A stretch of DNA of 64,000 bases from an uncultured Planctomycetota bacterium (GCA_903847315.1 CAINDG010000048.1:1-64000), one strand, 5' to 3'; numbered from the stretch's first letter, positions 1 to 64,000 are shown. Numbers and translations: made by a program. The notes: generated by a model not told the origin, from the letters alone.

Positions 1-29
1 GGAAATTGAATTAAGAAAGGACAGAACCA

Positions 30-254
30 ATGAATGAAAATGGACAAAATCACCATCGGCAGGAAAGGGAGGAGCACAACAAGGAACATCAGGACAATAG
101 GCCTTACTGGAAACGGATACATCATACCTGGAGTTTTTGGGTTTTCTTGTTTTTGATGTTAGCTGCCATCATATATTACATGCTGAGCGATAACTTGTCA
201 TTGCGGCCTCGCATCCAACCACAGCAACCGCCTTCAGGCGCCGTTGGAAAATAG
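30..254 (+). CDS. small single-pass membrane protein, unknown function
   Basis: A 74-residue protein. A charged, His/Asn/Glu-rich N-terminus (about residues 1-27) precedes the segment RPYWKRIHHTWSFWVFLF, and a single hydrophobic helix covers about residues 34-51. The tail is short and Pro/Gln-rich. An AAGAAAGGA purine tract lies about 9 bases before the ATG, so translation is plausible. The helix lacks the start-transfer signal features and cleavage site of a signal peptide, so it is probably a membrane anchor with the charged end in the cytoplasm. The partner genes lie outside the window to the left. I do not recognise a characterised family, and no function is claimed. Confidence 0.6.
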   Translation: MNENGQNHHRQEREEHNKEHQDNRPYWKRIHHTWSFWVFLFLMLAAIIYYMLSDNLSLRPRIQPQQPPSGAVGK

Positions 255-365
255 CAAAATACCCTGGACTTTTACAACCTCAAAGAGACCACGGCGAAAA
301 TATGTCCGAAATCAGAAACTGGAACTGGTGCAGCAATAAATAATTAAACTCTGATAATCACCTTG
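255..365. other. intergenic gap, nothing recognised
   Basis: Short gap between a plus-strand and a minus-strand gene whose 3' ends face each other. I see no strong stem-loop followed by a T-run, and no conserved reading frame beyond a 13-codon one at 302. Confidence 0.5.
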
Positions 366-1154
366 TTAGTCTTCTCTATAACTGCAAAACGTCCTGTCAT
401 TTTCCCATACCGTTATGCAATGGAGTTTGAAAGGTTTGAATTTATTTGACAACTTTTTAAACGCGAACTCGGCTATATTTTCCACTGTGGGATTTACTTT
501 TTTGAAATACGAGACATCTGCGTTTAGATTTTTATGGTCAACGGTTCGGATAAACTCTTTTTCGACTATCTTTTCGAACTCGATTGCTTTTAAGGACTTG
601 CCTTTTGTCGGCTTTTTGACTGTTACTTCGACGACATAGTTATGGCCGTGTCCGCAGCGGTTGGCGCATTTGCCGAAGACCTGGCAGTTTTTATCGTCGG
701 AAAATTTTTTGTTCCACAGCATATGACTTGCCGAAAATTCAAATTTTTCAGAGAAATAAAGCATATTACCCTCTCTTTCCTTTATACCCAGTTTTCTTGC
801 CGGCATAAGTTCGACAGCCAGGTAATTAAGTTTGACCGGCAGAAAATCCTTTTCGATTGTTTGCCAGACTTTGCCGAGCAGTTGTCCGATTTGTTCGAAG
901 CTGCTGTTTGGATGACTTTTTACAAATTTATCAAAAATTCCAACGGCCTTGTTTCTGACGATTTTATCGATATCTGAAACATTGACGACAAAGCCGGTAT
1001 CTTTATTTGCGTTGCTTTTAAGTTCGACCCAAAGCGAGAAAAACAGGGCCAGGCCGGTTGCTGTCGGTTTTGCGCAATATGAATTTGCGCCTAAGTCCGT
1101 TGATTTTCCAAATGGATTTATTGCGAATCTGACTTGTCTTACGAGTTTATGCAT
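366..1154 (-). CDS. 6-pyruvoyltetrahydropterin synthase-like protein with a duplicated, degenerate N-terminal domain
   Basis: A 262-residue protein, about twice the usual length of a PTPS/QueD protein. The C-terminal half (from about residue 131) is a full PTPS domain. It has zinc histidines in FSASHML and in GHGHNY, a candidate catalytic Cys in FGKCANRCGHGHNY, the DHKNLNADV segment and PTVENIA with its glutamate. These match animal-type PTPS spacing more closely than the short bacterial QueD pattern. The N-terminal half keeps the fold-like spacing but lacks the HxH zinc motif, so it looks like a catalytically dead repeat. The gene lies just downstream of folE on the same strand, and FolE makes the dihydroneopterin triphosphate that this family uses. 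Substrate is open: 6-pyruvoyltetrahydropterin, 6-carboxytetrahydropterin, or a side-chain-cleaving PTPS. Confidence 0.8.
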   Translation of the reverse strand: MHKLVRQVRFAINPFGKSTDLGANSYCAKPTATGLALFFSLWVELKSNANKDTGFVVNVSDIDKIVRNKAVGIFDKFVKSHPNSSFEQIGQLLGKVWQTIEKDFLPVKLNYLAVELMPARKLGIKEREGNMLYFSEKFEFSASHMLWNKKFSDDKNCQVFGKCANRCGHGHNYVVEVTVKKPTKGKSLKAIEFEKIVEKEFIRTVDHKNLNADVSYFKKVNPTVENIAEFAFKKLSNKFKPFKLHCITVWENDRTFCSYRED

Positions 1155-1160
1155 TAATTT

Positions 1161-1197
1161 ATCCTATACCCTATCCCCTAAACCCTATACCCTAACT
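1161..1197. repeat. degenerate CCCTATA/CCCTAAA heptamer tract
   Basis: The gap between folE and the PTPS-like gene is made of short degenerate tandem units of the form CCCTATA, CCCTAAA and CCCTAACT. It resembles other low-complexity heptamer tracts in this window (26037-26075, 17957-17980, and inside coaB). No coding function is seen. Confidence 0.6.
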
Positions 1198-1767
1198 GCT
1201 ATGCATAAGGCTCAGGACTTCTGCTCTGCTGCGGGGGTCTTTTTTGAATGTGCCGCGGAGCGCGCTGGTAACCATAATTGAGCCGGGTTTCTTGATGCCT
1301 CGTATCGTCATACAGCTATGCGACGCTTCCAGTACGACGGCAACTCCCTGCGGCCTTAAATGTTCATTAAGAAAATCTGCGATTTGCGCTGTTAGCCGCT
1401 CCTGCACTTGCAATCTTTTCGCGAAACAATCCACAATCCGCGCAAGTTTACTGACGCCCAGCACATATTGGTTCGGCAGATAGGCAACGTGAGCCTTTCC
1501 TATGAAAGGCATCATATGATGCTCACAAATGCTGTAAAAAGGGATGTCGCGAAGCAGGACTATCTCATCGCATTTTTCCTTAAATAAACTTTTTATGTGG
1601 TCGGCGGGGTCCTCGCCGCTGCCGGCGAGAAGCTCGGCATACATATTCGCGACACGTTTGGGAGTCAGCTTCAAACCTTCTCTGCTGATATCCTCCCCGA
1701 CGGCTTCGAGAATGTCCTTTACGGCTTTTTCAATTTTTCCAAAATCTATCTTCTTTCTTTCAGACAT
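1192..1767 (-). CDS. folE: GTP cyclohydrolase I
   Basis: A 191-residue protein of normal FolE length. It converts GTP to 7,8-dihydroneopterin triphosphate, the first step of folate and tetrahydropterin synthesis, in the cytoplasm. Visible motifs are the zinc-binding Cys and catalytic His of [23 protein letters not shown]-like [17 protein letters not shown], and the second zinc Cys in [10 protein letters not shown]. Its ATG overlaps the stop of the upstream pepA by one base (TAATG), so the two are translationally coupled. The PTPS-like gene follows 37 bases downstream. A second pterin gene, folK, lies at 40.7-41.8 kb. Confidence 0.96.
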
Positions 1768-3293
1768 TAAATCACCTCATTTGTCAGGAAACTTGTCAAA
1801 AGTCTTACGCCAAAACCTATCGAGCCTGCGGTAGTATATTTCAACATTGATTCGGCGGGGTCGGTCTTTCCGGCGATATCGAGATGAGCCCAGGACACTT
1901 CCTTTACAAACTCGCCAAGGAAGGCAGCGCCATTACAGGCGGCGCCCCATCTGGTAGCCTGATTTTTGAGGTCAGCGATTTTGCCTTTAATTTCATCGAT
2001 ATATTCCTGCTCATAAGGAAGCTGCCAAACAGGCTCGGAACTGTCCTTTGCGGCTTTTTCGAGCTTTTCGGCGAGCTTTTCATTGTTGCTGAAAAGACCG
2101 GCTTTGTGTTTGCCGAGGGCGACGACACAGGCGCCGGTCAAAGTCGCAACATCAATGACTGTTTTGCAATTGAGGCGTTTTGCCTGTTCGAGACCATCAC
2201 ATAAAACTAATCTGCCTTCGGCATCAGTATTCAAGACCTCGACTGTCTTGCCACTGAAAGTGGTAAGAATATCGCCGGGTAAGTAACTAGCGCCGTCAGG
2301 CCTGTTCTCGGCGGCACAAATAATGCCAATTACATTGACCGGCAATTTCAATTTGGCAATCACTTCCATCGTCATCAGGACAGCGGCACCGCCAGTCATA
2401 TCCATTTTCATTTCGTGCATATCGGTCGCGGGTTTTAAACTTATACCGCCGGAATCGAATGTTATGGCTTTTCCGACGAGCGCAATTGGTTCTTTATTTT
2501 TCGCTCTGCCTTTTGGGGTGTATTTCAAGATTATCATTCTGGGTTTATTAGTTGCGCCTCTGCCGACGTTTAAAAGGCCGCCCATTTTTTTCCGGGCTAA
2601 TTGTTTTTCATCGAAAACGGTGCAGCTGATTTTATTGGCGGCTGCGATTTTTTTTGCCTGATTCGCAAATTCCTGAGGATAGAGAATATTGGCGGGACGA
2701 TTACAAAGCGTCCTTGCGAAATTCTGGGCTTTGCCGATTATTTGGCCGACTTTTATGCCTTTGGAAAGTTTCGCAACATTTTTCTGATTGTCGTTAACAA
2801 GAGTAACGGAAAAAGTATTGCTTCTGCCGTTTTCCTGCTGAGTTACAAATTCGTCATATCTGTACCCGCCGAAATGAACGGCTTCAGCGACGGTTTTTCC
2901 TATCCTTTCGAAATCGGCGCCTGGCTCATTATAGTGCAAACAAATCGCAAGTGATTTTGCTTTTAAATTGACGGCTTCAAAGGCGATTTTTGAGTTGGCT
3001 TGCCGGAAAATTTCGGAGCAGGCTTTTTTTATTTCGCCAAAGCCGACGAGCAGAACTCTTTCAGCAGCAATTTTGCCGTGAGTGTAAAGAAAGATACTGC
3101 TGCCGGCGGCGGCTTTGAAATCGCCGATTTTTTTGAGCCTGCTTATCGCGCCGTCGAGCTTTTTATCAAGCGAATCGAGAATCTCGCTGTTTTTGGCGTC
3201 GCTGTAAACACCGAGGGCGAGACAATCAACTTTCAGTTTCATTATGTCGGCTTTCGCGACCTTTACATCTATTTTTATTAGTTGCTTTGGCAT
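1767..3293 (-). CDS. pepA: leucyl aminopeptidase (M17 family)
   Basis: A 508-residue cytosolic aminopeptidase that removes N-terminal residues from peptides. The C-terminal catalytic domain carries [26 protein letters not shown] and the family signature [10 protein letters not shown], which supply the two-metal site (Lys, Asp, Asp, Glu) and the catalytic Arg. The N-terminal half is the usual divergent macro-like domain. The length is typical of the family. It is the first gene of a pepA-folE-PTPS run. The ATG is followed by [12 protein letters not shown]; the upstream 275 bases are repeat-like and hold no other gene. Confidence 0.95.
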
Positions 3294-3568
3294 TTTAACT
3301 CCTAAGTTAGAAACGCAGTTATCGGTTATCAGTTATCGGTTTTAATAGCCATCCATCTTCGCCATCCGCCGTCGCCAAAGGCTATGGCGAGACAAGAAGG
3401 CTTCGACGCGACAGGCAGAAAGACATTTTAACCGCAGATTGCGCGGATTTCACGGATATTTTTACCACGAATTAACACCCGCCATTTGGCGGGGTCTCGT
3501 TTTCAGCGGACGAATTCTTTCAACAACTCTCCAGTCTCTGGTTTTTTCGGGAACAAGAGCTTGCTAAA
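3294..3568. repeat. repeat-derived intergenic region with a small GC hairpin
   Basis: No gene is seen. The stretch starts with a direct repeat (GTTATCGGTTATCAGTTATCGGT at about 3316-3341). It continues with short palindromic and pyrimidine-rich pieces and a 'CCGCAGATTGCGCGGATTTCACGG' phrase at about 3431. A 7-bp stem CCCGCCA/TGGCGGG lies at 3478-3493. Such phrases look like dispersed repeat debris; a related phrase, ATCCGCGTAATCAGTG, occurs at 33436-33451. Confidence 0.45.
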
Positions 3569-5104
3569 TTACCGTATTTTTTTGTAAATCACTAACTGAG
3601 TCATCTCAGAAGCAGTGAAAGAAACATGAACCTCCGGAGACGGCCGATTGGCGCTCCTAAATGTGTCATGCACATTGAGGGTAATAGGTTCATAGATCTT
3701 CAGCAGAGGCGCTGATAGTTGTATGGGAGAGTATGGTATTACTCCGGACGCACTTTCACTGAAAATCCAATCTGGAAGGTCATTGATATTCATAGTTTTA
3801 ATTAATCGGCCGTTTATTACACGCATATCCGTATAAAAGATAAGCGGGAACTCCGAGTCAGGCACAAACACTGATTCATTCGGATTAGCGTTCTTTCGAA
3901 GATAACAGAGCACATCTTTGAATCGGTCTTCATAGTTGGAAGTAATCTCACGAATGAATTGTACAAACGGCATATCGACAGAATGCTGTGTTCGCAGAGG
4001 ATCCGCTGTGAAGACCGCAATCACATTCGAGCAACACAGTATAAGAATCAGCAGATAACGGAATACAGGAGGCCTGATATAATTAACCAGAATTACCGAT
4101 GTTAAGATTATAAGCACGGGGATTAATGGCATAAGATATCTGAAGAACAGGGCTGAAGGGATACTCAATACTATCAATTGGGCTGGTACTAATATCCATA
4201 GGAGAATTTCGGTATCTTTCATTGCAAGTCCTCCAGCCATGGAAGACTGCTTTCTGCGATTGGAAAAATACCATATTGGTATAATCAATACCAAAACAAG
4301 AGGCGTTATGTAAAAGTGCACCTCGGACAAGTAGTAGATAATGTTTTTTCCGAAATCACTAAGGACAATCTTATTCGATTGATGCCAGGGCTTTGCGTAA
4401 ACAAGCCATGGAATTGTAAGCAGTGCAAAACCCGTCAGACAAATCAAAAGGTCCCGAAGTAAGTTACGATGTTTGCGGCAAATAAGAGCCGCTGCGATGC
4501 ACAAGCTTAAAATATTTGCAGGAATAACAATATAGTTGCAATAGAACTGCGCGGCCAAAGCTAAAACAATATAGAGACCGCCTTTTTTGGGCTGAGCGGT
4601 GATTAGTAATTCATAACCATAGAGCAGCCAGATTTGCGCAAGAGCTAACACCGCATAATAACGGCATTGCCTGGCGTGAAGTAAGAAAGCCACATTAGTA
4701 ATGTAGAGCAACGCCGCGACAATTGTCAATTCGTGGTTATGATAAAGCCGCTGTGTTACAAACAACAGTGACACAACTGACAGAAGAGCAATCAATGCAA
4801 AAGGAAATCTTGCTGCAAAGGTACTCTTGCCGAACAGGCAAAACGATGCTGCCGTTACGTATTTATCAAGCCATGGTGCCCATACCCAAATATCGTTTTT
4901 ATTAGAATCCTGTCCACGACCTAGAACTGTAATATAGTTCTTGCCGTCCGTGACTTTAGGGATTCCAAATTTGATGATGTTTTGGGCCAAGAGAGCAGTT
5001 TCAGCTTCATCGCCCCAGAGCAGCCGATTATCCAATTTGTAGAATAGTAAAAAACCTGCCAACAGGACGAGAGTACTATAAACCAGCAGTAATTTTACAT
5101 TCAT
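3569..5104 (-). CDS. GT39/PMT-like polytopic membrane glycosyltransferase
   Basis: A 511-residue membrane protein with about ten hydrophobic segments. After the first helix comes LLWGDEAETALLAQ, whose acidic pair is the conserved luminal motif of the ArnT/PMT (GT-C) superfamily. A second luminal patch contains HARQCRYYAVLALAQ. A soluble C-terminal domain of about 110 residues follows. The family transfers sugars from polyprenyl-phosphate donors to lipid or protein on the outer face of the inner membrane; the acceptor here is unknown. I chose the ATG at 5104, with an AGGGAG Shine-Dalgarno 9 bases before it, over an in-frame TTG at 5110. It is not closely linked to other envelope genes. Confidence 0.8.
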   Translation of the reverse strand: MNVKLLLVYSTLVLLAGFLLFYKLDNRLLWGDEAETALLAQNIIKFGIPKVTDGKNYITVLGRGQDSNKNDIWVWAPWLDKYVTAASFCLFGKSTFAARFPFALIALLSVVSLLFVTQRLYHNHELTIVAALLYITNVAFLLHARQCRYYAVLALAQIWLLYGYELLITAQPKKGGLYIVLALAAQFYCNYIVIPANILSLCIAAALICRKHRNLLRDLLICLTGFALLTIPWLVYAKPWHQSNKIVLSDFGKNIIYYLSEVHFYITPLVLVLIIPIWYFSNRRKQSSMAGGLAMKDTEILLWILVPAQLIVLSIPSALFFRYLMPLIPVLIILTSVILVNYIRPPVFRYLLILILCCSNVIAVFTADPLRTQHSVDMPFVQFIREITSNYEDRFKDVLCYLRKNANPNESVFVPDSEFPLIFYTDMRVINGRLIKTMNINDLPDWIFSESASGVIPYSPIQLSAPLLKIYEPITLNVHDTFRSANRPSPEVHVSFTASEMTQLVIYKKIR

Positions 5105-5120
5105 AGCCAAAAACTCCCTG

Positions 5121-5163
5121 CGCTATCGCTTGGGCTCTGACCCCCCGGTAAAACCGGGGGCTA
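5121..5163. repeat. hairpin element CCCCCGGT-AAA-ACCGGGGG, copy 1 of a dispersed repeat
   Basis: A perfect 8-bp stem with a 3-base loop at 5142-5160. It is preceded by CTATCGCTTGGGCTCTGA and followed by CTAAAC, which contains the prfB stop codon. A related element lies at 21601-21694, sharing 'ATCGCTT...GGGCTCTG' and 'CCCC...GGGGCTAAA'. In the minus-strand direction of prfB no T-run follows, so it is not a typical intrinsic terminator. Confidence 0.55.
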
Positions 5164-6283
5164 AACAATTTTTTTATGTTTTTGTTCGGTACGGTACTGG
5201 AGATAACTATCGATAAAATCTTCGATGTCGCCATCCATTACAGCGTTGATATTTCCAGTCTGGAAATCGGTGCGATGGTCTTTTACCAACTGATAAGGCT
5301 GAAATACATAACTGCGAATCTGATTGCCCCAGGCGATTTCGCCTTTGTTGCCGTAAAGTTTGGCAAGTTCGCTGTCGCGTTTCTGCTGCTCGAGCATATA
5401 CAGTTTGCCTTTTAACATTTTCATCGCCTCGGCTTTATTGCGATGCTGAGAGCGGTCATTCTGGCACTGGGTTACTATTCCGGTCGGGAAATGCGTAATC
5501 CGAACCGCTGAACTTGTTTTATTGACGTGCTGGCCGCCTGCGCCGCCGGCACGATAGAAATCCAGCCGCAAATCTTTCTCGTCGATTTCGATAGCTATAT
5601 CGTCATCGTATTCCGGCATTACATCGACGGCGGCGAAAGTCGTATGCCTTCTTTTATTGGCGTCAAAGGGACTTATCCTGACCATTCTGTGAACGCCTGC
5701 TTCGCAGGAAAGTTTGCCGAAGGCAAATGGGCCGCTGACTTTCAGCGTAACCGAACGCAGACCCGCTTCTTCGCCCGCCAGTAAATCAAGCTCTTCGCAG
5801 CTGAATTTGTTCTGCTGGAAAAAACGAGTGTACATCCGCAGGAGCATACTGACCCAGTCGCAGCTTTCCGTACCGCCTGCGCCGGCGTGGATGCTGAAAA
5901 AGCAATTCTTCATATCGTCGGGGCCGCTGAGAAGGCCGGTGAGTTCTATCTGGGCGCAGCTTTTCTCGAGAAGCGCAGAGTCTTTTTCTATCTCGGTCAA
6001 TATCTGCTGGTCGTTTTCACTAACGGCAACATCGAAAAGTTCCGCTACATCTTTGACTTTTTTCTCGGCGCCGAGGAAAGGGTCAATAACGACTTTTAAG
6101 GCGCTGAGCTTCGAGACAATTTTTTTAGCCGAGTCCTGATTGTCCCAAAAGCCTGGCTGAGACATTTGTTCTTCAAGCTTTTGCCTTTCGGCCTGTTTGG
6201 CTGCTATGTCAAAGCCAGTCCCGGATTTTTGCGACCCGGGCCTTCAAATTTTCAACTGATGCTCTTACTTCGGCTATTTCCAT
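5161..6283 (-). CDS. prfB: peptide chain release factor 2, expressed through a programmed +1 frameshift
   Basis: RF2 ends translation at UGA and UAA codons. The main frame (6165 down to 5161) gives 334 residues starting inside the protein at MSQPGFWDN. It contains the methylated GGQ motif in RAGGAGGQHVNKTSSAV and, in the anticodon-mimic position, SPFDANKRRHTTFA (SPF tripeptide). The missing N-terminus is in another frame: ATG at 6283, 24 codons ending in KIRDWL, then CTT-TGA-C at 6214-6208. A +1 slip at CUU UGA C reads GAC and continues DIAAKQAERQKLEEQ into the main frame, for a total of 373 residues, normal for RF2. GGGAC lies a few bases upstream of the slip site in the place of the internal Shine-Dalgarno. 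The arrangement matches the autoregulated frameshift known in E. coli prfB. Confidence 0.95.
6205..6226 (-). promoter_or_regulatory. prfB programmed +1 frameshift site (CUUUGAC)
   Basis: On the minus strand the sequence reads TCCGGGACTGGCTTTGACATA. The in-frame TGA at 6211-6209 follows the slippery CTT at 6214-6212. A short G-rich tract precedes it and could pair weakly with 16S rRNA. Scarcity of RF2 would favour slippage, so RF2 would control its own synthesis. Confidence 0.9.
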
Positions 6284-6347
6284 TTATATATCCTTTTGTC
6301 AAAAATGACTTTATAACAGAATAATCGGGATTATGCAATTTAATTAA

Positions 6348-6395
6348 TTCTACTACGAGATTCTTCACTGCGCTGCGCTTCGTTCAGAATGACAG
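6348..6395. repeat. dispersed-repeat-like intergenic phrase
   Basis: Between prfB and the next gene lies ACGAGATTCTTCACTGCGCTGCGCTTCGTTCAGAATGACA. It contains the small palindrome GCGCTGCGC and looks like an intergenic repeat unit. Only this copy is obvious in the window, so the repeat status is an inference. Confidence 0.35.
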
Positions 6396-6397
6396 AG

Positions 6398-7132
6398 CTA
6401 ACCGGTTGTTTCAAGTTTGCCGGTTACGGCGTTAAAAACCAGACTCGAACCCGGCTGGACAACCAGAATTTCTTCATCGCTTTTTTGCGCGACGAGCAGT
6501 TTCTCAAGCAGCCTTGTGCTGCCGAGGAGTTCCTCGTACTTCCAGCCGTATTTTTCAGCGATGCCTTTGGTGATTTGCCTGTACCTGGCATCGTCTTTAT
6601 TTTCGGCGCTTGTGACGAAGACGGCCCTGCTGTAATTTTTCTGCCAGCCGGCCAGGAACTGCTCAATAATTTTTAAATCCTCGGCTTTGTATGTTTTGCC
6701 GAATTTTTCCACATTCAGTCCGATTCGAAGGCTTTGCTCGTAATTGGGATTTTCATCGAACCAGCCTGCGGTAAAATAATATGTGCCGGGACATTTGTTA
6801 AATTGCTCTTTATAAGCGGTATCGGAGCCGAGGAATAAAGTGATACAATCGTGGGCCTGCGGAATAACCAGCGGAATTTTTCGAGCCTTTAGCCCCTCGG
6901 TTCCTTTGCCGCAGATTCCATAGCCAAGTATTATCCGGCTATAATCGCCGCTGTCCGACGCCTTGTCTATGGTCTTCTGAACTTCGCGGGTAAGCTCAAC
7001 AGGAGTTTCGTGCAGGCCAAACGGCATAAATTCGAAATCCGCCTTTATATTCGCTTTTTCAGCGGCATTGCGGATATCAATACTCAAGACCTTACAGGCT
7101 ATAACGTAGACTTTGTTATTATTTTTTGTCAA
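6398..7132 (-). CDS. DUF1638-like protein
   Basis: A 244-residue soluble protein. It begins VYVIACKVLSIDI and carries the family-like phrases ILGYGICGKGTEGL and VIPQAHDCITLFLGS, with Cys and His residues conserved in DUF1638 proteins as I recall them. The biochemical role of DUF1638 is not established; in other genomes it often sits near corrinoid or methyltransferase genes, but none are here. The start is TTG at 7132 with AAGGA 6 bases upstream, and no in-frame ATG precedes the conserved region. It is transcribed divergently from the aldo/keto reductase gene, so the 76-base gap should hold two promoters. Confidence 0.75.
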   Translation of the reverse strand: MTKNNNKVYVIACKVLSIDIRNAAEKANIKADFEFMPFGLHETPVELTREVQKTIDKASDSGDYSRIILGYGICGKGTEGLKARKIPLVIPQAHDCITLFLGSDTAYKEQFNKCPGTYYFTAGWFDENPNYEQSLRIGLNVEKFGKTYKAEDLKIIEQFLAGWQKNYSRAVFVTSAENKDDARYRQITKGIAEKYGWKYEELLGSTRLLEKLLVAQKSDEEILVVQPGSSLVFNAVTGKLETTG

Positions 7133-7208
7133 ACTGCGTCCTTAAAAAATACTTTCCTGCTCTGCGGCTATATGATAAACTAATCAGTGCAATTTAGGGT
7201 ATAAAAAA

Positions 7209-8177
7209 ATGAAAAAAGCAAGACTTGGCAACTCGGGGCTTGAAATAACGAAGGTGGGCCTTGGTACGTGGGCAATCGGCGGGCCGTGGCTGTACGGCTG
7301 GGGGCCGCAGGATGATAACGATTCTATAAAGGCGATTCTCGAATCGCTCGAAGCGGGCGTTAACTGGCTGGATACGGCGCCGATTTACGGATTCGGACAC
7401 AGCGAGGAAATTGTCGCAAAGGCATTGTCGCAAACAAGCGTCAAACCAATTATCGCGACGAAGTGCGGGATTGTCTGGAGCAAGACGGTACAAAGAGAGA
7501 CCCGCCTGAAAACCGAAAGCATTATCGCTGAATGCGACGCGTCGCTGAAACGGCTGAAAGTCGATGTAATCGACCTTTACCAGATGCACTGGCCGGACCC
7601 GGATGAGGATTTGGAAGAAGGCTACGAGGCAATGGCGAAATGCGTCAAGGCGGGTAAGGTTCGGTATCTTGGCGTTTCCAATTTTAACGTCGAGCAGATG
7701 AAACGAGCGATGAAAATCCATCCTTTGACGTCGCTTCAGCCGCCATACAGTATGTTCAGACGCGATATTGAAGATGATATTCTGCCTTTCTGCAAAAAAA
7801 ATAATATCGGGGTGATAGTTTACAGTCCGCTGCAGAAAGGACTGCTGAGCGGGAAATTTACGCCTGAAAAAATTGCGGCGCTGCCGAAGGACGATGTAAG
7901 GCATATGGATTCGAATTTTAAACCGCCATTGCTCGATGTAAATCTGAAAATTATCGAACAATTAAGACAAATCGCAAAGCAAAACGGAATAACACCGGCA
8001 CAGTTAGCGATTGCCTGGACGATGCGAAATCCCGAAGTAACGGCAGCGATAGCCGGAGCACGTCGAGAAGGACAGATTAAGGAAACCGCACCGGCGGCGG
8101 ATATAACACTGTCCAAAGATGATATAGAGAAAATAGAAGAAATTTTAAAAGCAAGAAATGGGATATCTAAAAAATGA
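7209..8177 (+). CDS. aldo/keto reductase
   Basis: A 322-residue NAD(P)H-dependent oxidoreductase of the AKR TIM-barrel type. Visible are GLGTWAIGG, the catalytic Asp in [11 protein letters not shown] with Tyr in APIYG, Lys in [10 protein letters not shown], the His of [11 protein letters not shown], and [11 protein letters not shown]. The C-terminal cofactor segment is [16 protein letters not shown]. The native substrate cannot be named from sequence. Its TGA overlaps the ATG of purB by four bases (ATGA), so it leads an operon with purB and pyrE. Confidence 0.92.
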
Positions 8178-9604
8178 AAAATCATAACATTTACAGTTCA
8201 CCACTTGTCGAACGAAATGCTTCGAAGGAGATGTCAGAGCTTTTCGGGCAACAGAAGAAATTTTCAACGTGGCGGAAACTCTGGCTGGAACTTGCAAAGG
8301 CTGAAAAGAAGCTCGGCCTGAAAATCTCGCAGGGGCAAATCAGCCAAATGACAAAACGTCTTGACGATATTAATTTTGATAAAGCCGCTGAGTACGAGAA
8401 AAAATTTCGTCACGATGTAATGGCTCATATTCATACGTTCGCTGATGCCGCGCCGAAAGCTGCGCCGATAATTCATCTTGGCGCGACAAGCTGTTATGTC
8501 GGCGATAACGCGGATTTGATAATTATGCGAAACGCGATGCAGATTATCGCGGGCAAACTCGCAAGTCTTATCAATTCTCTTTCGGGTTTTGCGAAAAAAT
8601 ACCGCTCGCTGGCGACGCTGGGCTTTACGCATTTCCAGCCGGCCCAATTGACAACCGTCGGCAAACGCGCGACGCTGTGGTGCAATGATTTCGTCAGCGA
8701 CCTTGTTGAAATTGAATACCGCATTGAAAATCTGCCGCTACGAGGCGTAAAGGGCACTACCGGCACTCAGGCGTCGTTCCTTGAACTGTTCGGCGGAAAC
8801 CACAATAAGGTCAAACAGCTTGATAAAATGGTCGCAAAGGCATTCGGCTTCGATAAAGTCTGTGCAGTTACCGGCCAGACGTATTCGCGAAAAATAGATT
8901 CGCTTGTAATAAACACGCTTGTGCAAATAGCTTTATCAGCACATAAGTTTTGCAACGATGTCCGGCTGCTTGCGAACCTGAAAGAAATCGAAGAGCCGTT
9001 TGAAAAATCACAGGTAGGCTCAAGCGCGATGGCCTACAAGAGAAATCCGATGCGATGCGAACGCGTTACCGCTCTTTCGAGATTTTTAATCAGCCTTTCG
9101 AGCAGCCCTCAAATGACGGCAGCCGAGCAGTGGCTCGAAAGAACGCTCGACGATTCTGCCAACCGGCGAATAGTGATACCGGAAGCGTTTCTTGCCGCTG
9201 ACGGAATTCTCGAAATACTAATAAATGTAACGAGCGGCCTTGTGGTTTATCCGAAAGTGATAGCTGCGAGAATCGACTCAGAGCTGCCGTTTATGGCAAC
9301 TGAAAATATTCTAATGGCTGCTGTTAAGGCAGGCGGCAACAGACAAAAACTTCACGAAAGAATAAGAGTTCATTCACATGCCGCGGCTGAGCAGGTCAAG
9401 AAATTCGGCAAACAAAATGATTTGATTGAAAGATTGAAAAACGACGCGGCGTTTTCAAAAGTGGATTTCAAAAAAGTCCTGAACGCCGGCGATTACGTCG
9501 GCAGAGCGCCTCAACAGGTAGACGAATTTATAAAAGAAACTGCCGGGCCGACAGTAAAGAAATATCGCGGAAAACTCAATAAAAAGACGGAACTTAAAGT
9601 TTAA
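8174..9604 (+). CDS. purB: adenylosuccinate lyase
   Basis: A 476-residue member of the fumarase/aspartase superfamily. It removes fumarate from SAICAR and from adenylosuccinate in purine synthesis. The signature loop is [16 protein letters not shown] (usual SSxMPYKRNP; one position reads A for P), holding the catalytic Ser. The His-containing segments [12 protein letters not shown] and [17 protein letters not shown] are present. The start overlaps the aldo/keto reductase stop by four bases and pyrE follows 17 bases later, joining purine and pyrimidine nucleotide synthesis in one transcript. Confidence 0.95.
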
Positions 9605-9621
9605 AAAGGCAGACGTAACCT

Positions 9622-10146
9622 ATGACCAAACAAGAACTTGTGAAACGAATCAAAGAAACATCTTATCTCGAAGGAGACTTTACTCTTCGAAGCGGGAAAA
9701 AGAGCAAATACTACCTGGATAAATATTTGTTTGAGACTCAGCCGGACATTTTGAAAGCTCTCGGAACAGAATTTGCAAAATATGTAACGAGCGATGTTAC
9801 GCTGATTGCGGGCGCCGAACTTGGCGGCGTCGCGCTGGCGGCGGCAACCGCGATGCAAACGGGAAAAAGATGGATAATCGTCCGCAACAGCAAAAAAGAT
9901 TACGGCACAAGCAAGATGATTGAGGGGGTATTAAAAAAAGATGATGTTGTTCTGCTGGTAGAGGATATCGCGACAACCGGCGGTCAGGTTCTTGAGGCTG
10001 CGAAAATTATTACCGAAGCGGGCGCAAAGGTAAAAAAGATTGTCGCTGTGATAGACCGCAAGCAAGGTGCAGGCGAAAATATTACTTCCGCCGGCTACAA
10101 ATTCGAAAGCCTCCTTACAAAAGATGACCTCGGAATAAAGGATTAG
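9622..10146 (+). CDS. pyrE: orotate phosphoribosyltransferase
   Basis: A 174-residue type I phosphoribosyltransferase that makes OMP from orotate and PRPP. It shows the substrate-contacting FTLRSGKKSKYYLDKYLF, the Lys-rich loop VRNSKKDYGTSKMIEG and the PRPP-binding motif VLLVEDIATTGGQVLEA. The length is slightly below the 180-210 typical of the family but both ends are complete. It is the last gene of the aldo/keto reductase-purB-pyrE run and converges on the TPR membrane protein gene. Confidence 0.93.
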   Translation: MTKQELVKRIKETSYLEGDFTLRSGKKSKYYLDKYLFETQPDILKALGTEFAKYVTSDVTLIAGAELGGVALAAATAMQTGKRWIIVRNSKKDYGTSKMIEGVLKKDDVVLLVEDIATTGGQVLEAAKIITEAGAKVKKIVAVIDRKQGAGENITSAGYKFESLLTKDDLGIKD

Positions 10147-10153
10147 GGCCAGC

Positions 10154-10179
10154 TAAAAAAGCGGCTATTTATTTAGCCG
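10154..10179 (-). terminator. intrinsic terminator for the TPR membrane protein gene
   Basis: Stem CGGCTA/TAGCCG (10162-10167 and 10174-10179) with a 6-base loop. In minus-strand reading it is followed by TTTTTT. It overlaps the last codons of the minus-strand gene and may also slow plus-strand transcripts leaving pyrE. Confidence 0.6.
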
Positions 10180-12229
10180 TTTGGCCGGACTGTTGCTGAG
10201 TTTGAATCTTTTTCAAGCCTTGTTGTGCCCGAGGATGATTCGGGTCTATTTTAATCGATTCGTTATATTCTGTGGCAGCATGGTCAAAATTGCCCTGTGC
10301 AGCTAAAACGTCACCGAGAATACAATGCGCATCAGCATTTTGAGGCTGCAATCTTAAAACCTGATGAAGTACCTCCGCAGCTTCATCAAGCCTGCCTCGC
10401 TGCCCCAGTAACAGAGCGGTATCATAGAGTACAGAAGCGTTATTCGGCTCAATTTTCACTACCTCAATCAAATGTTCAATTGCTTCGTCAAGCCTGCCTT
10501 GCTGCCTGAGCACCATAGCCAGATTGTAGTGCACATCAGCATTGCCGGGTTCCATTTTTGAGGCTTCCTCCAAACGACTAATTGCTTCATCAGTGCGACC
10601 TGCCTGTGTTAGCACCACAGCCAGATTGATATACGCTTTTATGTATCTCGGATTTATGCTCAATGCTTTTTCATATCCTGTGATTGCCTGGTCAGACTTG
10701 CCCTGTGAAAGCAGAATATTTGCCATATTATAATATGCCTCGGCATTTCGAGAATCAAACTGGATAGCCTTTTCGTACCATTTAATCGCTTCGTCAACTT
10801 GTCCTTTCAAGGTCAATATAACTCCCAGGTTATTATATATTAATGTATCCGGCTTAATTTTCAGTGATTGCGTAAAACACTCAATGGCCCGTTCTGTATC
10901 GCCTTTTTCAACATAAGCTATCCCCAGATGATTCAGGGGAAGTGCGGCATTTGGAGTTATCTTTACCATACGCATAGAAAGGCTAACCGTATCCTTCCAG
11001 TCAGCAAGGTATCGCCGAGCAGCGAGAGATTCTGCGCTCGCCAGCATCAGGATTATCATCGTTACGATTACGTACTTTACTGTATTCTGATGAATAACCT
11101 TAGTGCCGCATATCCAGATTAAAAACGCCGCAAGTATCATCAGTATTCCTATAGAAGGCAGATAGACAAATTTATCTGAAGCGATAGTTTTTCCGAATTG
11201 AAATATCTGGATTGTAGGAAAAACAGCAACAAAGAAAATTAACCAGCCCGTTAGCAGCACTGGTGTCCATCGCAATGACAGTATCAGCAGAGGAATCAAT
11301 ATACAGGTGCCTATAACGCCAACCATTACCATCGGACTTGAAAATCCAAATGGGTCAGGAAAAGGATAGAGCGACAGATTTGCCGGCCAAACCATCTTGG
11401 AGAGATAGAAAATGATATTGTGACAAACAACCAGCGGAATCCGTATCGGGCCGTATGCCTGGGGCATAATCACCAAAGTAGTGCGGTTCTGTGAAATATA
11501 TGTTATGACGGCAGATAAGGCTGCGACAGCAAAAAGAGGCAGTTTTTCCAGGACAGCCCGCCATTTCAAACGTTTCAGCGGCCAATAGTCCATCAGCAAC
11601 ATCATAACAGGCAATGGCGTAGCGGTCGGCTTGGACATCAGCGCCAACACATACATCACGACACAGCCAATATAAAATTTCCAACTGCCTTTGCGGGCAA
11701 AACGGACATAAAAAATCAGACTCCAAAATGCAAAAAACGCTGCAAGCAGTGTCTTACGCTCACTAACCCAGGGAATCGTTTCAACCGTCAACGGATGAAC
11801 GCCGAAGAGCAATCCTATGGCCGCGGCTATCCATATTTGACCAAATAATTCATACAGCAATACAATTATCAATGCGGTATTTGCCGTATGCAATATCAGG
11901 CTGGTTCTATGAAAAGGCCGTAAATTATCGGCTCGTCCTCCCAACGTACAATCTACCATCAATGAAATCATCGTCAACGGCTGATAGTATCCACCTACGG
12001 TAGAAGGTTCCAATACTTCTGTTAAGAACGCCCCTGCAGATTTCCAGCCTGGAGTACGTACCAGAGAATTTCTAGTTAAGTATACATCATCATCGACAGA
12101 CAAGGCCTGAGCCGATAAGGCCGGCCAATGCACAAAAAGGACTGCGGCGCAAACGATAACAATCAGAACTGCCACCAGACCAACCTTTGCGGTCAGCCAT
12201 TCCATCGATTTATTAATGTTTTGTTGCAT
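10169..12229 (-). CDS. polytopic membrane protein with C-terminal TPR array (TMTC-like)
   Basis: A 686-residue protein. About ten membrane segments fill residues 15-410, with the luminal acidic phrase LSVDDDVYLTRN after the first helix and HPLTVETIPWVSERKTLLA further on. This is the layout of the TMTC/GT-C group of membrane mannosyltransferase-like proteins. Residues about 425-675 hold about seven TPR units of the form AEAYYNMANILLSQGKSDQAI. The TPRs may recruit the acceptor protein. Its ATG is 8 bases beyond the coaB stop, so it may be the last gene of the pheA-to-coaB run. Enzymatic activity is inferred, not shown. Confidence 0.8.
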   Translation of the reverse strand: MQQNINKSMEWLTAKVGLVAVLIVIVCAAVLFVHWPALSAQALSVDDDVYLTRNSLVRTPGWKSAGAFLTEVLEPSTVGGYYQPLTMISLMVDCTLGGRADNLRPFHRTSLILHTANTALIIVLLYELFGQIWIAAAIGLLFGVHPLTVETIPWVSERKTLLAAFFAFWSLIFYVRFARKGSWKFYIGCVVMYVLALMSKPTATPLPVMMLLMDYWPLKRLKWRAVLEKLPLFAVAALSAVITYISQNRTTLVIMPQAYGPIRIPLVVCHNIIFYLSKMVWPANLSLYPFPDPFGFSSPMVMVGVIGTCILIPLLILSLRWTPVLLTGWLIFFVAVFPTIQIFQFGKTIASDKFVYLPSIGILMILAAFLIWICGTKVIHQNTVKYVIVTMIILMLASAESLAARRYLADWKDTVSLSMRMVKITPNAALPLNHLGIAYVEKGDTERAIECFTQSLKIKPDTLIYNNLGVILTLKGQVDEAIKWYEKAIQFDSRNAEAYYNMANILLSQGKSDQAITGYEKALSINPRYIKAYINLAVVLTQAGRTDEAISRLEEASKMEPGNADVHYNLAMVLRQQGRLDEAIEHLIEVVKIEPNNASVLYDTALLLGQRGRLDEAAEVLHQVLRLQPQNADAHCILGDVLAAQGNFDHAATEYNESIKIDPNHPRAQQGLKKIQTQQQSGQTAK

Positions 12230-12237
12230 TTATGGTA

Positions 12238-12882
12238 TTAATACAAACTCTCCGCCAGACAGATAATCCCGGCGGCAATTGCCTTTTTGCCTGCGGTCGG
12301 CATTTTAATCCATTTGCCGGCGGCCGTTTTTATATGCACCGCTGTTTTCTCGGCGCCTATGGAGGCAGGACTGTTGGCAATTATCATATCCAGATTTTTA
12401 TCTTTTAATTTCTTATCGGCGTTATTACGCAAATTTTTATCTTCCAGTGCAAAACCAACAACGATTTGATTTTTCTTTTTGTTTTTCCCCGCCCATTTCA
12501 AAATATCAACCGTTGGTTTTAATTTTATTATATAATTCCTGCCTGATTTCTTGATTTTTATTTTTGATTTTTTAATCGGTGTGTAATCCGCTACCGCGGC
12601 AGCCATAATCAGGCAATCACATTTAGAAAAATGTGTTTTTACTGCCTTAAACATTTCCTCGGCACTGACTGTTTCTTTGATTTTTAATTTTGAATTTTTA
12701 ATTTTGAATTGAGGATTTTTAACGGCTGTTACTAACGTCACTCTATGGCCTGCTTTAATCGCAGCCTGTGCCAGTGAATAACCCATTTTGCCGCTGCTCG
12801 CGTTGGAAATAAAACGAACGGGGTCGATGTATTCTCTTGTCCCCCCGGCGGTAATCAGGAAATGCAATCGGTTTGATTTCAT
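12238..12882 (-). CDS. coaB: phosphopantothenate-cysteine ligase (stand-alone CoaB)
   Basis: A 214-residue enzyme joining 4'-phosphopantothenate and cysteine in coenzyme A synthesis. Motifs are ITAGGTREYIDPVRFISN, the dimer/nucleotide segment SSGKMGYSLAQAA, MAAAVADYTP, and VGFALEDKN. Most bacteria fuse CoaB to CoaC; here the two are separate adjacent genes. Two low-complexity Lys/Ile patches, FKIKNSKLKIK and KKSKIKIKK, are encoded by A/T heptamer-like repeats resembling the intergenic ones. They look like in-frame repeat insertions that the protein tolerates. CoaC lies 16 bases upstream. Confidence 0.9.
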   Translation of the reverse strand: MKSNRLHFLITAGGTREYIDPVRFISNASSGKMGYSLAQAAIKAGHRVTLVTAVKNPQFKIKNSKLKIKETVSAEEMFKAVKTHFSKCDCLIMAAAVADYTPIKKSKIKIKKSGRNYIIKLKPTVDILKWAGKNKKKNQIVVGFALEDKNLRNNADKKLKDKNLDMIIANSPASIGAEKTAVHIKTAAGKWIKMPTAGKKAIAAGIICLAESLY

Positions 12883-12898
12883 TTACTAAGAGAGCGGC

Positions 12899-13465
12899 TC
12901 ACTTTTTCGCCATTTTTTCGATTCGCCCGATTATATCGCTGACTTCGGACATTCTGCCGATACCTTCAGTTCCGCAGGCAAGCCTGCCTTTTTCGGGCCC
13001 GATTATTTCAAAACCCATTTCAATCAGCGTTTTGACGTTCCACTGGACGGCCGGGTTTTGCCACATTTTTTCATTCATCGCCGGCGCGAAAAGAACTTTT
13101 TTCTGCCAGCAGGCGCACAGCGTTGTGCTGAGCAAGTCATCGCAAATGCCATTCGCGGCTTTACCGATGATATTCGCCGTTGCAGGCGCGACAACAACAA
13201 TATCGGCGCTGTCGGCAAGACAGATATGCTCGATTCTGACACCGGCCGGGTTTTCCCACATACTCGTATAGACCGGCCTGCCCGTTACCGCCTCAAAACT
13301 TTTCGGCAGAACGAATTTGCAGGCGTTTTCTGTCATAACAGTATCTACGCAAATACCGGCTGCGGTCAGTTTGCTGGCAAGGTCAACCGCTTTGAATACG
13401 GCAACGCCGCCGCTGACGCCGAGCAGAACATGCAAACCGAAATTTTCAGAATCTTTCTTCGCCAT
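12899..13465 (-). CDS. coaC: phosphopantothenoylcysteine decarboxylase (stand-alone CoaC)
   Basis: A 188-residue flavoprotein of the HFCD family. It decarboxylates phosphopantothenoylcysteine to 4'-phosphopantetheine. Motifs are GVSGGVAVFKAVDLASKL (FMN), the active-site His in RIEHICLADSAD, the substrate motif APAMNEKMWQNPAV (PxMNxxMW), and the catalytic Cys in LACGTEGIGRMSE. It sits 16 bases before coaB and 11 bases after the omega subunit gene, matching the gmk-rpoZ-coaBC order seen in many bacteria. Together with panC and panD at 39.5-40.7 kb it covers much of CoA synthesis. Confidence 0.93.
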   Translation of the reverse strand: MAKKDSENFGLHVLLGVSGGVAVFKAVDLASKLTAAGICVDTVMTENACKFVLPKSFEAVTGRPVYTSMWENPAGVRIEHICLADSADIVVVAPATANIIGKAANGICDDLLSTTLCACWQKKVLFAPAMNEKMWQNPAVQWNVKTLIEMGFEIIGPEKGRLACGTEGIGRMSEVSDIIGRIEKMAKK

Positions 13466-13476
13466 TGCTGGGAATC

Positions 13477-13707
13477 CTACAGTTTTGGTATATCGATTTT
13501 TTCCGGTCCGGAATTATATTCGGGAGTAATCTTATTCTGCATAATTTCCTCAACGACTATTTCCATCTGTGTCATACCTTCGGTGTTCTCGATAAGGGGT
13601 CTTGACCCTTCAAGAAGCTCAACCATTCTTTTCTGTATAAGGGCCGAGACTTTAAATGCACCGCCGAGTTTTTCAAAAATTTCTCTGTTTTTCAATTCAT
13701 CTATCAT
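13477..13707 (-). CDS. rpoZ: RNA polymerase omega subunit (divergent)
   Basis: A 76-residue protein with the omega/Rpb6-like core FKVSALIQKRMVELLEGSRPLI. This corresponds to the 'variable-Ala-x-Lys-Arg-Ala-x-x-Leu-x-x-Gly' helix that wraps the beta-prime tail. The assignment also rests on position: it lies between gmk and coaC, the same place as rpoZ in many genomes. It is divergent from proteobacterial omega, and the N-terminal MIDELKNREIF is short. Function: assembly and stability of RNA polymerase. Confidence 0.75.
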   Translation of the reverse strand: MIDELKNREIFEKLGGAFKVSALIQKRMVELLEGSRPLIENTEGMTQMEIVVEEIMQNKITPEYNSGPEKIDIPKL

Positions 13708-13720
13708 ACTTATTCTCCAA

Positions 13721-14269
13721 TTACTTTATTATTTGCGTAATTTCTTCAACCGCCTGTTCCAAATCGTCATTAATAACCATATATTCATAATGCTGCCAGG
13801 CTGCGGCTATTTCGGCACCTGCGCCCTGGATTCTTTTTTCAGCATCTTTTCCGTCATCTCTGCCGCGTCCATTTATGCGTTTTTGAAGTTCCGCCTGCTT
13901 AGGCGGCAAAATAAAAATCAGTTTCGCTTCAGGATACAGCTTTTTTACGTTCTGTGCGCCCTGAACGTCAATTTCAAGTATCGCCGTTTTGCCCTGCTCA
14001 AGAGCCTGCTGAAGTTTATCCTTCGGCGTACCGTACAAATTCCCGAATACTTCGGCATATTCAAAAAAATTGCCGGCTTTTATCTGTCTTTCAAATTCAT
14101 CCCTGCTGACAAAATGATAATCTTTGCCTTCCCGTTCGCCGGCTTTTTTTTCGCGAGTCGTTGTCGATACACTAAGATAAATATTATCAAGCTGCTTGAC
14201 AAGTTCCCTGCAGATAGTACTTTTGCCTACTCCGCTGGGGCCGCTTACGACAAATATACGTCCTTTCAC
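13721..14269 (-). CDS. gmk: guanylate kinase
   Basis: It phosphorylates GMP to GDP. The P-loop is VVSGPSGVGKSTICREL, followed by the GMP-binding LSVSTTTREKKAGEREG with YHFVSRDEF, and ILEIDVQGAQNV. The longest frame starts at a TTG (14323) inside yicC. I prefer the GTG at 14269, which has AGGA about 10 bases upstream. It lies 17 bases after the yicC stop and gives a 182-residue protein beginning MKGRIFVVSGPSG, close to the usual start just before the P-loop. It lies in the yicC-gmk-rpoZ-coaC order. Confidence 0.93.
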   Translation of the reverse strand: MKGRIFVVSGPSGVGKSTICRELVKQLDNIYLSVSTTTREKKAGEREGKDYHFVSRDEFERQIKAGNFFEYAEVFGNLYGTPKDKLQQALEQGKTAILEIDVQGAQNVKKLYPEAKLIFILPPKQAELQKRINGRGRDDGKDAEKRIQGAGAEIAAAWQHYEYMVINDDLEQAVEEITQIIK

Positions 14270-14285
14270 AGGTTTTTGTTCCTGA

Positions 14286-15170
14286 CTACTCAATATTCTG
14301 CACCTGTTCCTTGATTCGCTCAATGCACGATTTTATTTCTACCACATCGATGCATATTTTCGCATCAGATGCTTTGCTGCCTATTGTATTGGCCTCCCGC
14401 AGCATTTCCTGCGATATGAAATCAAGCCTTCTGCCGGAATATTCGCCGCCCTGACAGTTCGCAAGGAACTGCTCAAGATGAGAACTGAGCCTGATAATTT
14501 CTTCGCTTATATCGCTTCTGTCGGCAAACAGCGCAACTTCCCTGGCGAGCGTAGCGCTGTCAAGTTCAAGGCGAACATTCGCAAGAAGCTCCTTTACCCG
14601 CGACGCAAGCCTGTCCTGATATTCATTGACAACCACTTTTCCCCGCGATTTTATATTTTCAAGCAGTCCGCTTATCCTGCCGCATTGCTGCTTAAGGTCG
14701 TCAGCGAGCGATTGGCCTTCCTGTGCCCGCATTTTCTTGAGCTGCTCAACAGCCTGGGCGGTCACCTCAAGGACTGATTTGCGCATCTGGTCTGCCTTTT
14801 CATTTTCCGGCTCCTGCGGCCTTACAACGCCCGGCAACAAAAGCAGGTCGGCAAGATTTATCCTGCACGGCACTGTGTTGCTGCATTGAATGCCGTTTAA
14901 TTTTTCCACATAGCTTTTCAGTGAAGCGGAATCTATTTCATACATCGGCTCGCCGCTGACGTTTTTATACCGCAGAAGATAATTAACCGCACCGCGATAA
15001 ATATTGACCCGCAGGAATTTTTCAATGTCCTGCTCAAGAAACGCCGCGGTATCCGGCAGCCTGATGCTCGGCTTGAAATACCGGTTATTTACCGTTTTTA
15101 TCTCGACCGCATAGCTTACACCGTTTACATCACGGCAAACGCGGGCAAAACCTGTCATACTATTCAACAT
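14286..15170 (-). CDS. yicC: YicC family protein (putative endoribonuclease)
   Basis: A 294-residue protein matching YicC_N plus its C-terminal domain. It starts MLNSMTGFARVCRD, the near-universal start of the family, and ends with ISQEMLREANTIGSKASDAKI and KSCIERIKEQVQNIE, also conserved. YicC of E. coli is described as an endoribonuclease that helps degrade the small RNA RyhB; whether that holds here is unknown. It is the usual upstream neighbour of gmk. Confidence 0.93.
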   Translation of the reverse strand: MLNSMTGFARVCRDVNGVSYAVEIKTVNNRYFKPSIRLPDTAAFLEQDIEKFLRVNIYRGAVNYLLRYKNVSGEPMYEIDSASLKSYVEKLNGIQCSNTVPCRINLADLLLLPGVVRPQEPENEKADQMRKSVLEVTAQAVEQLKKMRAQEGQSLADDLKQQCGRISGLLENIKSRGKVVVNEYQDRLASRVKELLANVRLELDSATLAREVALFADRSDISEEIIRLSSHLEQFLANCQGGEYSGRRLDFISQEMLREANTIGSKASDAKICIDVVEIKSCIERIKEQVQNIE

Positions 15171-15182
15171 ATATCACAACCT

Positions 15183-15560
15183 TTATTTAGCCGGTATATT
15201 GGTTTCGGGAACACTGACTGGCACTTGACTGCTTGCTGGCTGTCGGGTTGCCGGCGCGGTAACAGGCGCCGAAGGCGATTGGCTGCTCTGGAGATATCCG
15301 CTTTCCGGCTTGAACCATTTGGCTGAAACAATACTCAATAACAGCCATACCGCTACGAGACTGATTGTGACCCAAGTGAGAAAATCTCCGGTTTTTGTCC
15401 CGAGCAGCGAACTACCCAGTCCGCCGAACGCGCTGCTGAGCCCGCCGCCGCGGCCTTTCTGTATCAAAACAATAAGTACCAGTGCCACCGCTGTGAAAAC
15501 CCAGATGCCGACTACCACTTTCATCACTAACGATACTTCCGCCAAACTAAAATACATCAT
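15183..15560 (-). CDS. secG: preprotein translocase subunit SecG
   Basis: A 125-residue inner membrane protein. Two helices flank the conserved loop: helix 1 around VGIWVFTAVALVLIVLIQKG, loop GRGGGLSSAFGGLGSS, helix 2 around WVTISLVAVWLLLSIV. SecG assists SecYE in export. A Pro/Ser/Ala-rich tail of about 35 residues extends beyond the family core and is probably disordered. The order tpiA-secG is common in bacteria and supports the call. Confidence 0.93.
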   Translation of the reverse strand: MMYFSLAEVSLVMKVVVGIWVFTAVALVLIVLIQKGRGGGLSSAFGGLGSSLLGTKTGDFLTWVTISLVAVWLLLSIVSAKWFKPESGYLQSSQSPSAPVTAPATRQPASSQVPVSVPETNIPAK

Positions 15561-15612
15561 ATCATTTACCTCTGTAAAAATAGAAATTGGTTATTTCGCA
15601 TTTTGTTTTCTC

Positions 15613-16383
15613 TTATTTTTTCGCTTCCGCTGCCGCTTTTATCATCGCGGCAAATTCATCGGCTTTGAGACTTGCTCCGCCGACTAAAAGCCCGTCGACA
15701 TCCGCCTGCGCCATTAATTCCGCTGCGTTGTCTGCCTTTGCCGAACCGCCATATTGAATTCTAAGTTGCTCAGCGAAGCTTTTATTATACATAGCGGCGA
15801 ATAACTGACGAATCATTAAATGAACTTCCTGCGCCTGCCCCGGTGTGGCGTTAACGCCTGTGCCGATGGCCCAAACAGGTTCATAAGCGATTGTTACGAC
15901 TTTTGCTTTTTCGACAGTTATGCCGGCCATACCTTTTTGTATCTGCTCTTTTACTACCTGCTCGGTTTTGCCGGCCTTTCGCTGCTCCAGAAGTTCGCCA
16001 ACGCAGAATATCGGCAAGAGTCCCGCTTCTATTGCCGCGATAAGTTTCTTATTGATAAGCTCATCAGTCTCTTTGATAACGTGCCGTCTTTCGGAATGGC
16101 CAATCAGCACATTTTTGCAGCCGACGTCCTTAAGCATCTGGCAGCTTATCTCGCCTGTAAAAGCGCCTTTCGATTCAAAATATACATCCTGCGCACCAAG
16201 GCCGACGTTCGATGAGCCAAGGGCATTTTTCACCGCCGATAAATAAACAAAAGGCGGACAAACAGAAACGTCAACCTTTGAAAGAAACTGCTGGCATTTC
16301 TGCGCAACGCCCCTTGCGAGCTCGACAGCGATTTTGCTGTCTGTGTTCATCTTCCAGTTGCCGCCAATAAACGGTTTTCTCAT
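15613..16383 (-). CDS. tpiA: triosephosphate isomerase
   Basis: A 256-residue glycolytic enzyme interconverting dihydroxyacetone phosphate and glyceraldehyde 3-phosphate. Catalytic residues are seen in GGNWKMNTD (Lys), IGHSERRHVI (His) and VTIAYEPVWAIGTG (Glu, loop 6). The phosphate-binding IQYGGSAKADN and GLLVGGASL follow. Length and motifs are normal. It lies 16 bases after pheA and 52 bases before secG. Confidence 0.97.
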   Translation of the reverse strand: MRKPFIGGNWKMNTDSKIAVELARGVAQKCQQFLSKVDVSVCPPFVYLSAVKNALGSSNVGLGAQDVYFESKGAFTGEISCQMLKDVGCKNVLIGHSERRHVIKETDELINKKLIAAIEAGLLPIFCVGELLEQRKAGKTEQVVKEQIQKGMAGITVEKAKVVTIAYEPVWAIGTGVNATPGQAQEVHLMIRQLFAAMYNKSFAEQLRIQYGGSAKADNAAELMAQADVDGLLVGGASLKADEFAAMIKAAAEAKK

Positions 16384-16399
16384 TATTTGCTCCTGAAAA

Positions 16400-17467
16400 T
16401 TATTCTAACAATGTGTCGTTTCTCGGATAACTGCCCAGCACCGAAAGCTGAAGACAGTGTTGTTTTATCTCGCTGAGACATTCTATCAGTTTTTCGTCCT
16501 TGCGATGTCCCTGACAATCGACAAAGAAATAATATTCCCGCTGCCTTTTTTTGCTCGGCCGGGATTCTATATTGGTAAGGTTGACCTGTCTTTTCTTGAA
16601 TACGTCCAGCACATCGGCAAGAGCACCTGCTTTATGAGCGGTACTGAACAGTATCGAGGTTTTGTCGTCTCCGCAAGGTCTTGCGTCTTCTTTACTTATG
16701 ACCAAAAATCGCGTCACATTATTCGCGATATCTTCGATATTTTCGCAGATAATCTTCAGTCCGTAAAGTTCGGCGGCGATATCGGAGCCGATTGCGGCAG
16801 CGAATTTTTCTTCCGCCGCCATTTGCGCCGCTTTTGCGGTCGAGGCAACCGCTATTGTATTAGCTTCCTTAAAGGTCGCACTGAGCCATTGGCGGCATTG
16901 GGCGAAAACTTCAGGCTTGGAATAAATCTTCTGAACCTCCTTAAGCGCACAGTTGGCAAGAAGGTTGTGATGTATCGGCATAAAAACTTCTGCGCAGATA
17001 AGAGTATTCGTATCGACGAAGGCATCGAGCGTTTCAACTACTTCGCCGCCGGCAGAATTTTCCACCGGCACAACGCCGAGGTCGCAATGTCCCCTGCTGA
17101 CTTCGTCAAATATTCCGCGAATATCAAGTACCGCTTCGTATTCGACGCTTTGGCCGAACTTTCTGATAGCGGCAGTGTGCGTAAAACTTCCTTCAGGACC
17201 CAAAAATCCAATTCTCAACGGCCGTTCAAGAAAGAATGAGCCGCTCATCAGTTCCCGCCAGATTGCCTGAAGGGTTTTGTCCGGCAAAGGACCTTTATTC
17301 AACTCGGAAACACGCTGGAGAACTTTTTTTTCGCGGTCGGGAGCGTAAATCGGGCCGTTGGCCTTGAGTTTGCCGATTTGTATAACTATCTGCGCACGCT
17401 CATTTAACAGCTCTACGAGCTTTGCGTCAATCTGGTCAATCTTTTTACGTAAGTCCTCAAGATTCAT
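16400..17467 (-). CDS. pheA: bifunctional chorismate mutase / prephenate dehydratase
   Basis: A 355-residue protein for phenylalanine synthesis. Residues 1-85 form an AroQ-type chorismate mutase (LRKKIDQIDAKLVELLNERA). Residues about 85-265 form the prephenate dehydratase domain, with LGPEGSFTHTAA and the catalytic TRF motif in NNVTRFLVI. The C-terminus is an ACT domain with NLTNIESRPSKK, the phenylalanine-feedback motif. I chose the ATG at 17467 (MNLEDLRKKID) rather than the upstream GTG at 17509, because the mutase domain begins there. It leads the minus-strand run that continues to coaB. Confidence 0.94.
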   Translation of the reverse strand: MNLEDLRKKIDQIDAKLVELLNERAQIVIQIGKLKANGPIYAPDREKKVLQRVSELNKGPLPDKTLQAIWRELMSGSFFLERPLRIGFLGPEGSFTHTAAIRKFGQSVEYEAVLDIRGIFDEVSRGHCDLGVVPVENSAGGEVVETLDAFVDTNTLICAEVFMPIHHNLLANCALKEVQKIYSKPEVFAQCRQWLSATFKEANTIAVASTAKAAQMAAEEKFAAAIGSDIAAELYGLKIICENIEDIANNVTRFLVISKEDARPCGDDKTSILFSTAHKAGALADVLDVFKKRQVNLTNIESRPSKKRQREYYFFVDCQGHRKDEKLIECLSEIKQHCLQLSVLGSYPRNDTLLE

Positions 17468-17701
17468 ACAAATACAGCTAAATTCCCTAAAACCAGTAAT
17501 ACTTACCACAATCAGTAGTTATAGTCAAATAAGAAAAACGTTAGAGGGTAACGGTGAGGCTATATTTGTATCTCGTATTTCGTGAAGCGTATCTCGCCAT
17601 AACTCGTTTGTTTACGTTGTCTGATTTGTCATCCCCGCAGTTTTTTCAAAACTAAGCGCGGGGATACGCATAAGTTATTTATTTACGTTGTTGGAAATGC
17701 T

Positions 17702-17738
17702 ATAACTCCTTATTTTATTTTGCAAAATAAGGAGTTAT
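17702..17738. repeat. perfect 15-bp inverted repeat (ATAACTCCTTATTTT)
   Basis: The arms are 17702-17716 and 17724-17738, with loop ATTTTGC, and no mismatch. It would form a strong A/T-rich hairpin on either strand. No T-run follows, so it is not a clear terminator. Confidence 0.8.
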
Positions 17739-17916
17739 GGCGATTTTCTTCAGCCAAAAGCGCAGTTTTTTCAGCCAAACGCGCAAGTTGGGTTAAAAAG
17801 AGGGTATTTTTTGCCACAGAATTGGAATATTTTCGCTTAAAATTGGAAAAAATCGGATTTTTTTCCGTGTTTTTTAGGGTTTTTGTCAAATTTCGCGCAC
17901 TCGTGGTTGCGCGTTA

Positions 17917-17951
17917 TTTGCTATTCAGATGTTCGGTGTCTGAATAGCAAA
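17917..17951. repeat. perfect 13-bp inverted repeat (TTTGCTATTCAGA)
   Basis: The arms are 17917-17929 and 17939-17951, with a 9-base loop TGTTCGGTG. The arms are fully complementary. It stands 135 bases before the restriction-modification start and could be an operator or a mobile-repeat end. Confidence 0.8.
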
Positions 17952-18086
17952 GTCGTTGGTATTTGGTATATGGTATATGGAGAAGTCGGCGCGACAAACG
18001 GAAATTGCTTTTGGTCTTTTAATAGATTAAAATATCCACAATATTTCTAAGATTTACTCATTGAAGAAGTATAGGAGAACCAAGGA

Positions 18087-20966
18087 TTGGCAAAGACGCC
18101 AGAGATAATACTGCAACTGGTTGAAAATTTTGGGCAGAACTTTGACTCTTTCAAAAGCCAGGGATACAACGAAACACAACTTAGACAACAATTCATCAAT
18201 CCATTCTTTGAAGCTCTCGGCTGGGATATCGCAAATAAGGCGGGAACATCTCCGGCGTACAGAGATGTAATTCACGAAGACTCTATCAAAATCGGCGGAA
18301 CAACAAAAGCGCCCGATTACTGCTTCAGGATCGGCCCAGCAAGAAAATTTTTCCTCGAAGCGAAAAAGCCGGCAGTCGATATAAAATCCGAAATCAGTCC
18401 GGCATACCAACTTCGCAGATACGCATGGTCGGCGAAACTGCCTTTATCAATTCTGACGGACTTTGAAGAATTCGCGGTTTATGACTGCCAGATTCGGCCG
18501 AACGTAAACGACAAACCATCGACCGCGAGGATTTTTTACTGCACATATAAAGATTACGCTGATAAATGGGAACAAATCGCAAGTATATTCAGCAAAGAGG
18601 CGGTACTTAAAGGGCTATTCGATAAATACGCATCAGAAAAGACAACGAAAAAAGGTACAACCACCGTCGATAAGGAATTTCTTGCTGAAATAGAGGGCTG
18701 GCGAAATGAATTAGCAAAAAATATTGCGATTCGCAACAGTAAACTATCCGTCTATGACCTTAATTTTGCCGTTCAGAAGACAATCGACCGGATTTTATTT
18801 TTGAGGATATGCGAAGACAGAGAAATTGAACGAAGCGAGCAGATTCTTGGACTTATTAACGGGTCAAGAATATATCCACGGCTTTTTGAACTTTTTGAAA
18901 AGGCCGATGAAAAATATAATTCCGGCATTTTTCATTTTCGCAGGGAAAAAGACCGGCCTGAAGGGCCGGATGAACTTTCGGCAAATCTGAAAATCGATGA
19001 CGATGTCCTAAAGAAAATCATCAGGGATTTATACTATCCGTGCCCTTATGAATTTTCCATTATGCCTGCGGAAATTCTGGGCAATGTTTATGAACAGTTT
19101 TTAGGCAAGGTAATTCGGCTTACTGCATCACATCAGGCAAAGGTTGAGGAAAAGCCGGAGGTTAAAAAGGCTGGCGGAGTTTATTATACACCTTCGTATA
19201 TTGTCGATTACATTGTAAAAAATACGGTTGGAAAACTTTGCGAAGGCAAAACGCCGAAGCAGATAGAAAAAATAAAAATTCTCGACCCTGCATGCGGTTC
19301 TGGTTCGTTTTTAATCGGGGCATATAAGTATTTATTGGATTATCATCGGGATTATTACGAAAAAGAGAGTTCGAAATATAAAAAAGTGATTTATCGGGGT
19401 AGGGGCGGGCAGTGGTTTTTGACGATTGATGAGAAAAAAAGAATTCTTTTAAATAATATTTATGGCGTTGATATAGATTCGCAGGCGGCAGAGGTAACGA
19501 AACTTTCGCTTTTGTTAAAGGTTCTTGAAAATGAGACGCAGGAGAGTTTAAAGTTGTTTCATGAGCGGGCATTGCCGGACTTGGGCAATAATATCAAGTG
19601 CGGCAATTCATTGATTGGGCCGGATTTTTATAAAAATCAGCAGTCAAGTCTTTTTGATGACGACCAGCAGATAAAGATAAATGCTTTTGACTGGCAAAAG
19701 GAATTTGCACCGATTTTCAAGCAAGGCGGTTTTGATGCAGTTATTGGGAATCCGCCGTATGTAATAATATCGAATGAATTTTATTCTCAAGAAGTTTTGA
19801 AATACCTTAATTTTTATAAAGTCGCCCAATATAAAACAGATTTATTCCATTTATTTATTGAAAAGGGAATTAACCTTTTAGGCAAAAATGGCAATTTGGG
19901 TTTTATTGTTCCAAATCCTTGGTTAACTTTAAAATTTACCGATAAACTTAGAAAATATATCCTTGAAAATACTTGCATAAATGAATTAGTTTTACTAAAT
20001 GATTTAGTTTTCCAAGATGCAAATGTATTTACGGCATTATTGTTTCTTGATAAGCACTCCCCTAAAAAGCACATTGCAATTGTAAAGAGAATACGCGATG
20101 CCAAAGACGCTACGGAGATTTTGAATAGCACGGGCATTGAGTTTCCTCAAGACTTATGGCTACATATGGAAGGAAATGCAATTGAAGTACGGCGTGTAGG
20201 AAAAGTTGGCGAAGTAGTCAATAAAATAATAAAAAGATATCCAAAGTTAGAAGAAATCGCGCGTGCTTCACTGGGTTGTCAGGCATATAATAGTTCTAAG
20301 CACACTTCTGAACAAATAAAAAATCGCGTTTTTCATGCAACTATAAAAAAAAGTAAAGATTATTTGCCCGAACTAGCAGGAAATGATGTAGGAAGATATT
20401 TTATTGATCGTCAAAAAGGGCAATGGATAAAATATGGACCTTGGTTGCATGATTATCGTACTATGGATTGGCTTGAGGGACCTAGGATTTTGATTAGAGA
20501 AATAGCTGGCTCTGATAATCATAAAATCCAAGCCTGCTATGTTGAAGAAACTTATTGTAATTATAAAACAATATTAAATGTTAATCCAGAAAGCTTTACG
20601 AAAATCTCGATGAAATATCTTACCGGAATAATAAACTCAAGTCTTATATCTTTTGTATATCCTTTTATGTCAAATAAAATGATAGCACAAAGTTTTCCAC
20701 GTATAACAGTAGGCGATTTAAGAAAACTGCCAATTCGCCCGATTGATTTTAAGAAAGCCAATGAAGTAAAGAATCACGACAAAATGGTATCGTTAGTAGA
20801 TGAGATATTGGAGCTGAATAAGAAGATTTCGAAGATAAAAAATCCTGAAGAAAAGACGCGAATTCAGCGGCAGATAGATTCGACGGATGAAGAAATAGAT
20901 AAATTGGTATATGAGTTGTATGGCCTGACGGGTGAGGAAATAAAGATAGTTGAAGGGGAAAAGTGA
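18087..20966 (+). CDS. single-chain type IIG restriction-modification enzyme (Eco57I-like)
   Basis: A 959-residue protein combining nuclease, methyltransferase and target recognition. Residues about 70-120 resemble a PD-(D/E)xK nuclease: APDYCFRIGPARKFFLEAKK, then YQLRRYAWS. The adenine methyltransferase core has GVYYTPSYIVDYIV, SAM motif I DPACGSGSFLIGAYKYLL (about residue 398) and motif IV IGNPPYV (about residue 553). The C-terminal third resembles a TaqI-like specificity domain, with PELAGNDVGRYFID and GPRILIREIAGS. The start is TTG at 18087 with AGGAG 9 bases upstream. No separate methylase, specificity or helicase gene is adjacent. The recognition region is visibly more A/T-rich than the rest, suggesting transfer or domain exchange. 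It may act in phage defence. Confidence 0.88.
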   Translation: MAKTPEIILQLVENFGQNFDSFKSQGYNETQLRQQFINPFFEALGWDIANKAGTSPAYRDVIHEDSIKIGGTTKAPDYCFRIGPARKFFLEAKKPAVDIKSEISPAYQLRRYAWSAKLPLSILTDFEEFAVYDCQIRPNVNDKPSTARIFYCTYKDYADKWEQIASIFSKEAVLKGLFDKYASEKTTKKGTTTVDKEFLAEIEGWRNELAKNIAIRNSKLSVYDLNFAVQKTIDRILFLRICEDREIERSEQILGLINGSRIYPRLFELFEKADEKYNSGIFHFRREKDRPEGPDELSANLKIDDDVLKKIIRDLYYPCPYEFSIMPAEILGNVYEQFLGKVIRLTASHQAKVEEKPEVKKAGGVYYTPSYIVDYIVKNTVGKLCEGKTPKQIEKIKILDPACGSGSFLIGAYKYLLDYHRDYYEKESSKYKKVIYRGRGGQWFLTIDEKKRILLNNIYGVDIDSQAAEVTKLSLLLKVLENETQESLKLFHERALPDLGNNIKCGNSLIGPDFYKNQQSSLFDDDQQIKINAFDWQKEFAPIFKQGGFDAVIGNPPYVIISNEFYSQEVLKYLNFYKVAQYKTDLFHLFIEKGINLLGKNGNLGFIVPNPWLTLKFTDKLRKYILENTCINELVLLNDLVFQDANVFTALLFLDKHSPKKHIAIVKRIRDAKDATEILNSTGIEFPQDLWLHMEGNAIEVRRVGKVGEVVNKIIKRYPKLEEIARASLGCQAYNSSKHTSEQIKNRVFHATIKKSKDYLPELAGNDVGRYFIDRQKGQWIKYGPWLHDYRTMDWLEGPRILIREIAGSDNHKIQACYVEETYCNYKTILNVNPESFTKISMKYLTGIINSSLISFVYPFMSNKMIAQSFPRITVGDLRKLPIRPIDFKKANEVKNHDKMVSLVDEILELNKKISKIKNPEEKTRIQRQIDSTDEEIDKLVYELYGLTGEEIKIVEGEK

Positions 20967-20967
20967 A

Positions 20968-21588
20968 ATGGCTTCGTTCAAAACTTTAATCGAGTGGTTA
21001 AATCAGAACAGTGGTGCTGCTATGGCACTTTTGACGTTTTTTTATGTAATCGCTACTATCGCATTGTGTATTGCTTCATATAAGTCTATTAGCATAGCTG
21101 TGCAATTACACAGAGATACACACCGACCAGTTATTGTTTGCGACTTTGTTGTAATTCATTACATGATATTTTTTAGAATAAGAAACATCGGAATAGTTTC
21201 TGCGCATAATTTATTAATAAACCACGAGAAAGTAAACATACACAAGGGAAGTACCCCTTTGGCTGACATAAAGCAGAAAACAGAAACTGATTTAGCAAAA
21301 CTCTACGAACTTCCTGATTTTGAAAACGGAATTCCCTTCTTTTCGCCGGGGCAGGAATTTCATTATTTATATCATATTTTCAGCAGCGGCTCCAATGATG
21401 TTGAATTCCCAACGCTCAGATTTAATATGAAGTATTCAGATCCATCTGGAAATAATTATGATGACCAATCTCAAATAGATCTTTCTATTTACAAAAAAGA
21501 AGCACTTTGTCGAGAATCTTCCGATCTAATAGTAAGAAAACTTGATAATATTTGTTCAGCTATAAAAGATTCGGGCAGATTCGCATAG
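20968..21588 (+). CDS. membrane-anchored protein of unknown function, coupled to the restriction-modification gene
   Basis: A 206-residue protein. One hydrophobic segment, GAAMALLTFFYVIATIALCI, lies near residues 16-35, followed by SYKSISIAVQLHRDTHRP and a soluble, probably beta-rich domain of about 150 residues. The ATG at 20968 follows the upstream TGA by one base, with AAGGGG just before, so translation is probably coupled. A TTG frame extension to 20950 is less likely. I do not recognise the family. Similar helix-plus-domain proteins occur beside defence genes, but this is context only. Confidence 0.75.
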   Translation: MASFKTLIEWLNQNSGAAMALLTFFYVIATIALCIASYKSISIAVQLHRDTHRPVIVCDFVVIHYMIFFRIRNIGIVSAHNLLINHEKVNIHKGSTPLADIKQKTETDLAKLYELPDFENGIPFFSPGQEFHYLYHIFSSGSNDVEFPTLRFNMKYSDPSGNNYDDQSQIDLSIYKKEALCRESSDLIVRKLDNICSAIKDSGRFA

Positions 21589-21600
21589 TATAGATTAACC

Positions 21601-21694
21601 TACCCCCTGATGAATCAAGGGGCTAAATGAATAAAATATTACGCCGCGATTTAACTACCCATCGCTTACGCTCAGGGCTCTGTGGCGGGGTTTC
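21601..21694. repeat. hairpin element, copy 2 of the dispersed repeat at 5121
   Basis: ACCCCCTGATGAATCAAGGGGCTAAAT forms a stem with one mismatch (21603-21622). It is followed at 21658-21694 by ATCGCTTACGCTCAGGGCTCTGTGGCGGGG, whose phrases match the element at 5121-5163 in a different order. It lies between converging genes and may also serve as a terminator. Confidence 0.5.
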
Positions 21695-21697
21695 GAA

Positions 21698-22999
21698 TTA
21701 ACTCATCAGATTTTTTACGCTGTATTGAGTGAGGGATTGGCGATAATTATCAGTAATCTGCTGCATAACGGCAGACTGGTCGCCGGGGGCGACAAACGCG
21801 GCGCTTTTGACCGCATCGTAAATTTCAGCAAGGTTTACATTCTCAGCAATCGTAGCAGGAGCGAAACCCGCGACTGGTTCGGTTGTCTTAAGCAAAAGAT
21901 TAGCTTTTACGAGATGATTCAAAACTTTTTCGGTAAAATCGGCGGGGATATTTAACTGGCTGCAAATAAGTTCCGACGGTACCGGAACATTTTTCTTTTC
22001 AAAGGCGGTACAAATAAATTTCATAATGTCCATCACCTGCAAATCGGTAGCAAGGAAATAATCCTGTCGGCGTTTAGAGGCGGCCTTTTCGGCTTCTTCA
22101 ATGGTCTTTAAATTCTGGGTCGTGAAAGTAAGCTGCAGGCCGAACAGGACGATGAGCCAGGTAATATAAATCCATAAAACGCCGAGGGGAACAAGGCCGA
22201 GCATGCCGTAGACCGCGCTTGATGGAATAAATTTGACAATGTAAAGGCCGAAGCCCCATTTTGCAACTGTCCATGCAATAGCGGCGATGAGCGCGCCCCA
22301 CATCGCAGCTTTAGAGTTTACCTTGGCGTTAGGCATAAGCATATAGAGGGCATACAAGCCGATAAATGCAATGACGAACGGCACGACAGGACCGATGTAA
22401 GTAAAGATACTGTGGGCCAGATGGCCTGCGATGCTGTATTGGGCGTTGACATAAACGGCAATGCCGAGCAGGAGCGGGCCGAGAGTCAGAAATGCCCAGT
22501 AATTTGTTATCCTTTGAATCATATTTCTGCGGCTGACGTTCCATATAATATTGAATGAATTTTCAATGTTCATCAACAGTGCGATAGCGGCCCATATAAT
22601 GAGCGCACTGCTGATGATGGTAATTGAGCCTTTGTTGAGATTGGTGTAAAAGTTGTTAGTAAACTCATCGACTTTCTGGGCGAGAGTAATTTTCTGGTCC
22701 GGATTGTTGGGGTCAACGGAATATTCGACGTTTTTTATGAAAGCCAAATCATAAAAATAAGTTCTTACCTGCGAGCCGAGGTTTTCAAATGCGCCGAGAG
22801 AATGAAAAATCAGAAGCGTAACAATCACAAGCGGGACGATGCCGAAGATAGTATTATACGAAAGGATGGAGGCCTGCTGGTCTGCCCTGTTTTTGTAGAG
22901 CAGTTTGATGCATTGCGGCCAGAGTCTCAATTGAAAGAATATGAAATGCATAATTTTCCCGAAGCCGCCCTCTGGAACGGAAGTATTCAGTTCTAACAT
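21698..22999 (-). CDS. YihY/BrkB family inner membrane protein
   Basis: A 433-residue protein with six membrane segments in residues about 35-290. It shows the family phrases QASILSYNTIFGIVPLVIV, SSAVYGMLGLVPLGVLWIYITWLIVLFG and QLTF. The name 'ribonuclease BN' for this family is historical, and the present view is a transporter-like membrane protein of uncertain substrate. Residues about 310-430 form a soluble tail that looks like a winged-helix domain (MDIMKFICTAFEKKNVPVPSELI then IPADFTEKVLNHLVKANLL). It may be regulatory. The AsmA-like gene ends 11 bases upstream. Confidence 0.88.
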   Translation of the reverse strand: MLELNTSVPEGGFGKIMHFIFFQLRLWPQCIKLLYKNRADQQASILSYNTIFGIVPLVIVTLLIFHSLGAFENLGSQVRTYFYDLAFIKNVEYSVDPNNPDQKITLAQKVDEFTNNFYTNLNKGSITIISSALIIWAAIALLMNIENSFNIIWNVSRRNMIQRITNYWAFLTLGPLLLGIAVYVNAQYSIAGHLAHSIFTYIGPVVPFVIAFIGLYALYMLMPNAKVNSKAAMWGALIAAIAWTVAKWGFGLYIVKFIPSSAVYGMLGLVPLGVLWIYITWLIVLFGLQLTFTTQNLKTIEEAEKAASKRRQDYFLATDLQVMDIMKFICTAFEKKNVPVPSELICSQLNIPADFTEKVLNHLVKANLLLKTTEPVAGFAPATIAENVNLAEIYDAVKSAAFVAPGDQSAVMQQITDNYRQSLTQYSVKNLMS

Positions 23000-23010
23000 A
23001 GACTGTTTCC

Positions 23011-26000
23011 TTATTTAAACATTTTTTCCAGGCTTTTTTTAATTTGGTTTTCGAGTTCCTGTTTCGCCTGGTCTTCGACGAGTTTGCCGACATCAATTTT
23101 TGGTCTGTCAACGGAACCTTTTAACGGCAGCACAATTCTCTGGCCGTTGCGTGACCAGGGGAGAGTAATGTTCATCTTCATCGATTTATCGAGGCCGATT
23201 TTGCCGCTGAAGTTAATGGATTTGTCGTCGATATTCATCTGCATATTGTCGTATTTGATAATTCCGTTCTCAAGCACAAATTTAGTCGGCAGAACAGTAA
23301 TAACGGGGTCTTGTGAAGAGCCAATAAGCTGAATAATCTGCGGCAGCAGAGATGAGCCGCCAAGGTGCATATTGTCGATGGAAATAATACCTGTGGTTTT
23401 GATGGAGTTTTTGTAGCCTGACTGAAGCGGAATCGCCATCTCGTTACTATCAAAGTTCATAACGCCTGTAACCTGAACCGCATCGGCAAAAAGCGGATTC
23501 ATATAACGCAGGAGCGAATCGGAAGTCTGGCGTGTAATCTGAATTTTGTCGAGTATTTTAATCTGGCCGGGCGTTTTCAGCATCGCAGGTGTGTCTTTCA
23601 AATTCGCGGAGGCGGCGAAACTGAGTTTGCCGGTGTTGACGGTTGAAGTGAACGGAGCGATTGTCATAAGGCCGTTATCAACCTTTACGTCAAATTCGCT
23701 TTTGCCGATGCTAAGCCCCATATATTCTGCGCTGTCGAAACCGAAAGATGATTTCGCGTTGAGATTGGAAGTAAACAGCGCCGGAGTTTGTTTGGGATAA
23801 TAAGTTGAAAAAGTTATCGAATCGCTTCTTTTTCCTGTCGCGGCTAATCCGCTGGGCAGAAACGGGGAGATAAGCGAGCTTGCGGCCGCGAGGTCGTAAT
23901 CGGCTTTGAGCGAACCTTCGGTTTTTACATTTTGGCCGGTCTGGGTATTTGTGAGTTTGCCGGACAGTTTTATCTGCGGGCTTGTCAGCTGGAGGTTTTC
24001 AATTGTATAAATTTTTTGTGCGGTGTCGAACCTGCCGGCGAAAGCGATATTCATATATTCCTGAGTAAAAGTCTGCCTGCCGGGATAAGCAATGCTTAAA
24101 TTCTTTACTGTTATCTGTTTTGCGGCCGCATCGACAATATTATCCTTTGCGCTCAGGGTGATATCTCCCTGGGCAAGGCCGCTAAGCTGCGTTTGAGAGT
24201 CGAATTTGGCGAAGGTTTGAAGATACGGTTTAGCTTTGTCAAGCTCCAGAGCTATATCCGCTTTTATCTGAGTCTGGCCGGTCGTCTGGCCGCCGAAAGG
24301 AATCGTCGAATCCTCTAAATTTATTTTTCCAGCCGAGGCGGTGATGTCCGCGGTCTTGATAGTAAGCTGTTTGCTTTCGGTATCACAGGTAAAATCATAT
24401 TTAATATTTGCCGTCGGCTCTGAAATTTCGTTGTAGTCCGGCATTTTTACTGAAATATTTCTGAACGTTCCGGAGCCTATGCTGCCTAGGATTCCTTTGA
24501 CAAAAGTTCCACTGCCAACGAGATTAACATCGCCGGCAAGAGCGGGTTTTATATCGATAAACTGGCCGACATCGCTTTGCATTTTGGCAAGGTCGAGCCG
24601 GGCAGTGTAATTCATATTGTCCGTTGGGCCGCTGAGGTTCGCTGTCAGAAAAGACGAATCGACGGTAAGTTTTTCAACCATTATCTTGTCCGCCTGCGAG
24701 ACAATTCTCGCATCGACCTCTACCGGCTTTGAAAGCACAATTCGTTTTACAGGAAATTTCCCTTCAAGAGCCCAGAGTTTGACTTTCCCGGCCAGAGTTC
24801 TTTTCCCGTTTTGAGCCTGGGTATTTATATCGCCGCTGAGTCTGCCGTATTCTATGTCGAAATTCTGTTTGAATTTCGCAATTGTTTTTATCTGCTTAAA
24901 TGTTTTCGCGACATCGCAGTCAAACTGAGCCTGGAGTGTATCGGGCGAATCGGCCTTGAGAAAATCCTCAAGACTGCGGACGGTTTTCGGCACCGTTCCT
25001 TTTATATCGGCGGTCAGACCATCGGCTTCGATTTTCAGCTTTTCAATGTCTATTGTTTTGTCGGTCGTGCTGAGTTTTACATCAGTCTGAAATTTGGAAG
25101 TCTGGATTCGGTCGCCTTTGAGCAGTGTGCCTGATATATCGAGATTGCTTGCGTTAATTGTTCCCTGAAGGTTCTCAAACTGTCCTTTCTGTAGTTTGGC
25201 GTCAACCACAGCTTTCACCCTGCCGCTGGTCGTCATATTTACATCAAACACCTTAAACAAAGGTGAAAGCGTGGAAAGGTCGAGGTTGTTTACTTCGAGC
25301 GAGACTTCGCCGGTCGCGTTCGCAAGCGACCATTCCTTTTCGCCGGTTTTTATATTTCCCGAAGCTCTAATTTTGGAAACTTCGTTTGCTGACGCGACAG
25401 CCATCGAGATATCGAAGCTGCTTTTGCTGCCCAGGGGCCTTATCGCAAGTTTGGTATTTATATCCTTTAACTCCAAAGTACGTATGACGTCGTTTATATC
25501 CGGAGCGGTGATTTTGAAATTGCCGCCATTTACGGTCAGGTCGATATGCGCAATGGCAAACAAAGCGGCGGAAGGGTCTGCCTTTGCTTTTTGCGGGGCA
25601 GGCGAAATAGTTACGGCTTTTTTCCGCGCACAGTCGCCGCTAATATCTATCAGGACCTGCGGCTGGTCTATAACAGCCTCATCAATCGCGAGTCTGCCGC
25701 CCAGCAGGGCCAGATATTGGGGGCGAGCGGCAATCTGTTTTGCCGTTATCTTCGTGCAGCCGGTACTATCGGTAAAATCGAACTGCTGCGCTTTTACCCC
25801 TTCAAACCAGCCCATCGAAAGCGAGCTGATTTTGATTTTACCGTCAATAAGGCCGCTTATTTTGCCAAGGATTAAATTCTTTCCGCTGTCACTGGACAGA
25901 TAGGCCGGCACAGCGAAGAACAGTACCAAAAAGAACGCGGCCAAAAAAAAGATCGCCCATAGAAAGATTTTCATTGCTGAAATTTTTGAACGTTTTTTTT

Positions 26001-26022
26001 CCTTATTATTTTCGGTTTGCAT
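23011..26022 (-). CDS. AsmA-like large envelope protein
   Basis: A 1003-residue protein with a single N-terminal membrane helix (about residues 17-37, FLWAIFFLAAFFLVLFFAVP). A very long beta-strand-rich region follows, made of repeated hydrophobic/polar strand patterns such as LSISSLSMGWFEGVKAQQF-like units. It ends with an AsmA-like C-terminal segment (INFSGKIGLDKSMKMNITLPW, then LPLKGSVDRPKIDVGKLV). AsmA/TamB-group proteins bridge the periplasm and are thought to carry lipids or aid outer-membrane assembly. Planctomycetes have an outer membrane, so the role fits. It is followed by the YihY gene and preceded by frr, with a low-complexity AAACTGAAAACTG tract between. Confidence 0.82.
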   Translation of the reverse strand: MQTENNKEKKRSKISAMKIFLWAIFFLAAFFLVLFFAVPAYLSSDSGKNLILGKISGLIDGKIKISSLSMGWFEGVKAQQFDFTDSTGCTKITAKQIAARPQYLALLGGRLAIDEAVIDQPQVLIDISGDCARKKAVTISPAPQKAKADPSAALFAIAHIDLTVNGGNFKITAPDINDVIRTLELKDINTKLAIRPLGSKSSFDISMAVASANEVSKIRASGNIKTGEKEWSLANATGEVSLEVNNLDLSTLSPLFKVFDVNMTTSGRVKAVVDAKLQKGQFENLQGTINASNLDISGTLLKGDRIQTSKFQTDVKLSTTDKTIDIEKLKIEADGLTADIKGTVPKTVRSLEDFLKADSPDTLQAQFDCDVAKTFKQIKTIAKFKQNFDIEYGRLSGDINTQAQNGKRTLAGKVKLWALEGKFPVKRIVLSKPVEVDARIVSQADKIMVEKLTVDSSFLTANLSGPTDNMNYTARLDLAKMQSDVGQFIDIKPALAGDVNLVGSGTFVKGILGSIGSGTFRNISVKMPDYNEISEPTANIKYDFTCDTESKQLTIKTADITASAGKINLEDSTIPFGGQTTGQTQIKADIALELDKAKPYLQTFAKFDSQTQLSGLAQGDITLSAKDNIVDAAAKQITVKNLSIAYPGRQTFTQEYMNIAFAGRFDTAQKIYTIENLQLTSPQIKLSGKLTNTQTGQNVKTEGSLKADYDLAAASSLISPFLPSGLAATGKRSDSITFSTYYPKQTPALFTSNLNAKSSFGFDSAEYMGLSIGKSEFDVKVDNGLMTIAPFTSTVNTGKLSFAASANLKDTPAMLKTPGQIKILDKIQITRQTSDSLLRYMNPLFADAVQVTGVMNFDSNEMAIPLQSGYKNSIKTTGIISIDNMHLGGSSLLPQIIQLIGSSQDPVITVLPTKFVLENGIIKYDNMQMNIDDKSINFSGKIGLDKSMKMNITLPWSRNGQRIVLPLKGSVDRPKIDVGKLVEDQAKQELENQIKKSLEKMFK

Positions 26023-26036
26023 ATTGGTCCCCGTAC

Positions 26037-26075
26037 AAAAAACTGAAAACTGAAAACTTAAAACTTAAAACTGAT
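26037..26075. repeat. AAACTGA/AAACTTA heptamer tract
   Basis: Tandem near-heptamers AAAACTG, AAAACTG, AAAACTT, AAAACTT, AAAACTG fill the gap between frr and the AsmA-like gene. They resemble the repeats at 1161 and within coaB. Confidence 0.6.
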
Positions 26076-26078
26076 GAA

Positions 26079-26639
26079 TTAGCCTTCCATAACTTCATCT
26101 GTTTTTGATTTTATGGCATTGTCAATCCCGTCTGTGTATTGCTTCGTAAGGTCGTCCATTTCTTTTTTGCCGTGGTTGCGGTCGTCTTCCGTAATGGTTT
26201 TGGCCTTTTCCTCATCTTCGAGTTTTTTGTTCGCATCCCTTCTGATGTTTCTAATGCTGACCTTGGCCGCTTCGCCGAGCTGTTTGACCTGGCCGGCAAG
26301 CTGTTTTCTTCTTTCCTGCGACAGCGGCGGGACATTAAGCCTGATTACTTTGCCGTCCGACATCGGAGCGATGGAAAGGTCGCTGTTTTTAATCGCCTTT
26401 TCAATCTCCTTTATTGATGACGGGTCAAAAGGTTTTATGACAATCATATTGGCATCGGGCGTCGAGAGAGTCGCAAGCTGTTTTAACGGCGTGGGCGCGC
26501 CGTAATACTCGACCCTGAGATTCTCGACAAGTCCTGTTGACGCCCTGCCTGTTCTGACAGTTTTGTACTCGCTGTAGAGGAATTCATACGCTTTTTGCAT
26601 AAGCTGCTTGTGTTCACCTACAATTTTTTGTGTTGGCAT
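26079..26639 (-). CDS. frr: ribosome recycling factor
   Basis: A 186-residue protein of exactly usual length. With EF-G it splits post-termination ribosomes. Motifs are YKTVRTGRASTGLVENLRVEYYGAPTPL (given here in two parts in the protein), PFDPSSIKEIEKAI, RLNVPPLSQERRKQL and RNIRRDANKKL. It lies 16 bases after pyrH, the common bacterial order rpsB-tsf-pyrH-frr. Confidence 0.97.
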   Translation of the reverse strand: MPTQKIVGEHKQLMQKAYEFLYSEYKTVRTGRASTGLVENLRVEYYGAPTPLKQLATLSTPDANMIVIKPFDPSSIKEIEKAIKNSDLSIAPMSDGKVIRLNVPPLSQERRKQLAGQVKQLGEAAKVSIRNIRRDANKKLEDEEKAKTITEDDRNHGKKEMDDLTKQYTDGIDNAIKSKTDEVMEG

Positions 26640-26655
26640 AAACCGCTCCTGTTGA

Positions 26656-27372
26656 TTAAGAAATAATCGTACCGATTTTTTCGCCTAAAAGCGATTTTGT
26701 GATATTGCCCTTCTGAAAGATGTTAAGAACAATAATCGGAATTTTATTTTCATTGCATAGACTTATGGCCGGATGGTCCATAACCCGCAGATTTTTATTC
26801 AATACGTCCTGATAAGCAAGTTTATCAAAAAGTTTTGCTTTTGGATTTTTAACCGGGTCGTCGTCATATACGCCGTCAACTTTTGTCGCCTTGATAAGAA
26901 CATCTACATCAAGCTCGGCGGCTCTAAGAGCGGCGCAGGTATCTGTGGAAAAGAACGGATTGCCGGTACCGCCTGCAAGAATTGTAACCCTGCCCTGCTC
27001 GAGATGTCTAATCGCCCTTCTTCGGATGAAAGGCTCGCAGATAGCTGAAACATCTATGGCACTTAAGACCCGCGTTGGCTGACCCATTTTTTCGAGAGTC
27101 TCCTGCAAAGCGCAGGCATTGATGACGGTGGCAAGCATTCCCATATAATCAGCGGTATGACGGGGAATATGGCTTGACTTGCTGAATGTTTCGCCGCGGA
27201 GAAAATTTCCGCCTCCGACAACAATGGCGATTTGCGTGCCGAGTTTCTGGATTTGTATTATCCGTTCGGCAATCGATGAAAGCTGTTTGCCGTCGATGCC
27301 GAACCCGCCTGATTCGCAGAAGCTTTCGCCGCTGAGCTTAAGCAGGATACGTTTGTATTTTAATTCGCCCAT
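26656..27372 (-). CDS. pyrH: UMP kinase
   Basis: A 238-residue amino-acid-kinase-fold enzyme that makes UDP from UMP, typically a hexamer regulated by GTP and UTP. Motifs are RILLKLSGESFCESGGFGI, AIVVGGGNFLRG, the HTADYMGMLATVINACAL helix and ILAGGTGNPFFSTDTCA. It is separated from tsf by a strong terminator, so pyrH-frr probably have their own promoter or depend on readthrough. Confidence 0.97.
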   Translation of the reverse strand: MGELKYKRILLKLSGESFCESGGFGIDGKQLSSIAERIIQIQKLGTQIAIVVGGGNFLRGETFSKSSHIPRHTADYMGMLATVINACALQETLEKMGQPTRVLSAIDVSAICEPFIRRRAIRHLEQGRVTILAGGTGNPFFSTDTCAALRAAELDVDVLIKATKVDGVYDDDPVKNPKAKLFDKLAYQDVLNKNLRVMDHPAISLCNENKIPIIVLNIFQKGNITKSLLGEKIGTIIS

Positions 27373-27402
27373 CCTTGTTTCCGTCTTTTAAAATAACCCT
27401 AT

Positions 27403-27431
27403 AAAAAAAGCACCGGCTTTTCCGGTGCTTT
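27403..27431 (-). terminator. strong intrinsic terminator between tsf and pyrH
   Basis: Perfect 10-bp stem AAAGCACCGG/CCGGTGCTTT (27407-27416, 27422-27431) with a 5-base loop. In the minus-strand direction of tsf it is followed by TTTTTTT. It sits 6 bases after the tsf stop codon. Confidence 0.9.
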
Positions 27432-27437
27432 ATTATA

Positions 27438-28304
27438 TTACCCGATAGCGAATCGGACAAATGTTTTTATTTTCGCAGTTCCGCCCGCCGCTGTTGCGGC
27501 ATCGGCAAGCACCTTTTCAACGGGGATTTTCTCATCTTTCACAAACCCCTGCGCCAACAGGCAGTTATCAGCGAAAAATTTCCTTATCTTGCCCTCGACA
27601 ATCTTATCGATGATGTTAGCAGGCTTGTTCTTTACCTGGTCTGCAGCAATAGCTTTTTCGCGTTCGACTACATCTGCCGGGATACCCGACGAATCAAGTG
27701 AAAGCGGATTTATCGCAGCGATGTGCATCGCAATATCTTTGGCGATAAGTTTAAACTGCTCATTGTCCGCAACGGCCTGTGAGCTTGTCTCAATTTCTAC
27801 CATAACGCCGATTTTGCCGTTGAAGTGGACATAAGTAGCTATGCTTCCTGTGTCTTTGAGCGTTAACCTGGCGTAATTTCCGACTTCGGTTTTCTCGCCT
27901 GTTTTGCTTACGCTTTCGGTAACGACCTCAGAAAACTTTTTGCCGTTTTTTGCGGTATTGAGGAAATTCTCAACGCCATCGGCGGCCTTGCAGGCAGGCA
28001 GATAATCCTTCATCGCATCGGCAACGACGAGGAACGCATCGCTCTTTGCGACAAAATCTGTTTCGCAGCAGAGGGTCGCCATCGCAGCTTCTTTTCCATC
28101 GGGACTGGCAACACATATTACTTTGCCTTCTGTTGTTTCCCTGTCGGCTCTTTTTGCAAGCGTCGCCAGACCTTTTTTCCTGAGTATGGTCATCGCCTCT
28201 TCGAGGTTTCCATTACTTTCCTCGAGGGCTTTTTTGCAATCCATCATTCCCTGCCCGCTCATTTTGCGTAATTTTACAACTACTGCCGCTGATATTTCCG
28301 CCAT
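27438..28304 (-). CDS. tsf: translation elongation factor Ts
   Basis: A 288-residue guanine-nucleotide exchange factor for EF-Tu. The N-terminal UBA-like domain reads VVKLRKMSGQGMMDCKKALEE, followed by GNLEEAMTILRKKG. The EF-Tu contact motif is CCETDFVAKSDAF. Two core subdomains follow, with AAINPLSLDSSGIP and the C-terminal LLAQGFVKDEKIPVEKVL. It lies 81 bases after rpsB with a GC-rich hairpin in the gap, and is followed directly by a terminator. Confidence 0.97.
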   Translation of the reverse strand: MAEISAAVVVKLRKMSGQGMMDCKKALEESNGNLEEAMTILRKKGLATLAKRADRETTEGKVICVASPDGKEAAMATLCCETDFVAKSDAFLVVADAMKDYLPACKAADGVENFLNTAKNGKKFSEVVTESVSKTGEKTEVGNYARLTLKDTGSIATYVHFNGKIGVMVEIETSSQAVADNEQFKLIAKDIAMHIAAINPLSLDSSGIPADVVEREKAIAADQVKNKPANIIDKIVEGKIRKFFADNCLLAQGFVKDEKIPVEKVLADAATAAGGTAKIKTFVRFAIG

Positions 28305-28344
28305 TTGAAAAAATCTCCTGAATCTAAAAATAGTATTTGTATGA

Positions 28345-28373
28345 AGGCCGTACCGGAATAAACGGTACGGCCT
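28345..28373. other. 11-bp perfect hairpin between rpsB and tsf
   Basis: Stem AGGCCGTACCG/CGGTACGGCCT (28345-28355, 28363-28373) with a 7-base loop, 12 bases after the rpsB stop. In the minus-strand direction the following bases are TCATAC rather than a T-run. It could stabilise the rpsB 3' end or attenuate tsf rather than end transcription. Confidence 0.65.
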
Positions 28374-28385
28374 GTTTTGCCGTGT

Positions 28386-29213
28386 TTAAGCCTGTGGTGC
28401 GGACTGGCTGGCAGCCGGAGCTGTCTTGGCCGGCCCTGGAGCGACTTCCGTTTCCGATTCGCCTGCCCTGGCAAGCGACCGTCTGCGGATTCGCGGCTTG
28501 TGACCATCTTCGTCCCTTGGCGCTACTCTGTGCATAGTTTTGCCCTCGGCAACAGCCGAAGCAAGCTCATTGATGATAATATCTATCGCCTTGACCGAAT
28601 CGTCATTTCCCGGTATTGCTATGTCAACTGTATCGGGGTTTGAATCGGTATCAATAATACCTATCGTGGGAACTTCCATTTTTTTGGCTTCACGAAGGGC
28701 AAGATGCTCCCTTCTTGCGTCAACAACTACGATAATACCCGGTATCTGGTTCATCTTGCGAATTCCTTCAAGGTTCGATTTGACCTTGCGAAGCTCGCGT
28801 TTGAGTGTTGAAGCGCGTTTCTTGCTTTCAGATTCAATAGAGCCGTCGGCTGCCATAGCCTCAAGCTCGTCAAGTCTTTGAATTCTCGAATGTATGGTTC
28901 TGAAATTCGTAAGCGTGCCGCCCAGCCATCTGCTGGTTACATAATGCATACCTGTAGTTTCGGCAGCGGTTTTTACCGCCTTTTGCGCCTGCCTTTTTGT
29001 GCCGACAAAGACAACATCCTTGCCACTTGATACAATATCCTTCAAAAGCTTTTTGGCCAGGATAATGCCCTTAAGTGTCTCACGGACATTGATGATATGA
29101 ACCATCCCTCTGCGGGCATAGACATACGGTTTCATTTTGGGATTCCATCGGCTGACGGTATGACCAAAATGCACACCGGCAGTTATCAAATTACGAGCCA
29201 AATCGTTCGCCAC
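28386..29213 (-). CDS. rpsB: 30S ribosomal protein S2
   Basis: A 275-residue S2 protein with LITAGVHFGHTVSRWNPKMKPYVY-type start motif, VGTKRQAQKAV, TSRWLGGTLTNFRTI and IGIIDTDSNPDTVDIAIPGNDDS. The last 45 residues or so are a species-specific Arg/Ala/Pro-rich tail. The start is GTG at 29213 with a perfect GGAGG 9 bases upstream. A good promoter lies at 29278-29306. It is followed by tsf. Confidence 0.97.
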   Translation of the reverse strand: MANDLARNLITAGVHFGHTVSRWNPKMKPYVYARRGMVHIINVRETLKGIILAKKLLKDIVSSGKDVVFVGTKRQAQKAVKTAAETTGMHYVTSRWLGGTLTNFRTIHSRIQRLDELEAMAADGSIESESKKRASTLKRELRKVKSNLEGIRKMNQIPGIIVVVDARREHLALREAKKMEVPTIGIIDTDSNPDTVDIAIPGNDDSVKAIDIIINELASAVAEGKTMHRVAPRDEDGHKPRIRRRSLARAGESETEVAPGPAKTAPAASQSAPQA

Positions 29214-29277
29214 TAAATATGACCTCCAAAAACGGTAACTTTATTTATATTGTCTCCACAAAATTAGAGAACAAAGC

Positions 29278-29306
29278 AGTTTACTTTACTTGGTTATCAC
29301 TGTCAA
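29278..29306 (-). promoter_or_regulatory. sigma70-type promoter for rpsB-tsf
   Basis: On the minus strand TTGACA (29306-29301) and TAAACT (29283-29278) are separated by exactly 17 bases. The -35 is a full consensus match and the -10 matches at 4 of 6. Predicted transcription would begin about 60 bases before the GTG of rpsB. Confidence 0.65.
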
Positions 29307-29381
29307 GTTTTTTTGTCTGGTTTAATAATACACAAAAAGCCTCTTGTTTCTTTGTTTTTTGCTCGATTTTTGCTGATTTTG

Positions 29382-29390
29382 TGGTATAAT
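29382..29390 (+). promoter_or_regulatory. extended -10 promoter candidate (TGGTATAAT)
   Basis: A perfect TATAAT at 29385-29390 preceded by TG at the extended -10 position. There is no good -35 at the usual spacing. It points toward the broken gene at 29506. Confidence 0.4.
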
Positions 29391-29505
29391 ACGTCCTATA
29401 AATAGCAGATAGCTGTCTATAAGTCAGCAAATAATCTAAATTGAAGCAAGAAGAAGGTGTTTTTTACAGGCAGGAGAAGAAAGTATTTCCGCGTTTTTGC
29501 AGGGG

Positions 29506-29805
29506 ATGTTGATTGCAGTTTTTTTGGCAAATCCATTTTTAGCCATTTCTGCCGGCCAATCTGAAGATGTCGTTACGCCCTACAGTTTAACTAATCCAAT
29601 GCTTGGTTCTTATTCTGATGTTGATAAATTACATAACGGTACCGGTTTGTGGTCTTCAAATTACTATAACGACCTGAATTCAAATAATAAACATGACACG
29701 GGTGGGCCCTTCTCTGACACTGCTCAGACCGGATGAAAACAAGCGGCCGACAACTCCTGCCGGCTTGCCTCGGCCTGCAATATGCTCAATACGAGCAAAA
29801 CATAA
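29506..29805 (+). pseudogene. decayed secreted protein gene (papain/C39-like peptidase remnant)
   Basis: The frame starts at an ATG at 29506 with a signal-peptide-like stretch (MLIAVFLANPFLAISAGQ), preceded by AGGGG. It reads about 76 codons to a TGA at 29734. Reading through in the same frame gives KQAADNSCRLASACNML and a second stop at 29803. The phrase ADNSCRLASACNML resembles the catalytic Cys segment 'DNxCWxAxASNxL' of secreted cysteine-peptidase-like proteins (Trp replaced by Arg here). The rest of such a domain, with its His and Asp, is absent. I read it as a truncated, stop-interrupted remnant; a real 76-residue secreted peptide is the alternative. Confidence 0.55.
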
Positions 29806-29915
29806 AGCGTAGAGCAAGATACGTACGATTTTTCTGTTGAATAGAAATCAAATCTGAAATAAAATGCAATCGCTGTCTGTATAATAAGTTACCATAATTT
29901 CATACGGATTGAAAT
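29806..29915 (+). other. gap upstream of the sigma-region-2 fusion gene
   Basis: No gene or clear promoter seen. The bases just before the ATG at 29916 lack a strong Shine-Dalgarno. Confidence 0.4.
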
Positions 29916-31646
29916 ATGGCCAAAGCCAATTCAGAACCCCAGCGAGACCCGCTGGTAACTCTTGCCGCTGCCGATAGTTCGGCTTTTATTCTGCTTTACG
30001 ACATATATTACGAAAAAGTATTTCGGTACTGCGCCAATCGTCTGCGTTCAAAACAGATTTCTGAAGATATAACCAGTATGGTTTTTATATCCGCCGCCCG
30101 GAATATCCGCAGGTTTGGAGGCAAAACAAGAACGGAATTTATCGACTGGCTTTATACTATCGCAGCGGCGGAGATAGAGAGATGCTTAAAAGAAAAACAA
30201 TTCGCGGAACTCGTAAAAAAATCCGAATCGGAATCAGTCGAGGCTCCGGACGTCGGCCAGAAAGAAAAACTTCGCGCGAAAATTCTTTCTGTATTCGATT
30301 CGGCAGACAAAAATATCGGCAGAATATTTTTTTATATTACGGCAGTTGTAATTATTTTGATAGCAGCAGGCATATCGCTTCGGCCCGGCAAAATTTCTAA
30401 AAAAACCGCAGTTTCCACAATACCAAAATCCCGTTCCGAAACGCCAAAACCGCCTAATGCTGCTCCTGCAAAGATTATTAACCTAAATGCAGGAAAGCCG
30501 GCTGCTGCTGCCGAACAGTCAAAAACTATTCCCGCCGCCGCGGCTGAAAAAAAAATAAAACAGATGCCGCCGAAAATCGAATTTGGCGGAATCGTCAAAA
30601 ATCAGCAGCTTAAACCGATAGAAGACGCAACGGTAAGGGTACTTGCCAGGTTTGTCGACGATGCGAACAAACCTAATATTAGTCTGGTCGGCACATTTAC
30701 AACGGACGCCAACGGTATCTGGCGGTGCGAGTCGCTTCCCGAAGGAACATATCAAGCCTCAATAATGGTAACGCATCCCGATTATATCCAGCCGGAAAAT
30801 CCTCCGCCGGCAACTATCGAACAGTTAAAAAACTTTTCTTTTATTACAATCCTTGAAAAAGGCATTACGGTTATCGGAAGAGCAGTCGATTCAGGACAGA
30901 AACCGCTGCCGGCAACTATAATCAGAGGTCCTTTCAACAGCGAAAACAAAAAGAACCAAATCTGTGATGCAAACGGCTGGTTCCGCTTCGCTAATGTTAC
31001 GCCGGGCATTGAAGTATTTACCGCTCAGTGCGCCGGAGCCACGCCGCAGATAAAGCCAGTTGACGTCAAGACTGGTATGCCGCCGATTATTTTTACTCTC
31101 GAACCTGCAAATATTATCCGCGGAAAAGTTGTTGACGTTAATAATGTACCAATAAAAGATGTTTTGGTCGCGGTCTCGTCATGGCAAGGGATTGAGGCAT
31201 TGAACTTTAAAACAAAAACCGATGCCAATGGCTTTTTCGAATGGGCGGACGCACCGGCCGATGAAGTTTCCTTCGATATACACAAAAGCGGCTATATGAG
31301 CATTCGCAATTTCGCGATGAAAAGCGAAAGCGATTATACAATAACACTTCTGCCGCCGTTTAGAATCAGCGGCAGCGTAACATGCAGTGAACCCAATCGG
31401 CCGATAGAAACGTTTATAATAACGCTCGGCTACTACTTCGATAAAGACAAAATCGACTGGCAGGACGCAAATTCGATTATATTCTCCGGCAAGAAATACG
31501 AACTGGCAGTAACCGAACCTCTCGACTTCCAGTTAAAAATACAGACCACCGGTTTCCAGCCCGCTCAATCGCCTGTTTTGAATTCCGAACAGAACCTCAC
31601 CAAATATGATTTTATTCTCAAACCGATAAAGGCCGCCCAAAATTAA
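29916..31646 (+). CDS. sigma-70 region 2 domain fused through a membrane helix to four beta-sandwich (carboxypeptidase-regulatory/CnaB-like) domains
   Basis: A 576-residue protein. Residues about 11-95 match ECF sigma region 2: DSSAFILLYDIYYEKVFRYC, then ISEDITSMVFISAARNIRRF, then FIDWLYTIAAAEIERCLKEK. Region 4, which reads -35 elements, is absent. Residues 136-155 form a membrane helix (RIFFYITAVVIILIAAGISL). A Pro/Lys/Ala-rich linker follows, then four repeats of the 'G-x-V-x-x-x-x-x-x-P-I-x-x-A/V-x-V' type near residues 226, 312, 395 and 487, e.g. IIRGKVVDVNNVPIKDVLV. Topology predicts the sigma-like domain in the cytoplasm and the beta domains outside. It could be a membrane-tethered regulator, a sigma antagonist, or a released transcription factor. 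No anti-sigma gene is adjacent. Confidence 0.8.
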   Translation: MAKANSEPQRDPLVTLAAADSSAFILLYDIYYEKVFRYCANRLRSKQISEDITSMVFISAARNIRRFGGKTRTEFIDWLYTIAAAEIERCLKEKQFAELVKKSESESVEAPDVGQKEKLRAKILSVFDSADKNIGRIFFYITAVVIILIAAGISLRPGKISKKTAVSTIPKSRSETPKPPNAAPAKIINLNAGKPAAAAEQSKTIPAAAAEKKIKQMPPKIEFGGIVKNQQLKPIEDATVRVLARFVDDANKPNISLVGTFTTDANGIWRCESLPEGTYQASIMVTHPDYIQPENPPPATIEQLKNFSFITILEKGITVIGRAVDSGQKPLPATIIRGPFNSENKKNQICDANGWFRFANVTPGIEVFTAQCAGATPQIKPVDVKTGMPPIIFTLEPANIIRGKVVDVNNVPIKDVLVAVSSWQGIEALNFKTKTDANGFFEWADAPADEVSFDIHKSGYMSIRNFAMKSESDYTITLLPPFRISGSVTCSEPNRPIETFIITLGYYFDKDKIDWQDANSIIFSGKKYELAVTEPLDFQLKIQTTGFQPAQSPVLNSEQNLTKYDFILKPIKAAQN

Positions 31647-31664
31647 GCTTTTCGGCCTTTTTTT
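31628..31664 (+). terminator. candidate intrinsic terminator after the sigma-like fusion gene
   Basis: AAAGGCCG (31628-31635) and CGGCCTTT (31653-31660) form an 8-bp stem with a 17-base loop, followed by TTTT. The stem begins inside the last codons of the gene. Confidence 0.6.
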
Positions 31665-31665
31665 G

Positions 31666-33261
31666 TCATTCCTTCGCTCCGGCTTTTTCAAGCAGTTGCA
31701 CAATATCTGTGTGTTTTTTATATTTTGCATAAGACAAAGCGGTTATACCATTAGTCTCTTTTTTGGTATTGATCTCAGCATCATTCTCTATGAGGAGTTT
31801 AACAATTTCTGTATGGCCGTTCACCACCGCCGTGATCAGGATTGTTCCGCCATCTCTATCTCTTGCATTGATCTCAGCACCATTTTCTATGAGGAGCTTA
31901 GCAATTACCGTATACCCCATCTTTGCAGCTATCATCAGAGGAGTCCGCTGGCTGCCGCCACCGAGCATAACACCTTCGTCCTCGTACGTTAATTCCCCGG
32001 GCAGATGGCAGTACCCTCTTATGTTTGGATCAGAACCCTTTTGTAAGAGGATTTCCACGACCTCCGTATGGCCTTCCTGTGCTGCCTTTATCAGTGCAGT
32101 TGCGCCGGCGCTTTCCTTCACATTTACATCCGCGCCCTTTTCCAGCAAAGACTCGACGATTCCCATATGGTCGTTTCGTGCTGCCGCCATCAGGGCCGTT
32201 ACGCCGTGGTTGGTTTTCGCATTGACGTCAGCACCCTTTTCCAAAAGGAGCTTGACGACCTCCGTATGGCCTTCCTCCGATGCATTCCACAGGGCAGTTA
32301 TGCCGGTATCAGCTTTCTTCACATTTACATCAGCGCCCTTTTCCAAAAGCAGCTTGACGACCTCCGTATGGCCTTGCTGCGACGCTATCCACAGGGCAGT
32401 TATGCCATCTGTGGTTCTTTTCACATTTACATCAGCACCCTTTTCCAAAAGAAGCTTTACGACATCCGTATGACCTTCTTGCGCCGCCATCCACAGGGCA
32501 GTTACGCCTATATCGGTTACCTTCGCATTTACATCGGCACCCTTTTCCAAAAGGAGTTTGACGACCTCCGTATGGCCGTTATGCGCCGCTGGAATCAGGG
32601 CGGTTGTGCCGTACTTGTCTTTTGCGTTAACATCAGCGCCCTTTTCCAGAAGGAACTGAACAATTTCGGCGTGACCATTTTTCGCCGCTGTCATCAGGGC
32701 AGTTGTGGCGCACTTACCTTTACCATTAACTTTAACACCCTTTTTCACCAAAGACTTTACGATTTCCATACGCCCGTTTTGTGCTGCCGCCATCAGGGTT
32801 GTTATTCCATCTTTGCCATTAACTCCGGCGCCCTTTTCCAGCAAAGACTCGACGATTCCCATATGGTCGTTTCGTGCTGCCGCCATCAGGGCCGTTGTGC
32901 CGTCGTTAGCCCTCGCGCTGACATCAGCGTCTCTTCCCAGAAGGAGTATGACGACTTCCGTATAACCTTTCCCCGCTGCCTCATACAGAGCCGTAGCACC
33001 CTTGTTTGTCTTGGCGCTGACATCGGCACCCTTTTCCAGCAGGAGCTTTACGATTTTCGTATGGCCGTTCTGCACCGCCCACAACAGGGCGGTTGCACCA
33101 TTAGCGGTGTCTTTGGTGTTGATGTCAGCACCGGCAACCAGAAGGGTTTTCACGGCCGGGAGATTGTCATCTTTTGCGGCTCGGAGCAATCGAGCATTCT
33201 TATCTGGCACATCCTTATTGGCAAAGGTCGCACGTATCAGAGACAACAGGCTCCACTTCAT
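31666..33261 (-). CDS. ankyrin repeat protein (15 repeats)
   Basis: A 531-residue protein made almost entirely of about 15 ankyrin units of 32-34 residues, with consensus GxTALxxAAxxGHTEVVKLLLEKGADVNAK. One unit (about residue 400) carries a 20-residue insertion (YCHLPGELTYEDEGVMLGG). No signal peptide, membrane helix or enzyme domain is seen, so it is likely a cytoplasmic protein-binding scaffold. The start has AGGAG 7 bases before the ATG. Several repeats are nearly identical in DNA, including a 69-base exact duplicate. It converges on the sigma-like fusion gene. Confidence 0.92.
   Translation of the reverse strand: MKWSLLSLIRATFANKDVPDKNARLLRAAKDDNLPAVKTLLVAGADINTKDTANGATALLWAVQNGHTKIVKLLLEKGADVSAKTNKGATALYEAAGKGYTEVVILLLGRDADVSARANDGTTALMAAARNDHMGIVESLLEKGAGVNGKDGITTLMAAAQNGRMEIVKSLVKKGVKVNGKGKCATTALMTAAKNGHAEIVQFLLEKGADVNAKDKYGTTALIPAAHNGHTEVVKLLLEKGADVNAKVTDIGVTALWMAAQEGHTDVVKLLLEKGADVNVKRTTDGITALWIASQQGHTEVVKLLLEKGADVNVKKADTGITALWNASEEGHTEVVKLLLEKGADVNAKTNHGVTALMAAARNDHMGIVESLLEKGADVNVKESAGATALIKAAQEGHTEVVEILLQKGSDPNIRGYCHLPGELTYEDEGVMLGGGSQRTPLMIAAKMGYTVIAKLLIENGAEINARDRDGGTILITAVVNGHTEIVKLLIENDAEINTKKETNGITALSYAKYKKHTDIVQLLEKAGAKE
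32132..32200. repeat. 69-base exact direct repeat within the ankyrin gene, copy A
   Basis: Identical to 32828-32896. The two copies encode the same ankyrin unit core (ALMAAARNDHMGIVESLLEKGA) and are 696 bases apart. The identity at third codon positions points to recent duplication or gene conversion. Confidence 0.85.
32828..32896. repeat. 69-base exact direct repeat within the ankyrin gene, copy B
   Basis: Partner of 32132-32200. Recombination between the copies would delete about seven ankyrin repeats in frame (696 bases = 232 codons). Confidence 0.85.
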
Positions 33262-33452
33262 AAGATTCTCCTTTTCATTTTACAAAACAGCCATCACCGT
33301 ATTGCTCGGCAAACCTTCGCCGGATTAATTTTTGATATTTTCTTCTGTTGTTGCCGTTCCTCGCTGCATACAAAATTATATTCTTTTTCTTTTCAAACTC
33401 AACGACAAAATTCTCTGCTTAAATAAATCATCGTAATCCGCGTAATCAGTGA

Positions 33453-34619
33453 TTAAAAATTTTGTATCTGGCTATCGACTATTGCTTTGCATAACAAGTC
33501 TATTTGTTCTTTTGTATGGTCGGATTGAACGGAAATTCTCAGTCTTGCCGTGCCGGGCGCTACCGTCGGCGGGCGAATCGCTACGACAAAAAATCCTTTC
33601 TCGAAAAGCTGTTTTGAGATTTCCAAAGTCTTTTTGTTGTCGCCGATAATGACAGGAATTATATGACTTGTGCTTGCGCCTGTATCAAGACCGAGATTTT
33701 TTAATTTTTCTCTTAAATAATCGGCGTTTTCTTTTAATCTTTTCCTTTTATCTTTTGCATTTTTGATAATTTCGATTGCACAAAGAGCGGCGGCGGAATT
33801 TGCAGGCGACGGCGCGGTTGTATAAATAAACGGTCTTGCCTTGTTAATCAGATAATCGATTACGCATCTATCGGCTGCGACAAACCCGCCGCTGCAGCCG
33901 GCGGATTTGCTCAACGTCGCAATGACAATGTCAATTTCATTCAGCAATCCGAGTTCTTCGGCAAGTCCCGCCCCGCTATCGCCCATACAGCCAAAGGCGT
34001 GAGCCTCATCGATAATTAAATACGCGTTATATTTTTTCTTCAATTCGACAAGTTTTTTCAGATGGGCAAAATCGCCATCCATTGAAAAAACAGTTTCAGT
34101 AACAATAAATTTGCGGTTGTATTCGCTGGAAGCAAGAAATTTTTCAATTTTGTCGAATTGTGTCCTGTGATAGGTTCTAAATTCCGCTTGTGAACCTTGA
34201 GCGGCATCGACAATCGAGGCGTGGTCGATTTTGTCGAGCAATATCAAATCTCCCTTTTGCGGAATAGTCTGCAAAACGGCAAGATTTGTCATATAACCAG
34301 AAGGAAAAACGAGGGCGGCCTGCTTGCCGAACATTTGCGCCAATTTTTCTTCCAGTTCGATATGAGGCCTGATTGTGCCGCTGATGAGCCTTGAGGCGGC
34401 GGAGCCGCAGCCGAATTTGTCCATCGCGTTTTTGGCGGCGGCGATAATTTGCGGGTTATTTGCCAGATTAAGGTAGTTATTGCTGCAAAACAGCACTTTC
34501 TCGGCATTTCCGATACGTATTACTGTGCCGCAGACAGAATCGATACAGACCGGAACTCTGAGCAAATCCTTTTTCTTAAGCTCGTTAAGCTCGTTTCTGA
34601 TAAAATCAAAATCTGTCAT
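33453..34619 (-). CDS. bioF: alpha-oxoamine synthase, probably 8-amino-7-oxononanoate synthase
   Basis: A 388-residue PLP enzyme of the BioF/Kbl group that condenses an acyl-CoA with an amino acid. Motifs are LFCSNNYLNLANNP, GCGSAASRLISGT, ALVFPSGYMTNLAVL, the cofactor Asp in LIIDEAHAFGCMGDSG, and the PLP Lys in IATLSKSAGCSGGF. Alternatives within the family are glycine C-acetyltransferase and serine palmitoyltransferase. No other biotin genes are adjacent, so the substrate remains open. It has its own start upstream of the ankyrin gene, on the same strand. Confidence 0.82.
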   Translation of the reverse strand: MTDFDFIRNELNELKKKDLLRVPVCIDSVCGTVIRIGNAEKVLFCSNNYLNLANNPQIIAAAKNAMDKFGCGSAASRLISGTIRPHIELEEKLAQMFGKQAALVFPSGYMTNLAVLQTIPQKGDLILLDKIDHASIVDAAQGSQAEFRTYHRTQFDKIEKFLASSEYNRKFIVTETVFSMDGDFAHLKKLVELKKKYNAYLIIDEAHAFGCMGDSGAGLAEELGLLNEIDIVIATLSKSAGCSGGFVAADRCVIDYLINKARPFIYTTAPSPANSAAALCAIEIIKNAKDKRKRLKENADYLREKLKNLGLDTGASTSHIIPVIIGDNKKTLEISKQLFEKGFFVVAIRPPTVAPGTARLRISVQSDHTKEQIDLLCKAIVDSQIQNF

Positions 34620-34702
34620 TTTTTGTTTTCTAATTGAAAATGCCGGACATATTACGATATTATATGATAAGAGATATTAAGACAATAATTTTTGGATAAT
34701 AT

Positions 34703-35560
34703 ATGGGCGTTTACGACAGGGATTATTACCGGCCGGACTACGAAGAATCGCGCGGCAGCAGTCCGCAAATGCAGTTCAGACTGCCGCAATTAACGCCTGT
34801 GGTTAAATGGCTTTTGATATTGAATATCGGCATATACCTGCTGGGCATTATCATAAAACCATTGGGTTTGCTTATTTATGAATGGTTAAGCGTCGATTCC
34901 ACAAGTCTTCCCCGTTCGCTGCAGTTGTGGCGGCTGATAGGTTATCAGTTTTTGCACGACCCGACAAATCCCTGGCATCTGATTTTGAATATGGTCGGCC
35001 TGTATTTTCTGGGTCCGACCCTTGAGCATTTCTGGCACAGCAAGAAGTTTCTCTATTTCTATCTTATCTGCGGCGCGGCAGGCGGTATGTTTTACCTGCT
35101 GCTTGCAAATCTCGGCGTTGTTCATTCAGGACTTCTGGTCGGCGCATCAGGGGCGATACTCGGAATGCTCGCCGCCTGCGCAATTCTCTTTCCGCAATTT
35201 GTGGTGTTTTTCCTTTTCTTTCCTGTGCCGATACGCGTGGCGGCAATAATACTGACGCTTCTTTATATTTTGAATATATTTTCCGGCACAGCAAACGCCG
35301 GCGGAGACGTTTCCCATCTTGCCGGTATGGCGGTCGGAGCAGGATATGCATATCTTTGGCCGAAATTCAGCAATAGACGCAAACAGACTCAGTATGGAAG
35401 CGAGTGGGAAAAAAAATTCAGGGCTTACAGCGAATTGCAAAAAGAAGTGGACAGAATTCTGGCCAAGGTCAACGAACAGGGCATTTCAAGCTTGACGAGA
35501 AAAGAAAAAAAGACGCTCGAAGAAGCAACGAAACTGGAACAGATGAAAAGCAAACTATAA
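34703..35560 (+). CDS. rhomboid family intramembrane serine protease
   Basis: A 285-residue protein with six membrane segments. The N-terminal part has DPTNPWHLILNMVGLYFLG (His-Asn pair). The catalytic Ser is in VGASGAILGMLAACA (GxSG), and the catalytic His is in DVSHLAGMAVGAGYAYLW. A cytoplasmic, charged C-terminal tail of about 65 residues (LQKEVDRILAKVNEQG) is probably helical. Rhomboids cut single-pass proteins within the membrane. The membrane-anchored sigma-like and anti-sigma-like proteins encoded nearby are conceivable substrates, which is speculation from position. Confidence 0.92.
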   Translation: MGVYDRDYYRPDYEESRGSSPQMQFRLPQLTPVVKWLLILNIGIYLLGIIIKPLGLLIYEWLSVDSTSLPRSLQLWRLIGYQFLHDPTNPWHLILNMVGLYFLGPTLEHFWHSKKFLYFYLICGAAGGMFYLLLANLGVVHSGLLVGASGAILGMLAACAILFPQFVVFFLFFPVPIRVAAIILTLLYILNIFSGTANAGGDVSHLAGMAVGAGYAYLWPKFSNRRKQTQYGSEWEKKFRAYSELQKEVDRILAKVNEQGISSLTRKEKKTLEEATKLEQMKSKL

Positions 35561-35590
35561 ATACTTTGCCCGAATTACAAAGGCGGCGAG

Positions 35591-35782
35591 TTAGGCTTTT
35601 TTCTTGTTTTCCTGCCATACCCATATTGCCAGTGCGGCACAGGCCAGACCCGCAAAAACGCTGGCTGATATCGGTACATCAATAGTATTTACCGTTACTT
35701 TCCATTGGAATATTATTCTCAAGAAATGCACAATTGCAACAATTGCCAGAAATATCGCTGTAATGGTTGTAGCCAATTTCAT
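35591..35782 (-). CDS. small two-helix membrane protein
   Basis: A 63-residue protein with two hydrophobic segments: LATTITAIFLAIVAIVHFLR and VFAGLACAALAIWVW. It ends in a basic tail (QENKKKA), which predicts cytoplasmic ends. It resembles small uncharacterised inner membrane proteins; no function is known to me. It converges on the rhomboid gene 30 bases away. Confidence 0.7.
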   Translation of the reverse strand: MKLATTITAIFLAIVAIVHFLRIIFQWKVTVNTIDVPISASVFAGLACAALAIWVWQENKKKA

Positions 35783-35825
35783 AATTTTTCCTTTTAATAA
35801 TACTTTATTCTATGAAACTATTATC

Positions 35826-35863
35826 GGCTAAAAAGCGGTAATTTGACGACTTTTTTTAGCCGC
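35826..35863. repeat. 10-bp inverted repeat CGGCTAAAAA/TTTTTAGCCG
   Basis: The arms are 35826-35835 and 35854-35863, perfect, with an 18-base spacer. It lies upstream of the 63-residue membrane protein. It may be an operator or part of a two-hairpin terminator region. Confidence 0.6.
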
Positions 35864-35870
35864 ATACATA

Positions 35871-35903
35871 AAAAAAGCCCCTTCAAATGAAGAGGCTTTT
35901 TGA
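35871..35903 (-). terminator. intrinsic terminator of the ECF sigma operon
   Basis: AAAAAGCC-C-CTTC / GAAG-A-GGCTTTTT stem (35873-35885, 35890-35902) with AAAT loop. In the minus direction it is followed by a T-run (TTTTTTT). It lies 24 bases after the stop of the coiled-coil protein gene. Confidence 0.8.
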
Positions 35904-35926
35904 ATAACCGCTTTTAAAGCGTTTTT

Positions 35927-36832
35927 TCAGTCCCAATTGAGCTTTTCCGACTGGCTCAGCAGTTCCTGCAGACGCTTATCGATGTGTTCGGCTTTTTTGC
36001 TCTTGATGTTTTCAAGCTCAGATTGGCTCTTATTTACACTCTGCTGAAGCTCCTGGAGCTGCTTTTTGAGCTCCTCATACTTGAGCTGTTTTTCCTGAAC
36101 AATCAGGTCGAATCTTTGGCCGATGATTTCTTTCAACTGCTTTGTCGGCTCTTCTTTCTGTTTTTCATCGGTTATACCCTTGAGCTTTTCAAGCAGTTCG
36201 TTTTGTTTCTGCTTTAGCGCAAGGTCTTTCTTGAGCACCTCGGCAAGGGCTGGATTTGTCTGCTCAGTATCGATAATTTCACGATATTTTTTCATTTCGA
36301 ACGCCATTCTTCTCATATAGGCCTGCGGGTCTTTTTCCTTTAAAGCGGCAAGCTCTTTCGCCTTTGCAGGTTCATTTTTCTCCAGCCAGGCCGTCAGCAA
36401 ATTTTCTCTGGCCTGAATGTGTTCACGAACCTTTTCCCTGCCCATCATACCCATCGGCGGTCTACCGTCGCCTTCCATTCCCGCTTCGCCGCGGGGTTGG
36501 CCGGCTTCAAAACCTGCCGGTGCAATTCCATGCTCCTGTGCAACTTTTCTGATTTCCTTGCGGAAAAGTTGAGGGTCTTCGCCGCGAAGCTTTTCAAGTC
36601 TTGCACCCTCGTTCGGGTCGGCTTTTTTAATTTTCTCGAGAAGGCCTGTTAAATATTCCTCGCCGTGTATAAATCTTTCTTTTTCTGCCGGCGGTGCAAC
36701 TGCTGCCTCATCCGGCGGCGAAACCTGAGGTATGGGCGGAGCCGCAGTTTCAGATTCCTTAGCCTGTAATGAACAGACGGCCAGGAGAAAAACAGATAAA
36801 GACAATAAAATTATTTTTGCCGCCATTCTCAT
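35927..36832 (-). CDS. exported coiled-coil protein, third gene of an ECF sigma operon
   Basis: A 301-residue protein starting MRMAAKIILLSLSVFLLAVC, a signal peptide with a possible lipobox (LLAVC-S). A Pro-rich stretch follows, then helical Glu/Lys/Leu-rich sequence to the end. Residues about 200-295 form a strong coiled coil (LKYEELKKQLQELQQSVNKS). A repeated 'DPQxFRKEI / DPQAYMRRM' helix pattern resembles small helical periplasmic sensors such as CnrX or Spy in general build only. The start at 36832 has AAGGA 8 bases upstream; a TTG at 36850 is less likely. It lies 5 bases after the anti-sigma-like gene, so it is a candidate ligand sensor or effector of that pathway. Confidence 0.75.
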   Translation of the reverse strand: MRMAAKIILLSLSVFLLAVCSLQAKESETAAPPIPQVSPPDEAAVAPPAEKERFIHGEEYLTGLLEKIKKADPNEGARLEKLRGEDPQLFRKEIRKVAQEHGIAPAGFEAGQPRGEAGMEGDGRPPMGMMGREKVREHIQARENLLTAWLEKNEPAKAKELAALKEKDPQAYMRRMAFEMKKYREIIDTEQTNPALAEVLKKDLALKQKQNELLEKLKGITDEKQKEEPTKQLKEIIGQRFDLIVQEKQLKYEELKKQLQELQQSVNKSQSELENIKSKKAEHIDKRLQELLSQSEKLNWD

Positions 36833-36837
36833 TTGTG

Positions 36838-37335
36838 CTATCCTTTCCAAAAAGAGTTTTCAGTTTCTATTATTTCAGTTTCAACATTCCCGATTTGCTC
36901 GGCAAGTTTCCCGTTTGAGCCGTCATCTTCACCGAGACGGACGGCGCAAAGTTCGCCTCTAAGCAGCTCAATTTCTTTTTCCAGAGATGTTATACTGCTA
37001 TCCGTCTGCGACATAGCCGCCTGATAGCTGTTCTGGACAGAAGAAGTATTGGCTGATTTTTGAGGGCTTGTGTTCTGAATCATAAGCACGGCACCGACAA
37101 TAACAATCGCGGCCATCGCTGCCGTCCTGACAAGAATGCCGGAAAAAGCAACACGATTTTGTCTGCGGCTGATTTTCAGTTTAATCTTGTCGATAGCCTG
37201 CTGTGAAAACTGCGGCGAGAGGAATTTTTCAAACAACTTGTCTGCCTGTGCAATATCTTTTCCCATCTGTTCGGCCTGGTCGGGCGGATAGAATTTCAAA
37301 AGCAATTCATTAATATTTTCTTTATTTTCAGTCAT
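36838..37335 (-). CDS. membrane anti-sigma-like protein
   Basis: A 165-residue protein. A helical N-terminal domain of about 60 residues (INELLLKFYPPDQAEQMG) is followed by one membrane helix near residues 66-87 (ILVRTAAMAAIVIVGAVLMI). The outer domain, about 75 residues, contains a short coiled coil (SSITSLEKEIELLRGEL). No zinc HxxxCxxC motif is present, so it is not a ZAS-type anti-sigma factor. The assignment comes from its place directly after the ECF sigma gene, which it overlaps by eight bases. Confidence 0.65.
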   Translation of the reverse strand: MTENKENINELLLKFYPPDQAEQMGKDIAQADKLFEKFLSPQFSQQAIDKIKLKISRRQNRVAFSGILVRTAAMAAIVIVGAVLMIQNTSPQKSANTSSVQNSYQAAMSQTDSSITSLEKEIELLRGELCAVRLGEDDGSNGKLAEQIGNVETEIIETENSFWKG

Positions 37336-37867
37336 CGGATTCTTCCATTAATTGCCGCAGCTTTTTAAGTCCGCGATGCACTTTCGAAAGTACAGTGCCA
37401 ATCGGCTCGTTCCGCAGCCGGGCCAATTCCTCGAAACTCAACTGCGAATAATAACGCATAACAATAATTTCGGCTATTTGCGGCTCAAGTCTTTGCAATT
37501 GTTGAGCCAATTTATCGGTCATAAAATCGTCATTTTGCATAACTTGCGTTTCGGACTGAACCTCGTTTTCCATACTGGAAATCATCTTTTGGTGGCGTTT
37601 TTTAGCCCGTAAATAATCGGTAAACAAGTTCGAGGCCATCCTGAAAAGCCAAGGCTCAAAGGTTTGGGGCCGACAAGAGCCGATTTTCTCAACCATTTTT
37701 AAAAAGAGCTCGCTAACCAGCTCGCCGGCATCGTCCCTGTTGTATGTTAATCTGTAAAAGTAGCCGTGCAAACGACTTGCATAAATGTCAACCAACTGCG
37801 AAAAGGCTTCTTTGTCGCCATTACGAGCCAGAGAAACGATGTTTTTAACTTTTTCCGGGTCAGCCAT
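37328..37867 (-). CDS. ECF-type RNA polymerase sigma factor
   Basis: A 179-residue sigma-70 family protein. Region 2: KEAFSQLVDIYASRLHGYFY, DDAGELVSELFLKMVEKI, FEPWLFRMASNLFTDYLRAKKR. Region 4: LEPQIAEIIVMRYYSQLSFEEL then IGTVLSKVHRGLKKLRQL. Both core and -35 binding parts are present, so it should be active once released. It leads a three-gene operon with the anti-sigma-like and coiled-coil genes. A TATAAT lies at 37956-37951 on the minus strand upstream, without a good -35. Target promoters are unknown. Confidence 0.93.
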   Translation of the reverse strand: MADPEKVKNIVSLARNGDKEAFSQLVDIYASRLHGYFYRLTYNRDDAGELVSELFLKMVEKIGSCRPQTFEPWLFRMASNLFTDYLRAKKRHQKMISSMENEVQSETQVMQNDDFMTDKLAQQLQRLEPQIAEIIVMRYYSQLSFEELARLRNEPIGTVLSKVHRGLKKLRQLMEESDD

Positions 37868-37982
37868 TTATGGTTTTTCAAAAATATAGACGCTCAATCG
37901 TTTCTATATATTGCATAATATTTGCAAATCTGCCAAAAAACTAAAGATACATTATAGAGTTTATGGCACAGAGAATAGTCAC

Positions 37983-38411
37983 TTAGGACTCAAAAGAAAA
38001 TTTGCTGATTGCATACAACAGAAGACCGCCTATCAGACAGCCTAATACATAGTGGGGGAAATCCCACCAGACAAATGTTGTGCCTATGAGGGCGGCGCCT
38101 AAAAACGTACCGCGTATCTGCTGCAAAAAATATGGATGCCATAGTTGAAGCGTTTCCAGTATGCAAGTAATGATAAAAACCCATAAAACAATCGGTCTTA
38201 TATATTTCCGATGCGGCAGAAAGAAAAACGCGACCAGACACCAGAAAATCTCATAGAGCAAACCTGCACCGTAGTCGTTAAACCATTTATGGGCGGGGCC
38301 GGAGTAAAACTTAAATAAAAATCCGGCGGGAGTAACAAGGCATAATAAAATAAGAATCCATTTGCGTTTTTGAAAGAACGTTACAACATTGCTTTCTTTC
38401 AGCCTTACCAC
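37983..38411 (-). CDS. DUF2809/VanZ-like membrane protein
   Basis: A 142-residue protein with four membrane segments. It includes WFNDYGAGLLYEIFWCLVAF and ETLQLWHPYFLQQIRGTFLG, the 'E-x-x-Q-L ... R-x-T-x-x-G' pattern seen in DUF2809. Function is unknown. The start is GTG at 38411 with AGGGA 5 bases upstream. It follows lgt by 12 bases and ends the dapL-to-lgt run. Confidence 0.75.
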   Translation of the reverse strand: MVRLKESNVVTFFQKRKWILILLCLVTPAGFLFKFYSGPAHKWFNDYGAGLLYEIFWCLVAFFFLPHRKYIRPIVLWVFIITCILETLQLWHPYFLQQIRGTFLGAALIGTTFVWWDFPHYVLGCLIGGLLLYAISKFSFES

Positions 38412-38423
38412 ATAATTCCCTAT

Positions 38424-39455
38424 CTAATTTCTTTTACTTTCATTGATGATAAATTGGTCTGGTTTCATTTTGGCAAAAAGCCAGATAAGCAAAAAGCCCG
38501 CGACAACCATTGCGATACACAGGTTCTGCGAAACAGTAAGCTCGTTAACCTGTAACGGATTGTCGTCCCGCAAAAATTCGATAAAGAAACGAATAATTCC
38601 GTAAAGAATGAACATCAGAGCGAATGTAACGCCAGGCCTGAAAAAAAGCGGAAGTGTTCCGCTATTTTTCTGCAGGCGGATTCCCTTTCCGCGATGAAGA
38701 TAAAGCAGGATGCAGCCGATGAGAGCTGAAATTGATTCGAAAATCTGAGTTGGCCAAACCGCAAGGCAGCGATATGGGCCACCAGTTACTTCAAGTTTCT
38801 GCTGAGCGGTTAATCTGTCAAACGGTTTTAAATAATAATCGTATTTTCCCGCCCGAGGAGCAGCGGTCCATTCGTCGGCTTTATTAATATAACCGAAATA
38901 TTCCGAGGGCAAATCGAAGTAGGGCTTCATTCTGTCTCTGGCAAAGTCCGGCCGAACCTGGCTCTGATAAGACAGCGAACCGTAAGGAAAACGAATCGCA
39001 ATCGGACAAGCCGTTGGCTTGCCGAAACAGCAGCCGTTGAAAAGACAACCGATTCTGCCGAAGGCAAGAGCCATCATTAAACCTACCGCGAGGATATCGA
39101 GATATCGTCTAACGGGCAGTTTTTGTACCCACAGATAAATAACAATAATGAAAATCGAAAGAAACACACCGCCGAGCAGTTCCAGGCCGCCTTTCCAGAC
39201 TGCAAAAATTTCAACTATCCCCCTGCCCTGAAACTGATCCCAGTAATGAATGACATAAAACAATCTCGCGCCTGCAACACCGGCGATGAGCGAATATAAT
39301 GCCGCAGCCGTTATCTGCTCGGTATTTTCCTGACCCATACTGCGAGAAAGTCGGCGGATAATAAATATGGCTGCGATAAAACCGCAGACCATCATCATGC
39401 CATAACTTTTTACCGTAAGGTCGGTAAAAGGAATCCTGAAAAGTTCCGGATGCAT
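38424..39455 (-). CDS. lgt: prolipoprotein diacylglyceryl transferase
   Basis: A 343-residue inner membrane enzyme that attaches diacylglycerol to the lipobox cysteine of lipoproteins. Motifs are PFTDLTVKSYGMMMVCGF, AGVAGARLFYVIHYWD, the signature GRIGCLFNGCCFGKPTA, and TQIFESISALIGC. It is longer than the usual 260-290 residues because of an insertion of about 50 residues in the outer loop (about 175-225, containing FGYINKADEWTAAPRAGKYD). Its ATG directly follows the panD stop codon. Confidence 0.95.
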   Translation of the reverse strand: MHPELFRIPFTDLTVKSYGMMMVCGFIAAIFIIRRLSRSMGQENTEQITAAALYSLIAGVAGARLFYVIHYWDQFQGRGIVEIFAVWKGGLELLGGVFLSIFIIVIYLWVQKLPVRRYLDILAVGLMMALAFGRIGCLFNGCCFGKPTACPIAIRFPYGSLSYQSQVRPDFARDRMKPYFDLPSEYFGYINKADEWTAAPRAGKYDYYLKPFDRLTAQQKLEVTGGPYRCLAVWPTQIFESISALIGCILLYLHRGKGIRLQKNSGTLPLFFRPGVTFALMFILYGIIRFFIEFLRDDNPLQVNELTVSQNLCIAMVVAGFLLIWLFAKMKPDQFIINESKRN

Positions 39456-39812
39456 TTAAAGTATCTCTTTAATGCTGTTCTTTTCGCCGATAACGACAAC
39501 CTTCGGCTTAAAGCCCTTTGCCTCGGCAGGTGAAAGATACGCAAAATTCATTATGATAATTATGTCTCCCTTTTTCATAAGCTGCGCAGCGGCGCCGAGT
39601 ATCACTATTCTTCCGGAGCCGGCTTTTTCCGGCACAACATACGTCTCAAGCCGGGCACCATTGGTAATATCGGCCACAAGAACCGATTCATAGGGCACAA
39701 TGCCGCAGGCGTCCATCAGCGAAGAATCTATTCCTATGCTGCCGGGATAATCAATGAGCGAATCCGTCACCTTCGCCCGATGAATTTTGCTCTTTAATAT
39801 CTTTATCAGCAT
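39456..39812 (-). CDS. panD: aspartate 1-decarboxylase
   Basis: A 118-residue pyruvoyl enzyme giving beta-alanine from aspartate for pantothenate. The self-cleavage site is the Gly-Ser of DYPGSIGIDSSLM; the Ser becomes the pyruvoyl group. Other conserved parts are KSKIHRAKVTDS, NGARLETYVV and GDIIIIMNFAYLS. The length is normal. It lies downstream of panC and abuts lgt. Confidence 0.96.
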   Translation of the reverse strand: MLIKILKSKIHRAKVTDSLIDYPGSIGIDSSLMDACGIVPYESVLVADITNGARLETYVVPEKAGSGRIVILGAAAQLMKKGDIIIIMNFAYLSPAEAKGFKPKVVVIGEKNSIKEIL

Positions 39813-39865
39813 TTCATACCACCAGAAAATAAGAATTGTCTAAAACGTAATATTTTAATCAAGAA

Positions 39866-40714
39866 TTACTCAACATCAAGCACAATATTATCAATCAATC
39901 TTGCGGCGCCGAGTTTTACGGCAAGAGCAATCAGAACTTTACCTTTTATTTCGTCAATCGCTTCAAGCGTTCGTGCATCGACAATACTGATATATTCAAT
40001 TTTTATCTGCTTACTGATTTTCAGAATTTTCTCCATCTGGCTTTTTAACAGGCTGCTTTTATGCTCGCCTGCTGCGATAAATAACTCGGCCTCCTGCAGG
40101 GCAGCATACAGCAAGACCGCGTCTTTTCTCTGTGCGGTGTTGAGATATTTATTTCTGCTGCTCATCGCAAGGCCGTCTTTTTCACGAATCGTCGGGCAGA
40201 CAACAATTTCCAGCGGCATATTCAAATCGGCAACCATTCGCTGAATGACAATTACCTGCTGGGCGTCCTTTTGGCCGAAAAACGCAAAGTCCGGCCGGAC
40301 AATATTAAAAAGTTTCGCGCAAACCGTAGCGACGCCCCTGAAATGGCCGGGTCGGCTTTTGCCGCACAAAGGTTCGCTGAGCTTTTCGACATTTACCCAG
40401 GTAATATTTTTTCCCGGATACATCTGCTCAACTGTTGGAGCAAAAACAACATCAACACCTGAATTTTTACAGGCTTCTGTATCCGCATCGAAAGGACGAG
40501 GATATTTAGCTATGTCTTCGCCGGGGCCGAATTGCGTGGGATTTACAAAAATACTCACAACCACAAAATCGGACTGCTTCTTTGCCGCTTCTATAAGCGA
40601 AAGATGGCCCTGGTGCAGAGCACCCATTGTCGGCACAAATCCGATTTTTTTGCCGGCCGATTTGGCTTTAGAAATAATCTTTCTTATTTGTTCTATTGTT
40701 TCAACAACTTCCAT
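39866..40714 (-). CDS. panC: pantothenate synthetase
   Basis: A 282-residue ligase joining pantoate and beta-alanine with ATP. It has VPTMGALHQGHLSLIEAA (the HxGH ATP motif), SIFVNPTQFGPGED, FFGQKDAQQVIVIQRM and AMSSRNKYL. I chose the ATG at 40714, with AGGGA 9 bases upstream, four bases after the folK-kinase stop. A longer frame up to 40801 overlaps that gene and adds a non-conserved extension. It acts with panD and, later in the pathway, coaC and coaB. Confidence 0.96.
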   Translation of the reverse strand: MEVVETIEQIRKIISKAKSAGKKIGFVPTMGALHQGHLSLIEAAKKQSDFVVVSIFVNPTQFGPGEDIAKYPRPFDADTEACKNSGVDVVFAPTVEQMYPGKNITWVNVEKLSEPLCGKSRPGHFRGVATVCAKLFNIVRPDFAFFGQKDAQQVIVIQRMVADLNMPLEIVVCPTIREKDGLAMSSRNKYLNTAQRKDAVLLYAALQEAELFIAAGEHKSSLLKSQMEKILKISKQIKIEYISIVDARTLEAIDEIKGKVLIALAVKLGAARLIDNIVLDVE

Positions 40715-40718
40715 CTGC

Positions 40719-41813
40719 TTAATCCCTGCCGAGATAATAATTAATCTTTTCGGCGATTGCTTTAATTTCCTGTTTGTGCCGAAAATCGACCGCATCGGCA
40801 TCTATCGTTATAACAGGGCAACGATTAAATGTCTCAAAAAGCTTTTCATAGCCTGCAAAAAGAATTTCGAGGAATTTCAAATCGATTCCCAGCTCGTAAG
40901 GTCTGCTTCGTTTTTTTATCCGCTCAAGAGCCTTTTGCGGCGAAAGTTTAAGATATACCGCAATCGCCGGGTCGGCAACCGTTTTGCTCATCACGGCGTT
41001 GATTTTCCTGTATATCTCAAACTGCATCGAATCGAGCCAGATGCGGGCGTAAATCATTTCCTTATCCATTATATAATCGCTCACCGCGATACCGTCGGGC
41101 GAAAAATTTTCAGGTCTTAATTGTTCGCACTGGCTTAGCAGAAAAAACAACTGGCTGTCGAGGGCAAGAGATTTTTGGCCGGCGTAAACTTTCGGCAAAA
41201 ACGGATTAGTATCATAAGATTCTTTTATCAGTCTAAAGCCGAATGTATCTCTTAATCCTTCGGCGAGCGTGGTCTTGCCTGCTCCGATTACGCCTGCAAT
41301 AGAAACAAGCTGCGGACGGTTTTCGTCAAAATAAAAATCTTTTCCGCTGAGCCTGCTGTAAAGAACAGAGACATTTTCGTTAAGCACCGGATGAATGAGT
41401 TGGCCGTCGAGTTCGCAAAGGCCTTTGAGCACAAATGACCTCAAATGCATCTGTCTGTGCGGTAAACATAAGTCTTTCTTGCGAACGATTTTATTGCCGA
41501 ACAGCAGTATATCAAGGTCGATTGTTCTGCTCGACCATTTCTCCTTAGATATTTTTCTGCCCAGCGAGGCTTCAATTTTTTTTAGAACCTTCAGAAGTTT
41601 GACGGCTTTTAAAGTTGTCTTAATCTGGGCAACGCTGTTGAGATAATTTGGCTGCTTCTTGTCAGCAAGCGGTTTTGTTTCTATTACACTGCTTGTGCGG
41701 AAAAGTTTTATACCTTTGACGGAGGCAATAGCATCGATGGCTTTGGTTATATTTTTTTGTTTATTGCCGAGATTGCTGCCAAGGCCGATATAAGCTGTTA
41801 TCTCACCGGACAT
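40719..41813 (-). CDS. folK: HPPK (FolK) fused to a deoxynucleoside kinase
   Basis: A 364-residue fusion. Residues about 1-160 are 6-hydroxymethyl-dihydropterin pyrophosphokinase: YIGLGSNLGNKQKNI, SSRTIDLDILLFG, LPHRQMHLRSFVL. Residues about 165-364 are a deoxynucleoside-kinase domain: P-loop SIAGVIGAGKTTLAEGL, the ISDYIMDKEMIYARIW substrate region (DR-type motif in altered form), and a lid KKRSRPYELGIDLKFLEILF. The first domain serves folate synthesis; the second salvages deoxynucleosides. It is encoded between dapL and panC in a tight operon. Confidence 0.92.
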   Translation of the reverse strand: MSGEITAYIGLGSNLGNKQKNITKAIDAIASVKGIKLFRTSSVIETKPLADKKQPNYLNSVAQIKTTLKAVKLLKVLKKIEASLGRKISKEKWSSRTIDLDILLFGNKIVRKKDLCLPHRQMHLRSFVLKGLCELDGQLIHPVLNENVSVLYSRLSGKDFYFDENRPQLVSIAGVIGAGKTTLAEGLRDTFGFRLIKESYDTNPFLPKVYAGQKSLALDSQLFFLLSQCEQLRPENFSPDGIAVSDYIMDKEMIYARIWLDSMQFEIYRKINAVMSKTVADPAIAVYLKLSPQKALERIKKRSRPYELGIDLKFLEILFAGYEKLFETFNRCPVITIDADAVDFRHKQEIKAIAEKINYYLGRD

Positions 41814-41822
41814 TATTCTTCC

Positions 41823-43049
41823 TTAAAGTTTTTTGAAGCGTTCCATCGCTTCTGCCACGTTTGCAGGATTGCCGAACGCGCTTAGTCTTACAAACCCCTC
41901 GCCCGCCACACCGAAGCCGCTGCCCGGCGTGCAGACGACATTTACTTTTTCGAGTAATAAATCGAAAAATTCCCACGAAGTCATTTTGTTTTTCGTTTTG
42001 AGCCAGACATACGGAGCGTTTACGCCGCCGTAAACTTCGAAGCCGAGTTTTTTAAGTGTACTGACAATAAGTGCAGCGTTTGACATATAAAGTTCGATAA
42101 TTTTACGAACTTGTTTTTTGCCCTGCTCAGTATAAACCGCCGCCGCCGCTGCCTGCGAAATGTAACTTGCGCCGTTAAATTTTGTGCAGTGCCTCCTGTG
42201 CCAAATCGGATTGACATCGACAGCTTGCCCGTCTTTTGTCCATGCTTTCAATTCTTTGGGCACAACAGTAAAAGCGCATCTTAATCCTGTAAAACCTGCG
42301 GTTTTGCTGAAACTGCGAAATTCAACCGCTACTTCTTTGGCACCGGCAATCTCGTAAATTGAGTGAGGAATAATATTATCGGATATAAACGCCTCATAAG
42401 CGGCATCAAATAAAATTATCGCTTTATTGTCTTTTGCGTAATCGACCCATTTTTTCAGCTGCTCTTTTTTAGCGACAGCACCCGTAGGAGTGTTGGGAAA
42501 ACAGAGATAAATTAAATCAACTTTTTCTTTGGGAAGTTCCGGGACAAAATTATTATCGGGCGTGCAGGGCATATAAATAATCCCAGTAAATCGCCCTGCT
42601 TTATCGGCTTTTCTGGTTCTGCCGGCCATTACGTTGGTATCGACATAAACAGGATAAACGGGGTCTGTTACGGCAATTACATTATCAATTCCGAAAACTT
42701 CCTGAAAATTTCCGGTATCGCATTTTGCGCCATCGCTTACAAAAACCTCGCTGTTTTCGAGACTTACACCACGGGATTTATAGTCATTGGCTATTATCGC
42801 CTCAATCAGAAAATCATAGCCTTGGTCGGGACCGTAACCTTTAAATCCGTCCCTGCTGCCCATCTGCGATACCGCATTGTGCATCGCTTCGACAATTGCG
42901 GGCGGTAGTGGCTCTGTTACATCTCCAATTCCAAGTCTGATAATCCTCGCATCAGATTTTTTTTCTGAAAATTTTTTGACTCTGCGCGAGATTTCCGGAA
43001 AAAGATAACCCGACTGCAATTTAAGATAATTTTCGTTAATTTTAATCAT
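41823..43049 (-). CDS. dapL: LL-diaminopimelate aminotransferase
   Basis: A 408-residue PLP aminotransferase that makes LL-diaminopimelate directly from tetrahydrodipicolinate, bypassing the succinyl/acetyl route to lysine and peptidoglycan. It starts [20 protein letters not shown], typical of DapL. It has [29 protein letters not shown], the cofactor Asp in [14 protein letters not shown] and the PLP Lys in [16 protein letters not shown] chose the ATG at 43049 by family fit over extensions to 43082. It is the first gene of the dapL-folK-panC-panD-lgt run. Confidence 0.95.
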
Positions 43050-43082
43050 ACCAAATTCCATTAAAGTCAATAAAACGAACAA

Positions 43083-43498
43083 GTTATATCACAGAAAAAT
43101 TAAGCCGATATAACATACCGATATCGCAGAAAGTGTAAGCTAAATTACAGACAGTTTCGGCAACTGTCAATAAATAACGGAAGTTCTTTTACCAGAAAGG
43201 CTTGCTGAAAGAGTTATAATGATGTTTTTGTCTTGCAAAAGGACGAAAAGTTTGATAGAATTCTTTGACTGTTTGGGGCTCATGGAAGAGGTACACTCTG
43301 CTGCTTTTTCCGGCAAAAAGGATAGCCGGTTTGTGGCTGCCGCGGAGTTTTCGAACCAGACTATTTTAAAGCGACTCAGCCTGATACTGATAGGGAAAGA
43401 TATTGCGCTTAAAGTGTAAACTTTTTTGGGAAACTAACATGACCAGAATAAAAAAATACGAAACCTGCGTAAGTTTGTCAGGATGGAGCAAATTTATC
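43083..43498. other. intergenic region upstream of the giant protein gene
   Basis: About 415 bases between divergent genes. It contains a perfect 7-bp inverted repeat GACAGTT/AACTGTC (43150-43168) and a TATAAT at 43215-43220 with no good -35. A 66-codon frame (43219-43419) has no recognisable features and is not called. Confidence 0.5.
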
Positions 43499-46400
43499 AT
43501 GAATAAGAAAATTATTTTCAGTCTCGTCTTAACATTTCTTTTAACCAATATCGCAACAGCAGCTTTCCGGTACGTTCCTTCCGGCGGCACCCCGAACGAC
43601 CCGAACATTCAGGCTGCAATCAACAATGCCAGTTCGGGCGATACAATCATTGTTGTTGACAACAACAACTACACCGCAGCAGGATTCTATAACATAGACT
43701 TCAAAGGGAAAAATGTTACCGTAAGAAGCGCCAGCGGCAATCCGCAACTTTGTATTCTTAACTGTTCGGGCGCAAACAGAAGGGCTTTCTATTTTCATAA
43801 TGGCGAAACGGTCGCTTCTACTGTTTATGGCTTTACAATCATAAATGGTAATGCAGGCAATCTATACTACGGCGGCGCTATCGAATGCGATGGGGCTTCG
43901 CCGACAATCGACAACTGCGTTATAAAAAACAACACTGCGGCATATGGCGGTGCAATAGACTGCTTTAACGCCTCGCCTGTTATTATAAACTGTACTATAA
44001 CCGGCAATACTTCTATCTATGACGGCGGCGCTATCGAGTGCGGCGGCGAATCGACCCCTCCAATAATAATAAAAAACTGCCTTATAACTAATAATAAATC
44101 AACCAGCGGTTATGGCGGTGCTATAGACTGCTATGATTCGACTACGCCTGAAATCATAAACTGCACAATCGCCAACAACACAGGCAGCAAAACTTATGGC
44201 GGCGTTTACAACGATGGTGCATATCCTGTAATAACAAACTCGATTTTGTGGAACAACGGCGATGATATCTACGGTTTAGGCGTAACGGTAACGTATTCCT
44301 GCATTCAGACCGGCCACAGCGGAACAGGAAACATAAGTACCGACCCATTATTCAGAACAGGTCCTTTAGGCAATTATTATTTAAGTCAGATTTTAGCCGG
44401 CCAGCTCAATAACAGCGCCTGCGTCGATGGAGGTATAGGGGATGTTAGTAGTGTTTTCTCAGGCACTATACCTACCACCAAAACCAATAATTACTCGGAT
44501 GCTGGCACAGTGGATATGGGTTTTCATTATCCCAGCGGCGCTTCAGTTGTGAACTGCAAATTAATTACCGGAGTTACTCCCGGCGGAACCGGCACAATAG
44601 ACCCGAATATTCCTGCTCCCGGCAACGATTGCAATCAATTCTCCGAAAGGCTTATCCATGCAACGCCCAATAGCGGCTACAGGATACTTCAGTGGATTGA
44701 CGCAAATACCGCCACATCCGACCCCTGCACTGTTACTGCGGGGCCGAACGATGTGCATGTTGTTACAATGAACGTCAATAAAACGGTAATTGTAAAATTC
44801 TGTTCAATAGACACGTATAAAGTCATCAGTTATGTCGTCGGCGGCAACGGTTCACTCAACTTTCTTTCCGGCTTGTATTCTGACCCGAACGACTCGCGAG
44901 CCCATTTTGTTCCCAAAGATGTCAATGTTACTTTAACGGCCGTTCCGAATTCAGGCTATGTGGTAAAACAGTGGATTAAGGGCAATACGGCAATTTTTGA
45001 CATCAACAATTCTAATACTTATACCGTTATTCCCGGGCCAAACACCACGTACACAACTCTCATCGACGCCAACACTACTATAGTCGTTGAGTTCAAGTAT
45101 CAGGAATATTTGCTCATTGCCAAGGCTGACCCAAATTCTCCTGAACGCGGTACGGTTAGTCCCAAACACGGCGACTATTATCCCAAAAATACAACCGCTC
45201 AGCTTACAGCAACACCCCGCGACGGCTACAGAGTCAACTCGTGGTGGGTAAATGGCGTTAGTATAGGCGGATGGAATACCCCTACAAACAGCATTGTAAT
45301 GAATGCCAACAAAACTGTTATTGTGCAATTTGAAACCAGCACCAATAGACTGTTCCACGTCTTCGGAGATGTAAACGGCATTCAGAATACAATAAATCTG
45401 CCTTCAGTTCATAACGGCGATACGATACAAATTCATCCCGGTACTTATACCGCATCAGGAATTACGGTTAATAAAGTCCTCACTATTGTCGGCGACCCTG
45501 AACATCCCGAAAATGTAGTAATAGATGGCTCCGGCGAAGTATTCGGTGGCATTAATATCTCAACAACTTCAGGCGTCTGCGTGCTAAACGGGTTGACTAT
45601 AGCTAATACGCGGTACAGCGTCGTAAGCGGTTTGAATAGCAAAAGGGCCGGCGTTCGAGGAGGGAACGGCGGTTTCGGCAGGGGTAACGCACTAATAATT
45701 AGCGGCGGCAACCACAAGATTTTGAATTGTATTATACGCAATGCGTACGCCAGAGGCGGCAATGGCGGAAATGGCTTTGATGGAGACCCGTGCTCGCCTC
45801 TCGGTAGTTACGGCGGCAGTGCCGGAGACGCTTACGGCACAGGCATATTAATTAGCAGCGGCAGTCCTGTTATCGAAAACTGTATTATCGAAGACTGCTG
45901 CACTGTCGGTGGAAACGGCGGCAATGCCGGAAATGGCTATAATTACACTTCTGACGACCCCGGCGGAGCAGGCGGACAAGGCGGCACCGGCGGTAAAGCA
46001 TACGGTGCAGGAATAGCCTGTTGGGACGGTTCAAATCCAACCTTTGAAAACTGCACTATTAGAAACTGCCATGCAAAAGGCGGACACGGCGGAAACGGCG
46101 GCAATTCTGCAACAGGTTTAGCTGGCGGATACGGCGGCCTTACTACAGAAACGGCTTCACATCAGGGCGATGTAATAGATAATAACAGTGCTGAAGGCGG
46201 CGGCGTCTATGTCGGCAGAAACTGCAACGCTAAATTTATCAACTGCACAGTTATCGACAGTACAACAGAAGGCAGCATCAGCGGATTGGGCGGTTTAAGC
46301 AAAACCGGCGTTATGCAGCATCCGAGGAAGAATTTCCATCTTCCAAGTTTCGGCGCCGGTGTATTTTGCGATAACTTTTCCAGTACTAACTTTTCAAATT

Positions 46401-49400
46401 GTCTTATACAGGGTAACGAAACAAGAGCTACAAACTATGGTGAAACAACAACTTCAGACGACAATGATTTCAGCGGCGGCGGCGGATTAAGTCTGTGGTA
46501 TACCTCTTTTTCCGAAGTCAACGACTGCAACGTCACCCAGAATTCAGCCCCAATCGGCGCCGGTATCTACAGTCTTAGCTCCACTCTTTATGTAAAAGAC
46601 AGCAATATAATAAATAACAACTCATATTCCGGCGGCGGCATCCTGACACTGGACAGTATCGCTGATATAGAAAAAACACGCATAAAAGGCAATACTGCCG
46701 GTACTATGTCAGGTGTGGATCAGAATTCGATTTACCCGTTGTACGGTTCGGGCGGCGGCATATATGCACTTTCGTCGCTGATTCACCTCGACGATACTAT
46801 GATACTTGAAAACTCCGCGAAACTAACAGGAGGCGGCATCTGCATAGACGGCGATACGATGCTCACTACAAAACCAATGTTAAAGAACTGCCTGATTGCC
46901 CGCAACAGAGCGACTGACTCCGGCGGAGGTATCGCTTCAACATATTTCGCAGAGCCAAATATTCAGAACTGTACTATCGCAGAAAATATTGTAACCGGCC
47001 CCGACAGCGCCGGCGGCGGTCTGTTCGGCTCTTATGAAAGCCATACGACTGTAAAAGACACCATATTCTGGGACAACAGCAGTGTTAACGGTTCGCAAAT
47101 CGCTTTAAGCAGCGGCGGACCGTTTACCGATATGCCTGCGAGCATTAATATCTCATACAGCGATATTGACCTGAGGTGTGGAGTAGACTTTAATTCGCTT
47201 AAACTTGAATCAGGCAGCGGCTCTGGTTCGGGTTCCGGCACCACTCTCGTCGATGGACAAACAATCTATAACACAATTAACTCTTCAGGGTCGGCCAAAG
47301 TTATCGTAAGCCTTGCCGAACCTTCAGAAATGAGACAGATGACCAACTGGTCTTCGTCCGCTTCGGTAAACGCACTGCGAAGCGAAATATCAATACGTCA
47401 GGCCCAGGTGCTTTCAACGCTTAATGCAAACGAATTTACATTGAGACATCAGCTTGTAAACACAGCGGCTTTCAGCGGAACCGTAACAACCGCCGGCCTG
47501 AACAAACTTCTGGCTAATTCACTGGTAGCCCATATCGAGCCGGTAAGAACCGTTTATCCAATGCTGGCTCAGGGTATTCCGTTGATGAACGCCCTGAATA
47601 CCAGGGGAATTTTTAACGGTCAGGGAGTTTCTGTCGCCATAGTTGATACAGGCGTTGACTATACCCATCCAAAACTTGGCGGAGGAGGATTCCCGAATAG
47701 TAAGGTCATCGGCGGCTACGATACCGGCAACAACGATGCCGATCCGATGCCGGTTGGCGTAGCTCATGGTACCTGCTGTGCAGGTATTGTTGCCGGCTCG
47801 CTCGGTACGGTCGGAGATTATATCGGCGGCGTCGCATATAATGCAAAAATCTACGCCCTCAAAGCAAGTCCGGATAATGCAAGTTACTTTACCAATGACG
47901 CTACTCTGGCCGCATGGGACTGGTGCATAACACATCGAAATGATAATCCTGCCAATCCTATAATGGTAATAAGCAACAGTTGGGCAATATATGGTTATCC
48001 GATAAACGACAGAGCAGTAGCGGATGCATACTCGCCGGCTCACACCCTAACGGCACAGACCGCTGTTAATGCAGGAATAACAATTCTTGCTGCTGCCGGC
48101 AATGACGGTTTTGCGGGTCAGGGCGTTTCGTGGCCTGCAGCAATGTCAAACGTTATCAGCGTAGGCGCCGTGTATGACGCTGTTTTCACTTCTCAAGCCT
48201 GTGGTGTTTTAACACAGCCCGACCAGGTCACCTGTTATTCAAATACCGCAAGTATATTAGACATATTAGCTCCTTCAGAGAACGCCTATACAACCGATAT
48301 TGTCGGGACCAGCGGTTACAGCACCGGCGATTATTATCCGTACTTTAACGGCACCTCGGCAGCTTGTCCTTACGCAGCAGGCGTTGTAGCAGCCCTGCAA
48401 AGTGCAGCAAAACAAACACAAGGAGGCTATCTGACGCCCTCTCAGGTCAGAACGCTTCTGAAAATAACCGGCGATTCTATAACAGATACAAAGGTTACGA
48501 TTACAAAACCGAGAGTAAACCTCGGCGCTGCAATCGCTCTGCTTACTTCGTCTGTGCCGATTTACGTTGATGACCCAATATGCACAATAACCGGCCTTGA
48601 GCAGGACATAAACGATGTATGGACTGTCGCAGGCAGCACTAATATTTCCGAGGACCCGAATTTTGTGCTCGGCTACTACTTAAGCCACATCGCAACAGAC
48701 CAAGCAAAGGACAGCAAGTGCATTGATGCAGGAAGTACTACCGCTGCGGCACTTATGCTCGATACTTACACAACTCGAATAGACGGCGTATATGATGCCG
48801 GTATAGTCGATATGGGATTCCATTACTCTTATGCTGTGTCGAAGTATGACATAACCGTAAAAATTATCTCGGACGCCAACGATCCGGGTATTCATGGCAA
48901 AATCACTGTCGACCCAAATAACCTTATTTCTTATGACCCGACTACTGCAACTTATATTTACAGATTTTATGCGGGTATGATACCGGCCTTCACAGCTGTA
49001 CCAAATACAGATTACTTTATAAAAGGCTGGTACGATGAAACAGATACAAAACTCTCCAGTAACAGTTTGTTTACGTTCACCGTCAATTCAAACGTTACGT
49101 ATTTTGTCCGCTTCAAGTCGAAACGTACAATTTCCATTTCGGGCGGCGGCGCTGCCCTGAGAAATGCCGTTGAAGCGGCAGAAAACGGCGACATACTCGT
49201 AGTGGCAGCCGGAACATACGATGGCGATATCAGTGTCCGCGGCAAACAGATTAAAATATACGGCGTCAATCCGGACGACTCGAACATCGTCCAAAAAGTT
49301 GTTGTTGACTGCGGCGGCATTACCGGCGGATTTATCTTTTCCGGCAGTGAAGACCGAAATACTGTACTAAACGGCTTTAGAATTATTAATGGCGGCGGCA

Positions 49401-51988
49401 ATAATGTCCAGGGAGGCGCTATATTCATTGATTCAAACAGTTCGCCTCTTATCGTTAATATCGATATTAACGATTGCACTGTTTTGAATGCTGACGGCGG
49501 CGCTATCTATATAAGCGGCACAAGCAATCCTGAATTTGTAAATGTTGACATTAAAAACTGCTCCGCAGCAAACGGCGGCGGTATCTATGTCGACAGCGAA
49601 AGCAGTCCTGCATTCGAAGACTGCAATATCGCCAATTGCAAAGCAAATATAAGCGGCGGCGGCGCTTATTGCGGCAGTGAAAGTTCGCCGACATTTACAG
49701 GCTGCAGTTTTAACAAAAATACTGCGGCGGATTCTGCGGGCGCAATCTTCTACGGCAACCTCTGCAGGGCAACTCTTAACGGCTGCGATTTCTCGAACAA
49801 CTTCGCACAGAAATTTGCAGGCGCTATTATATGCAATACGGCCTGTGAACTTGAAGTCGATAACTGCAACTTCGGCGGCAATGACTCGAACGGCATCGCA
49901 GGAGTATTCTATATAGCAAAAAGCTGCAACGGCAAAATACGCAATACGAATATGACCGGCAACACCGCAATTAAAGACGGCGGCGCTATCTATATAACCG
50001 ACTCCAATACCATTGAAATCGCAGACTGCAACATCTCCGGAAATACAGCTCTTCGCGGCGGAGGTATATTCGCGATTTCTTCGCCGAAAGCTGTAATTTC
50101 AGACTGCCAAATTAACAATAATCAAACTTCCGTCCCGAGCGACCCCAATGTAGGCGAAGGCGGCGGTATCTATTCCTTCGACGGACCGGCACTGATTAAA
50201 GACTGCCAGCTTATGCGTAATACGGCTAATACGTCCGGCGGCGGTATTTATCTTGGCGGAGTGTCTGAACCAAATATGCACAATTGCCTGGTTATATATA
50301 ACTCTGCCAAGCGCGACGGCGGCGGTATATCGGCCAACTGGGACGTACAGCTTACGCTTGCAAACTGCACCGTTGTGAGCAACACTGTTGCAGATGGTAA
50401 TTCTATTTTAGGCTACGGCGGCGGTTTGAGCTGTGCCTATGAAGCTTATACAAAAATCATCAACAGCATACTCTGGAACAACAATGCCAAACATGGTCAG
50501 GAAATATCTGTCGGCAGCAATTTTGATGCTGCCAAGAAACTCAAGGCCGAGGTAGCGGTATCCTACAGCGACGTACAGGATGGCTCTGCAGATGTATTTG
50601 TTGACGCCAATAACGGCTGTATACTCGACTGGGGCTCTAATAATTTCGACACAAACCCAATTTTTGCAGCAGGTTATTTTGGCGATTACTATCTCAGTCA
50701 AACTATTACCGGCGACCCATGCCAGACTACCGACAGCCAATGTGTCGATGCAGGTTTAGGTTCGGCTATCAGCAATGGTATGTATAAACACACCACCAGA
50801 ACCGACCATGTTATTGACATTCCTGCCTCCAATGTCGATGTGGGCTATCATTACACGCTGGCCACTGATTTGCTCGGCGATCTCAACTCTGATGGCGGTG
50901 TAGACATCAGTGACCTTGCCCTGTTTATGCTCTACTGGCTGGATGACAACTGTACATTCCCCTACTGGTGTGATGGCACAGACCTTAATGAAGACGGCAA
51001 AGTAGACTTCGAGGATTTTGCCATCTTTGCAGCAAATTACGGACATACTGAAAAAACCCCGCCAAAACCCGACCCGATGACATGGGCCAAAAAACCACAT
51101 TCGTCAGGAACGACTCAAATTACAATGACGGCATCCAAAGCAATGGACAAGTCGTCTGGTTCAAAAGTCGAATATTACTTCAAGTGCGTATCCGGCCCAG
51201 GCGGTCATGACAGCGGCTGGACTTCGAATTTGTTATATACCGACACCGGTCTTTCCGCCGTACAATACGGCTATCAAGTTAAGGCCAGAGACCTTCACGA
51301 CAACGAAACCGGCTGGAGTGATATTGGCTATGCAACTCCCGGCACGTTAGAAGATATAACTGCGCCGACACCAAATCCGATGACATGGGCAACAGAGCCT
51401 TATCCGGCATCAGCGCATTCTATCCATATGATTGCGACAACTGCAAGCGATTCCGGTGTTGTTGAATACTATTTTGAGAAAGTTAGCGATCATAATGGTG
51501 CACCCAACAGCGGCTGGCAGAGCGAGCCGAATTATTTAGCCACCGGCCTCGATGCAAATACTTTGTACACCTATAGAGTAAAGGCTCGAGATAACGCGTC
51601 CCCTCCCAATCAAACCGATTTTTCGATACCAGCTTCAGCTACCACGTCGGGATCGATAATAGTGCCGCCGCCTACTGATACTACTCCGCCGTCGCCAGAC
51701 CCAGTTCTATGGTCCGTCGTGCCTTCCTGCTACAAAAGCGGAACCTTTTACCATCACACTATGACGGCTTCTGCAGTTACAGATACAAGTCTGCCGGTTT
51801 ATTATTACTTTGAGTGTGTTACTGACTCCGGCTTAAGCAGCGATTGGCAAGAGGGAACCACTTACACCACACAATCACTTGGCGCCTGCGGCTACGCTGC
51901 TTACAGAATCTGGGCTATGGATCACCTGGGCAACATAAGCACAACACCCTCGGTTATATATGACACAAGTGGACATTTGGTTCACTAA
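43499..51988 (+). CDS. giant secreted multi-domain protein: beta-helices, InlB-like repeats, inserted subtilase, dockerin-like module
   Basis: A 2829-residue exported protein. I chose the ATG at 43499 (MNKKIIFSLVLTFLLTNIATA, a signal peptide; GGAG 11 bases upstream). Order: parallel beta-helix 1 (about 25-310); three InlB/'bacterial repeat' units (about 350-615, e.g. TATPRDGYRVNSWWVNG); beta-helix 2 (about 620-1225); linker GSGSGSGSG; subtilase propeptide (about 1250-1355) and S8 domain with Asp1383 (VDTGVDYTHP), His1423 (AHGTCCAGI) and Ser1620 (NGTSAACPYAAG); rest of the helix-2 terminal module; another InlB-like unit; beta-helix 3 (about 1870-2430); dockerin-like pair (about 2459-2516); and three Fn3-like C-terminal repeats. 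No PEP-CTERM or sortase anchor is seen. It may bind and degrade extracellular polymers. Confidence 0.93.
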   Translation: MNKKIIFSLVLTFLLTNIATAAFRYVPSGGTPNDPNIQAAINNASSGDTIIVVDNNNYTAAGFYNIDFKGKNVTVRSASGNPQLCILNCSGANRRAFYFHNGETVASTVYGFTIINGNAGNLYYGGAIECDGASPTIDNCVIKNNTAAYGGAIDCFNASPVIINCTITGNTSIYDGGAIECGGESTPPIIIKNCLITNNKSTSGYGGAIDCYDSTTPEIINCTIANNTGSKTYGGVYNDGAYPVITNSILWNNGDDIYGLGVTVTYSCIQTGHSGTGNISTDPLFRTGPLGNYYLSQILAGQLNNSACVDGGIGDVSSVFSGTIPTTKTNNYSDAGTVDMGFHYPSGASVVNCKLITGVTPGGTGTIDPNIPAPGNDCNQFSERLIHATPNSGYRILQWIDANTATSDPCTVTAGPNDVHVVTMNVNKTVIVKFCSIDTYKVISYVVGGNGSLNFLSGLYSDPNDSRAHFVPKDVNVTLTAVPNSGYVVKQWIKGNTAIFDINNSNTYTVIPGPNTTYTTLIDANTTIVVEFKYQEYLLIAKADPNSPERGTVSPKHGDYYPKNTTAQLTATPRDGYRVNSWWVNGVSIGGWNTPTNSIVMNANKTVIVQFETSTNRLFHVFGDVNGIQNTINLPSVHNGDTIQIHPGTYTASGITVNKVLTIVGDPEHPENVVIDGSGEVFGGINISTTSGVCVLNGLTIANTRYSVVSGLNSKRAGVRGGNGGFGRGNALIISGGNHKILNCIIRNAYARGGNGGNGFDGDPCSPLGSYGGSAGDAYGTGILISSGSPVIENCIIEDCCTVGGNGGNAGNGYNYTSDDPGGAGGQGGTGGKAYGAGIACWDGSNPTFENCTIRNCHAKGGHGGNGGNSATGLAGGYGGLTTETASHQGDVIDNNSAEGGGVYVGRNCNAKFINCTVIDSTTEGSISGLGGLSKTGVMQHPRKNFHLPSFGAGVFCDNFSSTNFSNCLIQGNETRATNYGETTTSDDNDFSGGGGLSLWYTSFSEVNDCNVTQNSAPIGAGIYSLSSTLYVKDSNIINNNSYSGGGILTLDSIADIEKTRIKGNTAGTMSGVDQNSIYPLYGSGGGIYALSSLIHLDDTMILENSAKLTGGGICIDGDTMLTTKPMLKNCLIARNRATDSGGGIASTYFAEPNIQNCTIAENIVTGPDSAGGGLFGSYESHTTVKDTIFWDNSSVNGSQIALSSGGPFTDMPASINISYSDIDLRCGVDFNSLKLESGSGSGSGSGTTLVDGQTIYNTINSSGSAKVIVSLAEPSEMRQMTNWSSSASVNALRSEISIRQAQVLSTLNANEFTLRHQLVNTAAFSGTVTTAGLNKLLANSLVAHIEPVRTVYPMLAQGIPLMNALNTRGIFNGQGVSVAIVDTGVDYTHPKLGGGGFPNSKVIGGYDTGNNDADPMPVGVAHGTCCAGIVAGSLGTVGDYIGGVAYNAKIYALKASPDNASYFTNDATLAAWDWCITHRNDNPANPIMVISNSWAIYGYPINDRAVADAYSPAHTLTAQTAVNAGITILAAAGNDGFAGQGVSWPAAMSNVISVGAVYDAVFTSQACGVLTQPDQVTCYSNTASILDILAPSENAYTTDIVGTSGYSTGDYYPYFNGTSAACPYAAGVVAALQSAAKQTQGGYLTPSQVRTLLKITGDSITDTKVTITKPRVNLGAAIALLTSSVPIYVDDPICTITGLEQDINDVWTVAGSTNISEDPNFVLGYYLSHIATDQAKDSKCIDAGSTTAAALMLDTYTTRIDGVYDAGIVDMGFHYSYAVSKYDITVKIISDANDPGIHGKITVDPNNLISYDPTTATYIYRFYAGMIPAFTAVPNTDYFIKGWYDETDTKLSSNSLFTFTVNSNVTYFVRFKSKRTISISGGGAALRNAVEAAENGDILVVAAGTYDGDISVRGKQIKIYGVNPDDSNIVQKVVVDCGGITGGFIFSGSEDRNTVLNGFRIINGGGNNVQGGAIFIDSNSSPLIVNIDINDCTVLNADGGAIYISGTSNPEFVNVDIKNCSAANGGGIYVDSESSPAFEDCNIANCKANISGGGAYCGSESSPTFTGCSFNKNTAADSAGAIFYGNLCRATLNGCDFSNNFAQKFAGAIICNTACELEVDNCNFGGNDSNGIAGVFYIAKSCNGKIRNTNMTGNTAIKDGGAIYITDSNTIEIADCNISGNTALRGGGIFAISSPKAVISDCQINNNQTSVPSDPNVGEGGGIYSFDGPALIKDCQLMRNTANTSGGGIYLGGVSEPNMHNCLVIYNSAKRDGGGISANWDVQLTLANCTVVSNTVADGNSILGYGGGLSCAYEAYTKIINSILWNNNAKHGQEISVGSNFDAAKKLKAEVAVSYSDVQDGSADVFVDANNGCILDWGSNNFDTNPIFAAGYFGDYYLSQTITGDPCQTTDSQCVDAGLGSAISNGMYKHTTRTDHVIDIPASNVDVGYHYTLATDLLGDLNSDGGVDISDLALFMLYWLDDNCTFPYWCDGTDLNEDGKVDFEDFAIFAANYGHTEKTPPKPDPMTWAKKPHSSGTTQITMTASKAMDKSSGSKVEYYFKCVSGPGGHDSGWTSNLLYTDTGLSAVQYGYQVKARDLHDNETGWSDIGYATPGTLEDITAPTPNPMTWATEPYPASAHSIHMIATTASDSGVVEYYFEKVSDHNGAPNSGWQSEPNYLATGLDANTLYTYRVKARDNASPPNQTDFSIPASATTSGSIIVPPPTDTTPPSPDPVLWSVVPSCYKSGTFYHHTMTASAVTDTSLPVYYYFECVTDSGLSSDWQEGTTYTTQSLGACGYAAYRIWAMDHLGNISTTPSVIYDTSGHLVH
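47170..48560 (+). other. complete subtilase zymogen inserted in a beta-helix terminal module
   Basis: The three beta-helices end with the same module: 'SYSDI/V ... V.VD..C... N...DP.F..GYYLS ... CVDAG ... VDMGFHY'. In the second copy this module is split. ISYSDID lies at 47153-47170 and VDDPICTITG resumes at about 48566. Between them stand a Gly-Ser linker, an I9-type propeptide (SAKVIVSLAEPSEMRQ then AHIEPVRTVYPMLAQGIPLM) and the S8 catalytic domain. Confidence 0.75.
50872..51045 (+). other. dockerin-like EF-hand pair
   Basis: Encodes two calcium-loop motifs, GDLNSDGGVDISDLALFMLY and TDLNEDGKVDFEDFAIFAAN, about 25 residues apart. Such modules are common at the C-terminal region of Phycisphaerae secreted proteins without a cellulosome. 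Confidence 0.85.
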
Positions 51989-52007
51989 TATCAATAAAAG
52001 AAAATGT

Positions 52008-52040
52008 AAAAAGCCTCCGTCATAAACGGGGGCTTTTTTT
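52008..52040 (+). terminator. intrinsic terminator after the giant protein gene
   Basis: AAAGCCTCCGT / ACGGGGGCTTT stem (one G-U pair) at 52010-52036 with loop CATAA, then TTTT. It lies 22 bases after the stop codon. Confidence 0.85.
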
Positions 52041-52296
52041 ATACGCTATATTTTTCGACCGATACTCATAAACTCTGATTAAAAAAAATTCCGTTTGCTT
52101 GTTGACAGCAAGAAAGATAAAAAGTATTTTGTTTGGTACGTAGGTTAAACGGCAAAAAGCTTTCTTTGAACAGATTGGCACTCCCTGAAAAAGACTCGAC
52201 AACCCTAGATAAAATAGGTAAACCAATAAGGTATTATTGGGGCTATTTGCCTCGACTATTTAAAAATAAATCGGATATCGAGAGATTTCAAAAGGC
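52041..52296 (+). other. leader region of the histidine kinase gene
   Basis: A/T-rich. No convincing promoter or small gene is seen. A 65-codon frame at 52133-52330 runs into the kinase gene in another frame and lacks a start signal. Confidence 0.4.
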
Positions 52297-54642
52297 ATGG
52301 AAGCGAAAAAAACCAAACGCCTGTTACTGAAAAGCAAAGCCACGATAGAATTTATAGTTTTAATTTTTGTCACGATGGTTTTATTTGCAACCATAAATCT
52401 TTTGGGGCTATTTGACAGATTTTATCAGTCTTTATCCGGAAAACACCGAACTTTTGATGAATTTCTGCTTGCCACAGCATTTCTCGCAGCGGCGTTAGCT
52501 GTTTATTCGCTCAGAAGGTGGCTTGAGGTACGAAAATCACACAAGGAATTGCAAAAACACAAACGTTACCTTGAAGCTCTTGATAAGGCTGCCGGCATAC
52601 TTTTGCATTCAATGTCAGAAATAAAATATGATGAATTTCTTGCCGCCTTAGGTCCTGCATCCGATGCTGACAGAGTACATATATTCTTAAAAGTCCCTGA
52701 TAAAAATCTCGGTATACCCTTAAGACGAAAAACGCAATGGTGCCGCAATGAAAAAATCCAGCCTGTGCCGAGCGAGTTGACAGAAAAACGCTTTTTCGGA
52801 AAAATTTTCCCAGAGTGGCAAAAGATTCTGTCAACCGGTGGACACATATGTCTCAGTACGAAAAACTTTCCGTCAGAACAGCTTGACTTCTGGGAATCAA
52901 TACAGGTAAAAGCATTGCTCATTGTTCCTGTACTAATAGATAACCAGTTAGGCGGTTTTATGAGTTTTGATAACTGCACGGAAATCCGCCAATGGACAGA
53001 ATCTGAAATCGAATTTCTCCACACAGCCGCAAATGACATGGCAAGTGCGATAAAACGGCTGGAAATCAAAAAAGAATTAAGGGACCAAAGAGATTTTGCG
53101 GAAAAACTAATCGAGACCGCTCAAACCGTTGTTCTGGTACTGGACACAGATGCGAATATTGTAATGTTTAATCCGTATTTCGAAAAATTATCAGGCTACC
53201 AGCTCGATGAGGTAAAGGGGAAAAACTGGTTTGATACTTTTCTGCCGGAACAAGATAGGGGAAAAATTAAAAAACTCTTTGCGACAGCTATAACCAATTC
53301 CTCTATAAAAGGCAATGTTAATCCCATTGTAACCAAAAACGGCCAGCTTCGATATATCGAATGGTTTGATAAAACACTAAAAGATTCAAATGGCAAGACA
53401 ACAGCGATTCTTTCTACCGGTCAGGATATCACCGACAGGCTCAAGGCCGAAGAAGAACTGAAAAACAGTGAAAACACATTCAAGAGTGTTGCTACCGCAG
53501 TGCCTGTCGGGTTAGGCTTTGCCTCTGACAGAAAAATACAATGGGTAAATGATTATCTCTTGCAGCTTCTCGGACGCCAAAAAGAAGAAGTTGTTGGAAG
53601 TGACAGTCGCATATTTTATGAGAACGATGAGGGATATAACCTCGTCGGCAATCAATATTACAGAGAATTAAAAGAAACTGGCAGGTCTGAATTAGAGGTT
53701 AACTGGCAACGCAAAGACGGCAAAGTCCTGAATATACTCCTCACGGGAGCGGCATTAGACAGGCAGGACGTGTCACGTGGAATTATTTTTGCCGCATTGG
53801 ATATCACAGAGCGCAAGCAGGCTGAAGAAGAACTGAAAAAAGCCCATCTTGAACTTGAACAAAGAGTCGTTCAGCGTACCGCAGCCCTGCAGCAGGCAAA
53901 CACTCAGCTTTTAAGGACAATTGAAGAAAGAGACCGTATCCAGAAAATCCTGCAGGAGACTGAAAAGCTGGCCACGGCAGGTAAACTGGCGGCACAAATC
54001 GCCCATGAAATCAACAACCCGATGGCGGGAATTAAAAATTCGTTTCTGCTTATAAAAGATGCCGTCCCATCAAATCATAAATACTTCGAATACGTCGGCA
54101 GAATCGAAAAGGAAATCGACCGGGTCTCGCAAATCGTAAAACAGATGTTCGACCTTTACAGGCCGGGTATGCGTGCGGCAGATAAATTTAGGGTTTGTGA
54201 GGTATTGAGAGATATCAGCGAGCTTTTAAAAATCGCCGGTCAGGAAAAACAGGTGCATATCGAAATCGATTGTCCGGATAACGTAACTGTAGTATTATCA
54301 GAAGCGCTTTTTAGACAGGTGATTTATAATATCCTTTTAAACGCCATACAGGCCTCTCCGCCTCAGGGCAAAGTTAAAATAATCGTCTTTATAGAAAATT
54401 CAAAACTTAACATACAAGTAAGTGATGAAGGAACCGGCATAGATGAAACAATCCGGGACAAAATCTTCGAGCCTTTCTTTACGACCGGCTCCGGCGGCCC
54501 AAAAAGCGGACTGGGACTGGGATTGGCTATAACAAAAGACATTGTTAATGCGATGGAAGGGAAAATATACTTTGAGAACCGTCAGCCTAAAGGAACTACA
54601 TTTAATATTTCAATACCTCTAACCAATGAACCAAAAACTTGA
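52297..54642 (+). CDS. membrane sensor histidine kinase (2 TM, GAF, 2 PAS, HisKA, HATPase_c)
   Basis: A 781-residue kinase. Two membrane helices (about 17-39 and 54-72) enclose a short outer loop. Next come a GAF domain (about 85-255), PAS 1 (about 265-385, VVLVLDTDANIVMFNPYFEK) and PAS 2 (about 390-510), a coiled coil, then HisKA with phospho-acceptor His570 in LAAQIAHEINNPMAG. The ATPase has the N box VIYNILLNAIQASPP, G1 VSDEGTGIDE, F box FEPFFTTGS and G2 GLGLGLAITKDIV. The outer loop is too small for a classic periplasmic sensor, so GAF/PAS probably sense a cytoplasmic signal. It overlaps the response regulator gene by 17 bases, so the two form a pair. Confidence 0.94.
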   Translation: MEAKKTKRLLLKSKATIEFIVLIFVTMVLFATINLLGLFDRFYQSLSGKHRTFDEFLLATAFLAAALAVYSLRRWLEVRKSHKELQKHKRYLEALDKAAGILLHSMSEIKYDEFLAALGPASDADRVHIFLKVPDKNLGIPLRRKTQWCRNEKIQPVPSELTEKRFFGKIFPEWQKILSTGGHICLSTKNFPSEQLDFWESIQVKALLIVPVLIDNQLGGFMSFDNCTEIRQWTESEIEFLHTAANDMASAIKRLEIKKELRDQRDFAEKLIETAQTVVLVLDTDANIVMFNPYFEKLSGYQLDEVKGKNWFDTFLPEQDRGKIKKLFATAITNSSIKGNVNPIVTKNGQLRYIEWFDKTLKDSNGKTTAILSTGQDITDRLKAEEELKNSENTFKSVATAVPVGLGFASDRKIQWVNDYLLQLLGRQKEEVVGSDSRIFYENDEGYNLVGNQYYRELKETGRSELEVNWQRKDGKVLNILLTGAALDRQDVSRGIIFAALDITERKQAEEELKKAHLELEQRVVQRTAALQQANTQLLRTIEERDRIQKILQETEKLATAGKLAAQIAHEINNPMAGIKNSFLLIKDAVPSNHKYFEYVGRIEKEIDRVSQIVKQMFDLYRPGMRAADKFRVCEVLRDISELLKIAGQEKQVHIEIDCPDNVTVVLSEALFRQVIYNILLNAIQASPPQGKVKIIVFIENSKLNIQVSDEGTGIDETIRDKIFEPFFTTGSGGPKSGLGLGLAITKDIVNAMEGKIYFENRQPKGTTFNISIPLTNEPKT

Positions 54643-55387
54643 TAATATATCCGGAAGTATTCTGCTCGCGGACGATGAACAAACTTTTCTTGCCGCAACA
54701 TCAGAACTGCTGCGGAATGAAGGCTTCCTCTGCGACTGCGCTGAAAATTCGCAGCAGGCACTCGAAAAACTTTCAAAGACATCTTACGATTTGCTAATCG
54801 CTGATATAAAAATGCCCGGCAACTCAAACCTTGAGCTTATTCAAAAGGTCGCATCTGAAAATCCAGCTATAAGCGTTATCCTCATAACAGGCTACCCTTC
54901 TCAGCAGACTGCCATAGCGGCTGTTCGGCTGCCTGTTGTCGCTTATATACTCAAGCCTCTCGATTTTTCAGAACTGCTGCAAAAAACCAAATCGGCCGTG
55001 AAACTCAGTATGCTTTATAAAACCGTATCCAGAACTAAAAATAATCTTCTAAACTGGATTGGCGAACTGGAAAACATCGAGCTTTCTCTCCAACAGGGTA
55101 AACATAATGCATTCGATGCCGCACTAAAAGGCTTTCTTGAAATTACCACCGCAAAAATCGATGAGACTTTCAATAATATCCGATTAGTTGCAAGCCTGAT
55201 TGACGACCTGAACCCCCAAACACAGGTCTGCCAGATTATGTACTGCCCAAAACTATCCGACCTTACCGACGGCATCCAGCAGGCTGTATCTTCTCTAAAA
55301 AAGAGCAGAGAACTGTTTAAATCCAAACAATTGGCCGAAATAAGAGCGAAACTGGAAAAACTACTTGAAAACATTCAAAAATACTAA
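54626..55387 (+). CDS. response regulator with an unrecognised C-terminal domain (copy 1)
   Basis: A 253-residue protein. The receiver domain (about 10-130) has acidic pocket ILLADDEQTF, phospho-acceptor Asp60 in LLIADIKMPGN, Thr in VILITGYPSQ and Lys in VAYILKPLDF. The remaining 120 residues or so are helical and are not a DNA-binding, GGDEF, HD-GYP or AAA domain that I know. They contain VCQIMYCPKLSDLTDGIQQ and SRELFKSKQLAEIRAKLEKL. The regulator at 57027 shares both phrases. It overlaps the kinase gene, which probably phosphorylates it. Confidence 0.9.
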   Translation: MNQKLDNISGSILLADDEQTFLAATSELLRNEGFLCDCAENSQQALEKLSKTSYDLLIADIKMPGNSNLELIQKVASENPAISVILITGYPSQQTAIAAVRLPVVAYILKPLDFSELLQKTKSAVKLSMLYKTVSRTKNNLLNWIGELENIELSLQQGKHNAFDAALKGFLEITTAKIDETFNNIRLVASLIDDLNPQTQVCQIMYCPKLSDLTDGIQQAVSSLKKSRELFKSKQLAEIRAKLEKLLENIQKY

Positions 55388-55560
55388 ACCTATTACCCAC
55401 TCATAACTCCTTCTTAACACTAAACTTAAATAGCCAACCCAAACTTTTACCCTTCGTGGAATCATTGAAACGCAAAGCATTATTTGATATAATATTGTAT
55501 TGAATTATTAATAATGTTCAAACAGGACAAGTGTCCGGGGACGAAGGAAAAGAACCGATA
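55388..55560 (+). other. gap between response regulator and permease genes
   Basis: No terminator with a clear stem is seen. TTGATATAATATTGTATTGAATTATTAATAATG, around 55480-55515, is A/T-rich and could hold a promoter (TATAAT at about 55485-55490), so the permease may be transcribed separately. Confidence 0.35.
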
Positions 55561-56931
55561 ATGCACTCGTTATATCATATGCTGCAAATAGCGCTGCGTG
55601 CGTTGCGTCGTCACATAATGCGCTCAATCCTGACTTGTTTGGGAATCGTCATAGGCGTCGCGGCCGTCATCGCGGTAATTGAGATTGGCCAGGGAACATC
55701 CTACGAGATACAGAAAACAATTGCGTCGGTTGGCGCCTCTGTTCTGCAGATTGACCCCAGCGCTACCGTCAAAGCCGGCGTCAGCACCGGCAGAGGCGGC
55801 AAGGTTACCCTCACACCTGCCGACTGCGAAGTTATGCTCAGCGAGTGTTCCGCGATTCGCTATGCCGCTCCCAGCGTTGACTGCCACGCACAAATCGCCT
55901 ATGGCAATCGCAACTGGTCTCCAAGGACCGTACTGGGCACAACACCCGCGTTTCTCGAAATTCGTGACTGGGCAAATTTGACAGAGGGCCAGCCCTTTAC
56001 AGATAACGATGTAATCAGCGGCGCCCGTGTGTGCCTTATCGGCCAGACAATCGTACGAGAACTTTTCCAGGGCGCCTCGCCTATCGGCAAAGAAATTCGC
56101 GTCAAAAATATTCAGATGAAAGTCATCGGCGTTCTCAGCCCAAAGGGTGTTAATATGATGGGCAGAGACCAGGACGATTATGTCATTACGCCGTGGACAA
56201 CGGCAAAGTTCCGGCTTTCAGGTTTAAGACAGGCCGAGCCCACCAGCACATCTTCGTCGTCTGACTCACAGGTTAACAGTCTCAATCGCCTTTACCCCAA
56301 CCAGCAGATGCAGTTTTATCCACAGCAGTCCGCTGCGCAAATGGCCGATTATCCCCAGATGGCACGGTTCTGCGACCTCGACGACATCTTTGTATCCGCC
56401 AACTCGCCGCAGGAAAAAACGCTGGCCATTCGTGAAATCACCAGTCTTCTTCGCCAGCGGCACCACCTTTTGGACGGCGAACCTGACGATTTCAGAATCC
56501 GCGACTTAGGCGAAATCTCCAAGACTCTCGCCTCGACACAAATACTGATGACACATCTGCTGCTTTGCGTGGCGCTCATCTCGCTTCTGGTCGGCGGAGT
56601 CGGTATTATGAACATTATGCTGGCTTCGGTAACAGAGCGGACAAGGGAAATCGGCGTAAGAATGGCTGTGGGCGCACGTTCCAAAGACATCCTTCGTCAA
56701 TTCCTGATTGAAGCGACGATTCTTAGCCTTCTCGGCGGCTGCGCAGGCATCCTGCTGGGCCACGGCGCTTCGCTGGCTGTCACATTTTTTCTGAGATGGA
56801 AAACTATGCCGTCTCTGCCTGCTGTAATCGCAGCATTTACTGTCTCGGTAAGCGTAGGGCTCATTTTCGGTTTTTATCCGGCATGGAAAGCTTCACGAAT
56901 GGACCCGATTGGGGCTTTGCATTACGAGTAG
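55561..56931 (+). CDS. MacB/FtsX-type ABC transporter permease without a linked ATPase
   Basis: A 456-residue inner membrane protein. One N-terminal helix ([20 protein letters not shown]) is followed by a periplasmic MacB core domain of about 270 residues and a C-terminal FtsX block of three helices ([20 protein letters not shown], then [17 protein letters not shown]). It ends [17 protein letters not shown], the conserved family end. A Ser-rich stretch ([10 protein letters not shown]) interrupts the core near residue 225. I chose the ATG at 55561 over the upstream GTG at 55531. Partner ATPase and MacA-like adaptor genes are absent on both sides; response regulator genes flank it. It could work with a distant ATPase in efflux or in signalling, as BceB-type permeases do. 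Confidence 0.9.
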
Positions 56932-57026
56932 TGCCAGGACCAAACACTGTAAAGTTATCTTGAAATTATCGTAATGCCGGTATAAAATATCATTCCGACA
57001 GTTAAACCTCCGAAAGGATGTTGTTT

Positions 57027-57773
57027 ATGACAGAACCCGGAAGAATTTTACTTGCTGATGATGAGCAGACTTTCTGCGACTCCACCGGCGAACTGCTTCG
57101 GCGGGAAGGCTACCAGTGCGACTGTGTTCCGGATGCTCACGCCGCCATAGAAAAATTAAAAGAAAACTCCTATGACCTGCTAATCGCTGATATAAAAATG
57201 CCCGGCAATCCGGACCTCGAACTGATTAAAGAACTAACAAGATTGGCAAAAGGCGTCCCCGCCATACTCGTAACTGCCTATCCATCACAAAAATCGGCTA
57301 TCGAAGCCATTCAACTGCCGGTCGCGGCATATATGGTAAAACCAATAGATTTTGAAGAACTGAAGAAAAATGTCGCTGAGGCAATTAAACAAAAAAATCT
57401 CTTTCAGGCTGTCTCAGACACAAAACAAAGACTGCGACAGTGGCAGACTCAAATGCAGGATATAGAAGAAATCCTGAAGAAAAGAAATCAAAAAACATTC
57501 TCCGCATCCGTCAGGGGCTTTCTCGACCTTACCTTAGGCAATATAAGCGCGGCATTTACGGATGTAAAAAATCTTACCGGGATACTGACAGACGGCCAAA
57601 AAGAATCGGCAGTCTGTAACCTTCTGAACTGCCCAAAACTTAGTGAACTTACGGAAGGCCTGGCTGAAACAATCAAAATACTCGAAGTAACAAAAAGCTC
57701 CTTCAAGTCAAAAGAACTGGGTGAGTTAAGAATAAGACTGGAACAACTGATGAAAAAGGTAAAAAAAGCTTAA
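57027..57773 (+). CDS. response regulator with an unrecognised C-terminal domain (copy 2)
   Basis: A 248-residue paralogue of the regulator at 54626. Receiver: ILLADDEQTF, Asp55 in LLIADIKMPGN, PAILVTAYPSQ and VAAYMVKPIDF. The C-terminal domain repeats the pattern VCNLLNCPKLSELTEGLAE and TKSSFKSKELGELRIRLEQL. I chose the ATG at 57027 with AAAGGA 8 bases upstream rather than the ATG at 57018 within that ribosome-binding site. No second kinase gene is adjacent, so one kinase may serve both regulators. Confidence 0.9.
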   Translation: MTEPGRILLADDEQTFCDSTGELLRREGYQCDCVPDAHAAIEKLKENSYDLLIADIKMPGNPDLELIKELTRLAKGVPAILVTAYPSQKSAIEAIQLPVAAYMVKPIDFEELKKNVAEAIKQKNLFQAVSDTKQRLRQWQTQMQDIEEILKKRNQKTFSASVRGFLDLTLGNISAAFTDVKNLTGILTDGQKESAVCNLLNCPKLSELTEGLAETIKILEVTKSSFKSKELGELRIRLEQLMKKVKKA

Positions 57774-57907
57774 GTCCAGTTTTTATCAGCACTTATAAAT
57801 ACTATTCAGCGGGTTTATCTCCGTAAAATAGTATTGCAGATTTTGCCATAAAAAACAGGTATAATCTTCTTCTGCGTCTTTACGAAAAAGATATAACAGA
57901 GAGAAAA
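57774..57907 (+). promoter_or_regulatory. candidate promoter region of the SIS protein gene
   Basis: A TATAAT lies at 57860-57865, about 43 bases before the ATG. A TTGCAG at 57834-57839 gives an over-long 20-base spacer. A 9-bp inverted repeat AATACTATT/AATAGTATT (57798-57835) lies just upstream and could be an operator. Confidence 0.4.
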
Positions 57908-58924
57908 ATGAATACGGATAATAGATACTCGCGATTCGCTCTTGTCGGAGAAATGATGCAGACGCCAAACATTCTGAGGAATTTTGAACTTAAAAACTGC
58001 GAAAAAGCCATTGATGCAATCAAGCAAAAGGGAAAACTATTTTTAACCGGCGAAGGTTCAAGCAGAATTTTCCCGGCCAAAAACGCGATGTACTGCGCAA
58101 GAAGAGCCGGTATCAATCTTAATCTCGCGACGGAAGGCGGCATGCAGGCGTGCTGTTATGACCTTTCGGATTTTGTCGTTTTCGGCACATCCAACAGCGG
58201 ACAAACAAAAGAAGTTATCCGCCTGTTCGAGAGACTTAATAATGTCAATCACAAAAATCTCTTTGCGCTTACCGCAAATAAAAATACCAAACTCGAATCG
58301 CTGGCGAAGCAGACCTTTATTTTAAGCTGCGGAAAAGAGCAGGCTGTGGCCGCCACAAAAAGCGTCGCGGAACAAACACTCTTTTATCAGTCGCTGCTGT
58401 CGGCAATCGCAGGGAAATCTCTTGCTAAAAAACTACCGCAGCTTGCCGATGCTTTCGGCGCTACTTTGACAATGCCGATAGATGAAAAAATCACAAACGC
58501 AATAGCATCCGCTGGAACGATTTATTTTGCCGGCAAAAATGATGGGGTCGCGGAGGAATTAACGTTAAAAGCAAGCGAAATTCTCCGCAATAAAAGCGAT
58601 TACCTGGAAGGCACGTATGCCGTTCATGGTGTGGAAGAGGCAATGAACAAAGACGATGTTGTCATTCTAATTGATCCGTTCAAAAGCGAACTGGAAAAGA
58701 TAAAACAGACGCTTGTTGATGGAGTCGGGTTAAAGGTTTTTGCCGTTAGCGACGAACAAACCATTTTTCCCACTATTATAGTGCCGGATATCGGTGAACT
58801 CGACAATTATATATATCTTGCCGCGGGTTGGAATATTCTCGTTGAGACAGGCATTAATCTCAGCATTGATATTGACAAGCCCCTGCGGGCAAGAAAAGTC
58901 GGCAACGAATATCTCGATGGTTAA
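57908..58924 (+). CDS. double-SIS-domain sugar-phosphate isomerase/deaminase-like protein
   Basis: A 338-residue protein resembling the isomerase half of GlmS without the glutaminase domain. SIS domain 1 has LFLTGEGSSRIFPAKNAM and VFGTSNSGQTKEVIRLF (the SxSGxTxE phosphosugar motif). TKSVAEQTLFYQSLL follows. SIS domain 2 has IYFAGKNDGVAEELTLKASE and a VHGVEEAMN segment similar to the GlmS active-site His/Glu region. It may isomerise or deaminate an amino-sugar phosphate (AgaS/FrlB-like); the substrate is unknown. It stands alone and converges on metX. Confidence 0.85.
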   Translation: MNTDNRYSRFALVGEMMQTPNILRNFELKNCEKAIDAIKQKGKLFLTGEGSSRIFPAKNAMYCARRAGINLNLATEGGMQACCYDLSDFVVFGTSNSGQTKEVIRLFERLNNVNHKNLFALTANKNTKLESLAKQTFILSCGKEQAVAATKSVAEQTLFYQSLLSAIAGKSLAKKLPQLADAFGATLTMPIDEKITNAIASAGTIYFAGKNDGVAEELTLKASEILRNKSDYLEGTYAVHGVEEAMNKDDVVILIDPFKSELEKIKQTLVDGVGLKVFAVSDEQTIFPTIIVPDIGELDNYIYLAAGWNILVETGINLSIDIDKPLRARKVGNEYLDG

Positions 58925-58930
58925 ACCTTT

Positions 58931-60697
58931 TTATTTTCGGCTTGTCAGATAAATCGCCTGCTCGGCGAAGAGGTTCGGAGCGAATTTTACCGGACTTCGG
59001 CGATTACCGATAAGGGGAATCTTTGCTTCCACTTTTGCGCCAATTTCGTCGCAGAACTTCTCAAAATCCTTGAGCGATATAACATGGATATTCGGCGTGT
59101 CGTACCATTCGAAAGGCAGTTGTTTTGTGCGAGGAGCCTGGCCGCCGAAGAACAGACCTGCCCTGCACCGCCAGTACGCAAAATTTGGGAAACTAACGAT
59201 AACCTTTGACGCAACCCTTAAAAGCTCGGCAAAAACCAGATGCGGATTCTTGAGGGTCTGCAAGGTCTGCGAAAGTACGGCATAATCAAAACTGCCGTCC
59301 GGATAATGTTTAAGGCCTCGCTCGATATCCCTGTGAATAATATCAAGGCCGTTGTTTACGCACTTCAAAACCAGCTCCTGGTCAACCTCGATGCCCTCAG
59401 CGATAATATTTTTGTCGTACTGGAGATTTAAAAGCAATTGTCCGTCGCCGCATCCGACATCAAGTACCCTGCTGTTTCGCTCGATGAGCGATTCGATAAG
59501 TTCATAATCAACACGAAGTCTTATCGCCCTGTCAATACCCTTTATGCTCGAAACCGCAGCGGGCCTGTCAAATTTAGGTTTTTCAATAGTTGTCGAAAGA
59601 AATCCGCTAATCAGGCTGCCGAGAGTTTCGGGTTCGAGCAAAAAAGCATCGTGGCCGTAAGGCGAAAAAATATTGCAGTAGCTGACGGGTTTTCTCTGTG
59701 CGACAAGGGCGTTTACCATTTCTTCGGACTGAGCGGGCGTAAAGAGCCAGTCGCTTGTGAAGCTGACTATCAGAAATCTTGATTTTGCTTTGGCAAATGC
59801 CTCCCGCAGAGAGCCGAAATCCCTTTCCATATCGAAATAATCCATAGCCTTTGTTATATACAGGTAGCAATTGGCGTCGAAACGGTCGACAAAGCTTTGA
59901 CCCTGATAGTCAAGATATGTCTCAACGGAAAATTCAGAATTAAAATCATAACTGTATTTTTCCGCGCTCCTGAGCTCTCTGCCGAATTTTTCTCTCATAC
60001 TTTCTTTTGAAAGATATGTTATATGGCCTATCATTCTGGCGGTAGCAAGCCCTTTCTTCGGCACTCTGCCGGCTTCCATATCCGCTAAGATAGCGTTTCT
60101 TCCGACCGCGTCAAATGCGATTGCCTGCGGGCCGAGTCTTGAAGTTGCGGCTATTACTGTCGCAGATTTAATAAAATCCGGATATTCAATCGCCCACTGC
60201 AAAACCTGCATTCCGCCCATTGAGCCACCGATGACATTTAAAAGCTGTTTTATGCCGAGCTTATCGAGCAGTAATTTCTGAACCTTTACCATATCCGCTA
60301 TGGTTATCATCGGAAAGTCAAGATTGTAAGGTTTTCCAGTTTGCGGATTGATGCTCGACGGGCCTGTTGTGCCGCTGCAGCTTCCCAGAAAATTGGAGCA
60401 TATAACAAAATATTTGTTTGTATCAATCGCCTTGCCGGGCCCTATCATTATATTCCACCAGCCGGGCTTTTCATCGTCGCTGTTGTTGAAACCGGCTGCG
60501 TGGGCGCTAAGGCTGAGGGCGTGGCAGATAAGCACAACGTTATCGCCTGCCGGATTCAATTTGCCATAAGTTTCATAAGCCACATCTATCGGGCCGAGGG
60601 TCTTTCCGCTGACCAATTGCAAAGGCTTGTCGGGGCTGACAACCCTTATGGTCTTAGTCTCTACTACGCCTACCGAATTTGTCTTATCTTCTGCCAT
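58931..60697 (-). CDS. metX: homoserine O-acetyltransferase fused to MetW
   Basis: A 588-residue fusion. Residues about 15-375 are a MetX-type alpha/beta-hydrolase: VLICHALSLSAHAAG, the nucleophile Ser in NVIGGSMGGMQVLQW, Asp in FTSDWLFTP and His in YGHDAFLLE. It acylates homoserine for methionine synthesis. Residues about 390-588 are MetW, a class I methyltransferase-fold partner with SAM-site-like RVLDVGCGDGQLLL and DYAVLSQTLQTL. In proteobacteria metX and metW are separate adjacent genes and MetW is reported to activate MetX. No SAM-II riboswitch is recognisable upstream. Confidence 0.93.
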   Translation of the reverse strand: MAEDKTNSVGVVETKTIRVVSPDKPLQLVSGKTLGPIDVAYETYGKLNPAGDNVVLICHALSLSAHAAGFNNSDDEKPGWWNIMIGPGKAIDTNKYFVICSNFLGSCSGTTGPSSINPQTGKPYNLDFPMITIADMVKVQKLLLDKLGIKQLLNVIGGSMGGMQVLQWAIEYPDFIKSATVIAATSRLGPQAIAFDAVGRNAILADMEAGRVPKKGLATARMIGHITYLSKESMREKFGRELRSAEKYSYDFNSEFSVETYLDYQGQSFVDRFDANCYLYITKAMDYFDMERDFGSLREAFAKAKSRFLIVSFTSDWLFTPAQSEEMVNALVAQRKPVSYCNIFSPYGHDAFLLEPETLGSLISGFLSTTIEKPKFDRPAAVSSIKGIDRAIRLRVDYELIESLIERNSRVLDVGCGDGQLLLNLQYDKNIIAEGIEVDQELVLKCVNNGLDIIHRDIERGLKHYPDGSFDYAVLSQTLQTLKNPHLVFAELLRVASKVIVSFPNFAYWRCRAGLFFGGQAPRTKQLPFEWYDTPNIHVISLKDFEKFCDEIGAKVEAKIPLIGNRRSPVKFAPNLFAEQAIYLTSRK

Positions 60698-60941
60698 ATA
60701 ACCGCATCCGGGTACCTTTTTACCCTGTGTTCACGATAACTCACAAATTATTGCGAAAATTCCTTATTCGCTATCAACGACTAATTATATACCGGCTTTT
60801 TTTGGTATGCAATTCTTCTTTTTTGCCTTCTTTCTTCGGCTTTTTTCATAGACACCCGCAAGCGAGAATAATATACTGTCTGTTTTAACTTCAAACGAGA
60901 AAACATACAGGGGAATTTTTAAAATAGCTGTGAGGTAAGAT
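60698..60941. other. divergent intergenic region between metX and hoxF
   Basis: About 244 bases with pyrimidine-rich tracts (60793-60848). A TATACT at about 60877 lacks a -35 at normal spacing. A GGGTA/TACCC mini-hairpin lies at about 60714. Promoters for both genes should be here. Confidence 0.4.
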
Positions 60942-62759
60942 ATGGACGAAAACCTTCAGGCGGAAGTTAAACAAATTTGCCAGGTTTGCGGCAACGACCG
61001 AACCAAAATGATGGATATTGTTCGGGCAGTACAGGAGAAATTCGGCCAAGTCAGCAGCGAAACGATGAACCTTATTGCCAAATTCGTCAACTGTCATCGT
61101 GTCGAGGTTGAAAGCGTAGTATCTTTTTACGCATTTCTGTCAAAAAAACCCAAAGGCAAAGTCGTCATCCGCCTGTGCAACGATGTTGTCGATAAAATGG
61201 CCGGTGCAGATGTAGTTGCCGATGCATTCAAAAAAGAGCTCGGTATCGATTTCGGCCAGACAACTGCCGACGGCAAAATAACGCTCGAATATACGCCCTG
61301 CATCGGGATGTGCGACCAGGCGCCGGCGGCGATTATAAATGATGAAGTCATAACATATCTTTCCACCGACAAGGTTAAAGAAATTGTCGCCGATATTAAA
61401 AAACATTACGACCCGTCAAAACTCAAGCATCGCCTGGGCGACGGCAACAACGCCAATGAGATTGTTCATTCCTGCGTACATAACGGCATAAGGAAAAAAG
61501 GTACAGTTATTTTCGCCGACTACAAAAGCAAATCGGGACTGAAAAACGCCCTTGCCGTAAGCCCTGTTGAGGTTATCAATATAGTAAAGTCTGCGCGACT
61601 TCGCGGCAGAGGCGGCGCCGGATTTCCGACCGGAATGAAATGGCAGTTTACGCGGGCGGCGGCAGGCGAGAAAAAATTTATCCTCTGCAACGGCGATGAA
61701 GGCGAGCCGGGAACATTCAAAGACAGAGTCATACTTACAGAACGAGCCGATATGCTATTTGAAGGTATGACAATCGGCGGTTACGCAATCGGGGCCGAGG
61801 CCGGAATTCTCTACCTGCGAGCAGAATATGCCTATCTGAGAAAACTGCTCGAAAAGGTCTTGAAGGACAGAAGAGATAAAAATCTCCTCGGAAAAAATAT
61901 CCTCGGCAAAAAAGACTTTAATTTCGATATCATAATCCAGATGGGCGCCGGCGCGTATATCTGCGGCGAGGAAACCGCTTTGATAAGCTCCTGCGAAGGA
62001 TTAAGAGGCGACCCGAAAAACAGGCCTCCGTTCCCCGCACAAAAAGGCTATCTTGGTAATCCGACGGCAGTAAACAATGTTGAAACCTTATGCTGTGTAA
62101 CTCGAATACTCGAAATGGGCGCAGGGTGGTTTGTCGAGAGCGGCTCGAAAGGCAGCCCCGGCACAAAACTTCTAAGCATTTCCGGCGACTGCAAGCTGCC
62201 GGGCGTCTATGAATTTCCATTTGGAATAAAAGTACGGGATATGCTGAAAGAAGTTGGCGCCGAAGACACGCAGGCCGTTCTCATCGGCGGCCCAAGCGGC
62301 CAGATAATCGGGCAAAATGACTTCAATAGAACCATCTGCTACGACGATTTGGCAACTGGCGGAGCGATTGTCGTCTTCGGGCAGGAAAGAAATGTGATAA
62401 AAATTGCCGCCGAGTATATGGAATTCTTTATAGAGGAAAGCTGCGGCTACTGTACGCCCTGCCGGGTCGGAAATGTACTGCTGAAAAAATATCTGGACAA
62501 AATCATCGCCGGCAAAGGCGAACCGGAAGACCTCGATATACTCAAGCAGCTCGGCGAAAGTATAAAAACAACCAGTCGATGCGGAATGGGACAGACTTCG
62601 CCGAACCCGGTGCTTACTACTCTGAAAAATTTCCGCAAAAATTATGAATCAATAGTTAAGAAAACTACCAATGGTATGCAGCCGACGTTCGATATCAGAA
62701 AGGCTCTTGCTGACGCGGAAAGCATTGCGAAACGTCAATCTGTAATTTTCATAAAATAA
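60942..62759 (+). CDS. hoxF: diaphorase subunit HoxF (HoxE-HoxF fusion) of NAD-linked [NiFe] hydrogenase
   Basis: A 605-residue fusion of a NuoE-like thioredoxin-fold domain (about 1-160) and a NuoF-like domain. The latter shows FMN/NAD motifs RGRGGAGFPTGMKWQF and CNGDEGEPGTFKDR, and GAGAYICGEETALISSCEG. Its 4Fe-4S site is ESCGYCTPCRVG plus the later Cys of TSRCGMGQ. In the E domain, three of the usual four [2Fe-2S] cysteines are seen (RLCNDVVDKM; YTPCIGMCDQAP); the second is Asp. It oxidises or reduces NAD(H) and passes electrons to HoxU and HoxYH. The order hoxF-hoxU-hoxY indicates a group 3d-type bidirectional hydrogenase rather than complex I. GAGG precedes the ATG. Confidence 0.93.
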   Translation: MDENLQAEVKQICQVCGNDRTKMMDIVRAVQEKFGQVSSETMNLIAKFVNCHRVEVESVVSFYAFLSKKPKGKVVIRLCNDVVDKMAGADVVADAFKKELGIDFGQTTADGKITLEYTPCIGMCDQAPAAIINDEVITYLSTDKVKEIVADIKKHYDPSKLKHRLGDGNNANEIVHSCVHNGIRKKGTVIFADYKSKSGLKNALAVSPVEVINIVKSARLRGRGGAGFPTGMKWQFTRAAAGEKKFILCNGDEGEPGTFKDRVILTERADMLFEGMTIGGYAIGAEAGILYLRAEYAYLRKLLEKVLKDRRDKNLLGKNILGKKDFNFDIIIQMGAGAYICGEETALISSCEGLRGDPKNRPPFPAQKGYLGNPTAVNNVETLCCVTRILEMGAGWFVESGSKGSPGTKLLSISGDCKLPGVYEFPFGIKVRDMLKEVGAEDTQAVLIGGPSGQIIGQNDFNRTICYDDLATGGAIVVFGQERNVIKIAAEYMEFFIEESCGYCTPCRVGNVLLKKYLDKIIAGKGEPEDLDILKQLGESIKTTSRCGMGQTSPNPVLTTLKNFRKNYESIVKKTTNGMQPTFDIRKALADAESIAKRQSVIFIK

Positions 62760-62769
62760 AGGATAAAAA

Positions 62770-63477
62770 ATGAGCGAACAGATAACCTTTACAATCGACG
62801 GCATTGAGATAAAAGGCAAGGCAGGACAGACTATCATTGAGGCTGCCGACGAGGCGGGCATTTACATACCAAGATTGTGCTATCATCCGGAACTTGCTCC
62901 GCATGGAAGCTGCCGAGTATGCACCGTCCTTGTTAACGGCAAACCGCAGTCCGCCTGCACTCAGCCGATTGCCGAAGGAATAACTGTCGAGAACAACACC
63001 AAAGAACTTGATGAACACAGACGAAATCTTATCGATATGCTCTTTATCGAAGGCAATCACTTCTGTATGTTCTGCGAAAAGAGCGGAAACTGCGAATTGC
63101 AGGCGGTAGCTTACAGGCTCGGTATTTTAGCGCCGAAGTATCCTTATTTCTTCCCCAAAAAAGACGTCGATTCCACACATCCCGATATATTTCTTGACCT
63201 TAACAGATGTATTCTGTGCGGCAGATGCGTATCGGCCTCAAGAGATATTGACGGCAAAGGTGTTTTTGAATTTGTCGGACGAAGCATTGAAAAGAAAATC
63301 GCAGTTAACGCTGAGGCAAGCCTCAAAGATACCAACCTGAAACAAGCCGATAAGGCGGCGGACGTATGCCCGGTCGGCACGATAAATAAAAAACGCACAG
63401 CATTTGCAATTCCGATAGGTAAAAGATTGTACGACAGCAAACCAATCGGCTCGGATATCGAAAGCCGCAGAAAATAA
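62770..63477 (+). CDS. hoxU: iron-sulfur subunit HoxU
   Basis: A 235-residue protein like the N-terminal part of NuoG. It has an N-terminal [2Fe-2S] ferredoxin domain (LCYHPELAPHGSCRVCTVLV, then QSACTQP), the His-Cys3 4Fe-4S site HFCMFCEKSGNCELQ, and a further 4Fe-4S site RCILCGRCVSASRD with DVCPVG. It wires electrons between the HoxF flavin and the HoxY cluster. It starts 10 bases after hoxF and is followed by hoxY 30 bases later. HndD- and complex I-type proteins share the domain, but the next gene decides for Hox. Confidence 0.93.
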   Translation: MSEQITFTIDGIEIKGKAGQTIIEAADEAGIYIPRLCYHPELAPHGSCRVCTVLVNGKPQSACTQPIAEGITVENNTKELDEHRRNLIDMLFIEGNHFCMFCEKSGNCELQAVAYRLGILAPKYPYFFPKKDVDSTHPDIFLDLNRCILCGRCVSASRDIDGKGVFEFVGRSIEKKIAVNAEASLKDTNLKQADKAADVCPVGTINKKRTAFAIPIGKRLYDSKPIGSDIESRRK

Positions 63478-63507
63478 AAACTTAAGAAGTTTGTAAGGAT
63501 ATAAAAA

Positions 63508-64000
63508 ATGATGACAAAACCAAAAGTCGCAACAGCATCGCTGGCAGGCTGCTTCGGATGCCATATGTCGTTGCTCGATATTGACGAACGAATCCTCAAA
63601 CTTATCGAGCTTGTCGATTTCGACAAATCTCCCATCGACGACATAAAAGAATTTACCGGCAGATGCGCTATCGGCCTGATTGAAGGCGGCTGCGCAAACG
63701 AAGATAATGTTCACGTGCTGCAGGAATTCCGCAAACACTGCGATATTCTTATTGCCGTCGGCGATTGTGCCATAATGGGCGATATACCCGCTATGAGAAA
63801 TAATATACCGTTAAAGGAATGTCTCGAAGAAGCGTATCTGAACGGCCCAACTGTTTACAATCCGGAAAAAATTATACCGAATGACAAAGAACTGCCGTTG
63901 TGTCTTAACAGGGTTTATCCGTGTCACGAGGTCGTAAAGATTGATTATTCTCTGCCGGGCTGCCCGCCGAACGCTGATATTATCTGGCAGGCGCTCGTAG
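63508..64000 (+). CDS. hoxY: [NiFe] hydrogenase small subunit HoxY (partial, cut by window end)
   Basis: The frame is open from the ATG at 63508 (AAGGA about 10 bases upstream) to the end of the window, 164 codons. It shows the small-subunit proximal-cluster cysteines SLAGCFGCHMSLLD, EGGCANEDNVHVL and the later LPGCPPNADIIW, plus VGDCAIMGDIPAMRN. All four positions for a proximal 4Fe-4S cluster are present. The size and lack of a twin-arginine signal fit a cytoplasmic group 3 enzyme. The large subunit hoxH and the maturation genes should lie beyond the window. Confidence 0.92.
   Translation, partial: MMTKPKVATASLAGCFGCHMSLLDIDERILKLIELVDFDKSPIDDIKEFTGRCAIGLIEGGCANEDNVHVLQEFRKHCDILIAVGDCAIMGDIPAMRNNIPLKECLEEAYLNGPTVYNPEKIIPNDKELPLCLNRVYPCHEVVKIDYSLPGCPPNADIIWQALV

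Follow-up and report, generated by a model that had tools for sequence, protein, structure and literature searches.

A phylum-spanning response-regulator output domain absent from Pfam and NCBIfam at a planctomycete two-component locus, and its small hairpin relatives beside Feo genes

The window analysed here, 64,000 nucleotides of DNA from an uncultured Planctomycetota bacterium (GCA_903847315.1 CAINDG010000048.1:1-64000), encodes a sensor histidine kinase, two paralogous response regulators (RR1 and RR2) and, between the regulators, a permease, all on the + strand and at the positions where a first-pass annotation had placed them (Table 1). The single kinase that heads the locus contains, by Pfam, a GAF domain (residues 112-252), two PAS matches, a HisKA domain (562-622) and a HATPase_c domain (670-776), with His570 as the H-box histidine (nt 54004-54006); hydrophobic segments at its N-terminus are putatively transmembrane, judging from the sequence alone. 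The RR1 gene opens 17 nt inside the kinase gene, and the RR2 open reading frame extends over 57018-57773, with the ATG at 57027 as the preferred start. A gene for a HisKA and HATPase_c kinase lies directly 5' of the regulator both here and in most relatives.

Table 1. Features of the kinase-regulator locus, with positions counted from the first nucleotide of the window.
Feature	Position (nt)	Strand	Basis
Sensor histidine kinase, 781 aa	52297..54642	+	Pfam and sequence
RR1 response regulator, 253 aa; receiver (12-120) and FKSK output domain	54626..55387	+	Pfam and own profile
RR1 output domain	54998..55384	+	Own-profile match (E 5.6e-43); hairpin match
RR1 Cys202 and Cys207	55229-55231, 55244-55246	+	Located in sequence
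RR1 hairpin core	55256-55375	+	Hairpin profile match
MacB/FtsX-type permease, orphan	55531..56931 (likely start ATG 55562)	+	Pfam MacB_PCD and FtsX
RR2 response regulator; receiver and FKSK output domain	57027..57773	+	Pfam
RR2 output domain	57384..57770	+	AlphaFold2, hairpin match, 43-member alignment
RR2 Cys200 and Cys205	57615-57617, 57630-57632	+	Located in sequence
RR2 hairpin core	57639-57758	+	Hairpin profile match

Response_reg is the sole Pfam domain in both regulators (E 1.8e-22 and 1.6e-22). The receivers had been read as normal, and all catalytic residues are indeed present in RR1 and RR2, namely the acidic pair (DD), the phospho-acceptor aspartate, the threonine and the lysine. 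The phospho-acceptor is Asp60 in RR1 (nt 54803-54805) and Asp58 of the open reading frame in RR2 (Asp55 counted from ATG 57027; nt 57189-57191). The term phosphorelay, which the first-pass annotation had also applied, is unsupported because Pfam finds no receiver in the kinase and no HPt gene or other relay component at the locus, which instead comprises one kinase and two regulators.

The C-terminal output domain shared by RR1 and RR2 is undescribed, spans phyla and is absent from Pfam and NCBIfam. It is helical and ~125 residues long, with 33% identity between the two copies over 126 residues. The view of it as an unfamiliar domain of ~120 residues was upheld by every library searched: neither copy has a credible match in Pfam, NCBIfam, PHROGs or PDB sequences, none of 43 members has one in Pfam or NCBIfam, and the family profile likewise has no match in the PDB. 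Weak Pfam and NCBIfam matches (Glyco_transf_99, ISL3 transposase, K-box and others) were dismissed as noise of helical sequence because they score poorly and are scattered over few members. The open-access literature holds no description of an FKSK motif in connection with response regulators, subscription journals being outside this search.

Across about 85,000 species genomes scanned, full-length relatives were recovered beyond Planctomycetes in Latescibacterota, Zixibacteria, KSB1, LCP-89, Zipacnadia, Deltaproteobacteria, Verrucomicrobia, Holophagaceae, Pirellulales and Thiotrichales, and repeated rounds of profile searching in the retrieved DNA yielded 46 distinct output-domain sequences. 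Occurrence is sparse, with the domain found in 10 of 59 near relatives, 4 of 294 genomes drawn from the phylum and 7 of 241 from the phylum to which locus L065 belongs. An origin from a mobile element or phage was rejected, the domain being without a match in viral contigs, phages or plasmids.

The conserved core of the domain is a basic C-terminal hairpin, [T/S][K/R]xxF[K/R]S[K/R]xLxxLRx[K/R]L, in which K or R occupies the four basic positions without exception in a set of 34 sequences. A profile of this hairpin (42 positions) matches RR2 at E 1.6e-18 and RR1 at E 6.0e-15, values that are high by construction, as both sequences are in the profile. The core had previously been given as a C-x5-C motif followed by the FKSK stretch; the latter corresponds to the conserved hairpin, whereas the cysteines are spaced C-x4-C-P (AVCNLLNCPK and QVCQIMYCPK) and are not universal. 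Both are present in 34 of 43 members, neither in the remaining nine and a single one in none, a pattern that suggests they act as a pair where present. Since the pair is missing from 9/43 regulators and from many of the small relatives considered below, it was discarded as the defining feature and as the core function. Of the metal or redox role once proposed for it, what stands is a possible Cys-based iron or redox control in the members with the pair, which are the majority, but not a function common to the family.

AlphaFold2 models, built as monomers with the family alignment, predict an all-helical output domain (pLDDT 84) at moderate global confidence (pTM 0.49); the values for the whole of RR2 are pLDDT 85 and pTM 0.68. 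In the RR2 model, a single continuous helix runs from receiver residue 112 to residue 155 and is followed by another long helix (159-191), a loop modelled at low confidence that bears the Cys pair, a helix (206-227), the FKSK turn and a final helix (232-250). A Foldseek search of the output domain against the PDB gave no fold match at E<=0.001, so that the fold comparison, like the profile searches, leads to no described output family; matches to 14-3-3 and designed-helix structures were weak and judged not meaningful. Searched as a whole protein, the model matches receivers, with PorX at the top and EutV among the longer alignments. PorX, RssB and the ANTAR protein EutV resemble the present regulators in their NtrC/PorX/RssB-like receiver, kinase partner and helical C-terminal part, but the output domain described here is not homologous to theirs by Pfam, NCBIfam, PDB sequence or fold search.

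The order kinase-RR1-RR2 is conserved in the window's family (loci L034, L036, L037, L038, L040, L041 and L166), the permease being no part of it. Neither of the two outcomes that would have contradicted the first-pass annotation, a described output family or a lack of conserved gene order in relatives, was observed. A tree separates the RR1 and RR2 clades of this family, each with 97% SH-aLRT, so that a single old duplication gave rise to the pair; the stem of the RR1 clade is the longer. Separate regulator duplications are seen in Latescibacterota (L042) and Zixibacteria (L044) loci. In L039, RR2 lies directly behind the kinase and RR1 is absent, which argues that RR1 is dispensable there. 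Many other phyla have a single regulator behind a multi-PAS kinase, and in one such locus (L051) the kinase bears an N-terminal propeller. Nothing recurs beside the regulators of other phyla except kinases, receivers and four MCP genes, and no transporter is conserved there. This receiver type also carries other outputs, one of AraC type by Pfam in L067 and one that reads as sigma-54 in L064, as would be expected if the domain were one of several interchangeable outputs.

The permease and the two-component genes occupy one site independently of each other. The first-pass annotation was right that a MacB/FtsX-type permease lies between RR1 and RR2 with no ABC ATPase gene adjoining it, but went on to propose it as an input or output of the regulators. 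In this it was mistaken: the permease occurs beside regulators in no other examined locus, and the gap between RR1 and RR2 elsewhere holds either nothing or a tyrosine recombinase of the phage-integrase family (L034, L036 and L037; confirmed by Pfam as an integrase in L036). In a congener (G003; 98% complete), a permease 76% identical to that of the window stands in perfect synteny between the surface protein and the SIS gene followed by MetX/MetW, with kinase and regulators absent and no output-domain match in the whole genome. Conversely, L034 and L041 have the surface protein, kinase, RR1, RR2 and SIS gene without the permease. A permease alone in the former and regulators alone in the latter establish that the permease is independent of the module, and this synteny rules against it as a partner of the regulators.

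An earlier model, which unites the permease and both regulators in a Bce-like module for sensing or efflux, draws on the position of the permease between RR1 and RR2 and on the likeness to BceRS-BceAB of a kinase, a regulator and an FtsX-like permease as neighbours. It is nevertheless exceedingly improbable. Besides the absence of the permease from other regulator loci and its solitary presence at the syntenic site of the congener, the window differs from BceRS-BceAB in its lack of an ATPase and in the GAF and PAS sensor domains of its kinase, and no conserved kinase-regulator-permease-ATPase linkage was found. The genome also encodes elsewhere a complete MacAB-type operon, read from sequence, with its own outer-membrane factor, permease, ATPase and adaptor. 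The orphan permease shares MacB_PCD and FtsX domains with MacB/FtsX permeases, differing in its lack of an ATPase or adaptor gene, and is 57% identical to the permease of that operon; it is a paralogue that may borrow an ATPase in trans.

The hairpin also occurs outside response regulators. Hairpin-only matches first turned up in the phylum of L065, and a follow-up search with the 42-position profile brought together small proteins of ~85-105 aa, those scanned belonging to no Pfam or NCBIfam family. In the phylum of L065, the hairpin is found in short receiver-hairpin regulators adjoining chemoreceptors (L153, L154, L157 and L160). Gammaproteobacterial small proteins adjoin a protoglobin-PAS-GGDEF gene in all five of five genomes, and both verrucomicrobial ones lie inside haem-import operons (L155 and L156), the substrate-binding protein of L155 being confirmed by Pfam and the remaining operon read from sequence. 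Further small proteins come from the L045 phylum and the G1064 class. Among 39 small proteins from L045-phylum and G1064-class (Desulfobacterota-type) genomes, including two matches from an Acidobacteriota sample, 37 lie no more than about 1.5 kb from a gene for FeoB, FeoA or DtxR, a count that overstates the independent cases because of kinship among the sampled genomes. Example identities of these Feo-type neighbours were confirmed by Pfam, and one of the two unlinked proteins shares a contig with a linked copy 5.8 kb away. The regulator loci serve as a control for this neighbourhood test, with no FeoA, FeoB or DtxR gene in the window or in L034-L068 (up to about 16 kb each).

Profile-profile comparison matches the output domain with small proteins of the Feo-linked group at a probability of 98.7 (E 2e-16, 82 columns), placing the C-x4-C-P of the former opposite a C-x4-C-P-H-K of the latter, and among the small proteins the Feo-linked and globin-linked groups align over the hairpin at E 3.8e-10. 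Far from standing alone, the output domain is thus a fused version of a small-protein family, itself undescribed, whose genes consistently neighbour iron, haem or oxygen functions. As Feo genes are absent from the regulator loci, any iron or redox link of the window's own regulators, which we infer, would run through homology to the small proteins and not through the regulators' neighbourhood.

The small proteins resemble FeoC in size, in their position beside feoB and in the Cys pair of many hairpin-family members, but FeoC is a winged helix, whereas the hairpin family is predicted to form helical hairpins, and nine small relatives have no FeoC match in Pfam or NCBIfam. A survey of Feo systems describes FeoC, with its Cys motif, and FeoB-associated Cys-rich peptides, and its text makes no mention of Desulfo- lineages, in which the small hairpin proteins occur (PMC8749426). 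FeoI of Stenotrophomonas was rejected as a counterpart because it is a predicted membrane protein (PMC9047314). The open-access literature contains no description of the small protein under feoD, feoE or similar names.

The favoured reading, to which we assign a probability of roughly 0.6, is that the locus encodes an ordinary two-component system whose output is an undescribed small hairpin effector in a form controlled by phosphorylation. The kinase would phosphorylate both paralogous regulators, and the signal would pass from the receiver along the long continuous helix into the helical output domain, of which the business end would be the C-terminal basic hairpin around the invariant F-K-S-K turn. 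This hairpin would bind a common cellular partner or site, under control of phosphorylation in the regulators and of synthesis or, in many members, the Cys pair in the small proteins; the permease would be an unrelated passenger gene. The strict conservation of the basic residues suggests nucleic acid or another acidic surface, for example that of a protein, as the target, though the hairpin could equally be a protein-docking element.

Transcriptional DNA binding is the commonest role of response-regulator outputs, and together with the basic residues at four hairpin positions this lends some credit to the possibility that the output is a new helical DNA-binding domain and the small proteins local regulators of the feo, haem-import and globin-cyclase operons that they adjoin and could regulate. 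That proposal is less likely than not, given that no helix-turn-helix family matches, that many feo loci already contain the regulator DtxR and that the model predicts two-helix hairpins rather than a tri-helical fold. A FeoC-like protein-protein module, docking on FeoB, a cyclase or a chemoreceptor and altering its activity or stability, with the regulators docking likewise in response to phosphorylation, would account for the variation in partners by lineage (FeoB, protoglobin-GGDEF and the MCP near verrucomicrobial regulators) and for the position beside feoB and the Cys pair of many members, both shared with FeoC (PMC8749426). It is somewhat unlikely, however, with no FeoC match in Pfam, no partner common to all contexts and no conserved transporter beside the regulators. 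An RNA-binding antiterminator in the manner of ANTAR has the same layout of receiver, coiled helix and small helical tail, and the full-length model aligns with RNA-bound EutV over 190 columns (TM 0.71 by EutV length); at an rmsd of 7.3 A, though, the alignment comprises mostly receiver and helix, and ANTAR is matched neither in the two regulators (Pfam, E<=1) nor among the families found for the 43 domains, making this highly improbable.

Beyond the favoured two-component reading, it is conceivable, if far from assured, that bacteria use the FKSK hairpin as a general effector, so far undescribed, in their iron, haem and oxygen physiology. If so, in Desulfobacterota-type lineages it would serve Feo loci as an accessory or regulatory protein, in Gammaproteobacteria it would partner globin-coupled cyclases, and as the output of response regulators it would subject the same target to a two-component system. 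The output domain is what response regulators are classed by, and an unlisted one that spans phyla leaves whole pathways unannotated. The small unnamed proteins of Feo loci offer the first functional handle on this domain, and they point to a protein family associated with Feo that has gone unnoticed in lineages without a known FeoC.

The gap between the paralogous response regulators RR1 and RR2 is a variable slot separating the two genes. At the exact position held by the permease in the window, three loci of the same family with the kinase-RR1-RR2 order (L034, L036 and L037) encode a recombinase from the phage-integrase family, some 310-325 aa long; the slot is empty in other relatives. Immediately 5' of the kinase lies the gene for a repeat-rich protein, a placement kept in several relatives, whose product contains a putative subtilisin-like stretch and, near its end, an apparent dockerin-like EF-hand pair. 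An alpha/beta hydrolase (MetX-like) fused to MetW is also kept in relatives.

Features of the window and of its two regulators
Feature	Position	Strand	Basis or occurrence
C-x-C pair (CDC), receiver	RR1 residues 36-38; RR2 residues 34-36		also in relatives
Repeat-rich secreted-looking protein, 2861 residues	43403-51988	+	read by eye
MetX-MetW fusion, single ORF	58931-60697	-	Pfam

The hairpin, the basic core of the output domain, occurs in other settings. Gammaproteobacterial small hairpin proteins, with C-x5-C rather than C-x4-C spacing, adjoin protoglobin-PAS-GGDEF genes in all five loci (L168-L172). Short Opitutaceae-type regulators consist of receiver and hairpin only, next to methyl-accepting chemotaxis protein genes (L153, L154, L157 and L160). 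In one Pirellulales locus (L056, 3847-5245), overlapping reading frames carry two output domains, one preceded by a receiver and the other standing alone.

The C-x-C pair is kept in 29 of 41 family receivers. Because it also occurs in same-type receivers with AraC (L067) or predicted sigma-54 (L064) outputs, the pair is a feature of the receiver and not of the output.
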